Part shown: positions 1 to 64,000 of the stretch, piece by piece | How the letters are laid out: every line of letters begins with the position of its first letter | How positions within the stretch are numbered: the stretch's first letter is position 1 | From: Sphingomonadales bacterium | GTDB lineage: Bacteria; Bacteroidota; Bacteroidia; Flavobacteriales_D; Crocinitomicaceae | Direction: 5' to 3' | Assembly (NCBI GenBank): GCA_016872115.1 | Contig: VHBC01000005.1 | Coordinates: 83,848-147,847, forward strand | Length of the DNA: 64,000 bases | The notes under the pieces: generated by a model | What the model saw: the letters and a program-made list of their open reading frames with translations, nothing else | The model's database searches: none | Told to the model about the DNA's origin: nothing | Position numbers and translations under genes: made by a program

Positions 1-1
1 A

Positions 2-106
2 GTTCCTTTGCAAGCTGTCCAAGACATGAATTTCAGTAAAGAAAAAAGCGCTGCTGATCCAAACGAGTTGGCTGCTTTGGCAAGACTTTTGTTTGAAGGA
101 AATTAA
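2..106 (+). CDS. C-terminal end of an unidentified protein (truncated by window edge)
   Basis: Open frame from base 2 (VPLQAVQDMNFSKEKSAADPNELAALARLLFEGN*) to TAA at 104-106. Confidence 0.45.
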   Translation, partial: VPLQAVQDMNFSKEKSAADPNELAALARLLFEGN

Positions 107-116
107 AATAAACGTC

Positions 117-1106
117 ATGAAATCGCCATTTATCCTTTTATTGGTATTTGTTTTACAGTGCGGAAATTACTTTGCTCAACCCATGCGTGTACTATTTGTG
201 GGTAATTCATATACGCATTACAACAATATGCCGAAGCTTTTTGAGCAAATGGCTGATAGCAAAGGCGTACGTTTGGAAGTACTTATGGACGCCAAGTCAA
301 GCCATACCCTTGAAATGCATTCCAAAAGGCCTGAGCTTTATGCCAATATTCGCTCGAAAAAATGGGATTACGTAGTGCTTCAAGGGTTTAGCAGAGAATT
401 AGCCCAAGACAAGTCTATAATTGATTCTAATAGTATTCCATATATCAAACAACTTCTGGATTCCATATACACCAATAACCGATGTACAAATGTCCTATTA
501 TACCAAACTTGGGGCTACGACGGCGGTTATAAGGACGACTCACTCAATATCGACTGGACCTACCAAGAAATGTCTGATCGTGTACACCAAGGTTATTTAT
601 ACGTCGGTGAGCAACTCAACCTAACGATTATTCCTGTTGGCAAAGTCTGGGAAACAGTCAAAGAAAACTATCCGCAAATTCAACTGTATCAGCCAGATAA
701 ACAGCATCCGTCGATTGCCGGCTCCTATCTCTCTGCCGCCTGCTTTTATGCCGCTCTATTTAAAACCGAGCCTAATTTGGGTTTTACTTCAACCCTAGAC
801 CCCAAGCAAGCTGCCATTATTCAAGAGGTGGCAGGAACCCTTGTTTTGTTGAATAAGCAACGTTATAGAATCAATCAGAATGCTGTAGAGATAGATGTTC
901 GGCTTAATCCAGACTATAAAAAAGTGGTGCATTTAAGCGCTAATTACCCCGATGCAAAAAGCGTGGTTTGGGATTTTGGCGATGGCATGACTGAGACCGC
1001 TTTCAAAACCCGACATGTATATAGCAAGCCTGGTAGCTACGAAATCAAAATAAAGATTCAGGATGCCTGTGGAGAACGTTTACTCAAACGCAAAGTGAGT
1101 ATCTAA
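117..1106 (+). CDS. DUF4886/SGNH-like secreted protein with C-terminal PKD domain
   Basis: MRVLFVGNSYTHYNNMPKLF motif, signal peptide, C-terminal VVWDFGDGMTETAFKTRHVYSKPGSYEIKI (PKD). ATG at 117 preferred over the TTG at 93. Confidence 0.7.
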   Translation: MKSPFILLLVFVLQCGNYFAQPMRVLFVGNSYTHYNNMPKLFEQMADSKGVRLEVLMDAKSSHTLEMHSKRPELYANIRSKKWDYVVLQGFSRELAQDKSIIDSNSIPYIKQLLDSIYTNNRCTNVLLYQTWGYDGGYKDDSLNIDWTYQEMSDRVHQGYLYVGEQLNLTIIPVGKVWETVKENYPQIQLYQPDKQHPSIAGSYLSAACFYAALFKTEPNLGFTSTLDPKQAAIIQEVAGTLVLLNKQRYRINQNAVEIDVRLNPDYKKVVHLSANYPDAKSVVWDFGDGMTETAFKTRHVYSKPGSYEIKIKIQDACGERLLKRKVSI

Positions 1107-2212
1107 ACTTTAATCCCAAACAGCAGACTGCTATATTTTTTCATGGGCCATAAAATAAAGCGCAACTTTGCCCTAATTGCATCAATGTAATAGACAAAAA
1201 CAATAAAGATAAGCCAGAACCCAAGGGTGTAGGGGATCGCCTCATAAGGGCTTAATTTTCCATGTAGAAAGTCATTGATGCCAATGCGAATCACGCTTCC
1301 GTATAGTATCATCATGTGAATAATGAAAATACTAAGTGTGTTCTGGCCAATTTTGAGAAATAAATTATCCTTTTGAATTTTCAAGACATACGTTTCTAAA
1401 CCGAGAAGTAAGGCCAAAATGACCAATACCATCCCAAATTTATCCAAAAGCCAATCCATTTTATAAAAGGCTATTTCATGAAGGCCCGGAAGACTTTGTA
1501 GCCAAATTAAAAACGGCTTAATGCCGAAAAAAAGCAGGACACCAATGGTGAGCGTACCTATAATGACGGGCAACGATTTGACATGATTTTTATAGTGATA
1601 TAACAAAACACCTAGCATGGCGCCATACATCGTGTAACCCATTCTGGGTGTAATCGGAAATTCAGAATGAGGTCCGTGAAACATATTCTGAACGAAAGTG
1701 GGCGCGCCAGCAGGCCAATACTGGCTACCCAACGAACCAAAGAATAACTGGGAGAAAAACAAAGCAGTTCCGGCCATAAAATAATATACCCAAAGTGGAA
1801 GAATTTTTACCAAACGGAATAGCCCATAGAGAAGAATAATGGTTAATATACCCACCGCAATACATTGTAAAACATGAAAGGCATAATACTGAAGTAAATA
1901 ACCCCAAAAAAGCAATTCAACGACTCTTTTGAAACCTTTGCGGACACGCATGTTTTGCCAAAACGATAGCTGTTCATTACCTAACAATAGATACGTAAAA
2001 ATTAGACCTGTAACAGTTAAAAATGTAGGTGAGGTAAAGCCACGTATAAATTTCCAGGTGACATACGCAGGATAGGAATCGCTGGCGTAGATTGGAGCTA
2101 AGCTATCGTGAACAAAATGACCTTCTAGCATCAGTAGAATAGCAATTGTTCGGGCCATATCAATAAAATACAGTCGCGTTTTCGGCTTATTGAGACTAGT
2201 TGGGTTTTCCAT
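1103..2212 (-). CDS. Multi-TM DUF1624/acyltransferase-like membrane protein
   Basis: RLYFIDMARTIAILLMLEGHFVHD N-terminus and many TM segments; ATG at 2212 preferred over ORF start 2275. Confidence 0.6.
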   Translation of the reverse strand: MENPTSLNKPKTRLYFIDMARTIAILLMLEGHFVHDSLAPIYASDSYPAYVTWKFIRGFTSPTFLTVTGLIFTYLLLGNEQLSFWQNMRVRKGFKRVVELLFWGYLLQYYAFHVLQCIAVGILTIILLYGLFRLVKILPLWVYYFMAGTALFFSQLFFGSLGSQYWPAGAPTFVQNMFHGPHSEFPITPRMGYTMYGAMLGVLLYHYKNHVKSLPVIIGTLTIGVLLFFGIKPFLIWLQSLPGLHEIAFYKMDWLLDKFGMVLVILALLLGLETYVLKIQKDNLFLKIGQNTLSIFIIHMMILYGSVIRIGINDFLHGKLSPYEAIPYTLGFWLIFIVFVYYIDAIRAKLRFILWPMKKYSSLLFGIKV

Positions 2213-3335
2213 TGATGTTAAAAAACGAGCAAAAGTTACGAAAGAATTGACGAATCGGATCCAGAAATTGCACAAGTATAATAAAGAAACTTAAAAAGAG
2301 GAAAGCGCCAAAAATTGCTTCAAGTGCACTTAATTTGTTTTCTAAAAAACTTCTGAGGCTATAACCGGTAATGGCCCCGTAAAGAAGAATGGCATGAACA
2401 ATGTAAATGGTAAAGGTTTCTTGGCCCACGGCCATAAAATAAGGATGCCGAAGACGTTCTATTCCGCTCAAATAAGTGAAAGTAATTAAAAGTACACAGA
2501 CAAATAGCGTGCGGTCAAAAGCCCATAAATATTTGTAGTGGGTATAAATGGTATCTTCGCCATAAACAAAGGAAAACAACCACCCCAACATATAAAATAA
2601 GATTCCAAGGGCCAAAAAATAACGATAAACGTTTTTATTAGCATTACCAGTTCCAAATATGGTTAAATAGTGACCAAAACCGGCTCCTAAAAAGACATAT
2701 CCAATCCATGGAAAGATAGAGAAACCAGTTTCCGGGCCCTGTATCATGTTTTGAATAAAAGCAGGGGCAGCAATTGGCAAAAAGCCACCTTGCATGCGTA
2801 TCAAAGGAGTAGACGCAAATATGAGCAAGGCAAAGCTCAAGTAAAGCAGCCAGCTATATTGTTTGAACTTCGAAATAACAAAACTATATAGTAATAAGCA
2901 AAATAAGCCAACACCAATGCACTGAAGAATATGGAAGCCCAGAAAATGTGGGTTGAAATGTCCGAGTAAATAGTACTTGAAGTACTTAAAATTGAATTGT
3001 AAAAGGTAGCCAATAATGATTAGACTTGTGGCGCGTTTAAGCCCTTTCCGAACCCGTTGAAGTTGAAAAAAAGGGAGTTTACCCTTTTGCCATTCCTTAT
3101 GAAGTAAGTAGGTAAAAACAGATCCTGATATCGTAAAAAACAAAGGAGCAGTGAGACCTCTTAAAAATCCCCAAATGCTGAACCAAACATTGCCTGAAGA
3201 TCCATTCAAACGCACTTCAGCCATAAAAGTAGGGTAGCTATCAAGTGTCATTGAAATGAAATGACCTTGGAGCATCATGAGTATGGCTACGCTGCGACTA
3301 AAATCAAGGAAATGGATACGTTGCTTTGGAATCAT
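2196..3335 (-). CDS. Multi-TM DUF1624/acyltransferase-like membrane protein (paralog of neighbour)
   Basis: RIHFLDFSRSVAILMMLQGHFISMTLDS; same architecture as 1103-2212. Confidence 0.6.
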   Translation of the reverse strand: MIPKQRIHFLDFSRSVAILMMLQGHFISMTLDSYPTFMAEVRLNGSSGNVWFSIWGFLRGLTAPLFFTISGSVFTYLLHKEWQKGKLPFFQLQRVRKGLKRATSLIIIGYLLQFNFKYFKYYLLGHFNPHFLGFHILQCIGVGLFCLLLYSFVISKFKQYSWLLYLSFALLIFASTPLIRMQGGFLPIAAPAFIQNMIQGPETGFSIFPWIGYVFLGAGFGHYLTIFGTGNANKNVYRYFLALGILFYMLGWLFSFVYGEDTIYTHYKYLWAFDRTLFVCVLLITFTYLSGIERLRHPYFMAVGQETFTIYIVHAILLYGAITGYSLRSFLENKLSALEAIFGAFLFLSFFIILVQFLDPIRQFFRNFCSFFNINGKPN

Positions 3336-5257
3336 TTGGGCGAAATGGTTTGGGTACGCAATTCAATGATTTCTATGCGTCTTTCTAAGGAGGCATCTTT
3401 GGAATAGACTGAGTTGCGTTGGTCGTAGTAATTGTCACTGACCTCTTTTTTCGCTTGAAATTCACCCATGGGTACTTCAATAAATTGTAAGCGACTCGGT
3501 GTTGTTTGCATGTAGGCCGAAAATTTTCCGCCGTCGACTTCTTCGAAATAATTGATAATTGAAGCAATACGACGTTTGGTCAAATGTACGTTATAATCCG
3601 ATTTGGCCAACGGACTTGCAAAGCCTTGAACAATAATACTTACTTGTTGCCCTGATTGTAAGGCTTGCCAAACTTGTTCTCTGAAAAAAGCGAGATCGTT
3701 CATGCCTTTATCTACATCGTTTTCAAAGAAAGTGTATAAAGATTGCGCTTGATACCTTGCGGCACTGGTATCCCGGCCTTCCTGCACGTTTTGTAAATAC
3801 AAAGGGTATTGGCTTTTGTATTTCACATAGGTTTCTTCATAAGAAAATTCAGTGGTTTCGGCTGTGCTTTTTGGATTAGGATGATCATTCTCAAAATAGA
3901 GACGAATGGGTAATTGAACAATTTGTACAGCTTGGGTACTTGTTTGTTCTTGCTTGGGTTGGGGTCTGTCGAGGTAAGTGAAAAAGACATCACTGCAACA
4001 GGTAGGGTGCGAGGCATATAAACTTCCCAATCGATTTGAACTCAAGAAAGCTGTATCGTCCTCACAAAAAAAGTACAAATCGTTGGCGGCGCTATTGTAT
4101 GGCATGCCTAGATTGATTGGCGGGCCAAAACTGCCATCGGCTTGAAGATTGCTGTAGAATATATCCAAGCCACCAAAGCCAGCATGCCAGGTCGAAGAGA
4201 AATAAAGTCTTTGTAGGAGTGGGTCAAACCATGGTGACACTTCGTTTTCTACAGAATTGAGCGCACGCAGATTTTGGCTATTTAAAATGGCTCCATGTTC
4301 ATTTAAAGTTGCTAAAAAAAGATCAGTACCACCAAGTCCTTCTGCATTCTGCGAACAATAGACAAGTTGCATTTTTTTATTAAGTTCAAAAATATGCGGC
4401 ATGCTGTAGTAGTTGCCCTCTGAATCATCTATTTTGAAAGTAGAATCTAAAAGCCAGCTGTTTTCTTGAGGAAGTATTCGAACAATTTTACATTTTAAAC
4501 CTAAAGCAATACGCTCACACTCACTACAGAATCCGAATGAATAATCTGGTGAAATGCTAAAATTACCATATTCAAATTGTGGTTTTTGACCTACTAGCAT
4601 ACCGGTGTTTTTGGGTGCCATTGCAGGAAATTGGTACAAATTCAGCTTGTAGTTTGTGCTGTAGACTTGTTCTTGATCTTCGGCGAGAGAATCTGCTTTG
4701 AGCGCGCTATAAATCAGGGTATCATTGTAAAAACCATGTGCAAATTCGGCATCTATGGTGTTGAGCGGGTGCGGTATCAGAGGGGTGTTTTCTTCAGCAC
4801 TCAAAAACTTTAGTTGCTTGAGCACCCAAGTACAAGCCAATATTTCTTGATTGGCTTTAAGGTAAGCAGCACTTGTTTTGTCTTCGGAAAAGAATTTTTT
4901 AACCTCTTTAAATTGCCCAAGTGCCTCCTTGTACATTGCTTGTTGCTTGAGCATGAGCGCATACTGAAGTTGTGCTGTAGGATAGCGTTGGCCGTCAGAA
5001 TCTTGTTGGTAGACTTTTAAGTAAAATCTTGCCGCAGTTTTGTAGTCTTTGAATTGCGCATTGGTTTGTGCAATTTTCCATTGTAGGTCAAGTGAAGTTG
5101 GTTCGAGTTCAAGTGCTTGTTGATAGTACTTGAGTGCTTCAATGTAATCGAGCGCTACAACTTGTTGATCGGCGTGTGCGACTAATTTTAGGAGTTGCTT
5201 TTGTCCCCATGTTTGCGTAGCAACTAAAAGAAAGCAAATTAGATAAAATCGGGACAT
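3332..5257 (-). CDS. TPR/PD40-repeat protein with C-terminal OmpA-like domain (PorE-like architecture)
   Basis: Signal peptide, TPR (ALKYYQQALELEPTSLDLQWKIAQ), PD40-like repeats, OmpA-like C-terminus; overlaps a PorP/SprF gene. Confidence 0.6.
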   Translation of the reverse strand: MSRFYLICFLLVATQTWGQKQLLKLVAHADQQVVALDYIEALKYYQQALELEPTSLDLQWKIAQTNAQFKDYKTAARFYLKVYQQDSDGQRYPTAQLQYALMLKQQAMYKEALGQFKEVKKFFSEDKTSAAYLKANQEILACTWVLKQLKFLSAEENTPLIPHPLNTIDAEFAHGFYNDTLIYSALKADSLAEDQEQVYSTNYKLNLYQFPAMAPKNTGMLVGQKPQFEYGNFSISPDYSFGFCSECERIALGLKCKIVRILPQENSWLLDSTFKIDDSEGNYYSMPHIFELNKKMQLVYCSQNAEGLGGTDLFLATLNEHGAILNSQNLRALNSVENEVSPWFDPLLQRLYFSSTWHAGFGGLDIFYSNLQADGSFGPPINLGMPYNSAANDLYFFCEDDTAFLSSNRLGSLYASHPTCCSDVFFTYLDRPQPKQEQTSTQAVQIVQLPIRLYFENDHPNPKSTAETTEFSYEETYVKYKSQYPLYLQNVQEGRDTSAARYQAQSLYTFFENDVDKGMNDLAFFREQVWQALQSGQQVSIIVQGFASPLAKSDYNVHLTKRRIASIINYFEEVDGGKFSAYMQTTPSRLQFIEVPMGEFQAKKEVSDNYYDQRNSVYSKDASLERRIEIIELRTQTISPK

Positions 5258-6216
5258 AATCTGTATTGAATTGGGGCAGGTCGAAACTTGCTAAAAACAT
5301 AGCGTAAACTGAGTTCAAAAGCACCTCTGCCACGACTTGCAGGAACTAAAGAAGAATAATTAAAGTCATAAGAAACGCCGCAATACAGCGGACCTCTTGC
5401 CATTCCAAATTGCAAACAAAAAGCGTCTTGGGTGCGCCACCACAAGCCCCCACTCAGGAAAATTTTGTCTTTTTTCGAAAAGAGATAGGTGGAAGTGCCA
5501 CCGATTGTAAGTTCCCTATACGGGCCTTGAAATTGCAATTGAAAACTTGGTTCAAAAGAGAGTTCATTGGTGTAACTATAGCGAAGCAAGCTAAATAGGT
5601 TAAGGCGTATATCTCTTTGGGTATTGTCCACAAAAAAGCTCTGATTAGGGCGCGTTAGGTTGAACAAGCCAAGGCCAGTCTGAATATCAATCTTTGAGTT
5701 GATTTGATATTGGTGAATGAGCCCCAGCCCGAGCATGGGTTTACTCATAGAGGCTGTCTGAAAAGTTTCGTTGGTCGGGGCATTCGGATCAAAAATATAG
5801 CCGTTGAATTGAGCGTCAAAGTAAAAAGCGTTGCTATTGAGTTGTCTTTGGTTAAATCCAAATTGAATGGCACCTCTTAATTGATGTGATTTATTGATTT
5901 GAAGAGGCCTGCACAGACTCAGTTGCATTTCATTGGTTTGGAATTTGCCGTCGCCTACTTGATCGTGAAAATAATTTATTGCCAGTCCAAATTGTTTGTA
6001 TTTGGTGTCGGCAGCAATGGCGGTGGTCTGAAAAGGAATACTGACACTGCGCCATTGGGTGCGGTAATTGGCTGTGAGGCGTAGGTCTTCGTTAAAGTTT
6101 CCGGCACCTGCAGGATTCTGAAAAATCGGATTGTTGTTGAATTGGGTCCAATGGATATCTTGTGCAAGCACTGGGCTTACGCAACACCAAAAAAGCAAAC
6201 TCCTTAGGAACTTCAC
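5239..6216 (-). CDS. PorP/SprF family type IX secretion-associated membrane protein
   Basis: Signal peptide then QDIHWTQFNNNPIFQNPAGAGNFNEDLRLTANYRTQWRSV, typical PorP/SprF N-terminus. Confidence 0.85.
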   Translation of the reverse strand: MKFLRSLLFWCCVSPVLAQDIHWTQFNNNPIFQNPAGAGNFNEDLRLTANYRTQWRSVSIPFQTTAIAADTKYKQFGLAINYFHDQVGDGKFQTNEMQLSLCRPLQINKSHQLRGAIQFGFNQRQLNSNAFYFDAQFNGYIFDPNAPTNETFQTASMSKPMLGLGLIHQYQINSKIDIQTGLGLFNLTRPNQSFFVDNTQRDIRLNLFSLLRYSYTNELSFEPSFQLQFQGPYRELTIGGTSTYLFSKKDKIFLSGGLWWRTQDAFCLQFGMARGPLYCGVSYDFNYSSLVPASRGRGAFELSLRYVFSKFRPAPIQYRLCPDFI

Positions 6217-6233
6217 CTAACGAAGTTACGAAA

Positions 6234-6914
6234 TTACGGGTTGCTGCTGGAAACAGGAATGATTTTTCCATTCAAGAAAGCACCTGAGTGCAAAGCAAAG
6301 TCTGCAATGAACTGAGCCATTTGAGCTGGTTGGGTAGGGGCAATATAGCCTGGAAAAGCAGCCTCGAGCATTTCGGTTTGAACTGCTCCTAGACAAAGAC
6401 AATTCATATGCCAGTTGGTTGCTTTATATTCTTCAGCAAAAAGCTCCGTAAAAGCACACAAAGCAGCTTTTGAGGTAGAATATGCTGCCAAGCCCGCAAA
6501 TTTAAGACTGCCCTGAAAACCGCCAATTGAGCTAATGTTGACGATGTGTGCTTGCGTTGCAAGTTTAGGCAACAGCGCTTGCGTAGCTTCCATTATGCCA
6601 ATGACATTGACTTGGTAACTTTCGGTGAAATCATCATGCGTTAATGCTGCAAATGGTTTATTGATCAGAAGACCTGCATTATTGATCAAAATATCGATTG
6701 GAGCATTCAGCGGGAGCTGCTGAATTTGCTGGTGTACATCTTTGGCAATATCCAAGGCAAAGCACTGTACATTGTTGTAGGTAAAGCTGTCTTGCATATG
6801 AGCAAGATTTCTTGACAATGCAACAACATTGGTGTTTGGTAAGGCCGCAAAATATCTCACAAGTGCCGCACCTATGCCTTGGCTCGCACCGAGAATGACA
6901 ACTGTTTTACTCAT
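6234..6914 (-). CDS. SDR family oxidoreductase
   Basis: VVILGASQGIGAALV, NNAG, YSTSKAAL motifs. Confidence 0.85.
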   Translation of the reverse strand: MSKTVVILGASQGIGAALVRYFAALPNTNVVALSRNLAHMQDSFTYNNVQCFALDIAKDVHQQIQQLPLNAPIDILINNAGLLINKPFAALTHDDFTESYQVNVIGIMEATQALLPKLATQAHIVNISSIGGFQGSLKFAGLAAYSTSKAALCAFTELFAEEYKATNWHMNCLCLGAVQTEMLEAAFPGYIAPTQPAQMAQFIADFALHSGAFLNGKIIPVSSSNP

Positions 6915-7968
6915 CGAAACTTACGATTAATTCTTCACTTGTGGCATGGGCTTGGCAGGTAAGGATGTATCCCTCTGCCACTTCGGCATCCGTAAGAGAA
7001 TGGTTCATGCGCATACTGGCACTGCCCTTTAAAACTTTTGCTCTGCAAGAAGAACAAACGCCACCTCTGCAAGAGAAAGGAGCATCCAACCCAGCTTTTT
7101 CAGAAAGCTCGAGAATGCTTTTATCTTGTCCTTTCATGTCGAACTCAGCTATCTCGCCGTCGATCATGACCTTAACACGGCTCTTGCCGCTATAATTGGC
7201 ACTTTCAATAGGTGCTTTTGCTTCGCTGACGAAAAATAATTCTTTGTGAATTTTTTGAGGGCTTACACCAAAAAAGGCCAATGTTTTTTCGGCGCTTTCT
7301 ACCATTTGTTGAGGTCCGCAAAGAAAAAACGCATCGGCTTGCAGTAAGTTCAAATGCTGTTTAATTTGTGCGCGCAGTGCTTCGTCATCGATTCTGCCAT
7401 GTACTGCACCCTCCTTGACTTCCTGGGAGAAATAGAATTGTGTAGTGGTATTTTGAAGTGCACGGATTTCTTCGATAAATAGGCCACTTTGTTCAGATTT
7501 ATTGCCGTAAAACAAATGAAATTCTGCTTTTACACCTGCCGTTTTGAGCATGCTCATGATGGGTGTAATGCCTGACCCTGCAGCAATAGCCACATTTTTT
7601 TTGTGTTCAGGTTTCCATACAAAATTTCCTTCGGGTTCAAATACAACGATTTGGTCACCCGCTTTTGTTTGTTGTAGAAAGGTGGAAGCTTTCCCATTAG
7701 GTATTGCCTTAACCCCGATACAAAGACTTTCATCGACACCGCTACAAATAGAGTAGGACCTACGCAATTTTTCACCCTTGATATCGAGTTCTAAAGTGAG
7801 GTACTGACCTGCCTGAAAACGAAATTGTTGCTCAAGATCTGACGGAACATTGAATTCGATTTGTACCGATGCATCTGAAAGTGACTTAACGGACTTGACG
7901 TCCAAAAGGTGAGCACCCTTGGGAAGCGTGTCTGTTTTATTTGATTTGAATCTGTCGAAAAAACCCAT
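6907..7968 (-). CDS. PaaE-like ferredoxin reductase (FAD/NAD plus C-terminal 2Fe-2S)
   Basis: RRSYSICSG flavin motif, GSGITPIMSMLK, CRGGVCSSCRAKVLKG...C ferredoxin cysteines; next to paaABCD. Confidence 0.8.
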   Translation of the reverse strand: MGFFDRFKSNKTDTLPKGAHLLDVKSVKSLSDASVQIEFNVPSDLEQQFRFQAGQYLTLELDIKGEKLRRSYSICSGVDESLCIGVKAIPNGKASTFLQQTKAGDQIVVFEPEGNFVWKPEHKKNVAIAAGSGITPIMSMLKTAGVKAEFHLFYGNKSEQSGLFIEEIRALQNTTTQFYFSQEVKEGAVHGRIDDEALRAQIKQHLNLLQADAFFLCGPQQMVESAEKTLAFFGVSPQKIHKELFFVSEAKAPIESANYSGKSRVKVMIDGEIAEFDMKGQDKSILELSEKAGLDAPFSCRGGVCSSCRAKVLKGSASMRMNHSLTDAEVAEGYILTCQAHATSEELIVSFDE

Positions 7969-7970
7969 AA

Positions 7971-9041
7971 TTAGTCGTCAAATGAGATGAGAATATCGCT
8001 GCTTTTAGGATGCGCTTGGCAAGTGAGTACATAGTCTTGTTCTACTTCTTCTGGTGTCAGGGCATAATTGACATCCATGGAGACTTCGCCGCGCAAAACT
8101 TTGGCCTTACAGGTACAGCATACACCTCCTTTACAAGCAAAAGGGGCATCGGCGCCCGCTTTGTAGGCTGCATCAAGGATTGATGGCCCATCAGATGACA
8201 AGTAGAAATTGGTGATTTCTCCATCCATTATGAGTTCAATATGGGATTCAAATGCAGCAGCTTTTGGGGTGTTATCGTCGGCTTTTGTTACAATGGGCGC
8301 CGCATGAAAGAGTTCAAAATGAATTTGATTGGCTGCAACACCAAAGGCAAGCAATTCGTCTTTGACGGCAAGAATCATGTCTTGTGGCCCACATATGTAT
8401 GCGCCATTTATCGTTTGATCTTTGAGAAAAGCGCGGAGTAATTTTTGCGTACGACTTGCATCGATGCGACCTTTGAGGAGGGGCACGCCTATGTTCTCTC
8501 TTGAAAAAATATGGATGAGGTTGAGGCGATCCAAAAAGCGGTTTTTAATCGCCTCGAGTTCTTCTCTGAAAATGATTTCAGTCATGCCTTTATTGCCATA
8601 AAACAAGGTCACCGTACTTTGGGGTTCGGCAATTAGGATCGTTTTGAGGATGGAAAAGATGGGTGTAACACCGCTACCTGCTGCAAAAAGTACATAATGA
8701 TTTTGCGCATTTGCGTTGGGTTCAAACTTAAAATTACCCATTGGGGCCATCACTTCTAAGCCAGCACCTATTGTTAAATTGTGGTTGGCGAAAGACGAAA
8801 ACTTGCCATTTGGGATTTCTTTAATGGCTACGCGCCAGGTTTTTTCGTATGGTGCGCTGCACAATGAATAGGACCTCCTGATTTCTTCACCGTCGAGGTT
8901 GACTTTAAAGGTAAGGTATTGCCCAGCTATAAAGTTGAATTGGTTTTGCAGGTCTTGAGGAACCTCAAATGCCACCGAAACACACCCTTCGGTTTCGTGG
9001 CGAAGGTCACTGACAATGAGAGAATGAAACTGTGTTGACAT
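7971..9041 (-). CDS. paaE: 1,2-phenylacetyl-CoA epoxidase reductase subunit PaaE-like
   Basis: RRSYSLCSAPYE, GSGVTPIFSILK, CKGGVCCTCKAKVLRG; divergent from paaA. Confidence 0.8.
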   Translation of the reverse strand: MSTQFHSLIVSDLRHETEGCVSVAFEVPQDLQNQFNFIAGQYLTFKVNLDGEEIRRSYSLCSAPYEKTWRVAIKEIPNGKFSSFANHNLTIGAGLEVMAPMGNFKFEPNANAQNHYVLFAAGSGVTPIFSILKTILIAEPQSTVTLFYGNKGMTEIIFREELEAIKNRFLDRLNLIHIFSRENIGVPLLKGRIDASRTQKLLRAFLKDQTINGAYICGPQDMILAVKDELLAFGVAANQIHFELFHAAPIVTKADDNTPKAAAFESHIELIMDGEITNFYLSSDGPSILDAAYKAGADAPFACKGGVCCTCKAKVLRGEVSMDVNYALTPEEVEQDYVLTCQAHPKSSDILISFDD

Positions 9042-9090
9042 CGTTGAAATTAATCTGGGTCAAAAGTAAGCAATATTGCGCAAGCCTCAA
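9042..9090 (-). promoter_or_regulatory. Bacteroidota-type promoter for the paaE-paaE-SDR unit
   Basis: Reverse complement reads TTG(9090-9088)-N19-TACTTTTG(9068-9061), matching TTG-N17-23-TANNTTTG. Confidence 0.5.
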
Positions 9091-9128
9091 CCAATAACTA
9101 TCTATGAACAAACTGACCTCAATGATGT

Positions 9129-9157
9129 TTTGAAGGCGTAGTTATTTTCTATATTTG
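9129..9157 (+). promoter_or_regulatory. Bacteroidota-type promoter for paaABCD
   Basis: TTTG(9129-9132)-N17-TATATTTG(9150-9157), 22 nt before the paaA ATG. Confidence 0.6.
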
Positions 9158-9179
9158 TTTCATCATAATTGTAAGTATC

Positions 9180-10118
9180 ATGACCCAAGCAGAACAAGAA
9201 CGTCACTTTAACGATAAAATCGCTAGAGAGATCAAAATCGAGCCCAATGACTGGATGCCGGACGAATACCGACAAACATTGGTGCGTCAGATTTCTCAAC
9301 ATGCACACTCCGAGATAGTTGGGATGCTTCCGGAGGGTAACTGGATTACCCGAGCACCCAATTTAAGACGCAAAGCGGTTTTGTTAGCTAAAGTTCAAGA
9401 TGAAGCTGGTCACGGACTGTATTTGTATTCTGCCGTAGAAACACTCGGCACAGACCGCGAGCAAACCATCGATGATTTACACAGCGGTAAAGCCAAATAT
9501 TCTTCCATTTTCAATTATCCAGCGCTCACATGGGCAGATATCGGTGCTATTGGTTGGCTTGTAGATGGTGCAGCCATCATGAATCAAGTTGCACTTTGCC
9601 GTACTTCATATGGCCCATATGCACGCGCCATGGTTAAAATTTGCAAAGAAGAATCTTTTCATCAGCGTCAAGGTTACGAATCATTAATAAAATTATGCAA
9701 CGGCACACCCCAACAAAAAGCCATGGCGCAAGATGCCATGAATCGTTTTTGGTGGCCAGCCCTCATGATGTTTGGTCCCAGCGATGCCGACTCAACGCAC
9801 TCTGATCAATCTATCAAATGGAAAATCAAGCGTTTTACCAACGACGAATTGCGTCAAAGCTTTGTGGACGCCACCGTTCCTCAGGCTGAAATACTCGGCC
9901 TTACCATTCCAGATCCAAATTTAAAATGGAATGAAGAACGCGGTCATTATGACTTCTCCGAAATCAATTGGGATGAATTTTGGCAAGTCGTAAAGGGGAA
10001 TGGCCCGTGCAACAAAGAAAGACTTGAGGCCCGAATTAAAGCCAAAGAAGATGGCCTTTGGGTTCGCGAAGCAGCAAATGCTTTTGCCAAAAAGAGAGCA
10101 TTAAAGAAAACAGCCTAA
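9180..10118 (+). CDS. paaA: 1,2-phenylacetyl-CoA epoxidase subunit PaaA
   Basis: Full-length; [20 protein letters not shown] and [13 protein letters not shown] diiron ligands; gene order paaABCD. Confidence 0.95.
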
Positions 10119-10133
10119 TCAAATCAACAACAA

Positions 10134-10421
10134 ATGTCAACATCACAATGGCCTCTTTGGGAAGTTTTTATCCGAAGCAAACAAGGCTTAAACCACAAAC
10201 ATGTCGGTAGTCTTCGTGCTCCGGACGCCACCCTTGCACTTGAAAATGCCCGAGACGTTTACACCAGAAGATCAGAGGGCATCAGCATCTGGGTAGTTGA
10301 GTCTGCGCATATTCACGCTACGGACATCGACGAAGCAGCCTCTTTTTTTGAGCCTTCGGATACCAAAATATACCGTCATCCTACGTTTTACGAAGTGCCA
10401 GATGGCGTTAAACACATGTAA
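10134..10421 (+). CDS. paaB: 1,2-phenylacetyl-CoA epoxidase subunit PaaB
   Basis: WPLWEVFIRSKQGLNHKHVGSLRAPDATLALENARDVYTRR. Confidence 0.95.
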   Translation: MSTSQWPLWEVFIRSKQGLNHKHVGSLRAPDATLALENARDVYTRRSEGISIWVVESAHIHATDIDEAASFFEPSDTKIYRHPTFYEVPDGVKHM

Positions 10422-11179
10422 TGATGCAAGAAGCTGCTCTATTTGAATACATATTGCGCTTGTCTGATGACAGTCTTATTTTAGGTCAACGTCTTGGAGA
10501 ATGGTGTGGGCACGGTCCTATCCTTGAGGAAGACATTGCCATAACCAATATTGCCCTTGATCTTATTGGGCAGGCAATCAGTTTGTATGACTTTGCTGCT
10601 ACGCTCGAAGGCCAAGGACGCAACCACGACCAATTGGCTTATTTGCGTTACGAAAATGAATACAAGAATGCCCTTTTAGTCGAGCAGCCCAACGGTGATT
10701 TCGCCATGACCATTGTTCGTCAGTTTTTCTTTGACGCTTTTCGTTTGCCGCTATGGGAAGCATTAATGCAGAGTCCAATAGAACAAATAGCTGCAATTGC
10801 GGCCAAATCTGTTAAAGAAACGCGTTACCATTTGAAGCATTCTTCTGAATGGGTTGTTCGCCTCGGCGATGGTACGGAAGAATCACACCAACGTGCCCAA
10901 GATGCCATTGATCATTTATGGCGTTATACCAACGAGCTCTTCTACGAAAACGCGCACGACCACAGTCTGCATGCGGCAGGATTGGTTCCCAAGTTGGAAA
11001 TCATCCAAGCAAAATGGAATCAAACGGTTAAAGATATCTTAGCGGAAGCTACACTTTCTGTTCCAGCCCATAATTGGAAATTCGAAGGTGGTCGCGAGGG
11101 GCGCCACTCAGAACACATGGGTTATATTCTTTCTGATCTCCAATACATGCAAAGAGCCTATCCAAATATGGAATGGTAA
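10421..11179 (+). CDS. paaC: 1,2-phenylacetyl-CoA epoxidase subunit PaaC
   Basis: LRLSDDSLILGQRLGEWCGHGPILEEDIAITNIALDLIGQA; gene order. Confidence 0.95.
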   Translation: MMQEAALFEYILRLSDDSLILGQRLGEWCGHGPILEEDIAITNIALDLIGQAISLYDFAATLEGQGRNHDQLAYLRYENEYKNALLVEQPNGDFAMTIVRQFFFDAFRLPLWEALMQSPIEQIAAIAAKSVKETRYHLKHSSEWVVRLGDGTEESHQRAQDAIDHLWRYTNELFYENAHDHSLHAAGLVPKLEIIQAKWNQTVKDILAEATLSVPAHNWKFEGGREGRHSEHMGYILSDLQYMQRAYPNMEW

Positions 11180-11658
11180 ATGCCGATCAAATACGGTCTT
11201 TTTTGGCTGAAGTAAGCGACCCTGAAATACCAGTTCTTACGATTACGGATTTAGGCGTAGTTCAGCAAATATATTTAAATAACGACGCTTGGATAGTGGA
11301 GCTTACCCCAACATACAGCGGCTGCCCTGCCATGCAACAAATCGAGGTTGATTTATTGGCTAAACTCAAAGAAAAAGGCATCCATAACGCCAAAGTAAAA
11401 CATATTTTGAGCCCAGCCTGGACCACTGACTGGATTTCCGAAGAAGGCCGTCAAAAATTGCGTATGTACGGTATTGCTCCTCCAGTCAATGAACCTGATA
11501 AAGGTGTTTTATTTGCCGATGGCCCGAAGGTAGCTTGCCCTAAATGTACGAGTAAAGATACCCGTATGGTGAGTTTATTTGGCAGTACGGCTTGTAAAGC
11601 GCACTATCAATGCAATGTGTGCCTAGAACCTTTTGATTATTTCAAGTGCTTGAAGTAA
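11173..11658 (+). CDS. paaD: 1,2-phenylacetyl-CoA epoxidase maturation protein PaaD
   Basis: DPEIPVLTITDLGVV, YSGCPAMQQIEVD, C-terminal CPKCTSKDTRMVSLFGSTACKAHYQC. Confidence 0.95.
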   Translation: MVNADQIRSFLAEVSDPEIPVLTITDLGVVQQIYLNNDAWIVELTPTYSGCPAMQQIEVDLLAKLKEKGIHNAKVKHILSPAWTTDWISEEGRQKLRMYGIAPPVNEPDKGVLFADGPKVACPKCTSKDTRMVSLFGSTACKAHYQCNVCLEPFDYFKCLK

Positions 11659-11674
11659 AGTAAGTTAGCAGCTT

Positions 11675-11710
11675 TAAATAGGCCTATATTCCGGGCCTTT
11701 TTTATTTTTT
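11675..11710 (+). terminator. Possible intrinsic terminator after paaD
   Basis: AGGCC(11680-84)/GGCCT(11694-98) followed by TTTTTTATTTTTT; short stem. Confidence 0.4.
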
Positions 11711-11722
11711 TAGTACTATGTA

Positions 11723-11755
11723 TTGCATAATACCAAAATAAAACATATAACTTTG
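11723..11755 (+). promoter_or_regulatory. Bacteroidota-type promoter for padR-pspC
   Basis: TTG(11723-25)-N22-TAACTTTG(11748-55), 16 nt before ATG 11772. Confidence 0.5.
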
Positions 11756-11771
11756 TATAAAATTTTATTTG

Positions 11772-12107
11772 ATGAATGTAGAAAACACACAATCTCAAAT
11801 GCGAAAGGGTATTTTGGAATATTGTATTCTCGGTATCCTTCATAGAGGAGAGGCCTATCCTTCAGAAATCCTAGAAAAATTGAGGGCTGCTCAGTTGCTT
11901 GTGGTGGAAGGAACGGTATATCCTTTGTTGACGCGCCTTAAAAACTTCGAGCTCTTGACTTATCGTTGGGAAGAATCTAACGCTGGACCGCCCAGAAAAT
12001 ATTATAAAATCACCTCAAAAGGAGAACAATTTTACAAAGACCTTTCCAAAACGTGGGAAGAACTAAATATGGCCGTTTCTACACTTACTCAAAATTCAAA
12101 ATCATGA
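11772..12107 (+). CDS. PadR family transcriptional regulator
   Basis: MRKGILEYCILGILHRGEAYPSEILEKL...VVEGTVYPLLTRLKNFELL..PPRKYYKIT. Confidence 0.9.
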   Translation: MNVENTQSQMRKGILEYCILGILHRGEAYPSEILEKLRAAQLLVVEGTVYPLLTRLKNFELLTYRWEESNAGPPRKYYKITSKGEQFYKDLSKTWEELNMAVSTLTQNSKS

Positions 12108-13657
12108 ATAAAACCGTTTCAATTCATATCCAAGGGTTTGCTTTTATCCTTGAAGACCAAGCTTATGAGCAGCTCAGTGCCTATTTGAACGAATTAAATC
12201 GGGTCTTGCAGCACGAAGAAGGTAAAGAGGAAATCATCCAAGATGTCGAGCTTAGAATCGTCGAATTGCTTCAAGAAAAAGTGAGCGGTCAACCCGTCGT
12301 TCAATTACATATCATCGAGCAAATTATTCAGTTGCTTGGAAGCCCTGAGGCTTTTGGCGACGATGAAAATATTTCATCAGATCAGGCAAAATTTGAAAAA
12401 ACGGAAACCTGGGCTGCAGAAAAGCGCTTTTTTAGAGATAAAGAGAGCGCCATACTTGGTGGCGTTGCCAGCGGCGTTGCAGCTTATTTTAATATAGATG
12501 TTGTTTTTGTCCGCGTTGCTTTTGTCCTATTTACCATGGTATTTGGTTCGGGCATACCAATTTATATCCTTTTATGGATTATCACGCCTGTAGCCAAAAC
12601 GGCAAGTGAAAAGCTGCAAATGAAAGGAATGCCTGTAAATGTCGAAAGCATAAAAACGGAGTTCAAAGAAGCAGCTGAGCGTGTTGAAAAGAATACCAAA
12701 AAATGGTCTAATCAATTGCGCACAGGTTCAGGCATAAGCGATACGGCTAAAAGATTTGTAGATTTTATAAGTAAGGCATTAGGTGTTTTACTTTTTGTGT
12801 GGGGTCTTTTTGTTCTGGTGAGTGCAACCATCTTTTTATTTGTCGATCCAAAACTCATTCCTGCACAAATCAATGGTGAGTTCACCTCTTTAGGTGAACT
12901 GAGCGCACTGTTTTTTGAAACAGGTCAAATCCTTGATTTCATTTATTTGGGTGCCGCCTTGATTGCTTTTTCCATGGCTTTATCAAGTATGTTAATCGGT
13001 TTGCGTTTGTTATTGACTATTCAAGGCAAATGGATGCGAACAGCGCTAGGGCTCTTTAGCGCCATTTCTATTATTGGCATTGTTTTACTGATTTTTGCTG
13101 GGGTTTCTACTGCTAAATCCTTCGCTATCGATGGCGGCATGAGTGCTGAAAAAGGCACTTATTTTGGAGATTCGCTGCAAATTGAAGTTTCAACCGAGCT
13201 GCACCTTAAAGCCTTTAATCACGAAAGATTTCAACTAAATAAAGAAGGTTTTCAGCCAACAAGAAATCCTGAACAAGGCTTGTTACTCGTGGATAACGGT
13301 CAAATTTACAACAGCGGTATTGCTATTGAATACACCGCTTCGAATGACAGTTTATTTCATGTGCGTATTGAGAAAAAAGCAAATGGGTCCTCTTATTTAA
13401 AAGCCAATCAGAGAGCTGCACATATTCAGTTTCCATGTCTGTTGGAGGGAGGTAAATTAGTGATTTCAAGTGGTTTTTCTTTTCCTGCAAAAGATCGTTT
13501 GCGCGATCAAGAAGTCGTGTTGCACATAGAGGTGCCTAACGGTAAATTGGTATTGCATCAGAACAAAGTGGTTTACCCGTATTTTTCGGAATCTGAACCT
13601 GATCAGGCCAGCGACCGCGCCTACGTGTACGGCGACGGAGAATACTCAGCGTGGTAA
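12104..13657 (+). CDS. PspC domain membrane protein
   Basis: KRFFRDKESAILGGVASGVAAYFNIDVVFVRVAFVLF PspC domain; ATGA overlap with padR; ATG 12104 preferred over 12053. Confidence 0.85.
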   Translation: MNKTVSIHIQGFAFILEDQAYEQLSAYLNELNRVLQHEEGKEEIIQDVELRIVELLQEKVSGQPVVQLHIIEQIIQLLGSPEAFGDDENISSDQAKFEKTETWAAEKRFFRDKESAILGGVASGVAAYFNIDVVFVRVAFVLFTMVFGSGIPIYILLWIITPVAKTASEKLQMKGMPVNVESIKTEFKEAAERVEKNTKKWSNQLRTGSGISDTAKRFVDFISKALGVLLFVWGLFVLVSATIFLFVDPKLIPAQINGEFTSLGELSALFFETGQILDFIYLGAALIAFSMALSSMLIGLRLLLTIQGKWMRTALGLFSAISIIGIVLLIFAGVSTAKSFAIDGGMSAEKGTYFGDSLQIEVSTELHLKAFNHERFQLNKEGFQPTRNPEQGLLLVDNGQIYNSGIAIEYTASNDSLFHVRIEKKANGSSYLKANQRAAHIQFPCLLEGGKLVISSGFSFPAKDRLRDQEVVLHIEVPNGKLVLHQNKVVYPYFSESEPDQASDRAYVYGDGEYSAW

Positions 13658-16102
13658 AAAGCTACGGTCTTTGCGCAATTGTTGGGCATCGAGCCAGTAA
13701 ATCAGTTTAATAGAAAAACTGTTGAGCGCGCCGTTTTGGAGCGTGCCAGAGAGGTCTTGCCAATAAGCCACATTAACGGCATCGTTATTGGAGAACACCG
13801 CATTTTTCCAAACAATATTGATTTCACTTCCGGGCATAAACACCCAGCGATACATAAAGTCAATGGTAAATGCATTGTAATTGATATCGTAGGCAGATTT
13901 TCCTTCGACAGTAAGGCCATTGAAATCTGGTAAAGGGTTTAGGCTGCCATCTTGCTGAAGAATAGAGAAATTTTGGTATTTCAGCGTCGAACGATAATGG
14001 CGCAAACGCAAGCTTAATGACATTCTGTTGGTTACAATGTAGTCTAAAGAAATAAATTGGATAGTGGTATTGCGGTCGCGCTTTCCGAATAAAATACCTT
14101 GATAGGATTGCACTGGTGTAGCAAATGGGATGGCATATCCAAGACTATTGATTTGTAGCTCTTTCTCAAATGAATAAACCAAAAAGATGGCATCAGAAAG
14201 CCGAATACGAGGTTCAAAATTATAGGCGTACTGTTTCCAAGGGTTGTTGTAATAAATATCCATGCTAGCACCGGCATCTAAAGCAATTTTACGTTGATAA
14301 TTAGTTGAGAACCAATAATTGAAAAATGCAAATTGGGGAACGGTAAATACTGCCCCCCAAGTTCTAGGCTCAAAATAATCCTTACTAGGTTGTAGGGCAG
14401 TGCCAGCATTTAGGCCAAATGCATTGAATTTTTTACTAACCGCAAACGCTTTGAGCGAAAACATATTGCTCGTAAATACATTTGGCAAATAGAGATAGGA
14501 TTGTGAAAATGAAGCGTTCATACTCCACTTCATTAAATGTTGCCACTTGGGTGTGAAATTTCGATAGGCCACACTCGCTTCAAAAATTCTGCGGTTGTTA
14601 TTGTAATTAAAACCAAGGTCATTGGGGTCATAAGTATCAGATTCCTGTAAATAACCCAAGCCGCCAATGAGTGCACCACGTTGCTTCTGGACGTTTAAGT
14701 TTATGTTGTGTCCGAGTGTGTTTGTGGCATCGAGCTGTGCCGATAGAATTCCTTTGCCGTTGATATTGTAATTGTTGTCTTTGGTATTCAGGTTGAAATT
14801 GAAAGCAGAAACATTGGCATCGTAAAACGAACCTGCGCGCCAAACACTGGTGTTAGTAAACGTTAAGGAAGAATTATTCTTCAAATTTTGATCAAAAACG
14901 AGTACGTTGTAATTGGTCAACGGAGAGACCAGCACCTCTCTTTTGCTGTTATCAAGGGTGGAAACTGCTGTGCCGATTTGTTCTGCATTGACAGCATTGA
15001 AAAACCCAATGCCAAGGCCATGACTGTCGCGGCCAGAAATTTTAAAAGCGTTGTAAAGTTGCGAGGAGCCCGGAACATTCTCGAGGTACTCATTTGGTTG
15101 GAGCATGGTTTGTGTAACCTTGTAAGGCGCTTGAATGCCAATTCTTCTGCTGTAAAAAATGCCCGCTTTGTTGAAGAGCTCCATGCCTTCAGTAAAAAAT
15201 TGGCGGTTTTCATTGAATTGTATCTCAAAGGGAGTTAGGTTTAAAACTTGCTGATCAAAAACGACTTGACCAAAATCAGGAACTAAAGTAAGATCGAGGG
15301 TAAAAGCTTCGTTGATTCCGTATTTGATGTCCATTCCGCCATTAAAAGAACGCAGTAAACTTTTTGAGTTGTCTTCGTTTCTGATTTCGTCGACGTAGGT
15401 AGACACATACGGAATAAGTGCCAAACGAAGTGGTGGACTGATATTGGAAAGGTTTGTGATATCTCCACTTTCGAGCAGCATATTCTCAAGGTCAGGATTT
15501 ACAGCTACCCAAGAAGATTCTTCTCGCAAACGCGCAATTTGCCTGCCGATATTGATGCCCCAATCTTGCACCTCTTTTTGCGGAAAACGCAAAGCAGAAT
15601 AGGGGATCCTGATCTCTGCAATCCAGCCATTTTCTACTATCTCAACTGCGCTATGCCAAACAAGGTTAAGTTGATCATTGTAGTCATTGGCTGCAATTTT
15701 AGCATCTAGTTGAACGCCGCGGCTTGTGAGACCGAAATAAAAACCATTTTGATTGTCATTGTAGGTGTCTAAAAAAATCCCAATGATGTCGAGGTTCGGA
15801 TTGTAATCGTCTCTCAAGGAGAGCACTTTTGATATGGAGTCAGGTGGATCTTGACAATAAAATGCAAAATAAATGGCGTCTTGGTCATAGCATAATTGAA
15901 TGCTGGTCTGACTTTTTGAGGGTTTACCTGGTTCTGGTTTGATTTGAATAAAAGGGCTGAATTCGGGATTTTTAGACCAGGTTGCTTCTTGTAACTTGCC
16001 GTCTATTGTGATTTTTTCATTACAGCGAATGGCATTGATTTGCTTTTGACCATAGGTGGAGAAGCTAAGAAGAAGAAGAAGAAGAAGAAGTTGCAAACGC
16101 AT
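13646..16102 (-). CDS. DUF5916 / carbohydrate-binding family 9-like outer membrane protein
   Basis: INAIRCNEKITIDGKLQEATWSKNPEFSPF...QTSIQLCYDQDAIYFAFYCQDP (CBM9-like) plus beta-barrel C-terminal part; ATG 16102. Confidence 0.75.
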   Translation of the reverse strand: MRLQLLLLLLLLSFSTYGQKQINAIRCNEKITIDGKLQEATWSKNPEFSPFIQIKPEPGKPSKSQTSIQLCYDQDAIYFAFYCQDPPDSISKVLSLRDDYNPNLDIIGIFLDTYNDNQNGFYFGLTSRGVQLDAKIAANDYNDQLNLVWHSAVEIVENGWIAEIRIPYSALRFPQKEVQDWGINIGRQIARLREESSWVAVNPDLENMLLESGDITNLSNISPPLRLALIPYVSTYVDEIRNEDNSKSLLRSFNGGMDIKYGINEAFTLDLTLVPDFGQVVFDQQVLNLTPFEIQFNENRQFFTEGMELFNKAGIFYSRRIGIQAPYKVTQTMLQPNEYLENVPGSSQLYNAFKISGRDSHGLGIGFFNAVNAEQIGTAVSTLDNSKREVLVSPLTNYNVLVFDQNLKNNSSLTFTNTSVWRAGSFYDANVSAFNFNLNTKDNNYNINGKGILSAQLDATNTLGHNINLNVQKQRGALIGGLGYLQESDTYDPNDLGFNYNNNRRIFEASVAYRNFTPKWQHLMKWSMNASFSQSYLYLPNVFTSNMFSLKAFAVSKKFNAFGLNAGTALQPSKDYFEPRTWGAVFTVPQFAFFNYWFSTNYQRKIALDAGASMDIYYNNPWKQYAYNFEPRIRLSDAIFLVYSFEKELQINSLGYAIPFATPVQSYQGILFGKRDRNTTIQFISLDYIVTNRMSLSLRLRHYRSTLKYQNFSILQQDGSLNPLPDFNGLTVEGKSAYDINYNAFTIDFMYRWVFMPGSEINIVWKNAVFSNNDAVNVAYWQDLSGTLQNGALNSFSIKLIYWLDAQQLRKDRSFLPR
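16067..16090. repeat. (AAG)8 microsatellite in the signal-peptide coding region
   Basis: Uninterrupted AAG x8; encodes the Leu tract of MRLQLLLLLLLLSF on the minus strand. Confidence 0.9.
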
Positions 16103-16116
16103 AGGCAAATTTACAA

Positions 16117-16806
16117 TTATCTGCCTTTTCGGGCAACCACATGCAAGCATTCTTCTTGCTTCTCAAATGTTACCCAGATTTTGATTTTCTTTTTGTATTC
16201 AAGTAAAATACGAGAGATCGTGGCTTGTAAATATTGTTTTTGGTTCTGATTAAGTGGCTCATCGGAAGCAAAGCGCGCATATGAGAAATCAAATGCATTG
16301 CCATTCAGATGAGGGCTTCTATTAACTGCAGTTCGGTTTTTGCGCACCAGCTTTGAAACGGTATGCTTGGTGCGTGTCATGGAGGTCACAATGAGCTCGC
16401 AACCTGCGAGTGGTGTATGCGCTAAAGAATCATTGAATGCGCGGCCAATTTCTTTGAGTATTTCTTCTGCATAGGGCGTCAAAAAAGCATAGGAATATTG
16501 AAAGGTATCTAACCGAAAACCAGTATTGGCCTTCACCAGAACTAATTTTTTGGCACGATAGGCACGACGCAGGCCGTTGGTATTGGCAACTGGTTGTATC
16601 CCCTGCTTGACAGATCGGTCCATGTATTCTACCAAGCGGTTATTGAGTTGAATCGTGTAGGTATTTGGATCTTGGTCAGCTAATACTTGAGTTTGGCATA
16701 GCTGCATTTCATCACTGCAGGCAGACGATTGCGGAGTGCTTGGCCAATAAGCAAATGCTAAAAGTACAAACCCGAGGGCAAGCAAAAACAGATTATAGAT
16801 GCGCAT
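16117..16806 (-). CDS. DUF5715 family protein
   Basis: YMDRSVKQGIQPVANTNGLRRAYRAKKLVLVKANTGFRLD ... SSMTRTKHTVSKLVRKNRTAVNRSPHLNGNAFDFSY; ATG 16806 preferred. Confidence 0.65.
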   Translation of the reverse strand: MRIYNLFLLALGFVLLAFAYWPSTPQSSACSDEMQLCQTQVLADQDPNTYTIQLNNRLVEYMDRSVKQGIQPVANTNGLRRAYRAKKLVLVKANTGFRLDTFQYSYAFLTPYAEEILKEIGRAFNDSLAHTPLAGCELIVTSMTRTKHTVSKLVRKNRTAVNRSPHLNGNAFDFSYARFASDEPLNQNQKQYLQATISRILLEYKKKIKIWVTFEKQEECLHVVARKGR

Positions 16807-16827
16807 GTAAACAAATATAAAAATTGC

Positions 16828-16859
16828 TTGCTTTGGTCTGACACAAGTTCGTAATTTTG
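16828..16859 (+). promoter_or_regulatory. Promoter for DUF493 gene
   Basis: TTG(16828-30)-N21-TAATTTTG(16852-59), 4 nt before ATG 16864. Confidence 0.45.
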
Positions 16860-16863
16860 TGTC

Positions 16864-17127
16864 ATGAGAACCTTCGATGCACTTAAAGCTCAACTCGAAC
16901 AACAAGACTGGCCGAACCTTTATATGTTCAAATTTATAGTTCCCAATGACAATCATCATTTAGCGCAAGTCACCGCTTTATTCAATGCCAACAGTGAAAT
17001 TAGTTACCATCATTCCGGTAACGGAAAATATGTCAGTCTTAGCGCCAAAGAAATCATGCTCTCGGCCGACGACATCATCGCAGTTTATGAACGCGCCGCG
17101 TTAATTCCCGGCATCATCTCTCTTTAA
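16864..17127 (+). CDS. DUF493 family protein
   Basis: MFKFIVPNDNHHLAQVTALF..GKYVSLSAKEIMLSADDIIAVYERAALIPGIISL. Confidence 0.8.
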   Translation: MRTFDALKAQLEQQDWPNLYMFKFIVPNDNHHLAQVTALFNANSEISYHHSGNGKYVSLSAKEIMLSADDIIAVYERAALIPGIISL

Positions 17128-17495
17128 TGGAAGCAATTGTTAAATTTTTATTCGTCTCTTTTCTCATTTTACTGGCTGTGATTGCCTATAGGGCCTTACT
17201 CAGGCGCTTTCAACGCGGACAAGTGCAACACCAAGACTTTTGTGAACTGTATACCTTAGATCAAGAACCCGCTAATGGTGAGTTAGCATTTTATTTTGTG
17301 TGTCCTGCATCCACTCATGTGCGTTTTGCCATTTGGCAAAACAAACAATTGGTTGCAGAATTAGCCAATCAAGAATTTGAGAAGGGTGGCCATATCTTGC
17401 GCTACGATAGCGCCAAGCTAGCAAATGGTGTTTACTATTATGGTATCATTACAGCTCAACAAGAGACCAAAAAACGAATGACTGTCTCTAACTAA
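17127..17495 (+). CDS. Hypothetical single-TM protein
   Basis: TAATG overlap with DUF493 gene; N-terminal TM segment. Confidence 0.55.
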   Translation: MEAIVKFLFVSFLILLAVIAYRALLRRFQRGQVQHQDFCELYTLDQEPANGELAFYFVCPASTHVRFAIWQNKQLVAELANQEFEKGGHILRYDSAKLANGVYYYGIITAQQETKKRMTVSN

Positions 17496-18190
17496 GATTC
17501 GTCTGTCGATTTTTCGACTTTGATTCTGGAGGGTTTTCTAGGTAGCTTGTACTTCGGCTTATGAAAATCACTTTTGTAGCCATCTGTTTTTTCTATGCGG
17601 TACACCAAACCAAGGCTGTACTGACTATAAGAAGCACTCCCTAAAATATCTACAAGTCCAAATTTATAAACACCCTGAGCCTGTAGCCCAATTTGTTTAC
17701 TTAACCAAAAAGTGCAGCCTGCGGATAAATTAACCGTTGGCGTCAGCATTGGAGCGCTTTGTTTAGCGTCAGCATTGCGCAGGCTGAATCCTAGGCCGGA
17801 ACCTAAATATGGATCAATGGCACCGCGTCCTAATTGCTTATAAAAAGAGTACTTCAGTGCAGCGTCGAAATAGCCGATAAAACCATTGACATTAATGGAA
17901 TCGTTGACCAACCTGTCTGATTTATAGGGTTGCGCTCCGAGAACCCCCTCGACGCTCCAACCATTGTAGATGTAACGGTCCGCATACAATCTCGATGGAA
18001 AGGGTAGGCCGTGCAATTGATCGATTGGAACTGGGTTGAGTTCTTGGCCGTCATCGTCAGTGGTTGTCCAAGCAATGCCAAATTGCCAAAAGTAGTTGTC
18101 CCGGTTGGTAATCATTTTATCAGGTTGGGCAAAAGAGATTGACCCAGCAATGAGTAAAATAGAGCAAATGAAGAGAGAGAATGCGCGCAT
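17492..18190 (-). CDS. Outer membrane beta-barrel protein
   Basis: Signal peptide (MRAFSLFICSILLIAGSISFAQ), repeated beta-strand pattern; ATG 18190 preferred. Confidence 0.65.
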   Translation of the reverse strand: MRAFSLFICSILLIAGSISFAQPDKMITNRDNYFWQFGIAWTTTDDDGQELNPVPIDQLHGLPFPSRLYADRYIYNGWSVEGVLGAQPYKSDRLVNDSINVNGFIGYFDAALKYSFYKQLGRGAIDPYLGSGLGFSLRNADAKQSAPMLTPTVNLSAGCTFWLSKQIGLQAQGVYKFGLVDILGSASYSQYSLGLVYRIEKTDGYKSDFHKPKYKLPRKPSRIKVEKSTDES

Positions 18191-18311
18191 ATGATCGTTT
18201 CTAAGAACAAATTTAAACATTAAAGCAAACGCTGAACTTTCCCGTAAATAAATGAATTGACAATCTTTTGTTGATGTTCTGTTTGGCATTAAATGAGTAA
18301 ATTTGAATCCA

Positions 18312-18740
18312 ATGGGAAAAGTTAAAAAATACGAACTCACCCTCGACGACGAACAACCCTTCGAAGTTTACGGAATTTCTACTGCTTTTGCCGATTACCG
18401 ACTCTGTTGGGAGCTCAATCAAACACTTGGTATTCTCCTCGAGAAACAAACCAAACACTTTGAAATGTTTATCCCGAAACTAAAAGCGCAACACGCATTT
18501 AGTTATTTTTTTTTCGAGGACCAAGAATTGCTCACGCGTTTTTATTTGATCAAAAACAAGCAAGAGCAACAACTCTTGCAAGCAGATCGGCCAATGATTG
18601 ATTATTTTTTAGTACTCAAAGAAAACTTTTCACATGAGCCTATAGATTTGATTGATCAACTCAGAAAAATCAACGGTGTGGTTGCCGTGTTTGAATTCAA
18701 CCACGAAGAATTTGACATTTTAGATTACCTTACAAGCTGA
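18312..18740 (+). CDS. IPExxxVDY family protein
   Basis: DEQPFEVYGISTAFADYRLCWELNQTLGILLEKQ; directly upstream of pyk. ATG 18312 (the 18303 start lies inside the -7 motif). Confidence 0.75.
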   Translation: MGKVKKYELTLDDEQPFEVYGISTAFADYRLCWELNQTLGILLEKQTKHFEMFIPKLKAQHAFSYFFFEDQELLTRFYLIKNKQEQQLLQADRPMIDYFLVLKENFSHEPIDLIDQLRKINGVVAVFEFNHEEFDILDYLTS

Positions 18741-18741
18741 C

Positions 18742-20160
18742 ATGAAAAACACCAAAATAGTGGCCACTATGGGCCCAGCCTCACTTAAAAAAGAAGTACT
18801 TGCAGACATGATGCGCGCTGGCCTCAATGTTTGTCGTTTGAATTTCGCACACGGAAGTCATCAAGATCATTCAGGTGCTGTAGCGCTTATCCGTGAGCTC
18901 AATGACGAACTCGGATTAAACGTAGGCATTCTTGCCGATTTACAAGGCCCCAAAATCCGTACGCACGAAATGGAAAACAATGGCGTGCTCATAGAGGAGG
19001 GGCAACACATCGAGGTTGTGGTGGAAAAAGTTCTTGGTAATAACCAAAGATTTTCAATCAACTATCATTTATTACCCCGTGACGTGAATCCCGGCGAATG
19101 TATTTTGCTCGACGACGGTAAGTTGGTACTTGAAGTACTCGAAACGGATAAAAAAGAAAAGATTCGTTGCCTCGTCATTCAAGGTGGTTTATTGTGCTCA
19201 AAAAAAGGTGTCAATTTTCCGAACACGAAAATATCGATGCCGTCTCTTACAGAAAAAGACATCGAAGACCTCAACTTCGCACTCAAACTAGGTGTAGACT
19301 GGATTGGTTTATCTTTTGTGCGAAGTTCAAAGTGTATTTCAGATCTCAAAGAAAGAATAGCCAAAAAAAGAAGCATTGCAAAGGTTGTTGCCAAAATTGA
19401 AAAACCAGAGGCACTTAAGAATATCGATGAAATCATAGAACTCAGCGACGCCCTAATGGTGGCCCGTGGTGACCTCGGCGTCGAGATTCCATATCAAAAT
19501 GTGCCGCTCATTCAAAAAATGATCATCAGCAAATCGGTTTCCAAAGCAAAGCCGGTTATTGTAGCAACCCAAATGATGGAATCCATGCTAAATAGCCTTA
19601 CCCCGAGCCGAGCCGAGGTCAATGATGTAGCGAACGCGGTCCTTGATGGCGCCGATGCCGTCATGCTTTCTGGCGAAACTTCGGTAGGCCAATATCCTGT
19701 ACAAGTGGTGCAAACCATGGCCAACATCATCAAAGAGATGGAACAGCACCCCAGTATGTACCATAAAGAAGAATTGCCACCCAAAGGAAGCCGGCGTTTT
19801 ATTTCCGATTCCATCTGTTTTAATGCCTGCCGTTTGGCTCAACGCGTAGAGGCCAATGCCATCATCACCATGACCTTTTCTGGCTACACCGCATATAAAA
19901 TCGCTTCTCAACGTCCGGCTTCTCCTATATATGTATTCACGCACAATCGCAAAATTCTTACGCAACTCAATTTAGTGTGGGGCGTTCGTGCATTTTACTA
20001 CAATAAGCGAATTTCTACTGACCACACAATCGCAGATATCAAACATTTGATGAAAGAAGATGGTTACTTGAATGTTGGCGATGTCGTGATCAATGTGGCA
20101 TCGATTCCACTTGAGGACTTAGGCGGATCAAATATGTTGAAGCTCAGCTACGTAGATTAA
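18742..20160 (+). CDS. pyk: Pyruvate kinase
   Basis: TKIVATMGPAS, LNFAHGSHQDH, MVARGDLGVEIP, ATQMMESM, DAVMLSGETSVGQYP. Confidence 0.97.
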   Translation: MKNTKIVATMGPASLKKEVLADMMRAGLNVCRLNFAHGSHQDHSGAVALIRELNDELGLNVGILADLQGPKIRTHEMENNGVLIEEGQHIEVVVEKVLGNNQRFSINYHLLPRDVNPGECILLDDGKLVLEVLETDKKEKIRCLVIQGGLLCSKKGVNFPNTKISMPSLTEKDIEDLNFALKLGVDWIGLSFVRSSKCISDLKERIAKKRSIAKVVAKIEKPEALKNIDEIIELSDALMVARGDLGVEIPYQNVPLIQKMIISKSVSKAKPVIVATQMMESMLNSLTPSRAEVNDVANAVLDGADAVMLSGETSVGQYPVQVVQTMANIIKEMEQHPSMYHKEELPPKGSRRFISDSICFNACRLAQRVEANAIITMTFSGYTAYKIASQRPASPIYVFTHNRKILTQLNLVWGVRAFYYNKRISTDHTIADIKHLMKEDGYLNVGDVVINVASIPLEDLGGSNMLKLSYVD

Positions 20161-20184
20161 CGGAATTTACCCCCGTTTTTTAAA
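20159..20184 (+). terminator. Possible weak intrinsic terminator after pyk
   Basis: AACGG(20159-63)/CCGTT(20173-77) plus T run; 5-bp stem only. Confidence 0.35.
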
Positions 20185-20198
20185 CGTACTTTTAGGGA

Positions 20199-21920
20199 AT
20201 GAAAGCAAATTGGCTCTTGCGACCAGCAAGTTTACCGCCTCAAATTTCGGCGCTATCTTCGGCACTACAGGTACCGAATTTTGTTGCCGAAATTCTTTTA
20301 CTGCGTGGAATACAAAACCGAGCACAAGCCGTTGATTTTTTTAATCCGACTGCACAAGCCCTGCACAATCCTTTTCTCATGAAAAACATGGATGCAGCAG
20401 TAGGGCGCTTGCAACAGGCCATCAGTCGGCAAGAAAACGTTTTGCTTTACGGAGACTACGACGTTGATGGCACCACCGCAGTAGCCCTCATGTCAGAGCA
20501 ACTTCAGCGCTTAGGTCTCCAATGTGAACACTACATTCCAGATCGTTACCGAGAAGGCTATGGCGTGAGTAAAATAGGCATAGAACACGCCATTCGCCAA
20601 GGCATTACACTACTCATAACACTAGATTGCGGTATCAAAGCCCACGATCAATTTGAGCGTGCAAATGTGGCGGGTATTGATTGTATTGTTTGTGATCACC
20701 ACCAGCCAGACAGCACCCTTCCTGCTGCAATTGTACTGAATCCCAAACAGCCCAATTGTACTTACCCCTACAAAGAACTTTCTGGTTGTGCTGTTGCATA
20801 TAAATTACTACAAGGACTTTACCAGCAACTCGAAAAAGATGAGGCTCCCCTTGAGGAAAGTCTCGATTTAGTTGCCTTGTCTATCGGTGCTGACATCGTT
20901 GAATTGCTCGGAGAAAACAGAATACTTTGCGCAAAAGGTTTGGCGCAACTCAATGCTTGCCCTCGGCCAGCCTTTTTAGCCATACTCGAACTGGCTACTA
21001 AACAATTGCCTCTGACTTTGCGCGATGTCGTTTTTACTCTAGCACCTAGAATCAATGCAGCAGGTAGAATTGCATCTGGTCAGCGCGCCGTAGACTGGAT
21101 GCGCAGTTCAGACCAACATGAAATTGACCAACTTGCGTTAGAGATCAATACAGACAACACTACACGGCGCGCCTTAGATCAACAAACCACCGTAGAAGCA
21201 CTCGCTCAAATCGCAGCCAATACGTTATTTGAGCAGCAGTATGCTACCGTGGTTTTTGATCCGACTTGGCACAAAGGAGTGGTAGGCATTGTCGCTTCAA
21301 GGCTCATAGAAACCCATTATAGGCCAACAATAGTATTGACGGAATCTAATGGAGTACTGACGGGTTCTGCGCGTTGTATGGCACCATTACATCTTTATGA
21401 ACTCCTTGAAAGTTGTCAGGAGCACCTCCTTCAATTTGGCGGGCATCAGTTTGCAGCCGGACTTACCTTAATGCCTGAACAATTCTATGCATTTAGGAAT
21501 GCCTTCGACAATGCTGTAGCCAATGCACTTGGACAGCAAAAGTTAGAACCCAAAATCACTATTGACACCCAACTCAAATTTTCGGAGCTAGGAAGTAATC
21601 CATCCCTTCACTTCAAACGTATTTTGCAAATTTTGAACGCCTTTGAGCCCTGTGGCCCTGGCAATCTTCATCCTGTATTTCTTGCCAAGAGATGTTTGAT
21701 TTTAGATTATCGGATTCTCAAAGGGTCACATCTTAAGCTCAAACTCATTCAAGAAGACAGCCAAGTGGCCATCGAGGCAATTGGTTTCAATTTAGCAACT
21801 TTGGAGGCGGAACTTGCCGTGGGTTTCTTTGTCGATATTGCATTTCAGATCAGTGCCAATACTTATCAAAACAGAACGACCTTGCAACTCGTCATTCAAG
21901 ATTTGTGCACGAGCGCCTAA
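20199..21920 (+). CDS. recJ: Single-stranded-DNA-specific exonuclease RecJ
   Basis: LLYGDYDVDGTTAVALM, TLDCGIKA, CDHHQPD, LAPRINAAGRI, GVVGIVASRL, GGHQFAAGLTL. Confidence 0.97.
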   Translation: MKANWLLRPASLPPQISALSSALQVPNFVAEILLLRGIQNRAQAVDFFNPTAQALHNPFLMKNMDAAVGRLQQAISRQENVLLYGDYDVDGTTAVALMSEQLQRLGLQCEHYIPDRYREGYGVSKIGIEHAIRQGITLLITLDCGIKAHDQFERANVAGIDCIVCDHHQPDSTLPAAIVLNPKQPNCTYPYKELSGCAVAYKLLQGLYQQLEKDEAPLEESLDLVALSIGADIVELLGENRILCAKGLAQLNACPRPAFLAILELATKQLPLTLRDVVFTLAPRINAAGRIASGQRAVDWMRSSDQHEIDQLALEINTDNTTRRALDQQTTVEALAQIAANTLFEQQYATVVFDPTWHKGVVGIVASRLIETHYRPTIVLTESNGVLTGSARCMAPLHLYELLESCQEHLLQFGGHQFAAGLTLMPEQFYAFRNAFDNAVANALGQQKLEPKITIDTQLKFSELGSNPSLHFKRILQILNAFEPCGPGNLHPVFLAKRCLILDYRILKGSHLKLKLIQEDSQVAIEAIGFNLATLEAELAVGFFVDIAFQISANTYQNRTTLQLVIQDLCTSA

Positions 21921-21935
21921 CTTTACGTAAGTTTG
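21903..21935 (+). promoter_or_regulatory. Promoter for riboflavin synthase gene
   Basis: TTG(21903-05)-N22-TAAGTTTG(21928-35), 4 nt before ATG 21940. Confidence 0.5.
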
Positions 21936-21939
21936 TACT

Positions 21940-22527
21940 ATGTTTACAGGAATCATCGAAGAAGTTGGTCAGGTACTCGCCATTGATCACGACGCGGGCA
22001 ATATCCATTTTACAATTGGTTCTTTGCTTTCGTCAGGGTTTAAAATTGACCAAAGCGTAGCACATAATGGCTGTTGTTTAACCGTAGTGGCACAGCAAGC
22101 CAACCAACATACAGTTACTGCTATTCAAGAAACACTCAACAAAACCAATTTGGGATCTTGGGTGGTGGGCACCAAAGTCAATTTAGAACGCTGCATGCAA
22201 CTTGGCGGTCGTCTAGATGGTCATATGGTTCAGGGCCATGTCGACTGCATTGGAACGTGCACTGACGTTCAGGACGAAAACGGCTCTTGGCGTTTTACTT
22301 TTGCGCATCCACAAGATTTTGTTACCGTGGAGAAAGGTTCAATTACGGTAAATGGCACAAGTTTAACCGTTGTCGATTCGCAAAAAGGAAGCTTTTCAGT
22401 TTGCATTATACCTTACACCTATGAGCATACAAATTTTCATGACCTTACTGTAGGTGCTGAGGTCAATTTGGAATTTGATATTATCGGCAAGTACGTTGCA
22501 CGTTACCTAAGTTTGCAACATCCTTAG
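21940..22527 (+). CDS. ribE: Riboflavin synthase alpha subunit
   Basis: MFTGIIEEVGQV, NGCCLTV, GGRLDGHMVQGHVDC, GTSLTV. Confidence 0.95.
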   Translation: MFTGIIEEVGQVLAIDHDAGNIHFTIGSLLSSGFKIDQSVAHNGCCLTVVAQQANQHTVTAIQETLNKTNLGSWVVGTKVNLERCMQLGGRLDGHMVQGHVDCIGTCTDVQDENGSWRFTFAHPQDFVTVEKGSITVNGTSLTVVDSQKGSFSVCIIPYTYEHTNFHDLTVGAEVNLEFDIIGKYVARYLSLQHP

Positions 22528-24188
22528 TTGCGCACAGGTGCCTCAGGCTTCGGCGTAGAACCTGGTGTAGTTGCTGGTGCAGGGTCTTTGATACCCAATG
22601 CTTTTTTGGCAACTTGATCGTTTGGTTCTACCTGTAAGATTTGCTCAAAAAAAGACTTCGCTTTGTCGAGATCCTTTGCAGGTGATTTTGAGTAGTAGTC
22701 TGCAACATAGCGCAAGGACTCAAGAACAAATGCTTTTTTAGATGGCTGTGTACGGTCTTCCGGCTTGACAATCTCTGTTACCTTAAAGTAATAAGGGAAG
22801 GCCAACCATTTCTCATTATTGGTATCCATTTTGTAATTGGCACGACCACGATAGATGTAGCCAGGCACATAGGTGCTGTCGTTCTTAATAACAACTTGAA
22901 AAATGCTATCTGCAGTTTTGTAATCATTGCGACCAAAATAATATGCCTTACCAAGTTCATATTCTTCTTGAGCTTGTAGCTTTCCATTTTTCTGACGACG
23001 TAATTCGTAAGCACTTATGAGTTTATCGTACATTTTGTTTTTTGTATAAAGCTTGATAAGTTCGTTTGATAGCTCTTTGTACGAGATATCATTAATGCTC
23101 GCAGCTTTTTCAAATTCGATGATCGCTAAGCTATCTTTGCCCTGCTTTTGATAAGTGTTTCCGCGTACTTTGTAGTCTTGGTAGTTGATTTTGTCCGCAG
23201 GTACGATAGCAAAGAAACGATTAGAAGCATTGAGCGCGTTTACCAAGCTAAGAGAATCTGTACTTTCAGCGTAGGCAAATGCAAACATGCGCTCAGTATA
23301 GAAGTTGCTGAAGCCACTGTTTTTAAGCACTTCCAACTGGCTCAATAAGCCGGTGTATTCCTTGGCAGCAAAAAGAGCGTTTGCATAACGATAGCGAGAT
23401 TCAGTATTATTGTTGAGTTCAAGGTATTTCTCCCAGTTTTCAATGGCTTGCTTGTTCTTGCCAAACATGAGGTAAAGCTCTGCATTGAGGCGGTATGCCG
23501 GTGCATATGTTGGATCAATGGTTTTGGCTTCATTGTACATTTTGTTGGCTTCTGGTTCGTTTTTCGCGCGTTGATAAATGAGCGCTTTACGCACAATACC
23601 ACGCGGCGATTTTGGATTGAGCACCAACACTTGGTTGTAAGCTTTGAGCGCTTCAGAAGCGTCGGAAGAATTGCGTGCGTAGAGGGCATCGCCTTTGAGC
23701 AAGTAGTTGTCTTCGTTTGTAGGATCTTTCAGAATAGCTTCTTCGAGTAAAATAAGGGCTTTGTCGATATTTTTGTTAGGTGCCTCGATGTAGATTTCAG
23801 CAATACCGCGAATCACTTCAGCTTTTTTCAGCTTGTTTTTTTTAGTCATTAGCAAAGCTTTGGTGAACTCGGCTTCAGCTTCTGTGGTTTTACCTTCGAG
23901 CCATAAAACACGACCATAACCAACTAGCGGTAAAGCACGCAATTTATCGACTTCATAACCTTTCTTCCACATCATTTTGGCAGAGTCGATTTCTTCTTTT
24001 TCGAAGTAACAATCGCCAAAATAAAAGTAGTTGTCACCATTGATAGGGTCAGCAGCAACCAATTTCTTGTAATCGGCGATGGCGTCGAGGTAACGCTCGT
24101 TTTCTGTTTTGCCAATGGCTTGCTGAAGCGTTTGTGCATAGCTGAGACCGGTTAGCAAGATGGTGCTGAGGAGTAAGATGCGTTTCAT
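22524..24188 (-). CDS. TPR repeat protein
   Basis: Signal peptide plus multiple TPR units; end of TonB-type locus. Confidence 0.85.
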   Translation of the reverse strand: MKRILLLSTILLTGLSYAQTLQQAIGKTENERYLDAIADYKKLVAADPINGDNYFYFGDCYFEKEEIDSAKMMWKKGYEVDKLRALPLVGYGRVLWLEGKTTEAEAEFTKALLMTKKNKLKKAEVIRGIAEIYIEAPNKNIDKALILLEEAILKDPTNEDNYLLKGDALYARNSSDASEALKAYNQVLVLNPKSPRGIVRKALIYQRAKNEPEANKMYNEAKTIDPTYAPAYRLNAELYLMFGKNKQAIENWEKYLELNNNTESRYRYANALFAAKEYTGLLSQLEVLKNSGFSNFYTERMFAFAYAESTDSLSLVNALNASNRFFAIVPADKINYQDYKVRGNTYQKQGKDSLAIIEFEKAASINDISYKELSNELIKLYTKNKMYDKLISAYELRRQKNGKLQAQEEYELGKAYYFGRNDYKTADSIFQVVIKNDSTYVPGYIYRGRANYKMDTNNEKWLAFPYYFKVTEIVKPEDRTQPSKKAFVLESLRYVADYYSKSPAKDLDKAKSFFEQILQVEPNDQVAKKALGIKDPAPATTPGSTPKPEAPVRN

Positions 24189-24212
24189 GAGATTTGCGTT
24201 TTAATTTCGGGC

Positions 24213-24241
24213 CAAAAATAACCTAGTTTTTTGGGATACAA
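24213..24241 (-). promoter_or_regulatory. Promoter for TPR protein gene
   Basis: Minus strand TTG(24241-39)-N18-TATTTTTG(24220-13). Confidence 0.4.
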
Positions 24242-24268
24242 AAATTGTGCCTGTTATTATTTCTTGAA

Positions 24269-25174
24269 TTATTGTAAAACCAGCCGAACTGGTGTGAGCG
24301 CAGGAACCAAACCCGACTTTTGTATAATGAGTTGGCCTTTGTCGTCCTTTTTCATAAAGAGAACAAAACCGGTATTCAACCCGGAGCGGCGTCCTTTGTT
24401 GATGATCCAAATATCGCGAATCAGCGGATACTCTTTGGTGTAAATCATGCCAGCATAAGGCTTGTAGGCAGTTTCTGGATCCTTATCATAAACGGCTGCA
24501 ACGCGTAGGCCTTCCATGAATTCAAGAGAAGTTGGGTCGTCTTGGTCAGAGATCCAATTGAGGCCAATTACCCCTATTGTATTTGGATGCGTTTTGACGT
24601 AATTGATGACTTCTTCGTTGGAGTTGAGTGCGGCAACACGGTCTGCTAATTGTTCAATTTGAAGCATGTTGGTCATGAAATTGAAGTTTGCTGAACCTTT
24701 TTGGTCAAAAACAATTTGTTTCACTTCGGCTTTTGACGGCAAAACTTCTTTATTATTGGAAAGAAGGGCTTTGATTTGGTCAACGCTCATTACCGTATCT
24801 GTTATGCCAGGATGCATAATGAGCGCAATGGCGTCGGTTGCAATTTTGTCACTGTGGTACGACACATTTTTGCTTTTAAGGTAGGCCTTTTCTTGGTCAT
24901 TGAAGTCACGGGTAATGACGATTGTTTTAGTTTTGTTATTATAAAAAGCTTCAATGATCTTATTTTCAGCATCAAAATAACCTTTAATTCTGGCTTTTGG
25001 GTATTGGCTCATGAAGGTTTCGATGCAAGTGGTAAAAAGCGGCTTGAATGATTCTTCGATATACAAATGCGTTTTGCCGCGCCCATGGGCGTCTTTTTGG
25101 TATACAAACGGGTTATTGTTGTTATCGCAAGCCGCAAAGAGCAAGGCAATAGCCATAAATAACAAATTTCTCAT
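24269..25174 (-). CDS. PstS-like substrate-binding lipoprotein
   Basis: Lipobox-like LLFAACDNN; HLYIEESFKPLFTTCIETFMSQYPKA...VKQIVFDQKGSANFNFM; PBP-like pattern. Confidence 0.7.
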   Translation of the reverse strand: MRNLLFMAIALLFAACDNNNNPFVYQKDAHGRGKTHLYIEESFKPLFTTCIETFMSQYPKARIKGYFDAENKIIEAFYNNKTKTIVITRDFNDQEKAYLKSKNVSYHSDKIATDAIALIMHPGITDTVMSVDQIKALLSNNKEVLPSKAEVKQIVFDQKGSANFNFMTNMLQIEQLADRVAALNSNEEVINYVKTHPNTIGVIGLNWISDQDDPTSLEFMEGLRVAAVYDKDPETAYKPYAGMIYTKEYPLIRDIWIINKGRRSGLNTGFVLFMKKDDKGQLIIQKSGLVPALTPVRLVLQ

Positions 25175-25365
25175 AGTGTTGAATTTGATTTAAAAGCTTT
25201 ATAAACGCGCCATCCGCGAAACAGACCATAGCCAATGAATACGGCCGTGAGGATAGAACGCCTCCAGGTTTCCATTTCAAAGAGGTCCGTACCCATTAAA
25301 ACAATTGCAAATACAAAGCAAAGTACAACCACCAATAAGCCCAAAGAAAGTTGAATGTATTTCAT
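25171..25365 (-). CDS. Small membrane protein
   Basis: Two TM segments; ATGA overlap with the downstream PstS-like gene. Confidence 0.6.
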   Translation of the reverse strand: MKYIQLSLGLLVVVLCFVFAIVLMGTDLFEMETWRRSILTAVFIGYGLFRGWRVYKAFKSNSTL

Positions 25366-25371
25366 ATTTTG

Positions 25372-25403
25372 AAGGAAAAAAAATCCCCATCGAGATGGGG
25401 ATT
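25372..25403 (-). terminator. Intrinsic terminator after tonB
   Basis: AATCCCCAT(25382-90)/ATGGGGATT(25395-403), T-run on minus strand. Confidence 0.75.
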
Positions 25404-25423
25404 GAAAGATGAATAGTGATAGA

Positions 25424-26287
25424 CTATTGCGTGTCGTAGATGATCGGAACGCGCACCCATAGTCTTACAGGACGACCAGACGTTTTAGCTGGTGTCCAGG
25501 CGGGCATTTTGTTAACCACATTCAAGGCTTCTTTGTTACATGATGGGCATTCAACAATTGGGCGTTCAACGCTGGCATTGGAGATACGTCCGTCTTTTTC
25601 AACAACGAAGCGCACTACTACGCGTCCTTTTACACCGAGTTCAATGGCTTCATCAGGATAATTCAAATTGGAATTAATGAAAGCGTTGAGCTTTTCATAG
25701 CCACCAGGGAAAGCTGCGTCTTCTTCAGCTACATCCACTACTGCTTCTGCTTCAGGTTGATTATCCGTGAGACTTGGTCCATCTTCTTGAGTATTAGCTA
25801 AGCCCCAAGATTCGTCACCTTCGTTGGTTTCATCAGAAATAGTAACGTTGTTGAGTTCCGCTTGTGAAACCACTTCGTCTTCGACATAGTCGTCTTCGGC
25901 CACCGGTGCAATAAACGCTTGGGTTTGGGTCATGGGTGGTGGGGGTGGTGTCGTTGGCGGCGGCGGCGGCACGTCTTCTTTAGGAGTGGTAACAGTGAAG
26001 TTTTGTTCGCTGACACGTGGCTTTTTGATTTCTTCTTTAGGTAGGTTCTTGATGATAAACGAAACCGTAAAAGCAAGCCCTGCAAATGCAACTAAACCGG
26101 CTAGTATAAGCGACATGCGCTTATTGTAGCCGGAGCGAAGAACGTAGGCGCCGTATTCGCGGTTGCGGTGAGCAAAGACGGCTTCGTTTCGGCTAACAGA
26201 GGTAATTGCTTCCCAATTTTTGTTGACATAATAGTCGAACAAAGAGAAGCCAGTAACGAGGGCGACGATTACATAAATGACTGTCAT
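25424..26287 (-). CDS. tonB: TonB family energy transducer
   Basis: N-terminal TM, PPPPPTTPPPPP linker, C-terminal FPGGYEKLNAFINSNLNYPDEAIELGVKGRVVVRFVVEKDGRI. Confidence 0.9.
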   Translation of the reverse strand: MTVIYVIVALVTGFSLFDYYVNKNWEAITSVSRNEAVFAHRNREYGAYVLRSGYNKRMSLILAGLVAFAGLAFTVSFIIKNLPKEEIKKPRVSEQNFTVTTPKEDVPPPPPTTPPPPPMTQTQAFIAPVAEDDYVEDEVVSQAELNNVTISDETNEGDESWGLANTQEDGPSLTDNQPEAEAVVDVAEEDAAFPGGYEKLNAFINSNLNYPDEAIELGVKGRVVVRFVVEKDGRISNASVERPIVECPSCNKEALNVVNKMPAWTPAKTSGRPVRLWVRVPIIYDTQ

Positions 26288-26291
26288 GGCG

Positions 26292-26930
26292 TTAGTTTTT
26301 TTCTTTTAATAACTCTTTTTCTCCAGGTGACAAGTCGGTGGGGGCAATAACGCCCACACTGGCAATCTTGAGTTCGTCAACTAAATCAATAAAGCTCTTG
26401 CAAAGCGCTTTGTCGTCGGTTTTGATCAGAACCTTGACCGCTTCTCTTTTGACGGTGAGTTCGTTGAGCTTGCGATCGTAGGTAGTGTCTGCAATTTGCT
26501 TTTTGTCGAGTTGCTTGTCTAAAGCCACCTTATTTTTAATAACGTACTCGTTCCAAGAAGCTAACAATTTTCTGACACTATTTTCTCCGGAACCAAAATT
26601 AGCCTCCTCGAAAACAGTAGGGCCATTGGGTCCGGGTTTGGATTTCGGATAAAATTCGTTGCGGTAATAGTAAACTTTGTCACCAGACAAAATAAAGGTG
26701 GCGGCATTGTTTACCCTTGGCGCTTTTTTACCGTCGTCTATTTTTTTTGCTGGGTAATTGAGCGGCATGACCTTAGGCTTGCTAAAGGTCGAGGTCAAGA
26801 CAAAAAAGGTGAGGAGTAGAAAGGCAAGATCCACCATTGGGGTCATGTCTACGTGGGTAGATCCTTTCTTAGCTCTTTTCTTCCCTTTTTTGCCGTGGTC
26901 GCCGCCGCCGCTTTCTACGATTTGTGCCAT
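26292..26930 (-). CDS. exbD: ExbD/TolR family biopolymer transporter
   Basis: STHVDMTPMVDLAFLLLTFFVLTSTF. Confidence 0.92.
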   Translation of the reverse strand: MAQIVESGGGDHGKKGKKRAKKGSTHVDMTPMVDLAFLLLTFFVLTSTFSKPKVMPLNYPAKKIDDGKKAPRVNNAATFILSGDKVYYYRNEFYPKSKPGPNGPTVFEEANFGSGENSVRKLLASWNEYVIKNKVALDKQLDKKQIADTTYDRKLNELTVKREAVKVLIKTDDKALCKSFIDLVDELKIASVGVIAPTDLSPGEKELLKEKN

Positions 26931-26938
26931 GTGCTAAT

Positions 26939-27604
26939 TTAATTTACGGGAATTGCTTCCGCAGAGGTTACAAAATTCAGGTTATTCAGATTCAATTCTC
27001 TGAACACATCGATAACAGTAGCAGCGTCTTTATACAAAGTTTTAGAGTCTACACGTACCACAAACTTTGGCTTGAAATCTTCCATTTTGGGTTGGACGCC
27101 TTTGAGCTTTGCAGCTTCAAATGCGGTTCGGCCAGAGTTACCAGCTGCAGTTGCAGCAAAGGAAAGCCAATCTAAAAGTTCGTTTTTGGTAGAATCGGTG
27201 GGTATTCCTTTTGTTGGGAAACTTGCGCGTTTTGCTGCTTCGGTGCTCATGTATGCAGGAAGTTCTTGCATGGTACAACCAAAGGTTGACATAAAAGAAA
27301 ACTCTTCAATTTGCTCATTGTTTAAAGAAACTTTGTATTTGCTGAGCATATTGTTGAGCATTTCTTTGCGGGCTTCTGGATCCGTAAGGTTGAAGAACAC
27401 GCGGCCGTCTCTATCTAGGGTCACCATTAAAACATTCTTTGGAATGATTTTATCTGAAATACTAGATGGGGTTTCGACGGTAACGGGTTCAGCGTTGCGG
27501 AAAGAAGCCGTCAACATAAAGAAGGTCACAAGCAAGAACGCCAAGTCCACCATAGGCGTCATGTCTATGGTAGGAGAGCCTTTAGGCATTTTAATTTTTG
27601 GCAT
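26939..27604 (-). CDS. exbD: ExbD/TolR family biopolymer transporter
   Basis: SPTIDMTPMVDLAFLLVTFFMLTASF. Confidence 0.92.
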   Translation of the reverse strand: MPKIKMPKGSPTIDMTPMVDLAFLLVTFFMLTASFRNAEPVTVETPSSISDKIIPKNVLMVTLDRDGRVFFNLTDPEARKEMLNNMLSKYKVSLNNEQIEEFSFMSTFGCTMQELPAYMSTEAAKRASFPTKGIPTDSTKNELLDWLSFAATAAGNSGRTAFEAAKLKGVQPKMEDFKPKFVVRVDSKTLYKDAATVIDVFRELNLNNLNFVTSAEAIPVN

Positions 27605-27632
27605 TGCTTGAGTTTTAACTTAAGGTTGACAA

Positions 27633-28460
27633 TTAATTGTTGGCTGCAAAGTCTTGAACGATCGTGAAGCTTGCTTCATCAATGCCGTATGTCATGGCGT
27701 CGATTTTGGTAGAGAAGAAGCCGAATGCGATGATTGCAATAGTTGAACCTGAAATACCGAATGCGGTGTTGATAAGGGCCTCGGAGATACCAGTAGAGAG
27801 TTCTGCTGTATCTGGCGCACCTTGCGACATTGCGGCAAATGAACGGATCATACCAAGTACGGTACCGATCAAACCAATAAGTGTCGAGATAGATGCAGTG
27901 GTAGAAAGTACAGGCAAGTTTTTAGAAAGCATTGGCAACTCCAAAGAAGTAGCTTCTTCGAGTTCTTTTTTCAAGGCCTCTAATTTCTGTTCTTTGTCCA
28001 TGTGTGCGTCTTTCTGTTCTTTGTCCATGTGTGCGTCTTTGGTCATCATTTGGTATTTTACCAAACCTGCACGAACTACATTGGCCAAAGAACCGCGTTG
28101 CTCGTCGCATGCTGCAATAGCACCGTCAAAATCTTTGGCAGACATGAATTCTTTAATTTTTTCGATGAATTGATTGGCTTTGCCTTTTCCGTTAGCCAAC
28201 ATGAGAGTAACCAAACGCTCAATTGTGAAGATCAATACGATAAGGTTAACCGCAACCAAACCTGGCACGATGAAACCACCTTTATAGATAACTCCTAAGA
28301 GGTTGCCTTCAATTGGTTCTGCTTCTGGGTTTTTGTCTACGAAGTTATTCGGGTCCCCAAAAATAAATTTGTAAATTAAGATACCTGCAATGAGTGCAAG
28401 TGCAATAGCCAGAAACGAAATAATTGCTGAAAATCCCCCGGCGGTTTTTTGATTTTTGTC
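27633..28460 (-). CDS. exbB: ExbB/MotA/TolQ proton channel family protein
   Basis: C-terminal LSTTASISTLIGLIGTVLGMIRSFAAM...LSTGISEALINTAFGISGSTIAIIAF; ATG 28460 (MDKNQKTAGG). Confidence 0.92.
   Translation of the reverse strand, partial: DKNQKTAGGFSAIISFLAIALALIAGILIYKFIFGDPNNFVDKNPEAEPIEGNLLGVIYKGGFIVPGLVAVNLIVLIFTIERLVTLMLANGKGKANQFIEKIKEFMSAKDFDGAIAACDEQRGSLANVVRAGLVKYQMMTKDAHMDKEQKDAHMDKEQKLEALKKELEEATSLELPMLSKNLPVLSTTASISTLIGLIGTVLGMIRSFAAMSQGAPDTAELSTGISEALINTAFGISGSTIAIIAFGFFSTKIDAMTYGIDEASFTIVQDFAANN
27984..28037. repeat. Perfect 27-bp in-frame tandem duplication inside exbB
   Basis: tttctgttctttgtccatgtgtgcgtc twice; protein (KDAHMDKEQ)x2. Confidence 0.95.
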
Positions 28461-28502
28461 CATAATGATTGTTTTTAATTTTTCATTTTTACAATTGAAC
28501 GC

Positions 28503-28534
28503 CAAATATAAAAAAACTTTAGCCCCTTTTCAAA
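28503..28534 (-). promoter_or_regulatory. Promoter for exbB locus
   Basis: Minus strand TTTG(28534-31)-N20-TATATTTG(28510-03). Confidence 0.6.
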
Positions 28535-28695
28535 ACGAAATATTAATGTTTCTGGTAGGACAACGCATAATTATTGTCTTTCTAACATAAAGACGGCCTT
28601 TTTAGGCTTATTTTGAAGAGAGCAGGTAAGTTTCCCAAATGAAATTTAATGTAGATTTAACATGAAATCTGAGCGCATAAGTAGTATTTGCAGTC

Positions 28696-28741
28696 ACTTG
28701 TGATTTTCAAAAGTAAGAAGCTCTCGACTTGCGATTTTCAA
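28696..28741. repeat. Two 15-bp direct repeats at 31-bp spacing upstream of lipid operon
   Basis: ACTTGTGATTTTCAA (28696-28710) and ACTTGCGATTTTCAA (28727-28741), 1 mismatch. Confidence 0.7.
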
Positions 28742-28765
28742 TACAATTTTCTTACCTTCAACATT

Positions 28766-28773
28766 TAGCTTTG
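28766..28773 (+). promoter_or_regulatory. -7 element upstream of the 13-gene lipid operon
   Basis: TAGCTTTG matches TANNTTTG; no good -33 TTTG; 7 nt before ATG 28781. Confidence 0.4.
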
Positions 28774-28780
28774 TCTACAT

Positions 28781-29266
28781 ATGAGATTTTATTTAGTCGA
28801 CCGTATAGAAGAGGTAATTCCTGGACAAACAGCCAAAGGCATCAAATGTTGGACGCTATCAGAGGATTACTTTGCAGAACACTTTCCTGGATTCCCAATT
28901 GTGCCGGGAGTTTTGCAGATAGAATCTATGGCGCAGCTCATGGGTATACTCATTGAGCGGTCATATGCCGCTGCGCATCTAGAAAAGGGACGTTGTTATC
29001 CGATTCTAAGTATTGTGCAAAAAGCCAAGTTCAGGGATTCTATTATACCTGGAGACCAAAGCATTATTGAAGTCGTGCTCACATCCTTAGATACCATGCG
29101 CGCCACAGGTAGTGCAAAATTGCTTGTCGAAGGAAAAGTGCGCGCAGAAGCTGATCTGAGTTTTACTATTCTCGAAGCACAGCAGGCAAGCACCAATCCG
29201 TTTATCGCTCAGCGCGATGAATATTATTTATCGCTACAAGTCAAAGAAACACTGAAAAAACGCTAA
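28781..29266 (+). CDS. FabZ-like 3-hydroxyacyl-ACP dehydratase (hotdog fold)
   Basis: FYLVDRIEEVIPGQTAKGIK...FAEHFPGFPIVPGVLQIESMAQLMG. Confidence 0.85.
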   Translation: MRFYLVDRIEEVIPGQTAKGIKCWTLSEDYFAEHFPGFPIVPGVLQIESMAQLMGILIERSYAAAHLEKGRCYPILSIVQKAKFRDSIIPGDQSIIEVVLTSLDTMRATGSAKLLVEGKVRAEADLSFTILEAQQASTNPFIAQRDEYYLSLQVKETLKKR

Positions 29267-30294
29267 TGCTTGCAACGCTTACAGCCATCGGATTTTGGGA
29301 AAGTGAACAGTTTTCTGCAAGTGGGCAATTAGGCCCAAGCGCTTCATTACAAACGAATTCGGCTCGTGTGCAACGTCAGTTTGAACATCTAAATGCAGCA
29401 TTTAGACAAATTCAATTAGATCAAAATCATCCAAAATACCCGAAGCCAAGCGATTTAAAAATATTGCGCAGTGATACCATTGCCGCCTTGATTTTATGTC
29501 AAGAGATGGCTGAACTATATCAGTGGGGACCTTCTTTTACAGAAAACGGCGCCCTGTTTGTTGCAAATAGTAATTTTATCGATGATGACGTACTTGACTT
29601 CGAAGGTATTTCCTTGGCTATTGGCCAACTCCAAAATGCACCCGATCAGGCTAGCGAAAACAAGCTTTTTGGATCAGGGGTGTCTCCGCTTCTTCCCTTA
29701 AGAACCCTTACCAATGGTGCACAGAGCTTTATTGCGCAGTACTTATCTTTTTTTGGGAGTTCCACCACATATGGCAGTACAGGAATTGCTACTGTTCAAG
29801 CCCTGCACGATGCGTGCAATTTTTTGAAAATTGGCGCTTGTCAAAAAGCCTTGGTGGGAGGCGGACACTTTGCCAATTTGTTTTCTTTTGTCAATAATTG
29901 CTTATTAATATCCGACACAGAAGGTTATGCCGAGGCGAGCGCTACAAGTTTTTTTATGCTCGAGCCCTATCATCCAGAAACAAAAGCGCCAGCTGCTTTG
30001 CATATTGTTGAGCACATTGATAGCCTCGAATCGCTGTCTCAGCATCAAGTTGATTGGTTATTTTATGGTGGCGCATTTACACCAGCTCAAGATCAAGAAT
30101 TGCATAAACGCTGCGGTCAATTAGACTATAAAGAGGCTTTTAGTTGGTTTACGCACACTGGTAATCTCGGTGCGGCTGAGCTTGGTATGCTGCTCGCCGT
30201 TGCAGTGAATTGGCTCCATGCCGGTCAGACTGCCATCGTATTGCTCAAAGATGCCTATGATATATTTGAAATTATAAAAGTTCAAAAGGCATGA
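29266..30294 (+). CDS. Beta-ketoacyl synthase-like protein lacking catalytic residues (CLF-like)
   Basis: KS-fold landmarks (ALVGGGHFANLF, THTGNLGAAELGML) but no Cys at the nucleophile position (GSTGIATVQAL) and no HGTGT motif. Confidence 0.7.
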   Translation: MLATLTAIGFWESEQFSASGQLGPSASLQTNSARVQRQFEHLNAAFRQIQLDQNHPKYPKPSDLKILRSDTIAALILCQEMAELYQWGPSFTENGALFVANSNFIDDDVLDFEGISLAIGQLQNAPDQASENKLFGSGVSPLLPLRTLTNGAQSFIAQYLSFFGSSTTYGSTGIATVQALHDACNFLKIGACQKALVGGGHFANLFSFVNNCLLISDTEGYAEASATSFFMLEPYHPETKAPAALHIVEHIDSLESLSQHQVDWLFYGGAFTPAQDQELHKRCGQLDYKEAFSWFTHTGNLGAAELGMLLAVAVNWLHAGQTAIVLLKDAYDIFEIIKVQKA

Positions 30295-31559
30295 GTTCAA
30301 CTAAAGCATATATTATCGACACCCACACGATCAGCCCTTTGGGTCTAGGGACCAGCGAATTATTGGCAGCCCTTCAAGAAAAAAAACAGGCAGCCACGCT
30401 TATTGAACAATTTGACCCTAGCGGACTTGCGCAGTCACATGCCTGTGAGGTGGCAGTAGCGCAGCAAAAATGGTTGGACCAACTGCCAACTGAATGGCAA
30501 GATGTAGCAACCTATGACCGAAAATTTGCACTTTGGGCAATTGCATTATTGAGTCAGCAACAAATGCTCAAAGAAATATTTGCCAACACGCCTACCAATA
30601 GGACAGCTCTTTTTTTAGGTCTGGGCGCAAATGCCTTTCCTGTATTGCGCATTGCCAAAGCAGTAGAGAATTATTCTGCATTTGGACTCAACGAAGCCAT
30701 TGCAAAACTCAATTACAACAATGGTCATAAGGCCAATTCTATTTTCAATCATGCCGATTTATACGGCGCCTATTTTCAGCAAGAAATTGCTGAGGTTGCC
30801 TTTTGCCGCAATCTCATGACAGCATGCTCGAGCAGTACCCAAGCCATTGCTTTTGGTGCGGCCCATATAATGGCTGGTCAGGCAGATTTGGTATTGGCTG
30901 GAGGGACAGATTCAATTATCAATCAGTTCGCATATATTTCTTTTGGCAAATTAGGCGTGCTCAGTCCTGACCAGTGCAGGCCTTTTGATGTAGGTCGGAA
31001 CGGCACAATTGCCGGCGAATGTGCTGGCTTTACACTCCTTGCTTCTGAGGCGTTTGTACATAAAAATAACCTCAAACCCAAAGCTGCGCTCATTGGCTTT
31101 GGAAACAGCATGGATGCTTATAAAATTACTGCACCTGATCCTTCCGGAGCGGGCGTAGAGCGCGCTTTGCGTAGTGCCATTGAAATGTCGGGAATCCGAG
31201 CAGAACAAATAGATTACATCAATGCGCATGGCACAGGAACGCGCTCCAATGACGAAGCGGAATTACGCGCCATAGAACGCGTCGTTGGCGCTGCCGCACC
31301 GCATATATTTGTGAGTTCAACAAAAGATCGCCATGGCCACGCAATTGCCGCTGCTGGGATCCAAGAATTTCATGTACTGACCACTTGTATACTGGCAAAT
31401 CTTATTGCTGCCAATCTCAGTTTTAGCAATCCGTTGCAAACCAACTTACAATTACCTTTCCGCGAAAATAAAACGCATCCAATCCGATACGCACTCACTA
31501 ATAATTTTGCTTTTGGAGGCGTCAATTGCAGTCTGGTACTGGAAAATTTAAATATATGA
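30291..31559 (+). CDS. Beta-ketoacyl-ACP synthase (FabF-like)
   Basis: MTACSSSTQAIAFGAAHIMAGQADLVLAGG, INAHGTGTRSNDEAE, STKDRHGHAIAAAG: intact Cys-His-His. Confidence 0.9.
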   Translation: MSSTKAYIIDTHTISPLGLGTSELLAALQEKKQAATLIEQFDPSGLAQSHACEVAVAQQKWLDQLPTEWQDVATYDRKFALWAIALLSQQQMLKEIFANTPTNRTALFLGLGANAFPVLRIAKAVENYSAFGLNEAIAKLNYNNGHKANSIFNHADLYGAYFQQEIAEVAFCRNLMTACSSSTQAIAFGAAHIMAGQADLVLAGGTDSIINQFAYISFGKLGVLSPDQCRPFDVGRNGTIAGECAGFTLLASEAFVHKNNLKPKAALIGFGNSMDAYKITAPDPSGAGVERALRSAIEMSGIRAEQIDYINAHGTGTRSNDEAELRAIERVVGAAAPHIFVSSTKDRHGHAIAAAGIQEFHVLTTCILANLIAANLSFSNPLQTNLQLPFRENKTHPIRYALTNNFAFGGVNCSLVLENLNI

Positions 31560-32308
31560 ATCTCGACTTAAAAGACAAAGTAGTTTGTATCACCGGGGCC
31601 TCTGGTGGAATCGGCATGGCCATTGCCACTGCATTTTTAGCAGAAGGCGCTGTTGTATGTGCTACCTACAGGCAACACCAAAATAAACTTGATGCATTTT
31701 CCAAAGAACTTTCGCAAGCACAAAAAGCGCTACTTTTTACTTATCACCTCGATTTGCACGACTCAAAAAGTCAAGCAACATGTATATCTGCGATTTGCAA
31801 TGACCATACGCGTATTGATATTTTGGTAAATTGTGCAGGTTCGGCGCTTGAGAAACCTTTTTTACTGCTGACCCCGGAAGAGGTTCAACAACAAATCAGT
31901 ACCAATTTTAGCCAACAAGCCCTTTTTACCCAACAAGTTGCCAAAGTGATGCTGCGTCAACGAAAAGGATCAATTGTTAATATTTCAAGCCTTCTCGGTA
32001 AGCGCCTTGGAAGAGGAGTGGCCGTATATGCAGCAGCAAAAGCTGCAATGGATCGTTTAACCCAAACACTCGCGTTGGAAGTAGGTAAAAAGGGGATTCG
32101 CGTAAATAGCATCAATCCTGGTTTGGTGGCGACTAAAATGAGCAAAAATGTACAAGCGAATATGCCTTCAGAATTTTTGGAAATGAGCCCCATTTCCAGA
32201 CCGGGAACACCAGAAGAAATTGCGAACGCCGTTCTTTTTTTGGCATCGGAAAGGGCTAGTTATATAACCGGAGTCTGTTTATCGGTCGACGGCGGATTAG
32301 GAATTTAA
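31556..32308 (+). CDS. SDR/3-oxoacyl-ACP reductase (FabG-like)
   Basis: VCITGASGGIGMAIA, LVNCAGSALE, YAAAKAAMDRL, SVDGGLGI; ATG 31556 preferred. Confidence 0.9.
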   Translation: MNLDLKDKVVCITGASGGIGMAIATAFLAEGAVVCATYRQHQNKLDAFSKELSQAQKALLFTYHLDLHDSKSQATCISAICNDHTRIDILVNCAGSALEKPFLLLTPEEVQQQISTNFSQQALFTQQVAKVMLRQRKGSIVNISSLLGKRLGRGVAVYAAAKAAMDRLTQTLALEVGKKGIRVNSINPGLVATKMSKNVQANMPSEFLEMSPISRPGTPEEIANAVLFLASERASYITGVCLSVDGGLGI

Positions 32309-32329
32309 AAGCGAAATAAATCAATTATA

Positions 32330-32731
32330 ATGGAACAAAACGAAGCAATCATTGAGCAAATTAAAATTATCATTCAGCAGTCTTGCGGGATAGACCCCGC
32401 AATTATGCATGCCAATTCTACCATTTTTGATGAATTGAGTATCGATTCAATAGATATGGTCGACATCCTTTTTCAGTTAGAGAGACATTACGACATCGAA
32501 CTAAAAATCTCAGAAATTGAACAGCAGTCCAAATTAGAAATGGGGGATGAGCCCTTTGAAATAGACCAAGTCATTACGCCAAAAGGGCTAGAGGTTTTAC
32601 GCCGCAGAATGCCAGAAATTGACCCCGCCAAATTGACCGAAGGACTGACGATGTTCGAAGTGATCAAATTGATCAATATCCAAAGTATGGCTAATATGGT
32701 CGCACATCAGTTGGCTAAAAAAAATAGTTAG
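32330..32731 (+). CDS. Acyl carrier protein with C-terminal insertion (133 aa)
   Basis: STIFDELSIDSIDMVDILFQLERHYDIEL: Ppant Ser in DSID; extra ~45 aa before the last helix. Confidence 0.85.
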   Translation: MEQNEAIIEQIKIIIQQSCGIDPAIMHANSTIFDELSIDSIDMVDILFQLERHYDIELKISEIEQQSKLEMGDEPFEIDQVITPKGLEVLRRRMPEIDPAKLTEGLTMFEVIKLINIQSMANMVAHQLAKKNS

Positions 32732-33871
32732 GTGCGAAACTACATTTATAGAATAGGTGCTTCGGCAAAGCTCTATGGGTTTGATGATCCCATTTTAGAG
32801 GTCCCAATTCTTGGTCAAAAACTTGGAAGTTATCAAGCAAAAGCGTGTACGCAATGGGGTTTTGAACTCATAGATGTTGCCGATCAAAATGCCATCCCCG
32901 TTTCCGAAGAACCCTATTTTTGTTTTGATGCCAAAATGGTCTTTACAACAAAGTTCTTAAGTGCTGCTTTAGACTATGCCAATACGAAAATCAGTGAGAA
33001 TATTCAATTTGGGCTGGAGGGGCATGCAAGTGCGCAGCAACACGCGCTACCTGTTGGCAGCCAAGAAGGTCCGCTTTTGTTTCCGTTTTATTATGTTGGA
33101 AACAGCAAGCAAAAAGCTTTTGAAGAAAAATTACTTTCGGGAAAAGAATATGAATGGGGCATCGAAATGCCGCCTCAGGTGATGCCTGGCGGACGTTACG
33201 CTTTGAATCAGAACCCGGTTTTTGCTGCTTTGTTATTGTCCCCTTTTCATTTGTTGGGGGCCAATATGGCACTGAACCTAAATAGAGGCCTTTCTTTACA
33301 GGAAAAATTACCCAATTGGCTGCGCCAACGTATTTCCAAACCCTTCACAAAGCTCACTTCAATGGGTTTACGCCTTATGAATCAAAAAGGGAAAAATTGC
33401 CGGATTCATCCGAGTGCAGTTGTGGAAGGCTGTGTGCTGGGAGACAACGTTACCGTTGGGGCCAATGCAGTGCTAAGAATGAGTGTGATTGGCAGTGGAA
33501 GTTTCATTGCCGATACGGCTGTGGTTAGCTTTTCTGTAATAGGCGAAAATAATTTTGTGAGCACCGGAAACCATTTGGTTAACTCCATGACTTACCAAGA
33601 TGTATTTACGATTCATGGCCCATATCAGTACAGTATTTTTGGTAAAAACGCTGCCGTATTTGCGACGATCAATTCTGACATCAGACTAGACCTCAAGACG
33701 ATTCGGATTCCGACCGCTATTGGGGTCATTGATTCCAAGCAAATATTTTTAGGCGTTGCTTACGGCCATCGTTGTAAAATTGGCGGGTCGAATATCATTG
33801 CTGCGGGCAGATTGGTACCCAATGATTATGTCTTGAATCCACCTGATTTCATCACTTTGAAGTTTGACTAA
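32732..33871 (+). CDS. Left-handed beta-helix (hexapeptide-repeat) protein
   Basis: NCRIHPSAVVEGCVLGDNVTVGANAVLRMSVIGSGSFIADTAVVSFSVIGENNFVSTG; GTG start directly after ACP stop. Confidence 0.7.
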   Translation: MRNYIYRIGASAKLYGFDDPILEVPILGQKLGSYQAKACTQWGFELIDVADQNAIPVSEEPYFCFDAKMVFTTKFLSAALDYANTKISENIQFGLEGHASAQQHALPVGSQEGPLLFPFYYVGNSKQKAFEEKLLSGKEYEWGIEMPPQVMPGGRYALNQNPVFAALLLSPFHLLGANMALNLNRGLSLQEKLPNWLRQRISKPFTKLTSMGLRLMNQKGKNCRIHPSAVVEGCVLGDNVTVGANAVLRMSVIGSGSFIADTAVVSFSVIGENNFVSTGNHLVNSMTYQDVFTIHGPYQYSIFGKNAAVFATINSDIRLDLKTIRIPTAIGVIDSKQIFLGVAYGHRCKIGGSNIIAAGRLVPNDYVLNPPDFITLKFD

Positions 33872-34963
33872 ATGGAAGCGCAAACGATTTATTTGATGGG
33901 GGCTTATGGCTATACGGCAAAATTAATTGCCAAAGCGCTTTGCGGTGCCCAAATTTCGTTTATTCCGGTTGGTCGCGACGCACAGAAACTGGCCGCGTTT
34001 TGCGATAAAATGCAGCTCGAACCGAATTTTATAGTGGCCGATGTATTGTCTGCGACCGATTTGCAATTTATCCAGTCTAAAGACATCGTGATCAATTGCG
34101 CCGGGCCGTTTAACCAATTTGCACCCACATTAATCGCCGTTTGTGTCGAAAGGGGCGCACATTACATCGATTTAACAGGTGAGCAAGCGATTGTTCATGA
34201 TAGTTACCTACTCTATAAACAAAGCGCCCGGCAAAATCAGATGTGTTTATTGCACTCAATGGCTTTTGAGTCGGCACTTGCTGATTTATTACTGAGTTGT
34301 GCGCTTTCTAATTTGAAAGAGGCGGAAATTGAATCTGTGAATTCTTATTATTGGCTAGTTAGCCAGCAAATGAGCCCCGGGACCAAACTCACTATGAAAT
34401 TAGCTAATTATGCGTCTAATTTTATGATCGACAATAATCAATTAGTTCCGTTCACACAGCAAAAAGCGGCGCCTTTAGTGGGTATTCCTTTTGAGTCGGC
34501 AAGAATTGTTCCGTATCCGGAAGTAATTTTTGCGTTTGAGCGTTGTACGCCTCAGAAAGGCGCCTCGCATTTTTTATTGGAAGCCAATAGCAATATGGCT
34601 TTTGCAGGATCAATGCTCAAAGCTAAGTACCAAGACGCTCCCGCACAAATTCAAGACATCATTACACGCTTCAAACAAATCCTTCATGCAGGACCAAATG
34701 AGGCCGAACGCGCGCAACAATCTTTTGAGTTATATGTAAGTGTTAGTAGTAAGAATCAACAATATATCGGACATTTAAAGGGTCATGACATGTATCAAAT
34801 TACGTCCGCTTTGGTTTTATTGGCTGTCCAAAAGTTGTCATCTGAGCTTCATCAATTTGGCGTCCTGAGTCCTGGTGAATTTCTCGGTCAGAACGGGATA
34901 AACTGGTTGAGTCAAAATACCTTTTTTCAATTCAAACAAGTTCAAACAAATAACGCATCATGA
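33872..34963 (+). CDS. Saccharopine dehydrogenase-like / trans-acting enoyl reductase-like protein
   Basis: IYLMGAYGYTAKLIAKAL Rossmann motif, DIVINCAGPFNQFAPTLIAVCVERGAHYIDLTGE, LLHSMAFESALADLL. Confidence 0.75.
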   Translation: MEAQTIYLMGAYGYTAKLIAKALCGAQISFIPVGRDAQKLAAFCDKMQLEPNFIVADVLSATDLQFIQSKDIVINCAGPFNQFAPTLIAVCVERGAHYIDLTGEQAIVHDSYLLYKQSARQNQMCLLHSMAFESALADLLLSCALSNLKEAEIESVNSYYWLVSQQMSPGTKLTMKLANYASNFMIDNNQLVPFTQQKAAPLVGIPFESARIVPYPEVIFAFERCTPQKGASHFLLEANSNMAFAGSMLKAKYQDAPAQIQDIITRFKQILHAGPNEAERAQQSFELYVSVSSKNQQYIGHLKGHDMYQITSALVLLAVQKLSSELHQFGVLSPGEFLGQNGINWLSQNTFFQFKQVQTNNAS

Positions 34964-37662
34964 GTGCACGTCTTCACTTGGCTTTGTTTCCTTTGCTGCA
35001 AGTTGCCGCCATGATCGGGTTATGGGTATTACCCTTTTTACGTACTGATTGGATTTTATTGTTTGGTGTTGCCGTTTTTATCTTGTGTTGGAACCTTCAT
35101 GTAAGCATCCATTATTTGGTACATCATCCGCCAAAAAATAAAGTGATACGATATTTATTTTTCTTGATTTCTACATTGCTTATTGGCTTGCCTTACCATT
35201 ACTACCAATTATTGCATCGCACCCATCATTTGTACAACAACAACCCAAGAGATTATACAAGTACATGGAAGGAAAAAAGTGGTCAACAAATGCCGCGTAC
35301 TTTTTTGGGATACATCTTTTTCTGGTTTATTCCCACAGTGCCCTTGCCGCAACAAATCAAAGAAGGCCGGCAAAATGACCTTTTACCTACCAAAGACCTT
35401 CAATTATTGGTCGTGGAAACCCTTCTTCTTTGTGTTTTTTATTGCGTTTTGTTCTATACTCAGCCTTGGCTGGCATTGGGTTATTTTGTTTTTATTTATT
35501 TCGGTTGGGTGCTGATCTCAGCACAAAATTATGGGCAGCATTTACCAAGAATAGGAGCACCGCACACAACCAGTATCCATCGAAAATGGTACAATATACT
35601 GACGCTCAATAATGGCTTACATGCCGAGCACCACGACCGTCCCCAAGTGCACTATCATGACTTAGAACCCAATCTAGAACTAGAACCAATCCAATCGGCG
35701 CATCTTTTTGCCGGATTGACATTTCTAAAAGTAAAGAAGTCCTTTCTACTCGTGCTTATACTTTTAGTGGTTTGTTTACTTGCATTACCCAAACTTAAAC
35801 TTACTGGAAGCCTCGATGGCTTTGCTGCTGGCGAAACACCCGTTTTTGTCGATGCACACGCTTATGATTCTTTGTTTGGTCAAAGTAAATACCGTTATTA
35901 TTTCAGTGTTTCGCCAAAAGCGCATGCTGATCTTGGGTTTATTAATTCGGCAGCTGAATTCGAAGCAGCCATTCAAGATTTAGCTCCTCAAGTTGAATTC
36001 ATTAGCAAGGTGTCGCAGTTGCGCCGTTTTGCACGCGCGAGGCTGTTGAAGAATGAGCGCCCGGCTTCCGAATTGCTTGCCAGTGCTGCTGCGCATCCGC
36101 AGCTAGGCAAGCTGATCTCAAAAAACCACCGGTCTTTTTTAATTATTGCCGATTTCAAAGGCAAAAAAATCCCACTCGATCAGCTTGACTCTTTGCAAAA
36201 AATTCCGCGTCGGCACCTGAAACCCATTAGGGGTTTTGGTATGCAAGGACTCGAGGCGGCCATTGCTCACTCCATGCAAGAAGATATTTTCAAAATTACC
36301 GGACTTATTTTTTTGCTTTTTGGCGCCTATCTATTTTGGCGTTATCGTCATTGGACAGCCATCATCTACTTGGTTTGCAATATGTTATTGGCCATCCTCG
36401 CGACGGTTTGTTTGTTTCCCATTTTTGGCTACCAAATGACGGTCGTGAGTATCTTGGCTTTACCCATTGTCTTGGTTTTGTCTTTAAGCGACGCCATTCA
36501 TTTGTTAGGCGGTCTATCCAAAGGCCAGAATAGTTTGCAAACGATCCGAAAAATTTGGGTGCCTTCTTTATTGAGTAGTCTTACAACGGCGTTGGCATTT
36601 TTTAGTTTTCAGTTCAATGATGCGCCCAATATGGTTCAACTCGGCCATATTACAGGAACAGCGGTACTTCTTGAATTTTTGATTTCTATGGCATTGGCAC
36701 AACAATTTTTAGAAAAAGTCAAATTGCAAGAAGCAGAGCAACCGTTGATTGAAAAATTGAGTCAATGGATGCAGCGCCGCCAAAAACAGGTAGGTTTGGG
36801 TTTGTTGGGGTTGGTATTTATTGGGTTATTTTTACTGCCGCAACTCCGTTTTGAAGCCAGTACCGATGATTTTTTCCCAAAGGGTGAAGTAGTTACCAAA
36901 GATCACGCTTATTTCCAAACACAATTCAATGCGCAAAAAGTATTGCATCTTTGGTTTGCCCCTCAAAAGCCCCAAAAGCTTGACCCCAACTATGTTGAGC
37001 AACGCCTCCAGGCGATCAAATCACCCCAATTGTTACATTATGAATTGCACCCTGCAACAGCTCATAAACCACTTTCCGCGAGTCTCTATTTTACTGAGGT
37101 AAGCGCCATTGCAAAATGTTACTGTCAACTCCAAGCGCAAAAATTCTTTGACAATGCGCGTCTTGGCTTACACGCTTATAGCCCTTTTGTGGTATTTGAG
37201 GTGGTCAATAAGCAAGTGGCTAGTTCTTTGTTTTGGAGCTTACTGACGGCCAGTACTGCCATTGTTTTACTGATGCTTTTTCTCACAAAAAGCCCTTTAC
37301 AAGCGTTGTATGGTTTTATACCGAATTTGATACCATTGGCTGCTGTGGTTGTCTTTTTCGTGCTTTTCGACCAAGGCCTCAATATGCTCACTGCACTTAC
37401 GCTTGTCGTTTGCATCGGTCTGCTCGACGACGACACCATTCACGTATTGTATCACAAATATGTGCTCAAAGAACCTGTTACCCAAATGAATGCTGTGATC
37501 ATTCATGCGGCTGTATTGCTGTCTATAGGTTTTGGATGTTTTGTGGTCAGTAATTTTGAGCCCACGCGCATTTTTGGCGGCGTCAGTGCGCTTGTATTTT
37601 TAATCGGTCTACTCGGTGAACTCACGCTCTTTCAATGGATATTAAACCGCATCAAGTCTTAA
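34960..37662 (+). CDS. Fusion: membrane fatty-acid desaturase/hydroxylase domain plus RND/MMPL-type exporter (900 aa)
   Basis: N-terminus with HVSIHYLVHH, HRTHH and HAEHH histidine boxes; C-terminal ~640 aa with two TM1-loop-TM2-6 halves (VLSLSDAIHLLGGL; VCIGLLDDDTIHVLYH). Confidence 0.85.
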   Translation: MSARLHLALFPLLQVAAMIGLWVLPFLRTDWILLFGVAVFILCWNLHVSIHYLVHHPPKNKVIRYLFFLISTLLIGLPYHYYQLLHRTHHLYNNNPRDYTSTWKEKSGQQMPRTFLGYIFFWFIPTVPLPQQIKEGRQNDLLPTKDLQLLVVETLLLCVFYCVLFYTQPWLALGYFVFIYFGWVLISAQNYGQHLPRIGAPHTTSIHRKWYNILTLNNGLHAEHHDRPQVHYHDLEPNLELEPIQSAHLFAGLTFLKVKKSFLLVLILLVVCLLALPKLKLTGSLDGFAAGETPVFVDAHAYDSLFGQSKYRYYFSVSPKAHADLGFINSAAEFEAAIQDLAPQVEFISKVSQLRRFARARLLKNERPASELLASAAAHPQLGKLISKNHRSFLIIADFKGKKIPLDQLDSLQKIPRRHLKPIRGFGMQGLEAAIAHSMQEDIFKITGLIFLLFGAYLFWRYRHWTAIIYLVCNMLLAILATVCLFPIFGYQMTVVSILALPIVLVLSLSDAIHLLGGLSKGQNSLQTIRKIWVPSLLSSLTTALAFFSFQFNDAPNMVQLGHITGTAVLLEFLISMALAQQFLEKVKLQEAEQPLIEKLSQWMQRRQKQVGLGLLGLVFIGLFLLPQLRFEASTDDFFPKGEVVTKDHAYFQTQFNAQKVLHLWFAPQKPQKLDPNYVEQRLQAIKSPQLLHYELHPATAHKPLSASLYFTEVSAIAKCYCQLQAQKFFDNARLGLHAYSPFVVFEVVNKQVASSLFWSLLTASTAIVLLMLFLTKSPLQALYGFIPNLIPLAAVVVFFVLFDQGLNMLTALTLVVCIGLLDDDTIHVLYHKYVLKEPVTQMNAVIIHAAVLLSIGFGCFVVSNFEPTRIFGGVSALVFLIGLLGELTLFQWILNRIKS

Positions 37663-37664
37663 AG

Positions 37665-39479
37665 ATGACGCAAGCAATTCAACATAAAAGAAAAGAAGTT
37701 TGGGCTTTGAATGGCAATGAAGCCATGGCTTATGCGGCACTCCATGCGGGCCTAGACTATTTTGCACATTATCCGGGTTCTCCGGTAAATGGCATCGAAC
37801 CTAAACTCAAACAACTCAATGACTGGCACCAAGCCGGCATTCAATTCAACGATGCCCTCAATGAACATGTAGCCGCATTGGCCGCTATGGGAGCCAGTAT
37901 GACCGGTGCGCGGTCCATGCTCGTCATGAAACACGTGGGACTCAATATTGCCGCGGATCCGCTTAATTATGTAGGATACTCAGGTGTAAAAGGAGGTATG
38001 CTCATAATCGTGGGTACAGATCCTGGGGCCAACTCGAGCACAGGCGAAGAAGACGTGCATTGGTACGCCAAACAATTCAACTTGCCTTTATTTGAACCCA
38101 CGAGTCCGCAGGCGCTTTACGATTGTTGTTATGATGGTTTTGCATTATCTGAGCGCTTGGGCTTACCGATTCTCATTTTTGCCACCGGCTTGATCTGTCA
38201 TCAAAGTACACGAGTTCAGACCAGAGCGGCCGTGGTCAAAGAGCGTCAATACCATTTTGAGAAAGATAGGGAACGCTACATCAATGTAGGTCAGCGTGCG
38301 GTACGTAATCACCGCTTTTTGATCGAAAAAATGCAAGGTTTCGCGTTGGAAAATAACTTTATTGAAGCGCAAGGCGACCCCACTTCTTCATTGGCTGTAT
38401 TGACGCGTGGCAATAGCAGTTTACATTTTGCCGAAGTAAGGCAGCTGATTCCAGCACTTCAAAATGCGTATTGGATTCAGGTTTTAGGTGTATATCCTTT
38501 CGCCAAAACAGTCATTTTGCCTCATTTAATCGGTAAAAAAGAAATTCTGGTCATAGAAGATCAAGATGGATTTTTAGAATATTTGCTCAAAATGGAATGT
38601 TTCAATGAGCTTGAGGCCAGCATCCATGGTAAAGATTTATTTCCAGCCTATGATGAACTCCGGGTCAATGAAATCTTAGAGATCCTATGCAAGTATTTCG
38701 ATCAGCCTTATCCATTCACTGGACTACCTGCCCCGGAAATACCCGAGCGACTGGGTACTTTTTGTGAAGGCTGCCCGCATACCGGAAGCTATTTTGCTAT
38801 TGAGCAAGCCTTGCCAGAGCAAACAAGAATCGTAGGTGGTGATATCGGTTGTTCTTCATTGCCACCTTTTCGTGCCGATTGGTTACTATGTATGAATGCG
38901 GGAATTGGGATTGCTCAAGGAATTGCCCCATTCTTGCAAACCCAACAGCTCGTCTCTACGGGTGGCGATGGCAGTTTTTTTCATGGCGGCTTATTGGCGT
39001 TACTGAATGCCGTTCAAAACAACATCGATTTAGTACATTTAGTTTTTGACAACAAAAGTGTAGCTATGACCGGGCACCAAGTTTCTGCATCCACTTTCGT
39101 AGATTACCGTTCGGTTGTAGAAGGATTAGGCGTTGCTTCGTTTACAGAGGCGAGTGCTTTTCATCCAAAAGAATTAGAGCGCCTTATTCAAGAAAAAGAA
39201 GCTCAGAAAGGCGTGCATGTCATTTGGGTAAGCGGCGCGTGCGCGCGTATTCCGGACGAACGCGCTACATTCAGACGTGCCAATTATGCGCCTCAAATTA
39301 ATGCTTCCAAATGCGAGGACTGCACCCTGTGCTACGAAGCCTTGGCTTGCCCCGCCATTGACAAAAATCCACTCGGGAATTTAGAAATTAACCTTGACCG
39401 CTGTATGCGTTGTGGTGTTTGTTATGAAATATGCCCAAATGGCGCAATTGATCTCCAAGCTAAAAATCATAGCCTATGA
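37665..39479 (+). CDS. iorA: Indolepyruvate ferredoxin oxidoreductase alpha-type subunit (TPP, two 4Fe-4S)
   Basis: GGMLIIVGTDPGANSSTGEEDVHWYAK, GDGSFFHGGLLALLNAVQNNIDLVHLVFDN, C-terminal CEDCTLC..C and CMRCGVCYEICP; ATG 37665 preferred. Confidence 0.9.
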   Translation: MTQAIQHKRKEVWALNGNEAMAYAALHAGLDYFAHYPGSPVNGIEPKLKQLNDWHQAGIQFNDALNEHVAALAAMGASMTGARSMLVMKHVGLNIAADPLNYVGYSGVKGGMLIIVGTDPGANSSTGEEDVHWYAKQFNLPLFEPTSPQALYDCCYDGFALSERLGLPILIFATGLICHQSTRVQTRAAVVKERQYHFEKDRERYINVGQRAVRNHRFLIEKMQGFALENNFIEAQGDPTSSLAVLTRGNSSLHFAEVRQLIPALQNAYWIQVLGVYPFAKTVILPHLIGKKEILVIEDQDGFLEYLLKMECFNELEASIHGKDLFPAYDELRVNEILEILCKYFDQPYPFTGLPAPEIPERLGTFCEGCPHTGSYFAIEQALPEQTRIVGGDIGCSSLPPFRADWLLCMNAGIGIAQGIAPFLQTQQLVSTGGDGSFFHGGLLALLNAVQNNIDLVHLVFDNKSVAMTGHQVSASTFVDYRSVVEGLGVASFTEASAFHPKELERLIQEKEAQKGVHVIWVSGACARIPDERATFRRANYAPQINASKCEDCTLCYEALACPAIDKNPLGNLEINLDRCMRCGVCYEICPNGAIDLQAKNHSL

Positions 39480-40006
39480 CTACCGTTTTGCGCATACTAA
39501 TTGCTGGAGTTGGAGGGCAAGGCATCCATGGCTTTGTCAAAATCTTGCAACAACATCTGTACGCTGAAGGATATGAACTCATCAGTGCTCGTTACAAAGG
39601 GGGCGCCCAAAGTTTGGGGTCAGTGCATGCCGAATGTAAAATATTTCTTCAAGATACTGCTCAACAAGAACAGATGAGTAGTCAGATTATTCCGGGCACC
39701 CTGGATGTCTTACTTGGCCTTGAGCGCTATGAAACACTGCGTTTTCTGCCTTATTGTAATGCAAATACTTTAATTGTTTGTGACCACTACACAGAATTTC
39801 CGCCAGGAACCAAGCGCCAGCCTCATCAGGCCAATATTGATACTTTTTTTAGCTCACTCAGCAACCCACTCATTAGTAAAGATTTCGTTGCGTTGGCCAA
39901 GCAAACTGGTTTGGAAAAATCCAAATTACCCATTTTACTATTTAACGAAGCTTGTACTGCTATAAAAGTCCCATTTAAACCTATACCATTAAACCCATCA
40001 TTATGA
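39476..40006 (+). CDS. iorB: Indolepyruvate ferredoxin oxidoreductase beta-type (gamma domain) subunit
   Basis: ILIAGVGGQGIHGFVKILQQHLYAEGYELISARYKGGAQSLGSVHAECKI. Confidence 0.9.
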   Translation: MTTVLRILIAGVGGQGIHGFVKILQQHLYAEGYELISARYKGGAQSLGSVHAECKIFLQDTAQQEQMSSQIIPGTLDVLLGLERYETLRFLPYCNANTLIVCDHYTEFPPGTKRQPHQANIDTFFSSLSNPLISKDFVALAKQTGLEKSKLPILLFNEACTAIKVPFKPIPLNPSL

Positions 40007-41370
40007 ATTGGAGAGAAACTTCAAGAGAAGCTATGCATTGGCATACAAATGAACAAGGCACAAAAATTGTTTGTGATTTGTGTCCTAGACATTGTCAAAC
40101 ACAACCCGGTCAGATGGGTTTTTGCAAAGTTCGAGGCAATGTGGATGGCACCTTTCATACCTTTAATTTCGGAAAGTCAGTGACGGCCACACAAGAGTGC
40201 ATTGAAACTGAAGCGGTGAATCATTACATGCCCGGTGCACGCATTTTAAGTTTGGGTAATATTGGTTGCATGATGGCTTGCAGTTATTGTCAGAACTGGC
40301 AGACCTCGCAGATCAAACACCTCAACGATGCACACGTTTTTGAATACAGTCCGCAGCAAGTGATTGATTTAGCATTAGCCAATGACATCAAAGTTATTTC
40401 TTGGACCTACAACGACCCCGTAGTTTGGCACGAGTTTGTATTGGAAACATCCAAATTAGCGAAAGCAGCAGGGCTTACTACGCTTTACAAATCAGCCCTT
40501 TACATCGAGCTTGAGCCGCTACGTGAGTTAATTGAGGTCATCGATATTTTTTCAATTTCACTCAAGTGCATGGACGACGCCATTTACCGTAAAGAAAACA
40601 AAGGTAAGCTACAACCCGTTTTGGATGCGATTGAATTGATTGCCGCCTCTGATCGCCATTTAGAAATTTCGCAATTGGTGGTGACGGGTCTAAACGACGA
40701 CGGCACCGATGCCATCAAGACGGCGCGCTGGATGCGCGAAAAGTTGAAACCTGAGGTGCCGCTGCATTTGGTTGCGTATCATCCAAGTTTTAAATATAAA
40801 AAGCCCCGCACCGAACTGGCTACACTTCTTAAGCTCAGAGAGTTGGTAATCAATGAGGGCATACAATACGTTTATCTAGGCAACGTTTATGCCGATGACA
40901 TGAGCAACACCCACTGTAAAAGTTGTTCCAATTTACTTGTTGAGCGCTTCGGTTTATCGGTTCATGTACCGGGGCTAGATGCCGATGGAAAATGCAAAAA
41001 GTGCCAGACTCCTTCGGTGATACGCCATGCATTGGCCGGGCAGCCCGAAAGAAAGCAAGTGCTTGCTCATTTTGAGGCCGTACAAACGCATTCGTTTACT
41101 TGGAACGACGAGATCCGTTCAGTGCACATTTTCTTAACCAACCCGCAAAAAGAACCTGTTCAGATCAAGCTGACCCGCCTACCTCAAGGCAGTGTACAGT
41201 ACCTCGAATTGAATGAAGGTCTTGAAAGAATTATTCTATCCAAAAGTAGCGCTGATGAAAGCGAACTTCGTTTGGAGGCCGCCTGCCAGACGCCATTGCA
41301 TATTTTACCGGTGCTCGACCGCGCCCATTTTCCAGTTATAGACGAAACCAAAACTTCGAGTTATGCATAA
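40003..41370 (+). CDS. AmrS-like (AmmeMemoRadiSam system) radical SAM protein with C-terminal extension
   Basis: CDLCPRHCQTQPGQMGFCKVR, NIGCMMACSYCQNWQTS (CX3CX2C), VPLHLVAYHPSFKY, C-terminal CKSC...CKKC. Confidence 0.88.
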   Translation: MNWRETSREAMHWHTNEQGTKIVCDLCPRHCQTQPGQMGFCKVRGNVDGTFHTFNFGKSVTATQECIETEAVNHYMPGARILSLGNIGCMMACSYCQNWQTSQIKHLNDAHVFEYSPQQVIDLALANDIKVISWTYNDPVVWHEFVLETSKLAKAAGLTTLYKSALYIELEPLRELIEVIDIFSISLKCMDDAIYRKENKGKLQPVLDAIELIAASDRHLEISQLVVTGLNDDGTDAIKTARWMREKLKPEVPLHLVAYHPSFKYKKPRTELATLLKLRELVINEGIQYVYLGNVYADDMSNTHCKSCSNLLVERFGLSVHVPGLDADGKCKKCQTPSVIRHALAGQPERKQVLAHFEAVQTHSFTWNDEIRSVHIFLTNPQKEPVQIKLTRLPQGSVQYLELNEGLERIILSKSSADESELRLEAACQTPLHILPVLDRAHFPVIDETKTSSYA

Positions 41371-42481
41371 ACTCACCAAAGTATTAAAGCACCGCGTAGA
41401 TACCACTAATGCAGATCCGGTGGTTACACCAATCTACCAGAACAGTGCGTTTTCTGCCAGCTCACCGTTTTTTTATACGCGTAAAAACAATCCGAATGTA
41501 GAAGAATTAGAGCAAGTCTTTTGTGCGCTCGAGGAGTCAGCTTTCGCTGTTTGCTGTTCGACAGGAATGGCAGCCATTTCAAATACCTTATTGCTGCTCA
41601 AACCCGGTGACCATTTGGTGATCAATCAGCTCATTTATGGTTGTTCTTATGTTTTGTTTGAGCGATTTTGTGCGCAATATAACATCAAATTATCGGTTTT
41701 GGATCTTTCTTCGAATGAAGGAATAGAAGCCATTCCGCTAGATGTTTCGATGGTATTATTTGAAACACCCACCAATCCATTTGTGCGCAGTATTGACATC
41801 TCAAATGTGAGTGCGAAAGCCAAAGCGCATAATCCAAATGCATTGGTTGTCGTGGATAATACTTGGGCCACACCATTGTTTCAGCAACCTTTGTTGCATG
41901 GTGCAGATATTGCATTGTACTCTGCCACGAAATATTTTTCAGGTCATTCAGATGTCATGGGAGGCGTCCTCACCACAAATTCAGACGGCTTAGCACAGCA
42001 TTTGCGCGATGCACGTTTTTACCACGGAGCTATTCTCGATCCCAATAGTGCTTGGTTGTTGCGCCGCAGCATGCAAACTTTTGAATTACGTATGAAAGCG
42101 CAAGGCGAAGCAACAAGAATTGTTCGAGATTGGCTTGCACAACAGAATGGTGTCGAGGAAGTATTTTACCCGACCATAGATGGCGTTCAGTTAACCGGCT
42201 ACGCTACGCTTTTGTTTTTTACATTGGAAGCGCGCCTCAGCGAAAAGTACGATGCATTTATTGAAGCGCTTACTTTGTTTGACACCGGAACTGGAATGGC
42301 CTGCGTTACTTCAATGGTGGCAAGGCCGTATACCGGAAGCCATGCCTCCATGAACGATGCCCAAAAAGCGCAAATGGGCCTCACCAAACAATTGGTGCGC
42401 TTGAGCATTGGTCTGGAACAAATTGAAGACCTCATTGCCGACCTCAGCCACGCATTTGAAATGATTCAATCCAATGAATAA
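41363..42481 (+). CDS. Cys/Met metabolism PLP-dependent enzyme (cystathionine/methionine gamma-lyase-type)
   Basis: VVTPIYQNSAF, CSTGMAAISN, VDNTWATPLFQQPLLHGADIALYSATKYFSGHSDVMGG (PLP Lys), LVRLSIGLEQIEDLIADL. Confidence 0.9.
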   Translation: MHKLTKVLKHRVDTTNADPVVTPIYQNSAFSASSPFFYTRKNNPNVEELEQVFCALEESAFAVCCSTGMAAISNTLLLLKPGDHLVINQLIYGCSYVLFERFCAQYNIKLSVLDLSSNEGIEAIPLDVSMVLFETPTNPFVRSIDISNVSAKAKAHNPNALVVVDNTWATPLFQQPLLHGADIALYSATKYFSGHSDVMGGVLTTNSDGLAQHLRDARFYHGAILDPNSAWLLRRSMQTFELRMKAQGEATRIVRDWLAQQNGVEEVFYPTIDGVQLTGYATLLFFTLEARLSEKYDAFIEALTLFDTGTGMACVTSMVARPYTGSHASMNDAQKAQMGLTKQLVRLSIGLEQIEDLIADLSHAFEMIQSNE

Positions 42482-43586
42482 AAAACAAGAAGCGTTGTCT
42501 TTATTGCGCTTAAAGGCCTTGGCCATTGTTGCCTTATTGGTGCTGCATCTGACGCTCTCTTTTACCTGGATTCCGGGTTTATTCGGCATTTGGCCTGTTG
42601 CCGTTAAAGCGCCTAGCATGAACCTCACTGGATTTGCAGCTTTGCTCAATTTGTTTGGTTTGGTATTGTTTTTTATTTTGTCGGGCGTTTTATTGCGTCA
42701 AAAAGCCCTGACCAACATTTCTTATTTATTGCAAAAAGCCAAGCAAAATCTTTTTCGCTTTGCAGGCTACTATATATTACTTTCCGTCCTATTTTACTTG
42801 CTCTTGACGCTATCTAAAGGCCGAATTTTGCGCGCCGATGAGCTTGGTTTTTTATACTCGCTTTATCATTTATGGTTTTTGGTGGCGCTCGCCTTTTTTC
42901 AGTTCTTTATTTGGGCAGCTAAAAAATTAGGAGGTATTTCAGTGCTGCAAATGCCTATCCCCCTTTTAATCCCGATTGCCACACATGCCATTTGCCTCTA
43001 TTTACAAGGCGGAATTTTTTTAAAGACACCTACACAAATTGACACAAACACAATGCTTTCGTTGGTCGTATATTTCATATGGTTTTGCTATGGCCTGAGC
43101 TTGAATTCTGTTTTGGATTTGCCTGAGCTTCCAAAAATGAAGACTTGGGTTACACCAATAACCTTTCTTGTATTTTATTTTTTGAGTAAGGCTGCGCTGA
43201 TTTTTTCGTGGTCTAGTGCTCCCGTTTGGAGAATTTTAAGCGCACTTATAGATCCACTGGTATTTTTTGCCGTTTTGGTTATTTGGTTCAAAATAGAATC
43301 GCGGTTTTTAAAAAAAGAGCAAGAAGCTTCGCAAGTTTCATTTTGGCAAGAGCTACTGCAGCGTTATCAACTGCGGATTTACGTCTTTCAGATTCCATTG
43401 ATATTTATTTGGATAGCGGTCTTAGAAAAATGTGGTGTGTCGGTTCAGAATGAAGTATTGATGGCTGGCTTAAAACCAAATTGGAACGAAGCGTTGGCCA
43501 CATGGATTTTGTTCAACCTCACCCTTTGGGTCTTTGGCTTTTGGGTATGGCGGTGGTTGAAAAAACAAAAAACCCCTGCATCATAA
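42474..43586 (+). CDS. Membrane acyltransferase-3-like protein
   Basis: SLLRLKALAIVALLVLHLTLSF, LILFFILSGVLLRQKA-type TM pattern, about 10 TM segments; 8-bp overlap with previous gene. Confidence 0.65.
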   Translation: MNKKQEALSLLRLKALAIVALLVLHLTLSFTWIPGLFGIWPVAVKAPSMNLTGFAALLNLFGLVLFFILSGVLLRQKALTNISYLLQKAKQNLFRFAGYYILLSVLFYLLLTLSKGRILRADELGFLYSLYHLWFLVALAFFQFFIWAAKKLGGISVLQMPIPLLIPIATHAICLYLQGGIFLKTPTQIDTNTMLSLVVYFIWFCYGLSLNSVLDLPELPKMKTWVTPITFLVFYFLSKAALIFSWSSAPVWRILSALIDPLVFFAVLVIWFKIESRFLKKEQEASQVSFWQELLQRYQLRIYVFQIPLIFIWIAVLEKCGVSVQNEVLMAGLKPNWNEALATWILFNLTLWVFGFWVWRWLKKQKTPAS

Positions 43587-43598
43587 GAAACAGGGGTT
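43561..43598 (-). terminator. Intrinsic terminator of tRNA-Cys (minus), overlapping the 3' end of the acyltransferase gene
   Basis: AACCCCTG(43571-78)/CAGGGGTT(43591-98); minus strand continues into TTTTTTGTTTTT. Confidence 0.7.
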
Positions 43599-43604
43599 AA
43601 GGTG

Positions 43605-43675
43605 AGGTCTCAAGCGGATTCGAACCGCTGTAGACGGTTTTGCAGACCGGTGCCTAACCGCTCGGCCATGAGACC
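43605..43675 (-). tRNA. tRNA-Cys (GCA)
   Basis: Minus: GGTCTCATGGCCGAGCGGTTAGGCACCGGTCTGCAAAACCGTCTACAGCGGTTCGAATCCGCTTGAGACCT; cloverleaf with GGTTCGAATCC T arm and GCA anticodon. Confidence 0.95.
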
Positions 43676-43723
43676 ATCAGGATTGCAAAGATAGCAATTT
43701 TTACAGTTTCAAAAAAGCGTATA

Positions 43724-45277
43724 TTAGAACTTGATGAGTTTTTTTGACAACAACTGACCACCAAGGCGTGCCGATAAATAATAAACGCCATTGGGCAGCT
43801 TGTTCCAATCGATTTGTTCTGGACCTAATTGAAGTTCGGTTGTGCCGCTTTCAGGTTCCAATTTGAATTCAAGTTGACCACTTGCATTGTAGAAATAGAG
43901 TTGGTCGTTAGGTTCAAGACTTTTCGGAAAGGACAACGTCAGCTGTTGATCAAAAGGGTTAGGGTAGGCCACAATAGAACTGTTGTCATTAATTGGGTAA
44001 TCATTCAAAGATGCACTGATAAGTGCTTCGAGGTCGTAGGTTTCATCACCAGGTTGGTATGGCAAAAAATGGAAATAAGTTAAAAACATTTCATCTGTGG
44101 TATTGAAACCGCTGTAGATGGTTTGTGGTGGCGTATTTGGATTATTGGGATTATTGGCTGTATTGTCATAGGTACCTTCGCTTTTGAGTTTGTAACCCTG
44201 AGGAACCTTTTGCATGAATTTAAAGAAATAGAAATCTTGCCACATGAAATCCCATTTGGGAATATTGACAAACTTGATGGTATCGGCCCCAGGTTTATAT
44301 GCATAGGCCTTGATTTTAGTGCCGGTAAGGTGCATGTGCGGAAAGACGGAAAGCACTGAGAAATTGGTCGGAATGGTATTGGCTCCTGGCGGGTACACAG
44401 CATTTAAATTTGAAACCTGATTGGCCGGCAAACTAAAGTTGTAATTCGCCAGTAAAGGTCCGGCACTGATTTGCCGCACGTTGGTGGTTCCGACTGGATA
44501 AAAGTGCAAGATAACTTTGGTGGAGTCGTAGAGTCCATAAGAACCTATTGGGTAATGCATGGCAAAATAAATCGAGGAACCGGGCCCGATATCGAGGCCA
44601 AGTTTGACTGGATCGGTGGAGGGCAAAATCATTGGTGTGGCACCTGGCGTGTAGCCAGTAATGAGCTTGGTGCTGCCATTACTTGGACTAGCGCAATTGC
44701 CGCCAATGGTATCGGTACTTTCTATGCTCGTAGGATCTAAGTAAACCAAACAATGATGCACAATTTCTCGGTTACCCGGAACAACCTCAACGGCTTTGAT
44801 GATACGGTTTTGGGTCATGTTGGTCGGAATATTAAAGCAAACGTAGTCATCTTGAGTTGTTGCTTTGGACATATAGGTTGGAATTTGCACTTGCAAATCG
44901 CCATTTCCCAAGAAAGTATTCGAGGTGTAAACTGGTGGAGGAGGTGTTTGGTTGGGGTTTCCTTCTTGGGCTCCATTATTGAGCCACCCGATAATCGTTG
45001 TTTTCTCGGTGTTTGAAAGTGCGCGATTGTGTTGGTATTGTTGGTAGTTGTTGTCTGGCGGCCAGGGCGGCATCTCGCCAGTATTGACGCACTGATATAC
45101 AGCCGCGGCCAATGGGCTCACCTCGGCGTGGGTCATGAGTGAAAACGGAGCCGCACCACCCGGATGATGGCATGCCGTGCACTTGTTGTAAAAAATTTGA
45201 GCGACATCACTGCTCCAAGTTTGAGCAGAGAGCAGTAAAGGGAACAGAATTGAAGAAACGAGTAGAATTTTTTTCAT
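43724..45277 (-). CDS. Secreted c-type cytochrome / Cu type II ascorbate-dependent monooxygenase-like protein with T9SS sorting domain
   Basis: CTACHHPGGAAPFSL (CXXCH), VHHCLVYLD, MHYPIG, FPHMHLTG copper-type His motifs; C-terminal NGVYYLSARLGGQLLSKKLIKF. Confidence 0.75.
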   Translation of the reverse strand: MKKILLVSSILFPLLLSAQTWSSDVAQIFYNKCTACHHPGGAAPFSLMTHAEVSPLAAAVYQCVNTGEMPPWPPDNNYQQYQHNRALSNTEKTTIIGWLNNGAQEGNPNQTPPPPVYTSNTFLGNGDLQVQIPTYMSKATTQDDYVCFNIPTNMTQNRIIKAVEVVPGNREIVHHCLVYLDPTSIESTDTIGGNCASPSNGSTKLITGYTPGATPMILPSTDPVKLGLDIGPGSSIYFAMHYPIGSYGLYDSTKVILHFYPVGTTNVRQISAGPLLANYNFSLPANQVSNLNAVYPPGANTIPTNFSVLSVFPHMHLTGTKIKAYAYKPGADTIKFVNIPKWDFMWQDFYFFKFMQKVPQGYKLKSEGTYDNTANNPNNPNTPPQTIYSGFNTTDEMFLTYFHFLPYQPGDETYDLEALISASLNDYPINDNSSIVAYPNPFDQQLTLSFPKSLEPNDQLYFYNASGQLEFKLEPESGTTELQLGPEQIDWNKLPNGVYYLSARLGGQLLSKKLIKF

Positions 45278-45280
45278 TTG

Positions 45281-46591
45281 TTATTTTTCAATCAAAAGTT
45301 TGTTTCTCATTAATTGACCATTTTCAAAAGTTACCTCGATGAGGTATAGACCATTATTTTGAGAACCTAAGTCCATTTCATAATTTGAGGAATAAAGGTT
45401 CATTGTTTCAAAAATTACTTTTCCGGATAGGTCAAAAACGCGAAGTACTTTGAATCCTTGCGTTGTTTCAATGGTAAATTGACCATTTGATGGATTTGGA
45501 TAACAATGTAGTGTTTCAATGGCCGCAATTTCATTAATGCCAACGCCAGTACATATTTCGTTACTTGCCGAACCATCGCAGTAGGTAGTCGGGTACAATA
45601 TAGCTTGCTGCTGCATTTGATTAGCAGGTAATAACATATTTTGCGTACAACCCATGACCTCAATGAGGAAGTCGCGTACAAAGCGTTCGGTGCTATCCAT
45701 GTAGGCGGAATTGCTGATGTACGGCACATGAGACGCATTGTTGAAGGTGTAGATTTGGTTCGTAACACCTATTGCACAAGCGCGTTCGTGGATCATTCGG
45801 CTACCATCTAAATACATGAGCGGTGTGCCTGGGTTCACCAACCCTCGGTTGTAAGTGACGGTACCATCGTTGGTTCCGTGTACCGAACACAAAGGCACAT
45901 CGCCGGCTTCTAACCAGTTGTAGCGCGCCAAAGCACCGCAGCCATTAATGACCCCATGAACTTTTGTAGAATAACCAGGGTTACCCGAGTTCCCTTCTAG
46001 GCCGCCCATGCTGGCCAGTGCACTGGCACTCATGTAGTCACTTAACTCGCAAACATCGTTCAAGTAAGCGACATGAAGAGCTGTAATGGCTCCGGCAGAA
46101 CTACCACCAATAAAGATGTGATTGGTATCGATTTTAAATTGGTTGTTAGTCTGAGCATCTTTATAGAAATAACGTATTGCTCCTTTGAGGTCTTGTACGG
46201 CACGCACAACGGCTTTTACTGCATTTGTTGAATCAAAAGGGAAGAAACCCAGGCGATAACTAATACTTGCGCAAGCATAACCTTTTTTGGCAAAACGTTC
46301 TGAGAGTATTTTTACATCTGGATCTGTTTTACTGCCGCCAATGAAACTACCGCCATGCACCCAAATAATGAGCGGACGAGCCGTCAAGGTATCGTTTGTA
46401 GGCTCATAAAAGTCAAGTTTTAAAACGGTAGTCGAATTGGCCCAATTACTATTTTGTCCGTAAGTGAGGTTGCTTGTAAGCGTAAATTGCGAAAAAACTT
46501 CTTCGGCATAGCGGCCATTTGAGCAAGGATCTTGTGCAAAAGTGCCTGTTGTAATGCACAAAAGCAAAATGATAAGTATTTGTTTAGTCAT
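45281..46591 (-). CDS. Alpha/beta hydrolase (carboxylesterase-like) with T9SS type A sorting domain
   Basis: IIWVHGGSFIGGSKTDPD, HIFIGGSSAGAITALH; C-terminal NGLYLIEVTFENGQLMRNKLLIEK. Confidence 0.85.
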   Translation of the reverse strand: MTKQILIILLLCITTGTFAQDPCSNGRYAEEVFSQFTLTSNLTYGQNSNWANSTTVLKLDFYEPTNDTLTARPLIIWVHGGSFIGGSKTDPDVKILSERFAKKGYACASISYRLGFFPFDSTNAVKAVVRAVQDLKGAIRYFYKDAQTNNQFKIDTNHIFIGGSSAGAITALHVAYLNDVCELSDYMSASALASMGGLEGNSGNPGYSTKVHGVINGCGALARYNWLEAGDVPLCSVHGTNDGTVTYNRGLVNPGTPLMYLDGSRMIHERACAIGVTNQIYTFNNASHVPYISNSAYMDSTERFVRDFLIEVMGCTQNMLLPANQMQQQAILYPTTYCDGSASNEICTGVGINEIAAIETLHCYPNPSNGQFTIETTQGFKVLRVFDLSGKVIFETMNLYSSNYEMDLGSQNNGLYLIEVTFENGQLMRNKLLIEK

Positions 46592-46668
46592 GGATTTAAT
46601 TTTGATCTAATATACATAATTTTCAGCTGAGGAACTGAAAATAACTTACTTTGCTAAAAATTAAATGA

Positions 46669-47541
46669 ATGAACCATTTGTTTTCCCTCTTCTTGTTCTT
46701 GAGTTTAAGTATGCTACACGCTCAAGATTTACCTGCTTATAAAATTTATAATTCGAAAGGAAAAGAAGTTTCGTTTAATGCCCTCAAAAAGCAAGCCAAT
46801 GCTGTGGATTTAGTGCTGTTTGGCGAGTTTCACGACAATCCAATTTCGCATTGGTTGCAATTAGAACTTACACAGCAAATGTTTGCCGCTCACGGGAACA
46901 ACTTGCAACTTGGCTTTGAGATGTTTGAACAAGACCAACAAGCTATTTTGAGTGCTTATTTAACTGGCGAAATCAAAGATGAAAAACTAAAAGATACGCT
47001 TAGGCTATGGCCAAACTATCCAACAGATTATGCGCCATTGGTCAATTTCGCAAAAGAAAATGGGTTGTCTTGCGTGGCTTCAAATATCCAACGCAAATAT
47101 GCCAGTCTACTATTTAAGAAGGGTAGAGCGGCACTCGATACACTTCCGCAAGCCACTAAAGAACAAATGGCACCGCTTACTTTTGCTTTTGACACCACGC
47201 TGAGTCAGTACCAAGACATGAAACAAATGGGTGCGCACATGGGTCCTGGAATGGGTTGGCGTATGGTTGAGGCGCAGGCCATCAAAGATGCAACCATGGC
47301 ACATTTCATTTTACACAATCCATGGCGTACGGCTCAGACCGTACATTTACATTTCAATGGCGCGTATCATTCTGATTTTTATCAGGGCATTATGTGGTAC
47401 GTGCAGCAAGAGGCTCCACAAACCCGGATTTTAACAATTAGTACAGTGAGTCAAGAAAATGTGCAGCAATTAGAAAAAGAACACCTTGGCCGTGCAGATT
47501 TCATCATTTGTGTGCCGAGTAACATGACCTCGACGCATTAA
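46669..47541 (+). CDS. ChaN family lipoprotein-like protein
   Basis: AVDLVLFGEFHDNPISHWLQLELTQQMF...LQLGFEMFEQDQQ. Confidence 0.85.
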   Translation: MNHLFSLFLFLSLSMLHAQDLPAYKIYNSKGKEVSFNALKKQANAVDLVLFGEFHDNPISHWLQLELTQQMFAAHGNNLQLGFEMFEQDQQAILSAYLTGEIKDEKLKDTLRLWPNYPTDYAPLVNFAKENGLSCVASNIQRKYASLLFKKGRAALDTLPQATKEQMAPLTFAFDTTLSQYQDMKQMGAHMGPGMGWRMVEAQAIKDATMAHFILHNPWRTAQTVHLHFNGAYHSDFYQGIMWYVQQEAPQTRILTISTVSQENVQQLEKEHLGRADFIICVPSNMTSTH

Positions 47542-47542
47542 T

Positions 47543-48613
47543 TTATTTAAGCGGAATTCCTCTCGAACTAACCGGACCCGTTGCTTTGCTTTTTTCTAAG
47601 CTAAATGTAAAAGTTGTTCCAATTCCAAAAGTACTGCTCACTTGTATTTGTTGCCCGTGAGATTCAATGATATGTTTGACAATAGCCAAGCCAAGACCCG
47701 AACCGCCTTCATTTCGGTTTCGACTTTTTTCAACACGGTAGAATCGTTCGAATAGCCGCGGAATGTGTTCGGGCTCAATTCCAGGACCATTGTCCTTGAT
47801 TTGAATATTGTAGGTATTTTCAATTTCAACAACATTAATACACAACTCTCCGCCTTCGTTTCCATAAGAAATCGCGTTGCTGATCAGATTAAGTAGTACC
47901 TGAGTCATTTTATTGCGATCGGCATTGACGTAGCAAAATGGTTCCGACACATCGGTTCTCAACCCAAAGCGTTTTTCTTTTGCGATGAGCTCCATGGCTT
48001 CAAAGGTCTCTTGGATGAGTTCAAGTAAATCAAAACTGCGGATGTCCAAAGGAATACGCTCTAGTTCTAGTTTAGTGAGTTGATCGAGGTCGTCTAGAAT
48101 GTGTGTCATACGTTCGGTAGACAGTGCCGCTCTTTCTAGAAATGTTTTGCGTATGGCTGGATCTTCCATTCCGCCGTCCAACAATGAATCGATATAACCT
48201 TGAATCGAAAATACGGGTGTTTTCAGTTCATGAGCAAGGTTTCCGAGGAATTCTTTTCGGAAGGCGGCTTGTTCTTTGAGTTTCTCAATTTCTTGGGTGC
48301 GTTTTTGTTTCCAGTCTTGTACATCTTGTTCTCCTTGTGCGACCAGATCATCAATGCTTTGGTCTTTTGGTGTGTTTTGTTCGAGGCTTTGAATACTGCG
48401 GTAAATCAGACTCATTCTGTATTGCAAAAAGCGCTTGATGATGTAATAAAAGATGGTATAAGCAAAAATCCCGGTAACGAGCGGGATTAAAAAGATAAGC
48501 GTATTGCTTAAAGTGACAATTTGTAGGTGTACAAAAAGCGTAAAAAGAAAACTCAGTATATAAAATAAAATACTGCCACTGAGGATTAAAATACTAGGTC
48601 TGGCTTTTCTCAC
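47543..48613 (-). CDS. Sensor histidine kinase (PhoR-like)
   Basis: FLGNLAHELKTPVFSIQGYIDSLLDGG H-box, NLISNAISYG, DNGPGIEPEHIPRLFERFYRV, GGSGLGLAIVKHI. Confidence 0.92.
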   Translation of the reverse strand: MRKARPSILILSGSILFYILSFLFTLFVHLQIVTLSNTLIFLIPLVTGIFAYTIFYYIIKRFLQYRMSLIYRSIQSLEQNTPKDQSIDDLVAQGEQDVQDWKQKRTQEIEKLKEQAAFRKEFLGNLAHELKTPVFSIQGYIDSLLDGGMEDPAIRKTFLERAALSTERMTHILDDLDQLTKLELERIPLDIRSFDLLELIQETFEAMELIAKEKRFGLRTDVSEPFCYVNADRNKMTQVLLNLISNAISYGNEGGELCINVVEIENTYNIQIKDNGPGIEPEHIPRLFERFYRVEKSRNRNEGGSGLGLAIVKHIIESHGQQIQVSSTFGIGTTFTFSLEKSKATGPVSSRGIPLK

Positions 48614-49290
48614 TTGTCGTTGAAGGTATATCCGACACCTTTTATGGTACGAATATACGCATCTCCGAGTTTTTCGCGCAATTTTCTTATATGAACGTCT
48701 ATAGTACGCTCACCAACAATGGTATCATTACCCCAAACGACTGCTAAAATTTGGTCGCGGTTGAATACTTTACCGGGTCTACTGGCCAAAAGTTCTAATA
48801 ATTCAAATTCTTTTTTAGGGAGCTGTAATTCTTTGCCTTCGATTTCCACCATATAGCGATCTCGGTCGATGACAAGTGCTGAGCTGCCTTCTACACCACC
48901 TTTATTTTTGATTCTTCTGAGTAGCGATTCAATTTTACTGATCAATAAACGTGGACGAATCGGCTTGGAAATATAGTCATCGGCACCGGCTTCAAAACCG
49001 GCAATTTGAGCGTAGTCTTCGGTTCTAGCAGTCAAAAATGCAATGACAGGCTGAACCATATTGAGGTCCTTGCGGATTACCTGACACGTTTCAATGCCAT
49101 CCATTTTAGGCATCATGACGTCGAGGAGTATAAGCGATGGATTGATTTGTTGCACCAAGCGCAAGGCTTCGATGCCGTTTGTTGCAGTGAAGACCTTATA
49201 GCCTTCTTTGCGCACATTATACGATAAAAACTCTAAGATATCTGGCTCGTCATCGACAATCAGAATTGTGTGTCCTTTTGTGTTTTCCAT
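48610..49290 (-). CDS. OmpR/PhoB-family response regulator
   Basis: ILIVDDEPDILEFL, LILLDVMMPKMDGIE, winged helix VWGNDTIVGERTIDVHIRKLREKLGDAYIRTIKGVGYTF. Confidence 0.95.
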   Translation of the reverse strand: MENTKGHTILIVDDEPDILEFLSYNVRKEGYKVFTATNGIEALRLVQQINPSLILLDVMMPKMDGIETCQVIRKDLNMVQPVIAFLTARTEDYAQIAGFEAGADDYISKPIRPRLLISKIESLLRRIKNKGGVEGSSALVIDRDRYMVEIEGKELQLPKKEFELLELLASRPGKVFNRDQILAVVWGNDTIVGERTIDVHIRKLREKLGDAYIRTIKGVGYTFNDK

Positions 49291-49302
49291 CGTTTTTGTT
49301 TT

Positions 49303-49334
49303 TTAAAAAAAGAGGGGACCGAAGTCCCCTCTTG
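49303..49334 (-). terminator. Intrinsic terminator after the T9SS cargo gene
   Basis: AGAGGGGAC/GTCCCCTCT (49311-19/49324-32), GAA-type loop, T run on minus strand. Confidence 0.75.
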
Positions 49335-49345
49335 ACTTGAAAAAA

Positions 49346-51892
49346 TTATTTGCGAATCAATAAGCGTTTGATGCCTACTTGATCAGCATTGATCAATTGA
49401 ACTGTGTAGCTTCCAGAAGCTAATTCGCTCACATTGATTGGGAGTAATACGGAACCAATTTCGTTGTACGTTTGTGTAAATACCACACGACCCGTTGCAT
49501 CTAAAATGTTTAAGCTACCAGCAGCTGTATTTTCAAAAGCAACAATAATTTGCTCAGTAGCAGGGTTTGGATATACCTCGAATTGCATTTGAGTTGCCTC
49601 TTCGATTCCAACCTCGATTGAAATTTCGAATGTTGCTGTATTGGTACAGTTTCCGTTGATAGCAGTTAATACAACGGTATATGTGCCGTTTGCAGCGTAG
49701 GCGTGTGCAGGAGCAGTTGCCGAAGAGTTGGTGAAGTCACCGAAATCCCAAGAATAAGCAGTTGCACCTGTGGAAGTGTTTGAGAAAGTAACAACATTAC
49801 CTGCAGTAGTGAATGAACCTGCTGCAGTTGGTGTAGCTGTGAAAGTAATGTTTGTAGTTGCAGATTGTCCAACACCGTTACAAGCATTCGCATTGGTAAC
49901 AGTGACATAAACTGCAGCGGTATTGGTTACCTGAATACTTTGTGAGGTTTCACCAGTTGACCACAAATAAGAATCAGCTGCAGATGCAGTAACCGTTACT
50001 ACATCACCAGAACACGCTTGTGTACTAGATGCGCTGATAGTTGGAGCCGGAGCGCTTGAAACGTTCACAGAAATAGAAGCAGAGGTGCTAGAACAGCCAT
50101 TCGCATCTGTTACGGTTACGCTGTAGTTACCAGTTGCAGAAACAGTTATTGTAGCAGTAGTTGCGTTAGTTGACCAAACGTTGCCAGAAGCAGCACTTGA
50201 TGTTAAGTCAACAGAACCACCTGTACAGAAAGTTGTAGATCCACTTGCAGCAATTGTTGGTGTTGCAGGAAGCGCATTCACAACTACAGTGATTGCTGCA
50301 CGCATACTTTCGTCATTTCCTGCATTTGCTTGAGATACATAGTAAGTGTAGGTACCTGCTGTTGTTGTACTCGGTACAGGTGCGGTTGTTGTGTATGTTC
50401 CGCCCGTGGCTTGTGTATACCAACGAAGTGTGTTACCTGTAATTGCAGTTGCAGAAAGAACTGTTGCAGTTGCGCCTTGGCAGTATGTATAAGAGGTAGT
50501 TGCTACTGTTGGCATGGCAACAGAGAAAAATACCGGATTCAAGAAAGTAGCACCGTTTGCTGCTACTGAACCAGCACCTAAACGTGCATCAGGAGTGGTG
50601 CCAAGTGCAACGAAAAGGTTGACCCAGTTCACCTGTGCAAGTGTTTGAGTCGAATCGTTGCCGTCAACTCCCCACCATGAATTATACCAAGCTGTTGTAG
50701 AGCCACCAGAATTCAGTACAGTGTTGGTGTTGTTTGCACTCCAAGATGGAACGGCAAAGTTGGTAAGGATGTTATTAACGAATACCATGGTGTCGCCATT
50801 AAGGTTCGCTACAACTGGCGCACCTTCAATGGATAAGCCTTTTTCCCATCCTGTAACAAGTGAATTCAATACAGATACCGCGGAGTTGCGACGTAAACGG
50901 AACGCTTTTTCAAATTTTTCTCCTGTAGGTAGTGCGGTTGTTCCATTTCCTTTAGGACCAACTAATGTAACATTAGAGAAAATTGGACGCGTTTTAGGCT
51001 GTGCTGTTGAACCAGTAGCGTCATTATCACATTCAAAAGCATTTGAATCACCTGGTGCATCAGAAATGTCTTTATCTCGAATAGAAAGTGCAAACTGAAC
51101 TTTACCTCTGTAACCAAAATCACAATCGAAGTCGTCATCAAGACCGCGGTAAGCAATAATGTGTTTACAATTTACTGTGCCGCCAAACCACTCAAAAGAG
51201 TCGTCGCCAGAGAAAGAAACTTGAACGTAATCAACAATTGTTTGGTTACCTACTGATCCAAAAGTAATACCATTGATTTCTTTGTTCGGCTCAAGTGCAA
51301 TACCAGCAAACTCTACGCGCACATAGCGTAAAATACCAGAGTTATCGTTGTCAAAATTACCACCGAACTGAGAGTCAGTAGTTGGAACAATCCCTTCGAT
51401 ATTGGCAACACCTCCAGGTTGGTTATTTTTAGCCAAACCAAGTAGTACCAAACCACCCCAGTCACCCTCGTTGCGAGCGCCCACAGCTTCGTTGGAAGTA
51501 AATACAATTGGGTTAGCAGCTGTTCCGTCAGCGATAATTTTAGCACCGCGCGTGATGATCAACGAGCCTTGGGTTAATTTATCTCCGCGGATAATTGTAC
51601 CAGGAGCAATCGTCAAGGTAGCGTTGTTTTTAACATATACTTTGTTCATCAGTTTAACCACACCACTCCAAGTTGTGTTGGTCGTGATGTCTGCTGATAC
51701 AGTTGTTACTGTTGCCGGATAAACAGCATTTTCAGGATCAAAATTTGCCCAGCCAGACGTCCAGTCTGTAGCGGGTGTGTTGTCTGTTACTGGAAAAGCA
51801 CCACGGTAGGTAGTGGGTGTCCAGAAAGCATCCTGAGCCATAGCAGCTGAGCCAAGGCAAAGGGTAGTCAAGAGGGTGTAAATTTTTTTCAT
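49346..51892 (-). CDS. Large secreted protein with Ig-like/PKD repeats and T9SS type A sorting domain
   Basis: Signal peptide, SYSWDFGDFTNSSATAPAHAYAANGTYTVVLTA, C-terminal EVYPNPATEQIIVAF...SGSYTVQLINADQVGIKRLLIRK. Confidence 0.85.
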   Translation of the reverse strand: MKKIYTLLTTLCLGSAAMAQDAFWTPTTYRGAFPVTDNTPATDWTSGWANFDPENAVYPATVTTVSADITTNTTWSGVVKLMNKVYVKNNATLTIAPGTIIRGDKLTQGSLIITRGAKIIADGTAANPIVFTSNEAVGARNEGDWGGLVLLGLAKNNQPGGVANIEGIVPTTDSQFGGNFDNDNSGILRYVRVEFAGIALEPNKEINGITFGSVGNQTIVDYVQVSFSGDDSFEWFGGTVNCKHIIAYRGLDDDFDCDFGYRGKVQFALSIRDKDISDAPGDSNAFECDNDATGSTAQPKTRPIFSNVTLVGPKGNGTTALPTGEKFEKAFRLRRNSAVSVLNSLVTGWEKGLSIEGAPVVANLNGDTMVFVNNILTNFAVPSWSANNTNTVLNSGGSTTAWYNSWWGVDGNDSTQTLAQVNWVNLFVALGTTPDARLGAGSVAANGATFLNPVFFSVAMPTVATTSYTYCQGATATVLSATAITGNTLRWYTQATGGTYTTTAPVPSTTTAGTYTYYVSQANAGNDESMRAAITVVVNALPATPTIAASGSTTFCTGGSVDLTSSAASGNVWSTNATTATITVSATGNYSVTVTDANGCSSTSASISVNVSSAPAPTISASSTQACSGDVVTVTASAADSYLWSTGETSQSIQVTNTAAVYVTVTNANACNGVGQSATTNITFTATPTAAGSFTTAGNVVTFSNTSTGATAYSWDFGDFTNSSATAPAHAYAANGTYTVVLTAINGNCTNTATFEISIEVGIEEATQMQFEVYPNPATEQIIVAFENTAAGSLNILDATGRVVFTQTYNEIGSVLLPINVSELASGSYTVQLINADQVGIKRLLIRK

Positions 51893-52010
51893 CTTTTTAA
51901 ATTTTAAATTCAGTACAAATTTCTATCCTTCTCGCAGCGGGTAAGTTATAGGCCTCTTAAGTTTGCTTTAAATGTGTGTTAATTCTGCAGAACAATTCCT
52001 TAACATTGAC

Positions 52011-54860
52011 TTATAATTTGTATTTAAAGTTGAGTGTAATCGTTTGCCCGAAGGTTATTTCTTGCCAAGCGCTGTCTACACCTTTGTCATAGCGCTTGTT
52101 TTTGTTGATGTCTTGGAAGAAAACCAAATCTTGCGCGAGTAAATCGGCACAGTTGAGTTTGAGCTCATATTTATCTTTCCACGTTTTACCAATCTGCAAA
52201 TCGAGTACATGACGGCCGTTTTCCCAAACACTTGGTTCTTGAATGCTTCCTGCAATAGCAATGCGCTGCCCAACATAGTTGTATGAGAAATTGACCATCA
52301 ATTCTTTTCGGCTTTCGTAGAAGAGTCCTACATTTAGGATATAAGGCGATTGTCCTTGAAGTGGACGGGTAGAACCCGGATATTCTTCAAGGCCTGCAAA
52401 AGCGCTGAGGTCTGCCGCCGAGCGGATCAAAGAGGCGTTGGTGTAAAAAGTTGTTCTCGAAAAAATGGAATTGCTATCTGCTTTGTTGATCCAGCCAAGA
52501 TTCATGCGGTATTCTAGCTCTGCCCCATAACTTGTTGCTTTATCGATGTTATTGAAATACAATTCAGGCTGCCCAGAAGTACCCGTACGCAACAACAATT
52601 CGATGGGGTTGGTAAACGTTTTATAAAAACCAGATACACTGATGATTTGGCCTTTTCCAGGGAAATACTCCAAGCGTGTATCGCAGTTGTTAATGGTTGC
52701 ACGTTTTAATTGTGGGTTTCCAGAAGCCAAGTTGTCGTTCAAGAAGTTGTAGAATGTAAAAGGAGCTAATTCGCGGAACTCAGGACGGCTCACAGTACGG
52801 GCCGCACTTGCTCTCCATTGAAAACGCTCTGTGAACTTATAAGTTAGATTTAATGAAGGCAATAAATCTAGCACCGTTGTATCTAAGTATTTATCTTCAT
52901 TGGAACCAAATTCTACATAATGAAATTTCTGTTGATAAGACTCCGCTCTTAGACCCGTAACCAAACGTAGTTTTGTAAATAAACGCATGTCAACCATGGC
53001 GTAGGCCGCGTGAAGTGAAGAGGAAGCGTCGTAGCTGTCGTCTACGTTGGTACCTTCTTCGAGTTTGAAACCACCTTGTCCGTCGGCCATTAAACCGAGG
53101 TTTTCTGTTGCAAAAATTTGATCTTCTGGCAAAAGCAACAAGCTTGAGTTAAAAGACGAAGAACCTGCTGGGTCATATTTTGAGAACCCGAGGTTGCGTG
53201 CAGCAAAATCTCGACCGCGGTATTGATGAAAACCACCAAACTTGAATAAATTTTTGGAGTCATCACCGCCAAACTGTTTGCTGAAGTCATAACGGGCGCT
53301 TCCAATATTTTCGGTCATTGTTGACCAAAACATATTGCCGGCACCTAACGTTGAAATATCGTTATTTTGAATCACTGCAAAATAAGGCAATGTGGTATCA
53401 ACTTGTTGGTAAACCATTCTGCGCAAGAAAGGAATGTCGCGCGCAACGTTGCTGTAGCCGGCAGTCCAATTAAATTTCCAGTCGTTTTTCCAATTGTGTT
53501 TGCCGAGCAACTGCGTAGTGAGTATATTGTTTTGGGTATACCAGATATTGGTTGAACGCTCATTGTACATGGATTCAATATCCATATCTCTTTTTCCTTG
53601 ACGCGTATTCACTTTGTCGTCAGAAGAAACAGAATACATCGTTTTGAGCTGTAGTTCGGCGCGCTTTCCAAGATCTAGTTTGAGATTCAGTAAACCGGTA
53701 TTGAGAATTGATTTAGTGTAAGCGGAATCTTTGAGTTCATTTTTTGTAATGACGCCTGTAGCTTGTTCTTCAAATTCACGACGCGTCACCAGACTAAAAT
53801 TGTTGGTATTGCTATATGAGTAGGCAAAAATATAGGATAGACTCTTTTTATCTTCCAATTTGATTTTTTTTCCTACGCTATATTGAAGGCTGCCATTTGG
53901 AAGAGCAGTGCCACGTGTTGTTGCCCAATTGGCTGGAATGAGTTGTGCAAGTTCCGCTTTTTGTTGTGTGCTCAATGCGTTGAATTCCGCAGTGGATGGC
54001 AAACCATCTGGGATGGCTCTAAAACCATTTCCGAAACCTAGGATATCACCGCTGCCACCTGAGTAGGTTCTATTGGTTTTAAGTGTGGCAATTGTGTTAA
54101 AACCTGTGCCGATTTGGATATTTTGAAAAGCCTCTGAGCGCGGCTCCACGGTTTTGATATCAATGACACCGCCGGCAAACTCACCCGGGAGTTCTGGCGT
54201 GGCACTCTTCATAATGAATAAATTTTCGAGCATATTTGACGGGAAAATATCAAAAGAAAACGCTTTGCGGTCGCTTTCTGTGCTTGGTAGCGGCGCCCCA
54301 TTGATTAATGCAAAGTTGTAACGGTCAGATAACCCGCGAACCACTACAAATTTGTTGTCTTGAACACTAGCGCCACTCACGCGCTTAAAAACCTGAGACA
54401 CCCTTGAGTCTGGCGTTTTGACAAAAGTGCTTTTATTGATGCCATCTACAACACCTGCTTGGTTGATTTGCATTTTTGTGACTTCCATGTCACCTTTGTT
54501 TTTATCCGTTTTGCGTTCAACCCGAACATCTGTGGTTGTTTGCGACTTCGTTTTGAGTTGCACAGTCGTTTTGCTTTCAGCTCCTTCAACGACCTCAATA
54601 GCCTCACTTTTGAAAGATTCGAATCCGGCTGCCTTGAGTTCAAATGTGTAGGTGCCAGCTGCTAAATTGCTAAATACAAAACTTCCTTTTTCGGCATCAA
54701 TAACCGCTTTATTAGTGACTGATAAACGAATTGTGAATTCCTTGACAGGATTGTTGTTTTCATCGACTACAGTTCCAGAAATAGATCCGGTCTGGCTCCA
54801 TAAAACAGTAGAAAATAAGCCAAAAAATAAGAATTGTAGGGCGAGGGTAAAATACTTCAT
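52011..54860 (-). CDS. TonB-dependent receptor with N-terminal carboxypeptidase-like regulatory domain
   Basis: GSISGTVVDENNNPVKEFTIRLS..., VVRGLSDRYNFALINGAPLPSTESDRKAFSFDIFPSNMLENL plug, C-terminal barrel. Confidence 0.9.
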   Translation of the reverse strand: MKYFTLALQFLFFGLFSTVLWSQTGSISGTVVDENNNPVKEFTIRLSVTNKAVIDAEKGSFVFSNLAAGTYTFELKAAGFESFKSEAIEVVEGAESKTTVQLKTKSQTTTDVRVERKTDKNKGDMEVTKMQINQAGVVDGINKSTFVKTPDSRVSQVFKRVSGASVQDNKFVVVRGLSDRYNFALINGAPLPSTESDRKAFSFDIFPSNMLENLFIMKSATPELPGEFAGGVIDIKTVEPRSEAFQNIQIGTGFNTIATLKTNRTYSGGSGDILGFGNGFRAIPDGLPSTAEFNALSTQQKAELAQLIPANWATTRGTALPNGSLQYSVGKKIKLEDKKSLSYIFAYSYSNTNNFSLVTRREFEEQATGVITKNELKDSAYTKSILNTGLLNLKLDLGKRAELQLKTMYSVSSDDKVNTRQGKRDMDIESMYNERSTNIWYTQNNILTTQLLGKHNWKNDWKFNWTAGYSNVARDIPFLRRMVYQQVDTTLPYFAVIQNNDISTLGAGNMFWSTMTENIGSARYDFSKQFGGDDSKNLFKFGGFHQYRGRDFAARNLGFSKYDPAGSSSFNSSLLLLPEDQIFATENLGLMADGQGGFKLEEGTNVDDSYDASSSLHAAYAMVDMRLFTKLRLVTGLRAESYQQKFHYVEFGSNEDKYLDTTVLDLLPSLNLTYKFTERFQWRASAARTVSRPEFRELAPFTFYNFLNDNLASGNPQLKRATINNCDTRLEYFPGKGQIISVSGFYKTFTNPIELLLRTGTSGQPELYFNNIDKATSYGAELEYRMNLGWINKADSNSIFSRTTFYTNASLIRSAADLSAFAGLEEYPGSTRPLQGQSPYILNVGLFYESRKELMVNFSYNYVGQRIAIAGSIQEPSVWENGRHVLDLQIGKTWKDKYELKLNCADLLAQDLVFFQDINKNKRYDKGVDSAWQEITFGQTITLNFKYKL

Positions 54861-54886
54861 TTGCAGTCTTTAAATTATACTGCAAA
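54860..54886. repeat. 8-bp inverted repeat abutting the TonB-receptor start codon
   Basis: TTTGCAGT-N11-ACTGCAAA. Confidence 0.8.
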
Positions 54887-54911
54887 GGTCAAGTTGTATC
54901 TTTACGCTTAC

Positions 54912-54939
54912 ATTAATCAAAGATTAATAAAGCATTAAT
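54912..54939. promoter_or_regulatory. Three ATTAAT direct repeats with exact 11-bp period upstream of TonB receptor
   Basis: ATTAAT at 54912, 54923, 54934. Confidence 0.55.
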
Positions 54940-54975
54940 AAGCGGTATTATTTTATTAACATTTCCATAACATAG

Positions 54976-55004
54976 AAAAAGGGGCCCATTAGCCCCCTTT
55001 TTCT
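54976..55004 (-). terminator. Intrinsic terminator after the OmpA/TSP3 gene
   Basis: AAAAAGGGG...CCCCCTTTTT hairpin followed by T-rich tract on minus strand. Confidence 0.6.
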
Positions 55005-55021
55005 ATTCAATGGAAATGTGC

Positions 55022-57592
55022 TTATTCAAAAACGATTTTCATTTCAACACGTCGGTTTTTCTGACGTCCTTCTGGTGTATCGTTGGTAGCGATTGGTTTG
55101 GTTTCACCAAAATATTTCGTGATCAGACGTCCTTCTTCAACTCCTTGGCTTATTAAGTAAGCCTTCACTGCCTCGGCACGTTTTTTCGAGAGTACCAAGT
55201 TGAGGTTATCATCACCAACGTTATCTGTGTGGCCTGCAATTTCGAGTTTCCAAGTAGTTTTCTTTTTAAGGACTTCTGCCAATTCATTCAGTGATGGCTT
55301 GGAACTCTCAAAGATGATGTCTTTGTTGGTCTCGAACTCAAGGTTGTCAAATGCCGTTTTAAGGACTTCGATTACAGCTTGCTCTATGACAGGGCAACCT
55401 TTGTTGGTTTTAGGTCCAGGTGTATTCGGGCAGTCGTCGTCTTTGTCGAGCAAACCATCGTTGTCTGAATCTTTGTAAGGGCAGCCTTTGTTGGCTTTTG
55501 GCCCTGCTAAATTTGGACACTCGTCGTCTTTGTCGAGTAAGCCGTCGGCATCGGTATCTGGCCAAGGGCAGCCTTGGTTTTCTTTTGGACCAGCAACTGT
55601 AGGGCAATTGTCGACAAAATCGAAGAGTCCGTCTTTATCTTGGTCAGGGCAGCCCTGGTTTTCTATTGGACCTGCATTGTCTGGACAAGCATCCTCGGCG
55701 TCAGTAATGCCGTCTGCATCTTTATCTGGACAACCTTTTAGGGCTGCAACGCCGGCCACGGTTGGGCAAGCATCTTCGCTGTCGATAATTTTATCACCAT
55801 CGGTATCTGGGCATCCTTTAAATTCTTTGAGGCCGGCCACAGTTGGGCAAGCATCTTCGCTATCGATGATTTTGTCGCCGTCGGTGTCTGGGCAGCCTTT
55901 AAATTCTTTGAGGCCAGCAACGTCCACACAAGCGTCTTCGGAGTCCGGAATACCATCGTTGTCAGTATCTGGACAACCCAAGAAGGCCCAAGTGCCAGGT
56001 ACATTTTTACATTCGTCCATTTTATCGGAGACCTTGTCTTTGTCTTTGTCCTTGACTCTATGATACAAAATTGGCAAACGCAATCCGGCGTAGAAGTCAA
56101 TACCACTGATTTGACCCTTGGCACGAATGATATTCATGTCGTTGAGTCCTAAGATTACAGGGCCAATACGGGTCGCTAAACCAGCGCGCCAGCCACTGTA
56201 TTTGTTGTATGCAATCGGAACATAAAGCCCAAAGTAAGGACTGTCAAAACTTGGCGTAAAGGACAATTGTGTGGCAATATTTACTTTGGAATCTTTTTTC
56301 TTAGGAATCATATTAACCATTGCACTGGCATTCACATAAAAATAGCTCCAAAGATGGTAGTCGAGTTGCAGGTTCATGGCGGTAGGGGTGCGCATGCGGA
56401 AAGTTTGACCTGGATCTTGCAGCGAAACCCACTCGCCATTATTTGCTGCAGTAGACTCATTGATAAGGGAATCGATGATCATATCAAAAGCTTCGAGGTC
56501 AGTGGAGCTGTCAAAACGCTGTAAGTCAAAAAGTGAATTGGAATTCACTACAAAATTTCGGCTAAGTCCACCTTTAGTAAATTTCATACCGCCCATATCT
56601 AATACAGACAGACCTACACGCGCTTTGTATTTGTTTTCGTTGCGCATCCAGAGGTCGGTTTTGCCGTCCATGTCATATTTGAACTTGGCATAGTTTGGTC
56701 GCCATTCGTAAACCGCCCCGATATCTAAACCAAAACCAATAGAACCTGGTTTGAGGTAATTTTTTATGTTATTGCTATTGATAAGGCCGGCAACACCATC
56801 TGAAATAAAATCGCCCACTTCTTTTGAGTAGCCGTAATCAAATGTTCCGGCGAGATATTGCGAGGTATCTTCGTTGACAAGGTTGTAACTGAAATCCTGA
56901 GTGTGCACATATGCACTGGAAAAACCAAGAAGCACCTTTGGTGTTACGCCGACTTTGAGGAAGTGTTGTTTGTTGTCAATAACGACTTGGCTGTAATTGA
57001 ATCCGATTTCGCTCCAGGTGAGGTGATCGACATTCACCAATTCTTCATTGAGCTGCATGTTCCAAAGTGCAGGATACTCCAAGCCTTCTTCCGAGAGGAC
57101 CGCTAATTTGGGGTCCATGTTATCGACATTGGTGATCGAGCGTAAATTCGCGTAAATGCCCAACGAGCGTTTCTCTCCAATATGAAATGCGAGGTTGAAA
57201 AGGTCGAGTCTAAAATTGATATTGGCACCCAAGACACCCTCAGAATCTTTGTTGTAATTATGTACAATTAGTCGGTCTATGAAAGTAGATGAAGGGTAGG
57301 CCCAAGCATTGAGTAAAGCAGTGTCAGTAAAGGACTGCACCCACCATTTTCCGCTACCACCTTGCTCAGCGCGCATGGCATCGGCATTGAACGAACCAAA
57401 ATTTTGATAAGTAAACAAATTGACTGCAGGCAGAGCGAGGTCCATCTTGTATCGGCCATCGACAAATGAAGCCGGATTGACTAAATTACCCAACGCACCC
57501 GCATAGTTGCTTGTGCTAGTACCGAGATAGGCTTGTGAACGTGCTTGAAATAAGCTGAGCAGAAGCAGAAGGAGAGCGCCGTATTTTTTCAT
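55022..57592 (-). CDS. DUF5723-type outer membrane protein with thrombospondin type 3 repeats and C-terminal OmpA domain
   Basis: Repeated GCPDTDGDKIIDSEDACPTVAG units; C-terminal LEIAGHTDNVGDDNLNLVLSKKRAEAVKAYL...RRVEMKI. Confidence 0.88.
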   Translation of the reverse strand: MKKYGALLLLLLSLFQARSQAYLGTSTSNYAGALGNLVNPASFVDGRYKMDLALPAVNLFTYQNFGSFNADAMRAEQGGSGKWWVQSFTDTALLNAWAYPSSTFIDRLIVHNYNKDSEGVLGANINFRLDLFNLAFHIGEKRSLGIYANLRSITNVDNMDPKLAVLSEEGLEYPALWNMQLNEELVNVDHLTWSEIGFNYSQVVIDNKQHFLKVGVTPKVLLGFSSAYVHTQDFSYNLVNEDTSQYLAGTFDYGYSKEVGDFISDGVAGLINSNNIKNYLKPGSIGFGLDIGAVYEWRPNYAKFKYDMDGKTDLWMRNENKYKARVGLSVLDMGGMKFTKGGLSRNFVVNSNSLFDLQRFDSSTDLEAFDMIIDSLINESTAANNGEWVSLQDPGQTFRMRTPTAMNLQLDYHLWSYFYVNASAMVNMIPKKKDSKVNIATQLSFTPSFDSPYFGLYVPIAYNKYSGWRAGLATRIGPVILGLNDMNIIRAKGQISGIDFYAGLRLPILYHRVKDKDKDKVSDKMDECKNVPGTWAFLGCPDTDNDGIPDSEDACVDVAGLKEFKGCPDTDGDKIIDSEDACPTVAGLKEFKGCPDTDGDKIIDSEDACPTVAGVAALKGCPDKDADGITDAEDACPDNAGPIENQGCPDQDKDGLFDFVDNCPTVAGPKENQGCPWPDTDADGLLDKDDECPNLAGPKANKGCPYKDSDNDGLLDKDDDCPNTPGPKTNKGCPVIEQAVIEVLKTAFDNLEFETNKDIIFESSKPSLNELAEVLKKKTTWKLEIAGHTDNVGDDNLNLVLSKKRAEAVKAYLISQGVEEGRLITKYFGETKPIATNDTPEGRQKNRRVEMKIVFE
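55400..56030. repeat. Tandem TSP type 3 repeat-coding region (~72-bp units)
   Basis: Periodic D-x-D-x-DG and CP motifs; near-identical units around 55740-55920. Confidence 0.85.
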
Positions 57593-59760
57593 TGTCTGTT
57601 GTATTGAATTAAGTAGGTTCCTAAGTAGGTTGTTAGTGAGTAAGCATTGTTGCCAAAAGCACTCAGTTGAATTTCTTGTTGACCGTGTCTTTTTTGGGTA
57701 TCTAGGTCTCGTCCTAGGTCGTCGAGAAGGTAGATTTGGTTGCCAATTGCGTCTAAAATTACTAAAATTTGACGCTGATCGTTAGTCATATATGTGCTAA
57801 ATTGACTGATTTCAACCGCATTGAGTGTTTTCTCCCAAGCACGTCGACCATCCAATGTATAAGCATAGAGTGCGGTGTTGTTTTTGAAGAGTAAGATTTG
57901 GTTATTGCCCTGAAGATAAGACCCGATGCATTCAACGGCATTTGGTACGCCAAATTGTTTTTGACCGTTTGATGACACCAAAGTTGCTTTACTTTTGTCT
58001 ACTTTAACTGCAAAAGCACCGTATTGATTGGCGACCAAAACGTAGGTGGAATCTACATTTTGCTTAAAAAAGCCGCGTCTTTTCGAAATATCTATCAAAT
58101 GATATTGATTATCCGTTAAAATACTGACAAAAGGCTTTCCGGAAGTTTTGTAATAAAGCAGTTGTTTGGGTGTTTTCCCTACGTTGAACTGTTTGATGAG
58201 GCCACCATTTTCATTGTAAAGCAATACCGAATTGGCATCATTTACACATAAGAATTCTTTTTTGCCTTTGTTGTCGATGACTTGTATTTGAGTACCAGCT
58301 AAATGTGTAAGTCGGTAGACGAGTCTACCCGTTTTATCATAAAGTTGGGCTTCGTTTGCGAATTGAACGCAGATCAGTTGTGGAAAAGCTTTGATTTGGT
58401 AGAGGCATTTAATGTCTTGTTGAACTGGTTTATCCCATTTGCGCAATCCGTTGATGTAACCTACAAGCTTGTGATTCTCTGTGTAAGCAATTGCATTACC
58501 GCGTTGATCAAAAGTGGCGAAATGAAGCACGCGGTAACCAGGATTCATGACAAAATAGTCCCTGATTTTATCGCTTTCCTCGTTAATGGATGCACTTTGT
58601 TTGTAGTAATTGGTTTGCACTATTTGCCTTCCTAATAGTGTTATGGTTTGTTTTTGACTCGGATCAACCCATCGCGCACTCACTTTTCGCGGCATATTTG
58701 AAAAAATACGTTTGGTAAGACGCTCGTCTTGAGCAATTGTTTGACCTAAGTTAGCAGCTGCCAATGCCTGATCAAGCATAGCTTTGTCTGGACTAGCTAA
58801 ACCAAATTGACCAAAAACAGCAACATGCCAAGTGGTTTTTTGTGGATCAATTAATTTACTAAAAAGTAATTTGTCGAAAGAGGCTGTTTCGGTGTTTAAT
58901 TCTGCTTTATGGAAATATTCATTGAGTGTTTGGATAGGATTGGCATTCTCATTGAAATCGAAAATAACCAAGCTAGAGCTGTCTTTTTTCAGATGAACAA
59001 AACCACTACGCATGCACTTGAACCAGGGGCCATTGGCAAATTTCGGATCGAGCTGAACTGCATACGATTTGTCGTAAAAGTAGTAGGAGTTAAAAAAATC
59101 CGGAACGACCTCGCTAAATAGTGCTTGATCATCTTTTTTACTCAGTCTTGGATTGCTATTGTTGGTTTTGATATAGCGGTAATAACCTTCTTTTTTGCGA
59201 TAGGTCTCGCTCAGCTTAATTTGATTTTGCTCCCAACTGAACCAAGCAAAACTTGCCTTTGCACTTAATTGAATTTTGTTTTCCTGGGTAATGGGTAGTT
59301 CACCTTCATACACAAGTAATTGATTGCCATTGAAAATGCCATGCAGTTTCCCAAAAGTAAATTTTTTCAGGCGTCCCATTTGAAAAGGGAATAAGCCATT
59401 TTCAAAAACCATTTTGACCTCATCTGCAGTCCAATTGGTTTTTTTCTCGATTAAAATTTTGGTGTATTTTGAACTAAAAAAGATGACACTTGGTTCGCTG
59501 AGTTGTTTACGAATCGAAAAGTAAAGACTTTGATTGAGTTCTGTGGTCACAATACGCTCATTATTCCAATCTAGGGAACTGGGGTCTTGGACAACGAAAA
59601 CGGTTTTGTCTTGCGGCGTGAAATAATACCTGAAATCGGAGAGATTTTCATCGGACAGCACATCATAGGCACTGAATAAAATCCAGCCCAAGGAAAGCAA
59701 TCCGATGCTCAAAAGTATAAGGCGTTGACGCATTTGCTTTTTTTTCAAAGTTAATTTCAC
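57589..59760 (-). CDS. Hypothetical secreted/anchored protein with beta-propeller-like C-terminal half
   Basis: N-terminal TM; repeats such as LYDKTGRLVYRLTHL, LYNENGGLIKQF, AYTLDGRRAWEKTL; ATGA overlap with the OmpA gene. Confidence 0.65.
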   Translation of the reverse strand: MKLTLKKKQMRQRLILLSIGLLSLGWILFSAYDVLSDENLSDFRYYFTPQDKTVFVVQDPSSLDWNNERIVTTELNQSLYFSIRKQLSEPSVIFFSSKYTKILIEKKTNWTADEVKMVFENGLFPFQMGRLKKFTFGKLHGIFNGNQLLVYEGELPITQENKIQLSAKASFAWFSWEQNQIKLSETYRKKEGYYRYIKTNNSNPRLSKKDDQALFSEVVPDFFNSYYFYDKSYAVQLDPKFANGPWFKCMRSGFVHLKKDSSSLVIFDFNENANPIQTLNEYFHKAELNTETASFDKLLFSKLIDPQKTTWHVAVFGQFGLASPDKAMLDQALAAANLGQTIAQDERLTKRIFSNMPRKVSARWVDPSQKQTITLLGRQIVQTNYYKQSASINEESDKIRDYFVMNPGYRVLHFATFDQRGNAIAYTENHKLVGYINGLRKWDKPVQQDIKCLYQIKAFPQLICVQFANEAQLYDKTGRLVYRLTHLAGTQIQVIDNKGKKEFLCVNDANSVLLYNENGGLIKQFNVGKTPKQLLYYKTSGKPFVSILTDNQYHLIDISKRRGFFKQNVDSTYVLVANQYGAFAVKVDKSKATLVSSNGQKQFGVPNAVECIGSYLQGNNQILLFKNNTALYAYTLDGRRAWEKTLNAVEISQFSTYMTNDQRQILVILDAIGNQIYLLDDLGRDLDTQKRHGQQEIQLSAFGNNAYSLTTYLGTYLIQYNRQ

Positions 59761-59830
59761 TTTGTGCGCAAATAACGCCTCTTTTCAATTCTAATTAACA
59801 GGTCTTTGTGTACACAACGGTGCTGTCTTG

Positions 59831-60445
59831 TCAGTCAAAAAGCGCCAGCTGATTTTGCAGCGGTAAAAGTTGAAAGGTCATACGGTGAAATGGACTAGGA
59901 CCAATAGCTGCAATAGCCGAGCGATGCGCTAAAGTGGGATAGCCTTGATTGCGGTCCCAGGCATATTCTGGATGAATGGCATGTAATTCGGTCATGAGTT
60001 GATCTCGTTCTGTTTTGGCCAAAATACTGGCAGCTGCAATGCTCGCAAACCGCGCATCGCCTTTAACCATGCATTCGTGTGGAATTTGATGGTAGGGTTT
60101 AAAACGGTTGCCATCGACTAAAATAAACTCAGGTTGAATCGACAATTGAGCAAGAGCTCTGTGCATAGCTAAAATACTTGCATTTAATATATTGATTTGG
60201 TCAATTTCATGATGGTCAACTATGCCGATGCCAAATGCACGTGCTTTATCTATGATTTCTATGCGCAGGGCAGCACGTTGTTTGGCGCTTAACTTTTTAG
60301 AATCATTGAGTGCTTTGATCGGTTCGTAGGGATCCAATATCACCGCAGCTGCCACAACAGGACCTGCCAGACAACCCCTTCCGGCTTCATCACAACCCGC
60401 CTCAGCTTCAAACGTATGTTGATACGGTAATATTAACGATTCCAC
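59831..60445 (-). CDS. rnhB: Ribonuclease HII
   Basis: [52 protein letters not shown]. Confidence 0.97.
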
Positions 60446-60498
60446 TATGCCAAATTATTGAAATATTTTGTAGTTTTACCGAAACTAAATTCTCAACT

Positions 60499-60867
60499 AT
60501 GAAAAAAGTAGCGCTCCTCGCATTAGCACTAGGCCTCAACTTATTGGTTTTTGGACAAAAAACACTCAATGCCAGTGTCAAAAACAAAACAGAGTTGCAA
60601 AGTGGCATTTCCACTGGTAACATCCGCTTAACCTTACCTGAAGAGGTTACCCAAGAGAATGTCACCATGTATGCCAAGTACTATGCCAACATGTTTACCG
60701 TTGATTTCGATGCCAAATCGCATGTAGCTACTTTTCACATGCTCACTAATGATGCCAACTCAAGACGCGTCATTTTACGTTTTTTAGGTGCCAATCAAAT
60801 TGTAAATGTTCAAGTAGAAGACCGCGTCTATGACTTAGGAACATTCTTTGAAACCTATCTCCAATAA
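60499..60867 (+). CDS. Small secreted hypothetical protein
   Basis: Signal peptide MKKVALLALALGLNLLVFGQ. Confidence 0.65.
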   Translation: MKKVALLALALGLNLLVFGQKTLNASVKNKTELQSGISTGNIRLTLPEEVTQENVTMYAKYYANMFTVDFDAKSHVATFHMLTNDANSRRVILRFLGANQIVNVQVEDRVYDLGTFFETYLQ

Positions 60868-60884
60868 TATTTTCAAGCATTCTA

Positions 60885-61373
60885 ATGAAATTGTTTTTTA
60901 TTGCAGTTGCCGCTGTTGCGTTCTCTTTAACGAGTTGTAAATCAACCAAAATAGCCTACAAACATTACGGGCCGGTAGCTGTAGACTCTACCCAAGCTGT
61001 TTCACTTGACGAAATGGTTAAAACATTTGCAGCGCAACCAAAAAAAGATATTTTTACATTTTATGCACCATTAACTGGTGTTTGTCAGAGCGCAGGGTGT
61101 TGGGTAAAGGTACAGCCAACTGGTGGTGAAGCCATCCGCGTTCGCTTCAAAGATCATTTTTTGATTCCACCTGTCACTGAAATCAATTCAGTGGCCTATT
61201 TTCATGGCCGTGCCTACTACGACACCATCTCTGTTGAACTTCAAAAACACTTCCTCGAAGATGCCAAAGCGCCTCAATCCGAAATCGATCAAATCACGCA
61301 ACCCAAAATTGAGTTGAATTTTGAGTCTGATGGCGTCTGGGTTAAGAAGACTTCTTCAAAGTCAAAAAAGTAG
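60885..61373 (+). CDS. DUF4920 domain lipoprotein-like protein
   Basis: SLTSCKSTKIAYKHYG lipobox; ITFYAPLTGVCQSAGCWVKV-type region. Confidence 0.75.
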   Translation: MKLFFIAVAAVAFSLTSCKSTKIAYKHYGPVAVDSTQAVSLDEMVKTFAAQPKKDIFTFYAPLTGVCQSAGCWVKVQPTGGEAIRVRFKDHFLIPPVTEINSVAYFHGRAYYDTISVELQKHFLEDAKAPQSEIDQITQPKIELNFESDGVWVKKTSSKSKK

Positions 61374-61379
61374 GCAGTT

Positions 61380-61949
61380 TTATTTTCTGAAATCATACAT
61401 ACCGCTTGGTGTAAAACACAAATGCAGCGGGATATCGTCTTTCTTGAGGTCGGTGATTTCTACGAATTCATCAAATAGGTGTATTCCGATAAAAATACAA
61501 TCTGGCTTGCACTGCTTGAGCAGCCGGTCATAAAAACCTTTTCCATAACCAACACGTTGCCCTTCAGAGCTAAGTGCTAAGAGCGGGACAATTACGTAAT
61601 CTAGCTTACTTGCAAGAATTGTTCGGCCATATTTTGGTTCTGGTATACCAAAGGAACTTACTTCCAATTGGCTTGGATGTTCGTAAAGGTAGAGTGAAAG
61701 ACTATGATCTGAAAAGTTCGCTTTAGACAAAACGGGATGCCCACCTTTGAGCATAATGTCTTCTAAAAGCCCATATGTCGAGATTTCTTTTTGCTGTTCT
61801 ATAGGTAAAAAAATACTAACGTATTTCGAACTAAAACTAATAGAGTTCAGAACAAGTGCTTGGACTTGTGCTGAAATTTTAGAAAGCGCATACGGGCTGA
61901 GTTGTGCACGCTTTTCTTTGTAAAGCTTGCGAATCTCGGCTTTTGTCAT
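61380..61949 (-). CDS. 5-formyltetrahydrofolate cyclo-ligase
   Basis: IRKLYKEKRAQLS, VIVPLLALSSEGQRVGYGKGFYDRLL. Confidence 0.93.
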   Translation of the reverse strand: MTKAEIRKLYKEKRAQLSPYALSKISAQVQALVLNSISFSSKYVSIFLPIEQQKEISTYGLLEDIMLKGGHPVLSKANFSDHSLSLYLYEHPSQLEVSSFGIPEPKYGRTILASKLDYVIVPLLALSSEGQRVGYGKGFYDRLLKQCKPDCIFIGIHLFDEFVEITDLKKDDIPLHLCFTPSGMYDFRK

Positions 61950-61951
61950 GT

Positions 61952-64000
61952 TTATAAACGAACGCCTAGTTCTGAAAGTTTGCGGTTGTCTACAACTTCA
62001 GCTTTTTTACGCAAACCACCCATAGCTTGACCTTCAACTTGGTTGGCTAAGGATTGTTTGAGTTGGTCTTTTTCGGCTTGGTAATTAGTGGCAGCAGGCG
62101 CTTGGGTGCTTGACTTAATTTGGATCACATAAACACCCGTTTCACCTTTCAAAGGAAGTGTGCGTTGCCCTTTTTTAAGTGCCCCAGAGAATAGATTTCC
62201 TATAATTGTAGGTTCATAACCAGCGTTGGAAATTTGAGGATTACCAAAGGTGATTTCTGCGTCTATAACTGGCGTATTGAAGCGCTTGGAGATAGCATCT
62301 AAAGATTTACCAGCCATTTGATTCATGAAACGTTTGGCTTTTTTCTCTTGAATGAGTTCGCGTTCCATTTGAGCGCGCACATTTTCAAATAGTGGTTCAC
62401 CTTTAGGACGAATAGCGCTGATCATGGCGATGACATATTTTTCTTTGTCGCGAATAGGAGATAGTGTCATGGAGCCAACAGTTGCATCTTCAGCATAGGC
62501 CATTTCTAACAAGCGGTCACGAGCCATAGTAGTCGTAAAACCGTATACTTTCGGCGCGTTGTCTTCAATTTGAATGACGCGCGGTGCATAGTTGGCACGT
62601 GTTACGATGGTATCAAAAAGCGCTGCTTTTTTGAATGGATCGTCTTCTTTTGAGATCTTGCGGTCTAATTTTAGTAAGATACCGTTTACCTCGCTTTCCA
62701 TGTTGGCAACGGTTTCATCAGATGGTTTAAATGTAAGGCTAATACTTGCTAGTAAAGGGAATTTGGAAGCAGCGCGGTCTAAAACTTCCATAATGTGGAA
62801 TCCAAACTCTGATTTGACAATTCCAATTTTACCAATAGGTGCCGTTGCTGCATATGCTCCAAATTCTTTTACCATATCGCCTTCGAGGAAATCTTCAAAA
62901 ACACCGCCTTTGTCTTTAGATCCTGGATCCTCAGAGAATTTCTTGGTTAATTCGTCCCAGTTTGTTTTGTTGACCATTTTTAAAATGCTGTCAGCTGTTT
63001 TCTTTTTGGCAGCCAGCGTTTTTTCATCCATTGAAGTATTGGTTGTAATAAGGATGTGACGCACTTTCAAACTTGATGGTGTAAAACCGATCACTTTGGA
63101 AAGCACCATTTTCTCTTTGGAAACGTAAGGACCAACTAATTGACCAAGTGCGGCCATCTTGAATATGGTATCGAGGCTCATTGGATAAGTTTGGTAGCGT
63201 TCCGCTTTGGGGTGACCTTCAGGAACTGCGGTAGCACGTTTGTCGCTAAAATAAACCGGTGTCTCACTGTTTTTGGCAATAAATGCAGAGTCATTGGTGG
63301 AGGCTGAAAAACCTTGACGCAAGGTATTCATCTTAGCAGTAAAAACAGTTGAATCGGCTTTCGATGGGCGGATATTGACATCGAACATTTTAATATCGCG
63401 ACTTGGATTGCGCACAAGGTATTTTTTGTCGCTTTTGTATTCTTCAAAGTATGCTTGAAGTTCTTTATCGGTCACTTTAATATCGGCATCTGAAATTTCA
63501 GTGTAACGACGCACAACAAATGAAATCGTTTTCTTTTCGTTATTGGCTAGGTATTGGTCTTTGGCCTCGAGATCTGTTACAAAAACACCTTGTTTAAGTA
63601 AGCCGAAGTATTTTTCAGTTTTGCGGCGATCAGTGTGGTAAGCTTTGAATCCGTTCCATTGGTCGACAGCTTGTTTTTCTTTGGATTTTTTGAGATTATC
63701 GAGAGTTGCTTTTAGTTTGACACGGCCGTTTTCGATAGATTGAGGGGTTTGAATACCAGTTAAGGAATCAGTAAAGAATTGTGCGAGGTCTTGGATTACG
63801 CCAAAACCATCTTTGGCCATCCAATACGAATCGAGTTCGCGGTCTGTGACGCCAATGCCTAATTTTTCGTATTCTTTGCTCAAGATCGTGGAGTCAACCA
63901 TAAAGTTCCAAGCTTTATCAGTAGAAGCTTCCATGTCGGCGTCGGTAAATTCTTTGCCGTTTTGCATCGCTTGGTTGCGCTCTTGTTCTTGAAATTTTGC
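61952..64000 (-). CDS. Peptidylprolyl isomerase, PpiD/SurA-like (5' end outside the window)
   Basis: SLKVRHILITTNTSMDEKTLAAKKKTADSIL...KFSEDPGSKDKGGVFEDFLEGDMVKEF parvulin domain; frame open to base 64000. Confidence 0.88.
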   Translation of the reverse strand, partial: AKFQEQERNQAMQNGKEFTDADMEASTDKAWNFMVDSTILSKEYEKLGIGVTDRELDSYWMAKDGFGVIQDLAQFFTDSLTGIQTPQSIENGRVKLKATLDNLKKSKEKQAVDQWNGFKAYHTDRRKTEKYFGLLKQGVFVTDLEAKDQYLANNEKKTISFVVRRYTEISDADIKVTDKELQAYFEEYKSDKKYLVRNPSRDIKMFDVNIRPSKADSTVFTAKMNTLRQGFSASTNDSAFIAKNSETPVYFSDKRATAVPEGHPKAERYQTYPMSLDTIFKMAALGQLVGPYVSKEKMVLSKVIGFTPSSLKVRHILITTNTSMDEKTLAAKKKTADSILKMVNKTNWDELTKKFSEDPGSKDKGGVFEDFLEGDMVKEFGAYAATAPIGKIGIVKSEFGFHIMEVLDRAASKFPLLASISLTFKPSDETVANMESEVNGILLKLDRKISKEDDPFKKAALFDTIVTRANYAPRVIQIEDNAPKVYGFTTTMARDRLLEMAYAEDATVGSMTLSPIRDKEKYVIAMISAIRPKGEPLFENVRAQMERELIQEKKAKRFMNQMAGKSLDAISKRFNTPVIDAEITFGNPQISNAGYEPTIIGNLFSGALKKGQRTLPLKGETGVYVIQIKSSTQAPAATNYQAEKDQLKQSLANQVEGQAMGGLRKKAEVVDNRKLSELGVRL

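Follow-up and report, generated by a model that had tools for sequence, protein, structure and literature searches.

The window, i.e. the whole stretch of 64,000 nucleotides that was analysed, contains an operon of 13 genes whose orientation is opposite to that of the neighbouring exbB gene. The operon lies within an accessory insertion, and one of its genes encodes a protein in which a membrane desaturase-like domain is joined to an RND-type transporter. The features of the insertion, together with the unfused pair of genes that was found in a related genome (G109), are listed in Table 1.

Table 1. Coordinates of the operon, its borders and the related unfused genes. Positions refer to the window, except for the two G109 genes, which are given by contig (C9).
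Feature	Position	Strand	Remarks
Accessory insertion with operon, ~15 kb	28596..43566	.	exbB upstream region to tRNA-Cys terminator
FabZ-type 3-hydroxyacyl-ACP dehydratase	28781..29266	+	PF07977
Ketosynthase-like protein, chain-length-factor-like (CLF)	29266..30294	+	without catalytic Cys/His
Ketosynthase (KS)	30291..31559	+	Cys-His-His intact (TACSSS, HGTGT, KDRHGH)
Ketoreductase (KR)	31559..32308	+	FabG-like SDR
Acyl carrier protein (ACP)	32330..32731	+	DSID serine
Left-handed beta-helix (LbH, hexapeptide) protein	32732..33871	+	possible acyltransferase; operon marker
Saccharopine-dehydrogenase-like NAD(P)-binding protein	33872..34963	+	candidate trans-acting enoyl reductase
Desaturase-RND fusion protein	34960..37662	+	single ATG-to-stop frame, 900 aa
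Fusion N-domain, residues 1-258	34960..35733	+	FA_desaturase PF00487, three His boxes
Fusion C-domain, residues 259-900	35734..37659	+	12-TM RND transporter, HAE3/HpnN-like
IorA-like TPP/Fe-S 2-oxoacid:ferredoxin oxidoreductase subunit	37635..39479	+	
IorB-like subunit	39476..40006	+	PF01558
Radical SAM protein, AmmeMemoRadiSam type	40003..41370	+	TIGR04337, above cut-off
PLP enzyme, cystathionine/methionine gamma-lyase family	41363..42481	+	
Acyltransferase-3 family membrane protein	42474..43586	+	weak match, at cut-off
tRNA-Cys(gca), right border of insertion	43604..43675	-	
G109 unfused desaturase	C9:43135-43908		257 aa, 35% identical to fusion N-half
G109 unfused transporter	C9:43905-46004		699 aa, 31% identical to fusion C-half

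The active sites were intact in the KS, the ACP and the dehydratase and absent from the CLF, and, taken as a whole, the operon seems to encode a type II fatty-acid/polyketide-like pathway that is as yet undescribed. Since one other KS and two other stand-alone desaturases are encoded elsewhere in the genome, the operon is likely specialised. A second IorA was not found in the genome. The start of the fusion gene is overlapped by 4 bp by the saccharopine-dehydrogenase-like gene, and its end by 28 bp by the IorA gene, as in translationally coupled operons. The signal obtained in a scan for promoters and terminators was equal to that of the shuffled background. The genes for IorA, IorB, the AmmeMemoRadiSam-type radical SAM protein and the gamma-lyase-family PLP enzyme formed a conserved block (37635-42481) inside the fatty-acid-like operon, with the radical SAM protein, at 60-94% identity, as one of the best conserved members. 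The ACP was unusually long (133 aa), with a C-terminal extension after the carrier domain that was conserved in four species.

The homology of the flanking DNA broke at approximately 28595 on the left side and at approximately 43567 on the right side, where the right break coincides with the start of the terminator-like hairpin of the tRNA-Cys gene. In sibling species, exbB adjoined a copper monooxygenase-like gene and the operon was absent at that site. The empty sibling sites and the homology breaks therefore indicate that the operon of about 15 kb is an insertion next to a tRNA gene, and an optional one. When the LbH protein served as the marker, the operon was detected in 4 of the 299 genomes of the order, all four of which belong to one genus; it was found nowhere else in a sample of 399 genomes of the phylum, in which the weak LbH matches spanned the hexapeptide stretch only. 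In G109, the operon occupies another site than in the window species, and a tmRNA gene lies near it (L033 12889-13289). The interval between exbB and the tRNA-Cys gene was variable among the loci compared (L068-L073), being empty in some siblings and holding the 15-kb operon in three species; in L071 and L072, a small lipoprotein-like gene of about 135 aa is present there. Positions 43724-45277 of the window encode a secreted protein that starts like a cytochrome, carries copper type II monooxygenase-like domains and has a Por secretion tail.

An earlier note on this DNA, made from the sequence alone, had described the fusion as a single continuous polypeptide of 900 aa with three desaturase His boxes in its N-terminal part and a duplicated RND layout in the remainder. 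This description proved correct wherever it could be compared with the sequence, and the frame was confirmed to run uninterrupted from ATG to stop. The His boxes were located at residues 47-56 (HVSIHYLVHH), 86-90 (HRTHH) and 221-225 (HAEHH), and the FA_desaturase model PF00487 matched residues 31-236 with an E value of 4.5e-19 and 69.6 bits, compared to a Pfam cut-off of 29.7. The N-terminus was thus assigned to an enzymatic family by the domain search; an assignment to a non-enzymatic one had been named in the note as evidence against the proposal. The cut-off of PF00487 was also exceeded by the fused orthologues and by the unfused homologue. In the hydropathy profile, averaged over three orthologues, five hydrophobic segments preceded residue 190 and twelve followed residue 258.

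For the C-half, the hydropathy profile gave the layout typical of RND proteins, with TM1, a loop of 162 aa, TM2-7, a loop of 127 aa and TM8-12. The two motifs that the note had put at the charged positions, SLSDAIHLL and LLDDDTIHVLYH, were placed within TM4 and TM10, respectively, or at the ends of these helices. D511 and H514 in TM4, as well as D823-D825 and H828 in TM10, were invariant across the fused and unfused homologues. The C-terminal residues, about 640 in number, matched the NCBIfam models HpnN (4e-10) and HAE3 (8e-8), both far under the equivalog or subfamily cut-offs (for the HpnN models, 38.3 bits versus a cut-off of 752 with TIGR03480 and 23.8 bits versus 1100 with NF052374). When an alignment profile of the C-half was compared with the PDB, the crystal structures of HpnN ranked first (7e-15), followed by Dispatched, NPC1-like proteins and MmpL4. 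As regards the label "RND/MMPL-type" of the earlier note, the RND part stood, while the MMPL part proved loose: PF03176 (MMPL) gave no Pfam match at E<=1 with the fused C-half, whose nearest described relatives by profile are RND proteins of the HpnN/HAE3 type. The unfused transporter homologue, which is 31% identical, reached 33.1 bits with PF03176, compared to a cut-off of 20.5, and also passed the sterol-sensing model. That the C-half is itself HpnN, a hopanoid exporter, was ruled out by the score and the operon context. On sequence grounds, the N-domain thus belongs to the fatty-acid desaturase superfamily, and the C-half is an RND transporter of the HAE3/HpnN-like kind.

Alignments of the junction revealed no extra domain, and the C-terminal segment of the desaturase continues into the first transporter helix. 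In desaturase-type domains both termini are cytoplasmic, and the N-terminus of RND proteins is likewise. With cytoplasmic termini on both sides, the join between desaturase and transporter is topologically sound. AlphaFold models built from two sequences each had a pLDDT of 36 for the whole protein and 54 for the N-domain, and a fold search with the low-confidence model of the N-domain matched nothing meaningful.

Since the assembly behind the window is a draft of 65 contigs, and one relative has two adjacent ORFs in place of the fusion, it may be asked whether a sequencing or assembly error merged two ORFs, which the earlier note had also considered. However, when 60 relatives were searched, the whole fusion (residues 4-899) was recovered from two other congeneric species. 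These copies are 63% and 61% identical to it, are free of stops and show no gap at the junction; such an error is therefore extremely improbable. The ratio of pN to pS was well below 1 in both halves of the fusion; between the two orthologues from these other species, for example, pN was 0.17 versus a pS of 0.75, and 0.13 versus 0.69. Since synonymous sites are near saturation, only the direction of pN/pS was used, and by this measure both halves appear to be under purifying selection.

When 90 genomes of the genus were searched, G109 was the only further one with a homologue of the N-domain, namely an open frame of 259 codons. It overlaps the transporter gene that follows it by 4 bp, and the gene order of the G109 operon matches that of the window from the dehydratase through the PLP enzyme. 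An acyltransferase-3 gene lying upstream of the G109 operon was too divergent to be counted as conserved. That G109 encodes both parts as separate adjoining genes indicates that the fusion is real, and since the pair is unfused in the same operon, the fusion joined two neighbouring cistrons. Both parts occur alone elsewhere, and the fusion is therefore probably the derived state. Outside the three fused species, profile and protein searches with the N-domain at the level of class, phylum and family returned short stand-alone frames only, and the matches outside the operon were generic members of the family, which counts against the explanation that we favour; a search of plasmids returned generic rhizobial desaturases only, and a search of viral contigs returned none. 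The adjoining genes of G109 also independently support a functional link between the desaturase and the transporter.

The assignment to PF00487 leaves some breadth in what the N-domain may do. Hydroxylases and ketolases are also included in this family, no close characterised relative was found, and no sequence in the PDB was matched by the profile of the N-domain. It is thus possible, if rather doubtful, that the N-domain is a hydroxylase, a ketolase or another oxidative enzyme, or a dead module that binds lipid for the exporter. Ten histidines of the N-domain (H47, H51, H55, H86, H89, H90, H194, H221, H224 and H225) were, however, invariant across the fused and unfused proteins of four species, even in the unfused homologue of 35% identity. 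The invariance of the His boxes argues against a dead domain and does not separate a desaturase from a hydroxylase. The hydroxylase or ketolase alternative overlaps with the explanation that we favour, which allows desaturation or hydroxylation.

We consider that the 900-aa protein is probably a tailoring-and-export unit of a small accessory lipid or polyketide pathway. We infer the following scheme, which covers the chemistry of the pathway and its substrate, the way in which transport runs, the sequence of evolutionary events and what is gained by fusing the two halves. IorA and IorB would produce, from a 2-oxo acid, the acyl-CoA starter that the KS, the CLF, the KR and the dehydratase would extend on the ACP. 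The saccharopine-dehydrogenase-like protein would serve as the enoyl reductase acting in trans; this assignment is tentative and follows the precedent of Rv2953, a saccharopine-dehydrogenase-like protein that is a trans-acting enoyl reductase in the mycobacterial polyketide (PDIM) pathway (PMC3089613). The LbH protein, the acyltransferase-3 protein or both might then transfer the chain to a carrier or a lipid. The N-terminal di-iron-type membrane domain would oxidise the membrane-embedded chain by desaturation or hydroxylation at the cytoplasmic face, and the proton-driven RND half would take the product from the membrane to the periplasm or the outer membrane. The fusion gene may have arisen by the loss of a stop between two overlapping, adjoining genes of the same operon, and its benefit may be a fixed 1:1 stoichiometry and proximity.

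The fusion hints that modification and export of the product occur as one step. Alternatively, the two halves may have been joined for mere convenience, such as co-expression, membrane insertion or 1:1 dosage, without any mechanistic coupling; the desaturase-like domain would then act on membrane lipids or on intermediates before their release, and the transporter would act independently. The unfused form that is kept by G109, which indicates that the fusion is not required, and the direct join without an added linker domain are consistent with this alternative. Nevertheless, three divergent species (61-63% identity) have kept the fusion with both halves constrained, and we regard a join without coupling as unlikely, at roughly one chance in a few. 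The most economical reading links modification to export, because the fusion is conserved and lies inside an operon of genes that build acyl chains. In its strongest form, which we put forward only tentatively, a polyketide or acyl lipid embedded in the membrane would be oxidised by the di-iron domain and passed directly to the RND half, as a covalent analogue of the contact between synthase and transporter in mycobacteria. The lipid so handed over might possibly be an uncharacterised one, made by a type II synthase that is fed by IorAB and the radical SAM protein.

A limited search of the open-access literature for fusions of a desaturase with an RND/MMPL protein, and for PKS operons that contain IorAB, returned nothing relevant; the earlier note knew of no characterised example either. 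Each half derives from a known superfamily, and the novelty therefore lies in the domain architecture, which we rate as new. Natural fusions indicate protein partners, and a genus whose otherwise syntenic operons contain the pair either fused or unfused provides a clean natural experiment on whether tailoring and export are coupled.

The nearest parallel in operon logic is the aryl polyene (APE) operon of E. coli CFT073, in which KS, CLF, KR, DH and ACP genes are paired with the RND transporter ApeM (PMC8253772). Similarly, in the operon of the window an RND transporter is accompanied by genes for KS, CLF, KR, dehydratase and ACP, and this KS shares 30% identity with ApeO over 388 aa. However, the operon here has a fused RND transporter and desaturase, both the fusion and the desaturase being absent from APE, and it also includes genes for the reductase, IorAB, the radical SAM protein and the PLP enzyme. 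Conversely, none of the 13 genes corresponds to the acyl-ACP synthetase, thioesterase, LolA-like, DUF3261, methyltransferase and glycosyltransferase genes of APE. A profile comparison of the RND half with ApeM was not significant, and the parallel with APE is therefore confined to operon logic. Because the companion genes are missing and the RND half is unlike ApeM, membership in the aryl polyene family was ruled out.

The RND transporter MmpL7 of mycobacteria is a binding partner of the polyketide synthase PpsE (PMC1238737). Together with the APE operons, this binding provides a precedent for the coupling of synthesis and export. The PDIM system resembles the operon here in its polyketide-type synthesis, its saccharopine-dehydrogenase-like reductase and its RND exporter; in contrast, the association of MmpL7 with PpsE is non-covalent and involves a type I synthase, and the transporter carries no fused desaturase. 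A coupling of lipid tailoring with RND-driven export has been raised for MmpL7-PpsE, where it is hard to test. HpnN/HAE3 is the nearest described family to the C-half by profile; compared with HpnN, the periplasmic loops of the C-half are shorter, at 162 and 127 aa, and its operon is fatty-acid/PKS-like rather than hopanoid. A natural fusion with an integral-membrane di-iron oxygenase, AlkB, occurs in Fontimonas thermophila (PMC10113152). The partner there is AlkG, the electron-transfer protein of the enzyme, whereas in the fusion described here the partner is a transporter.
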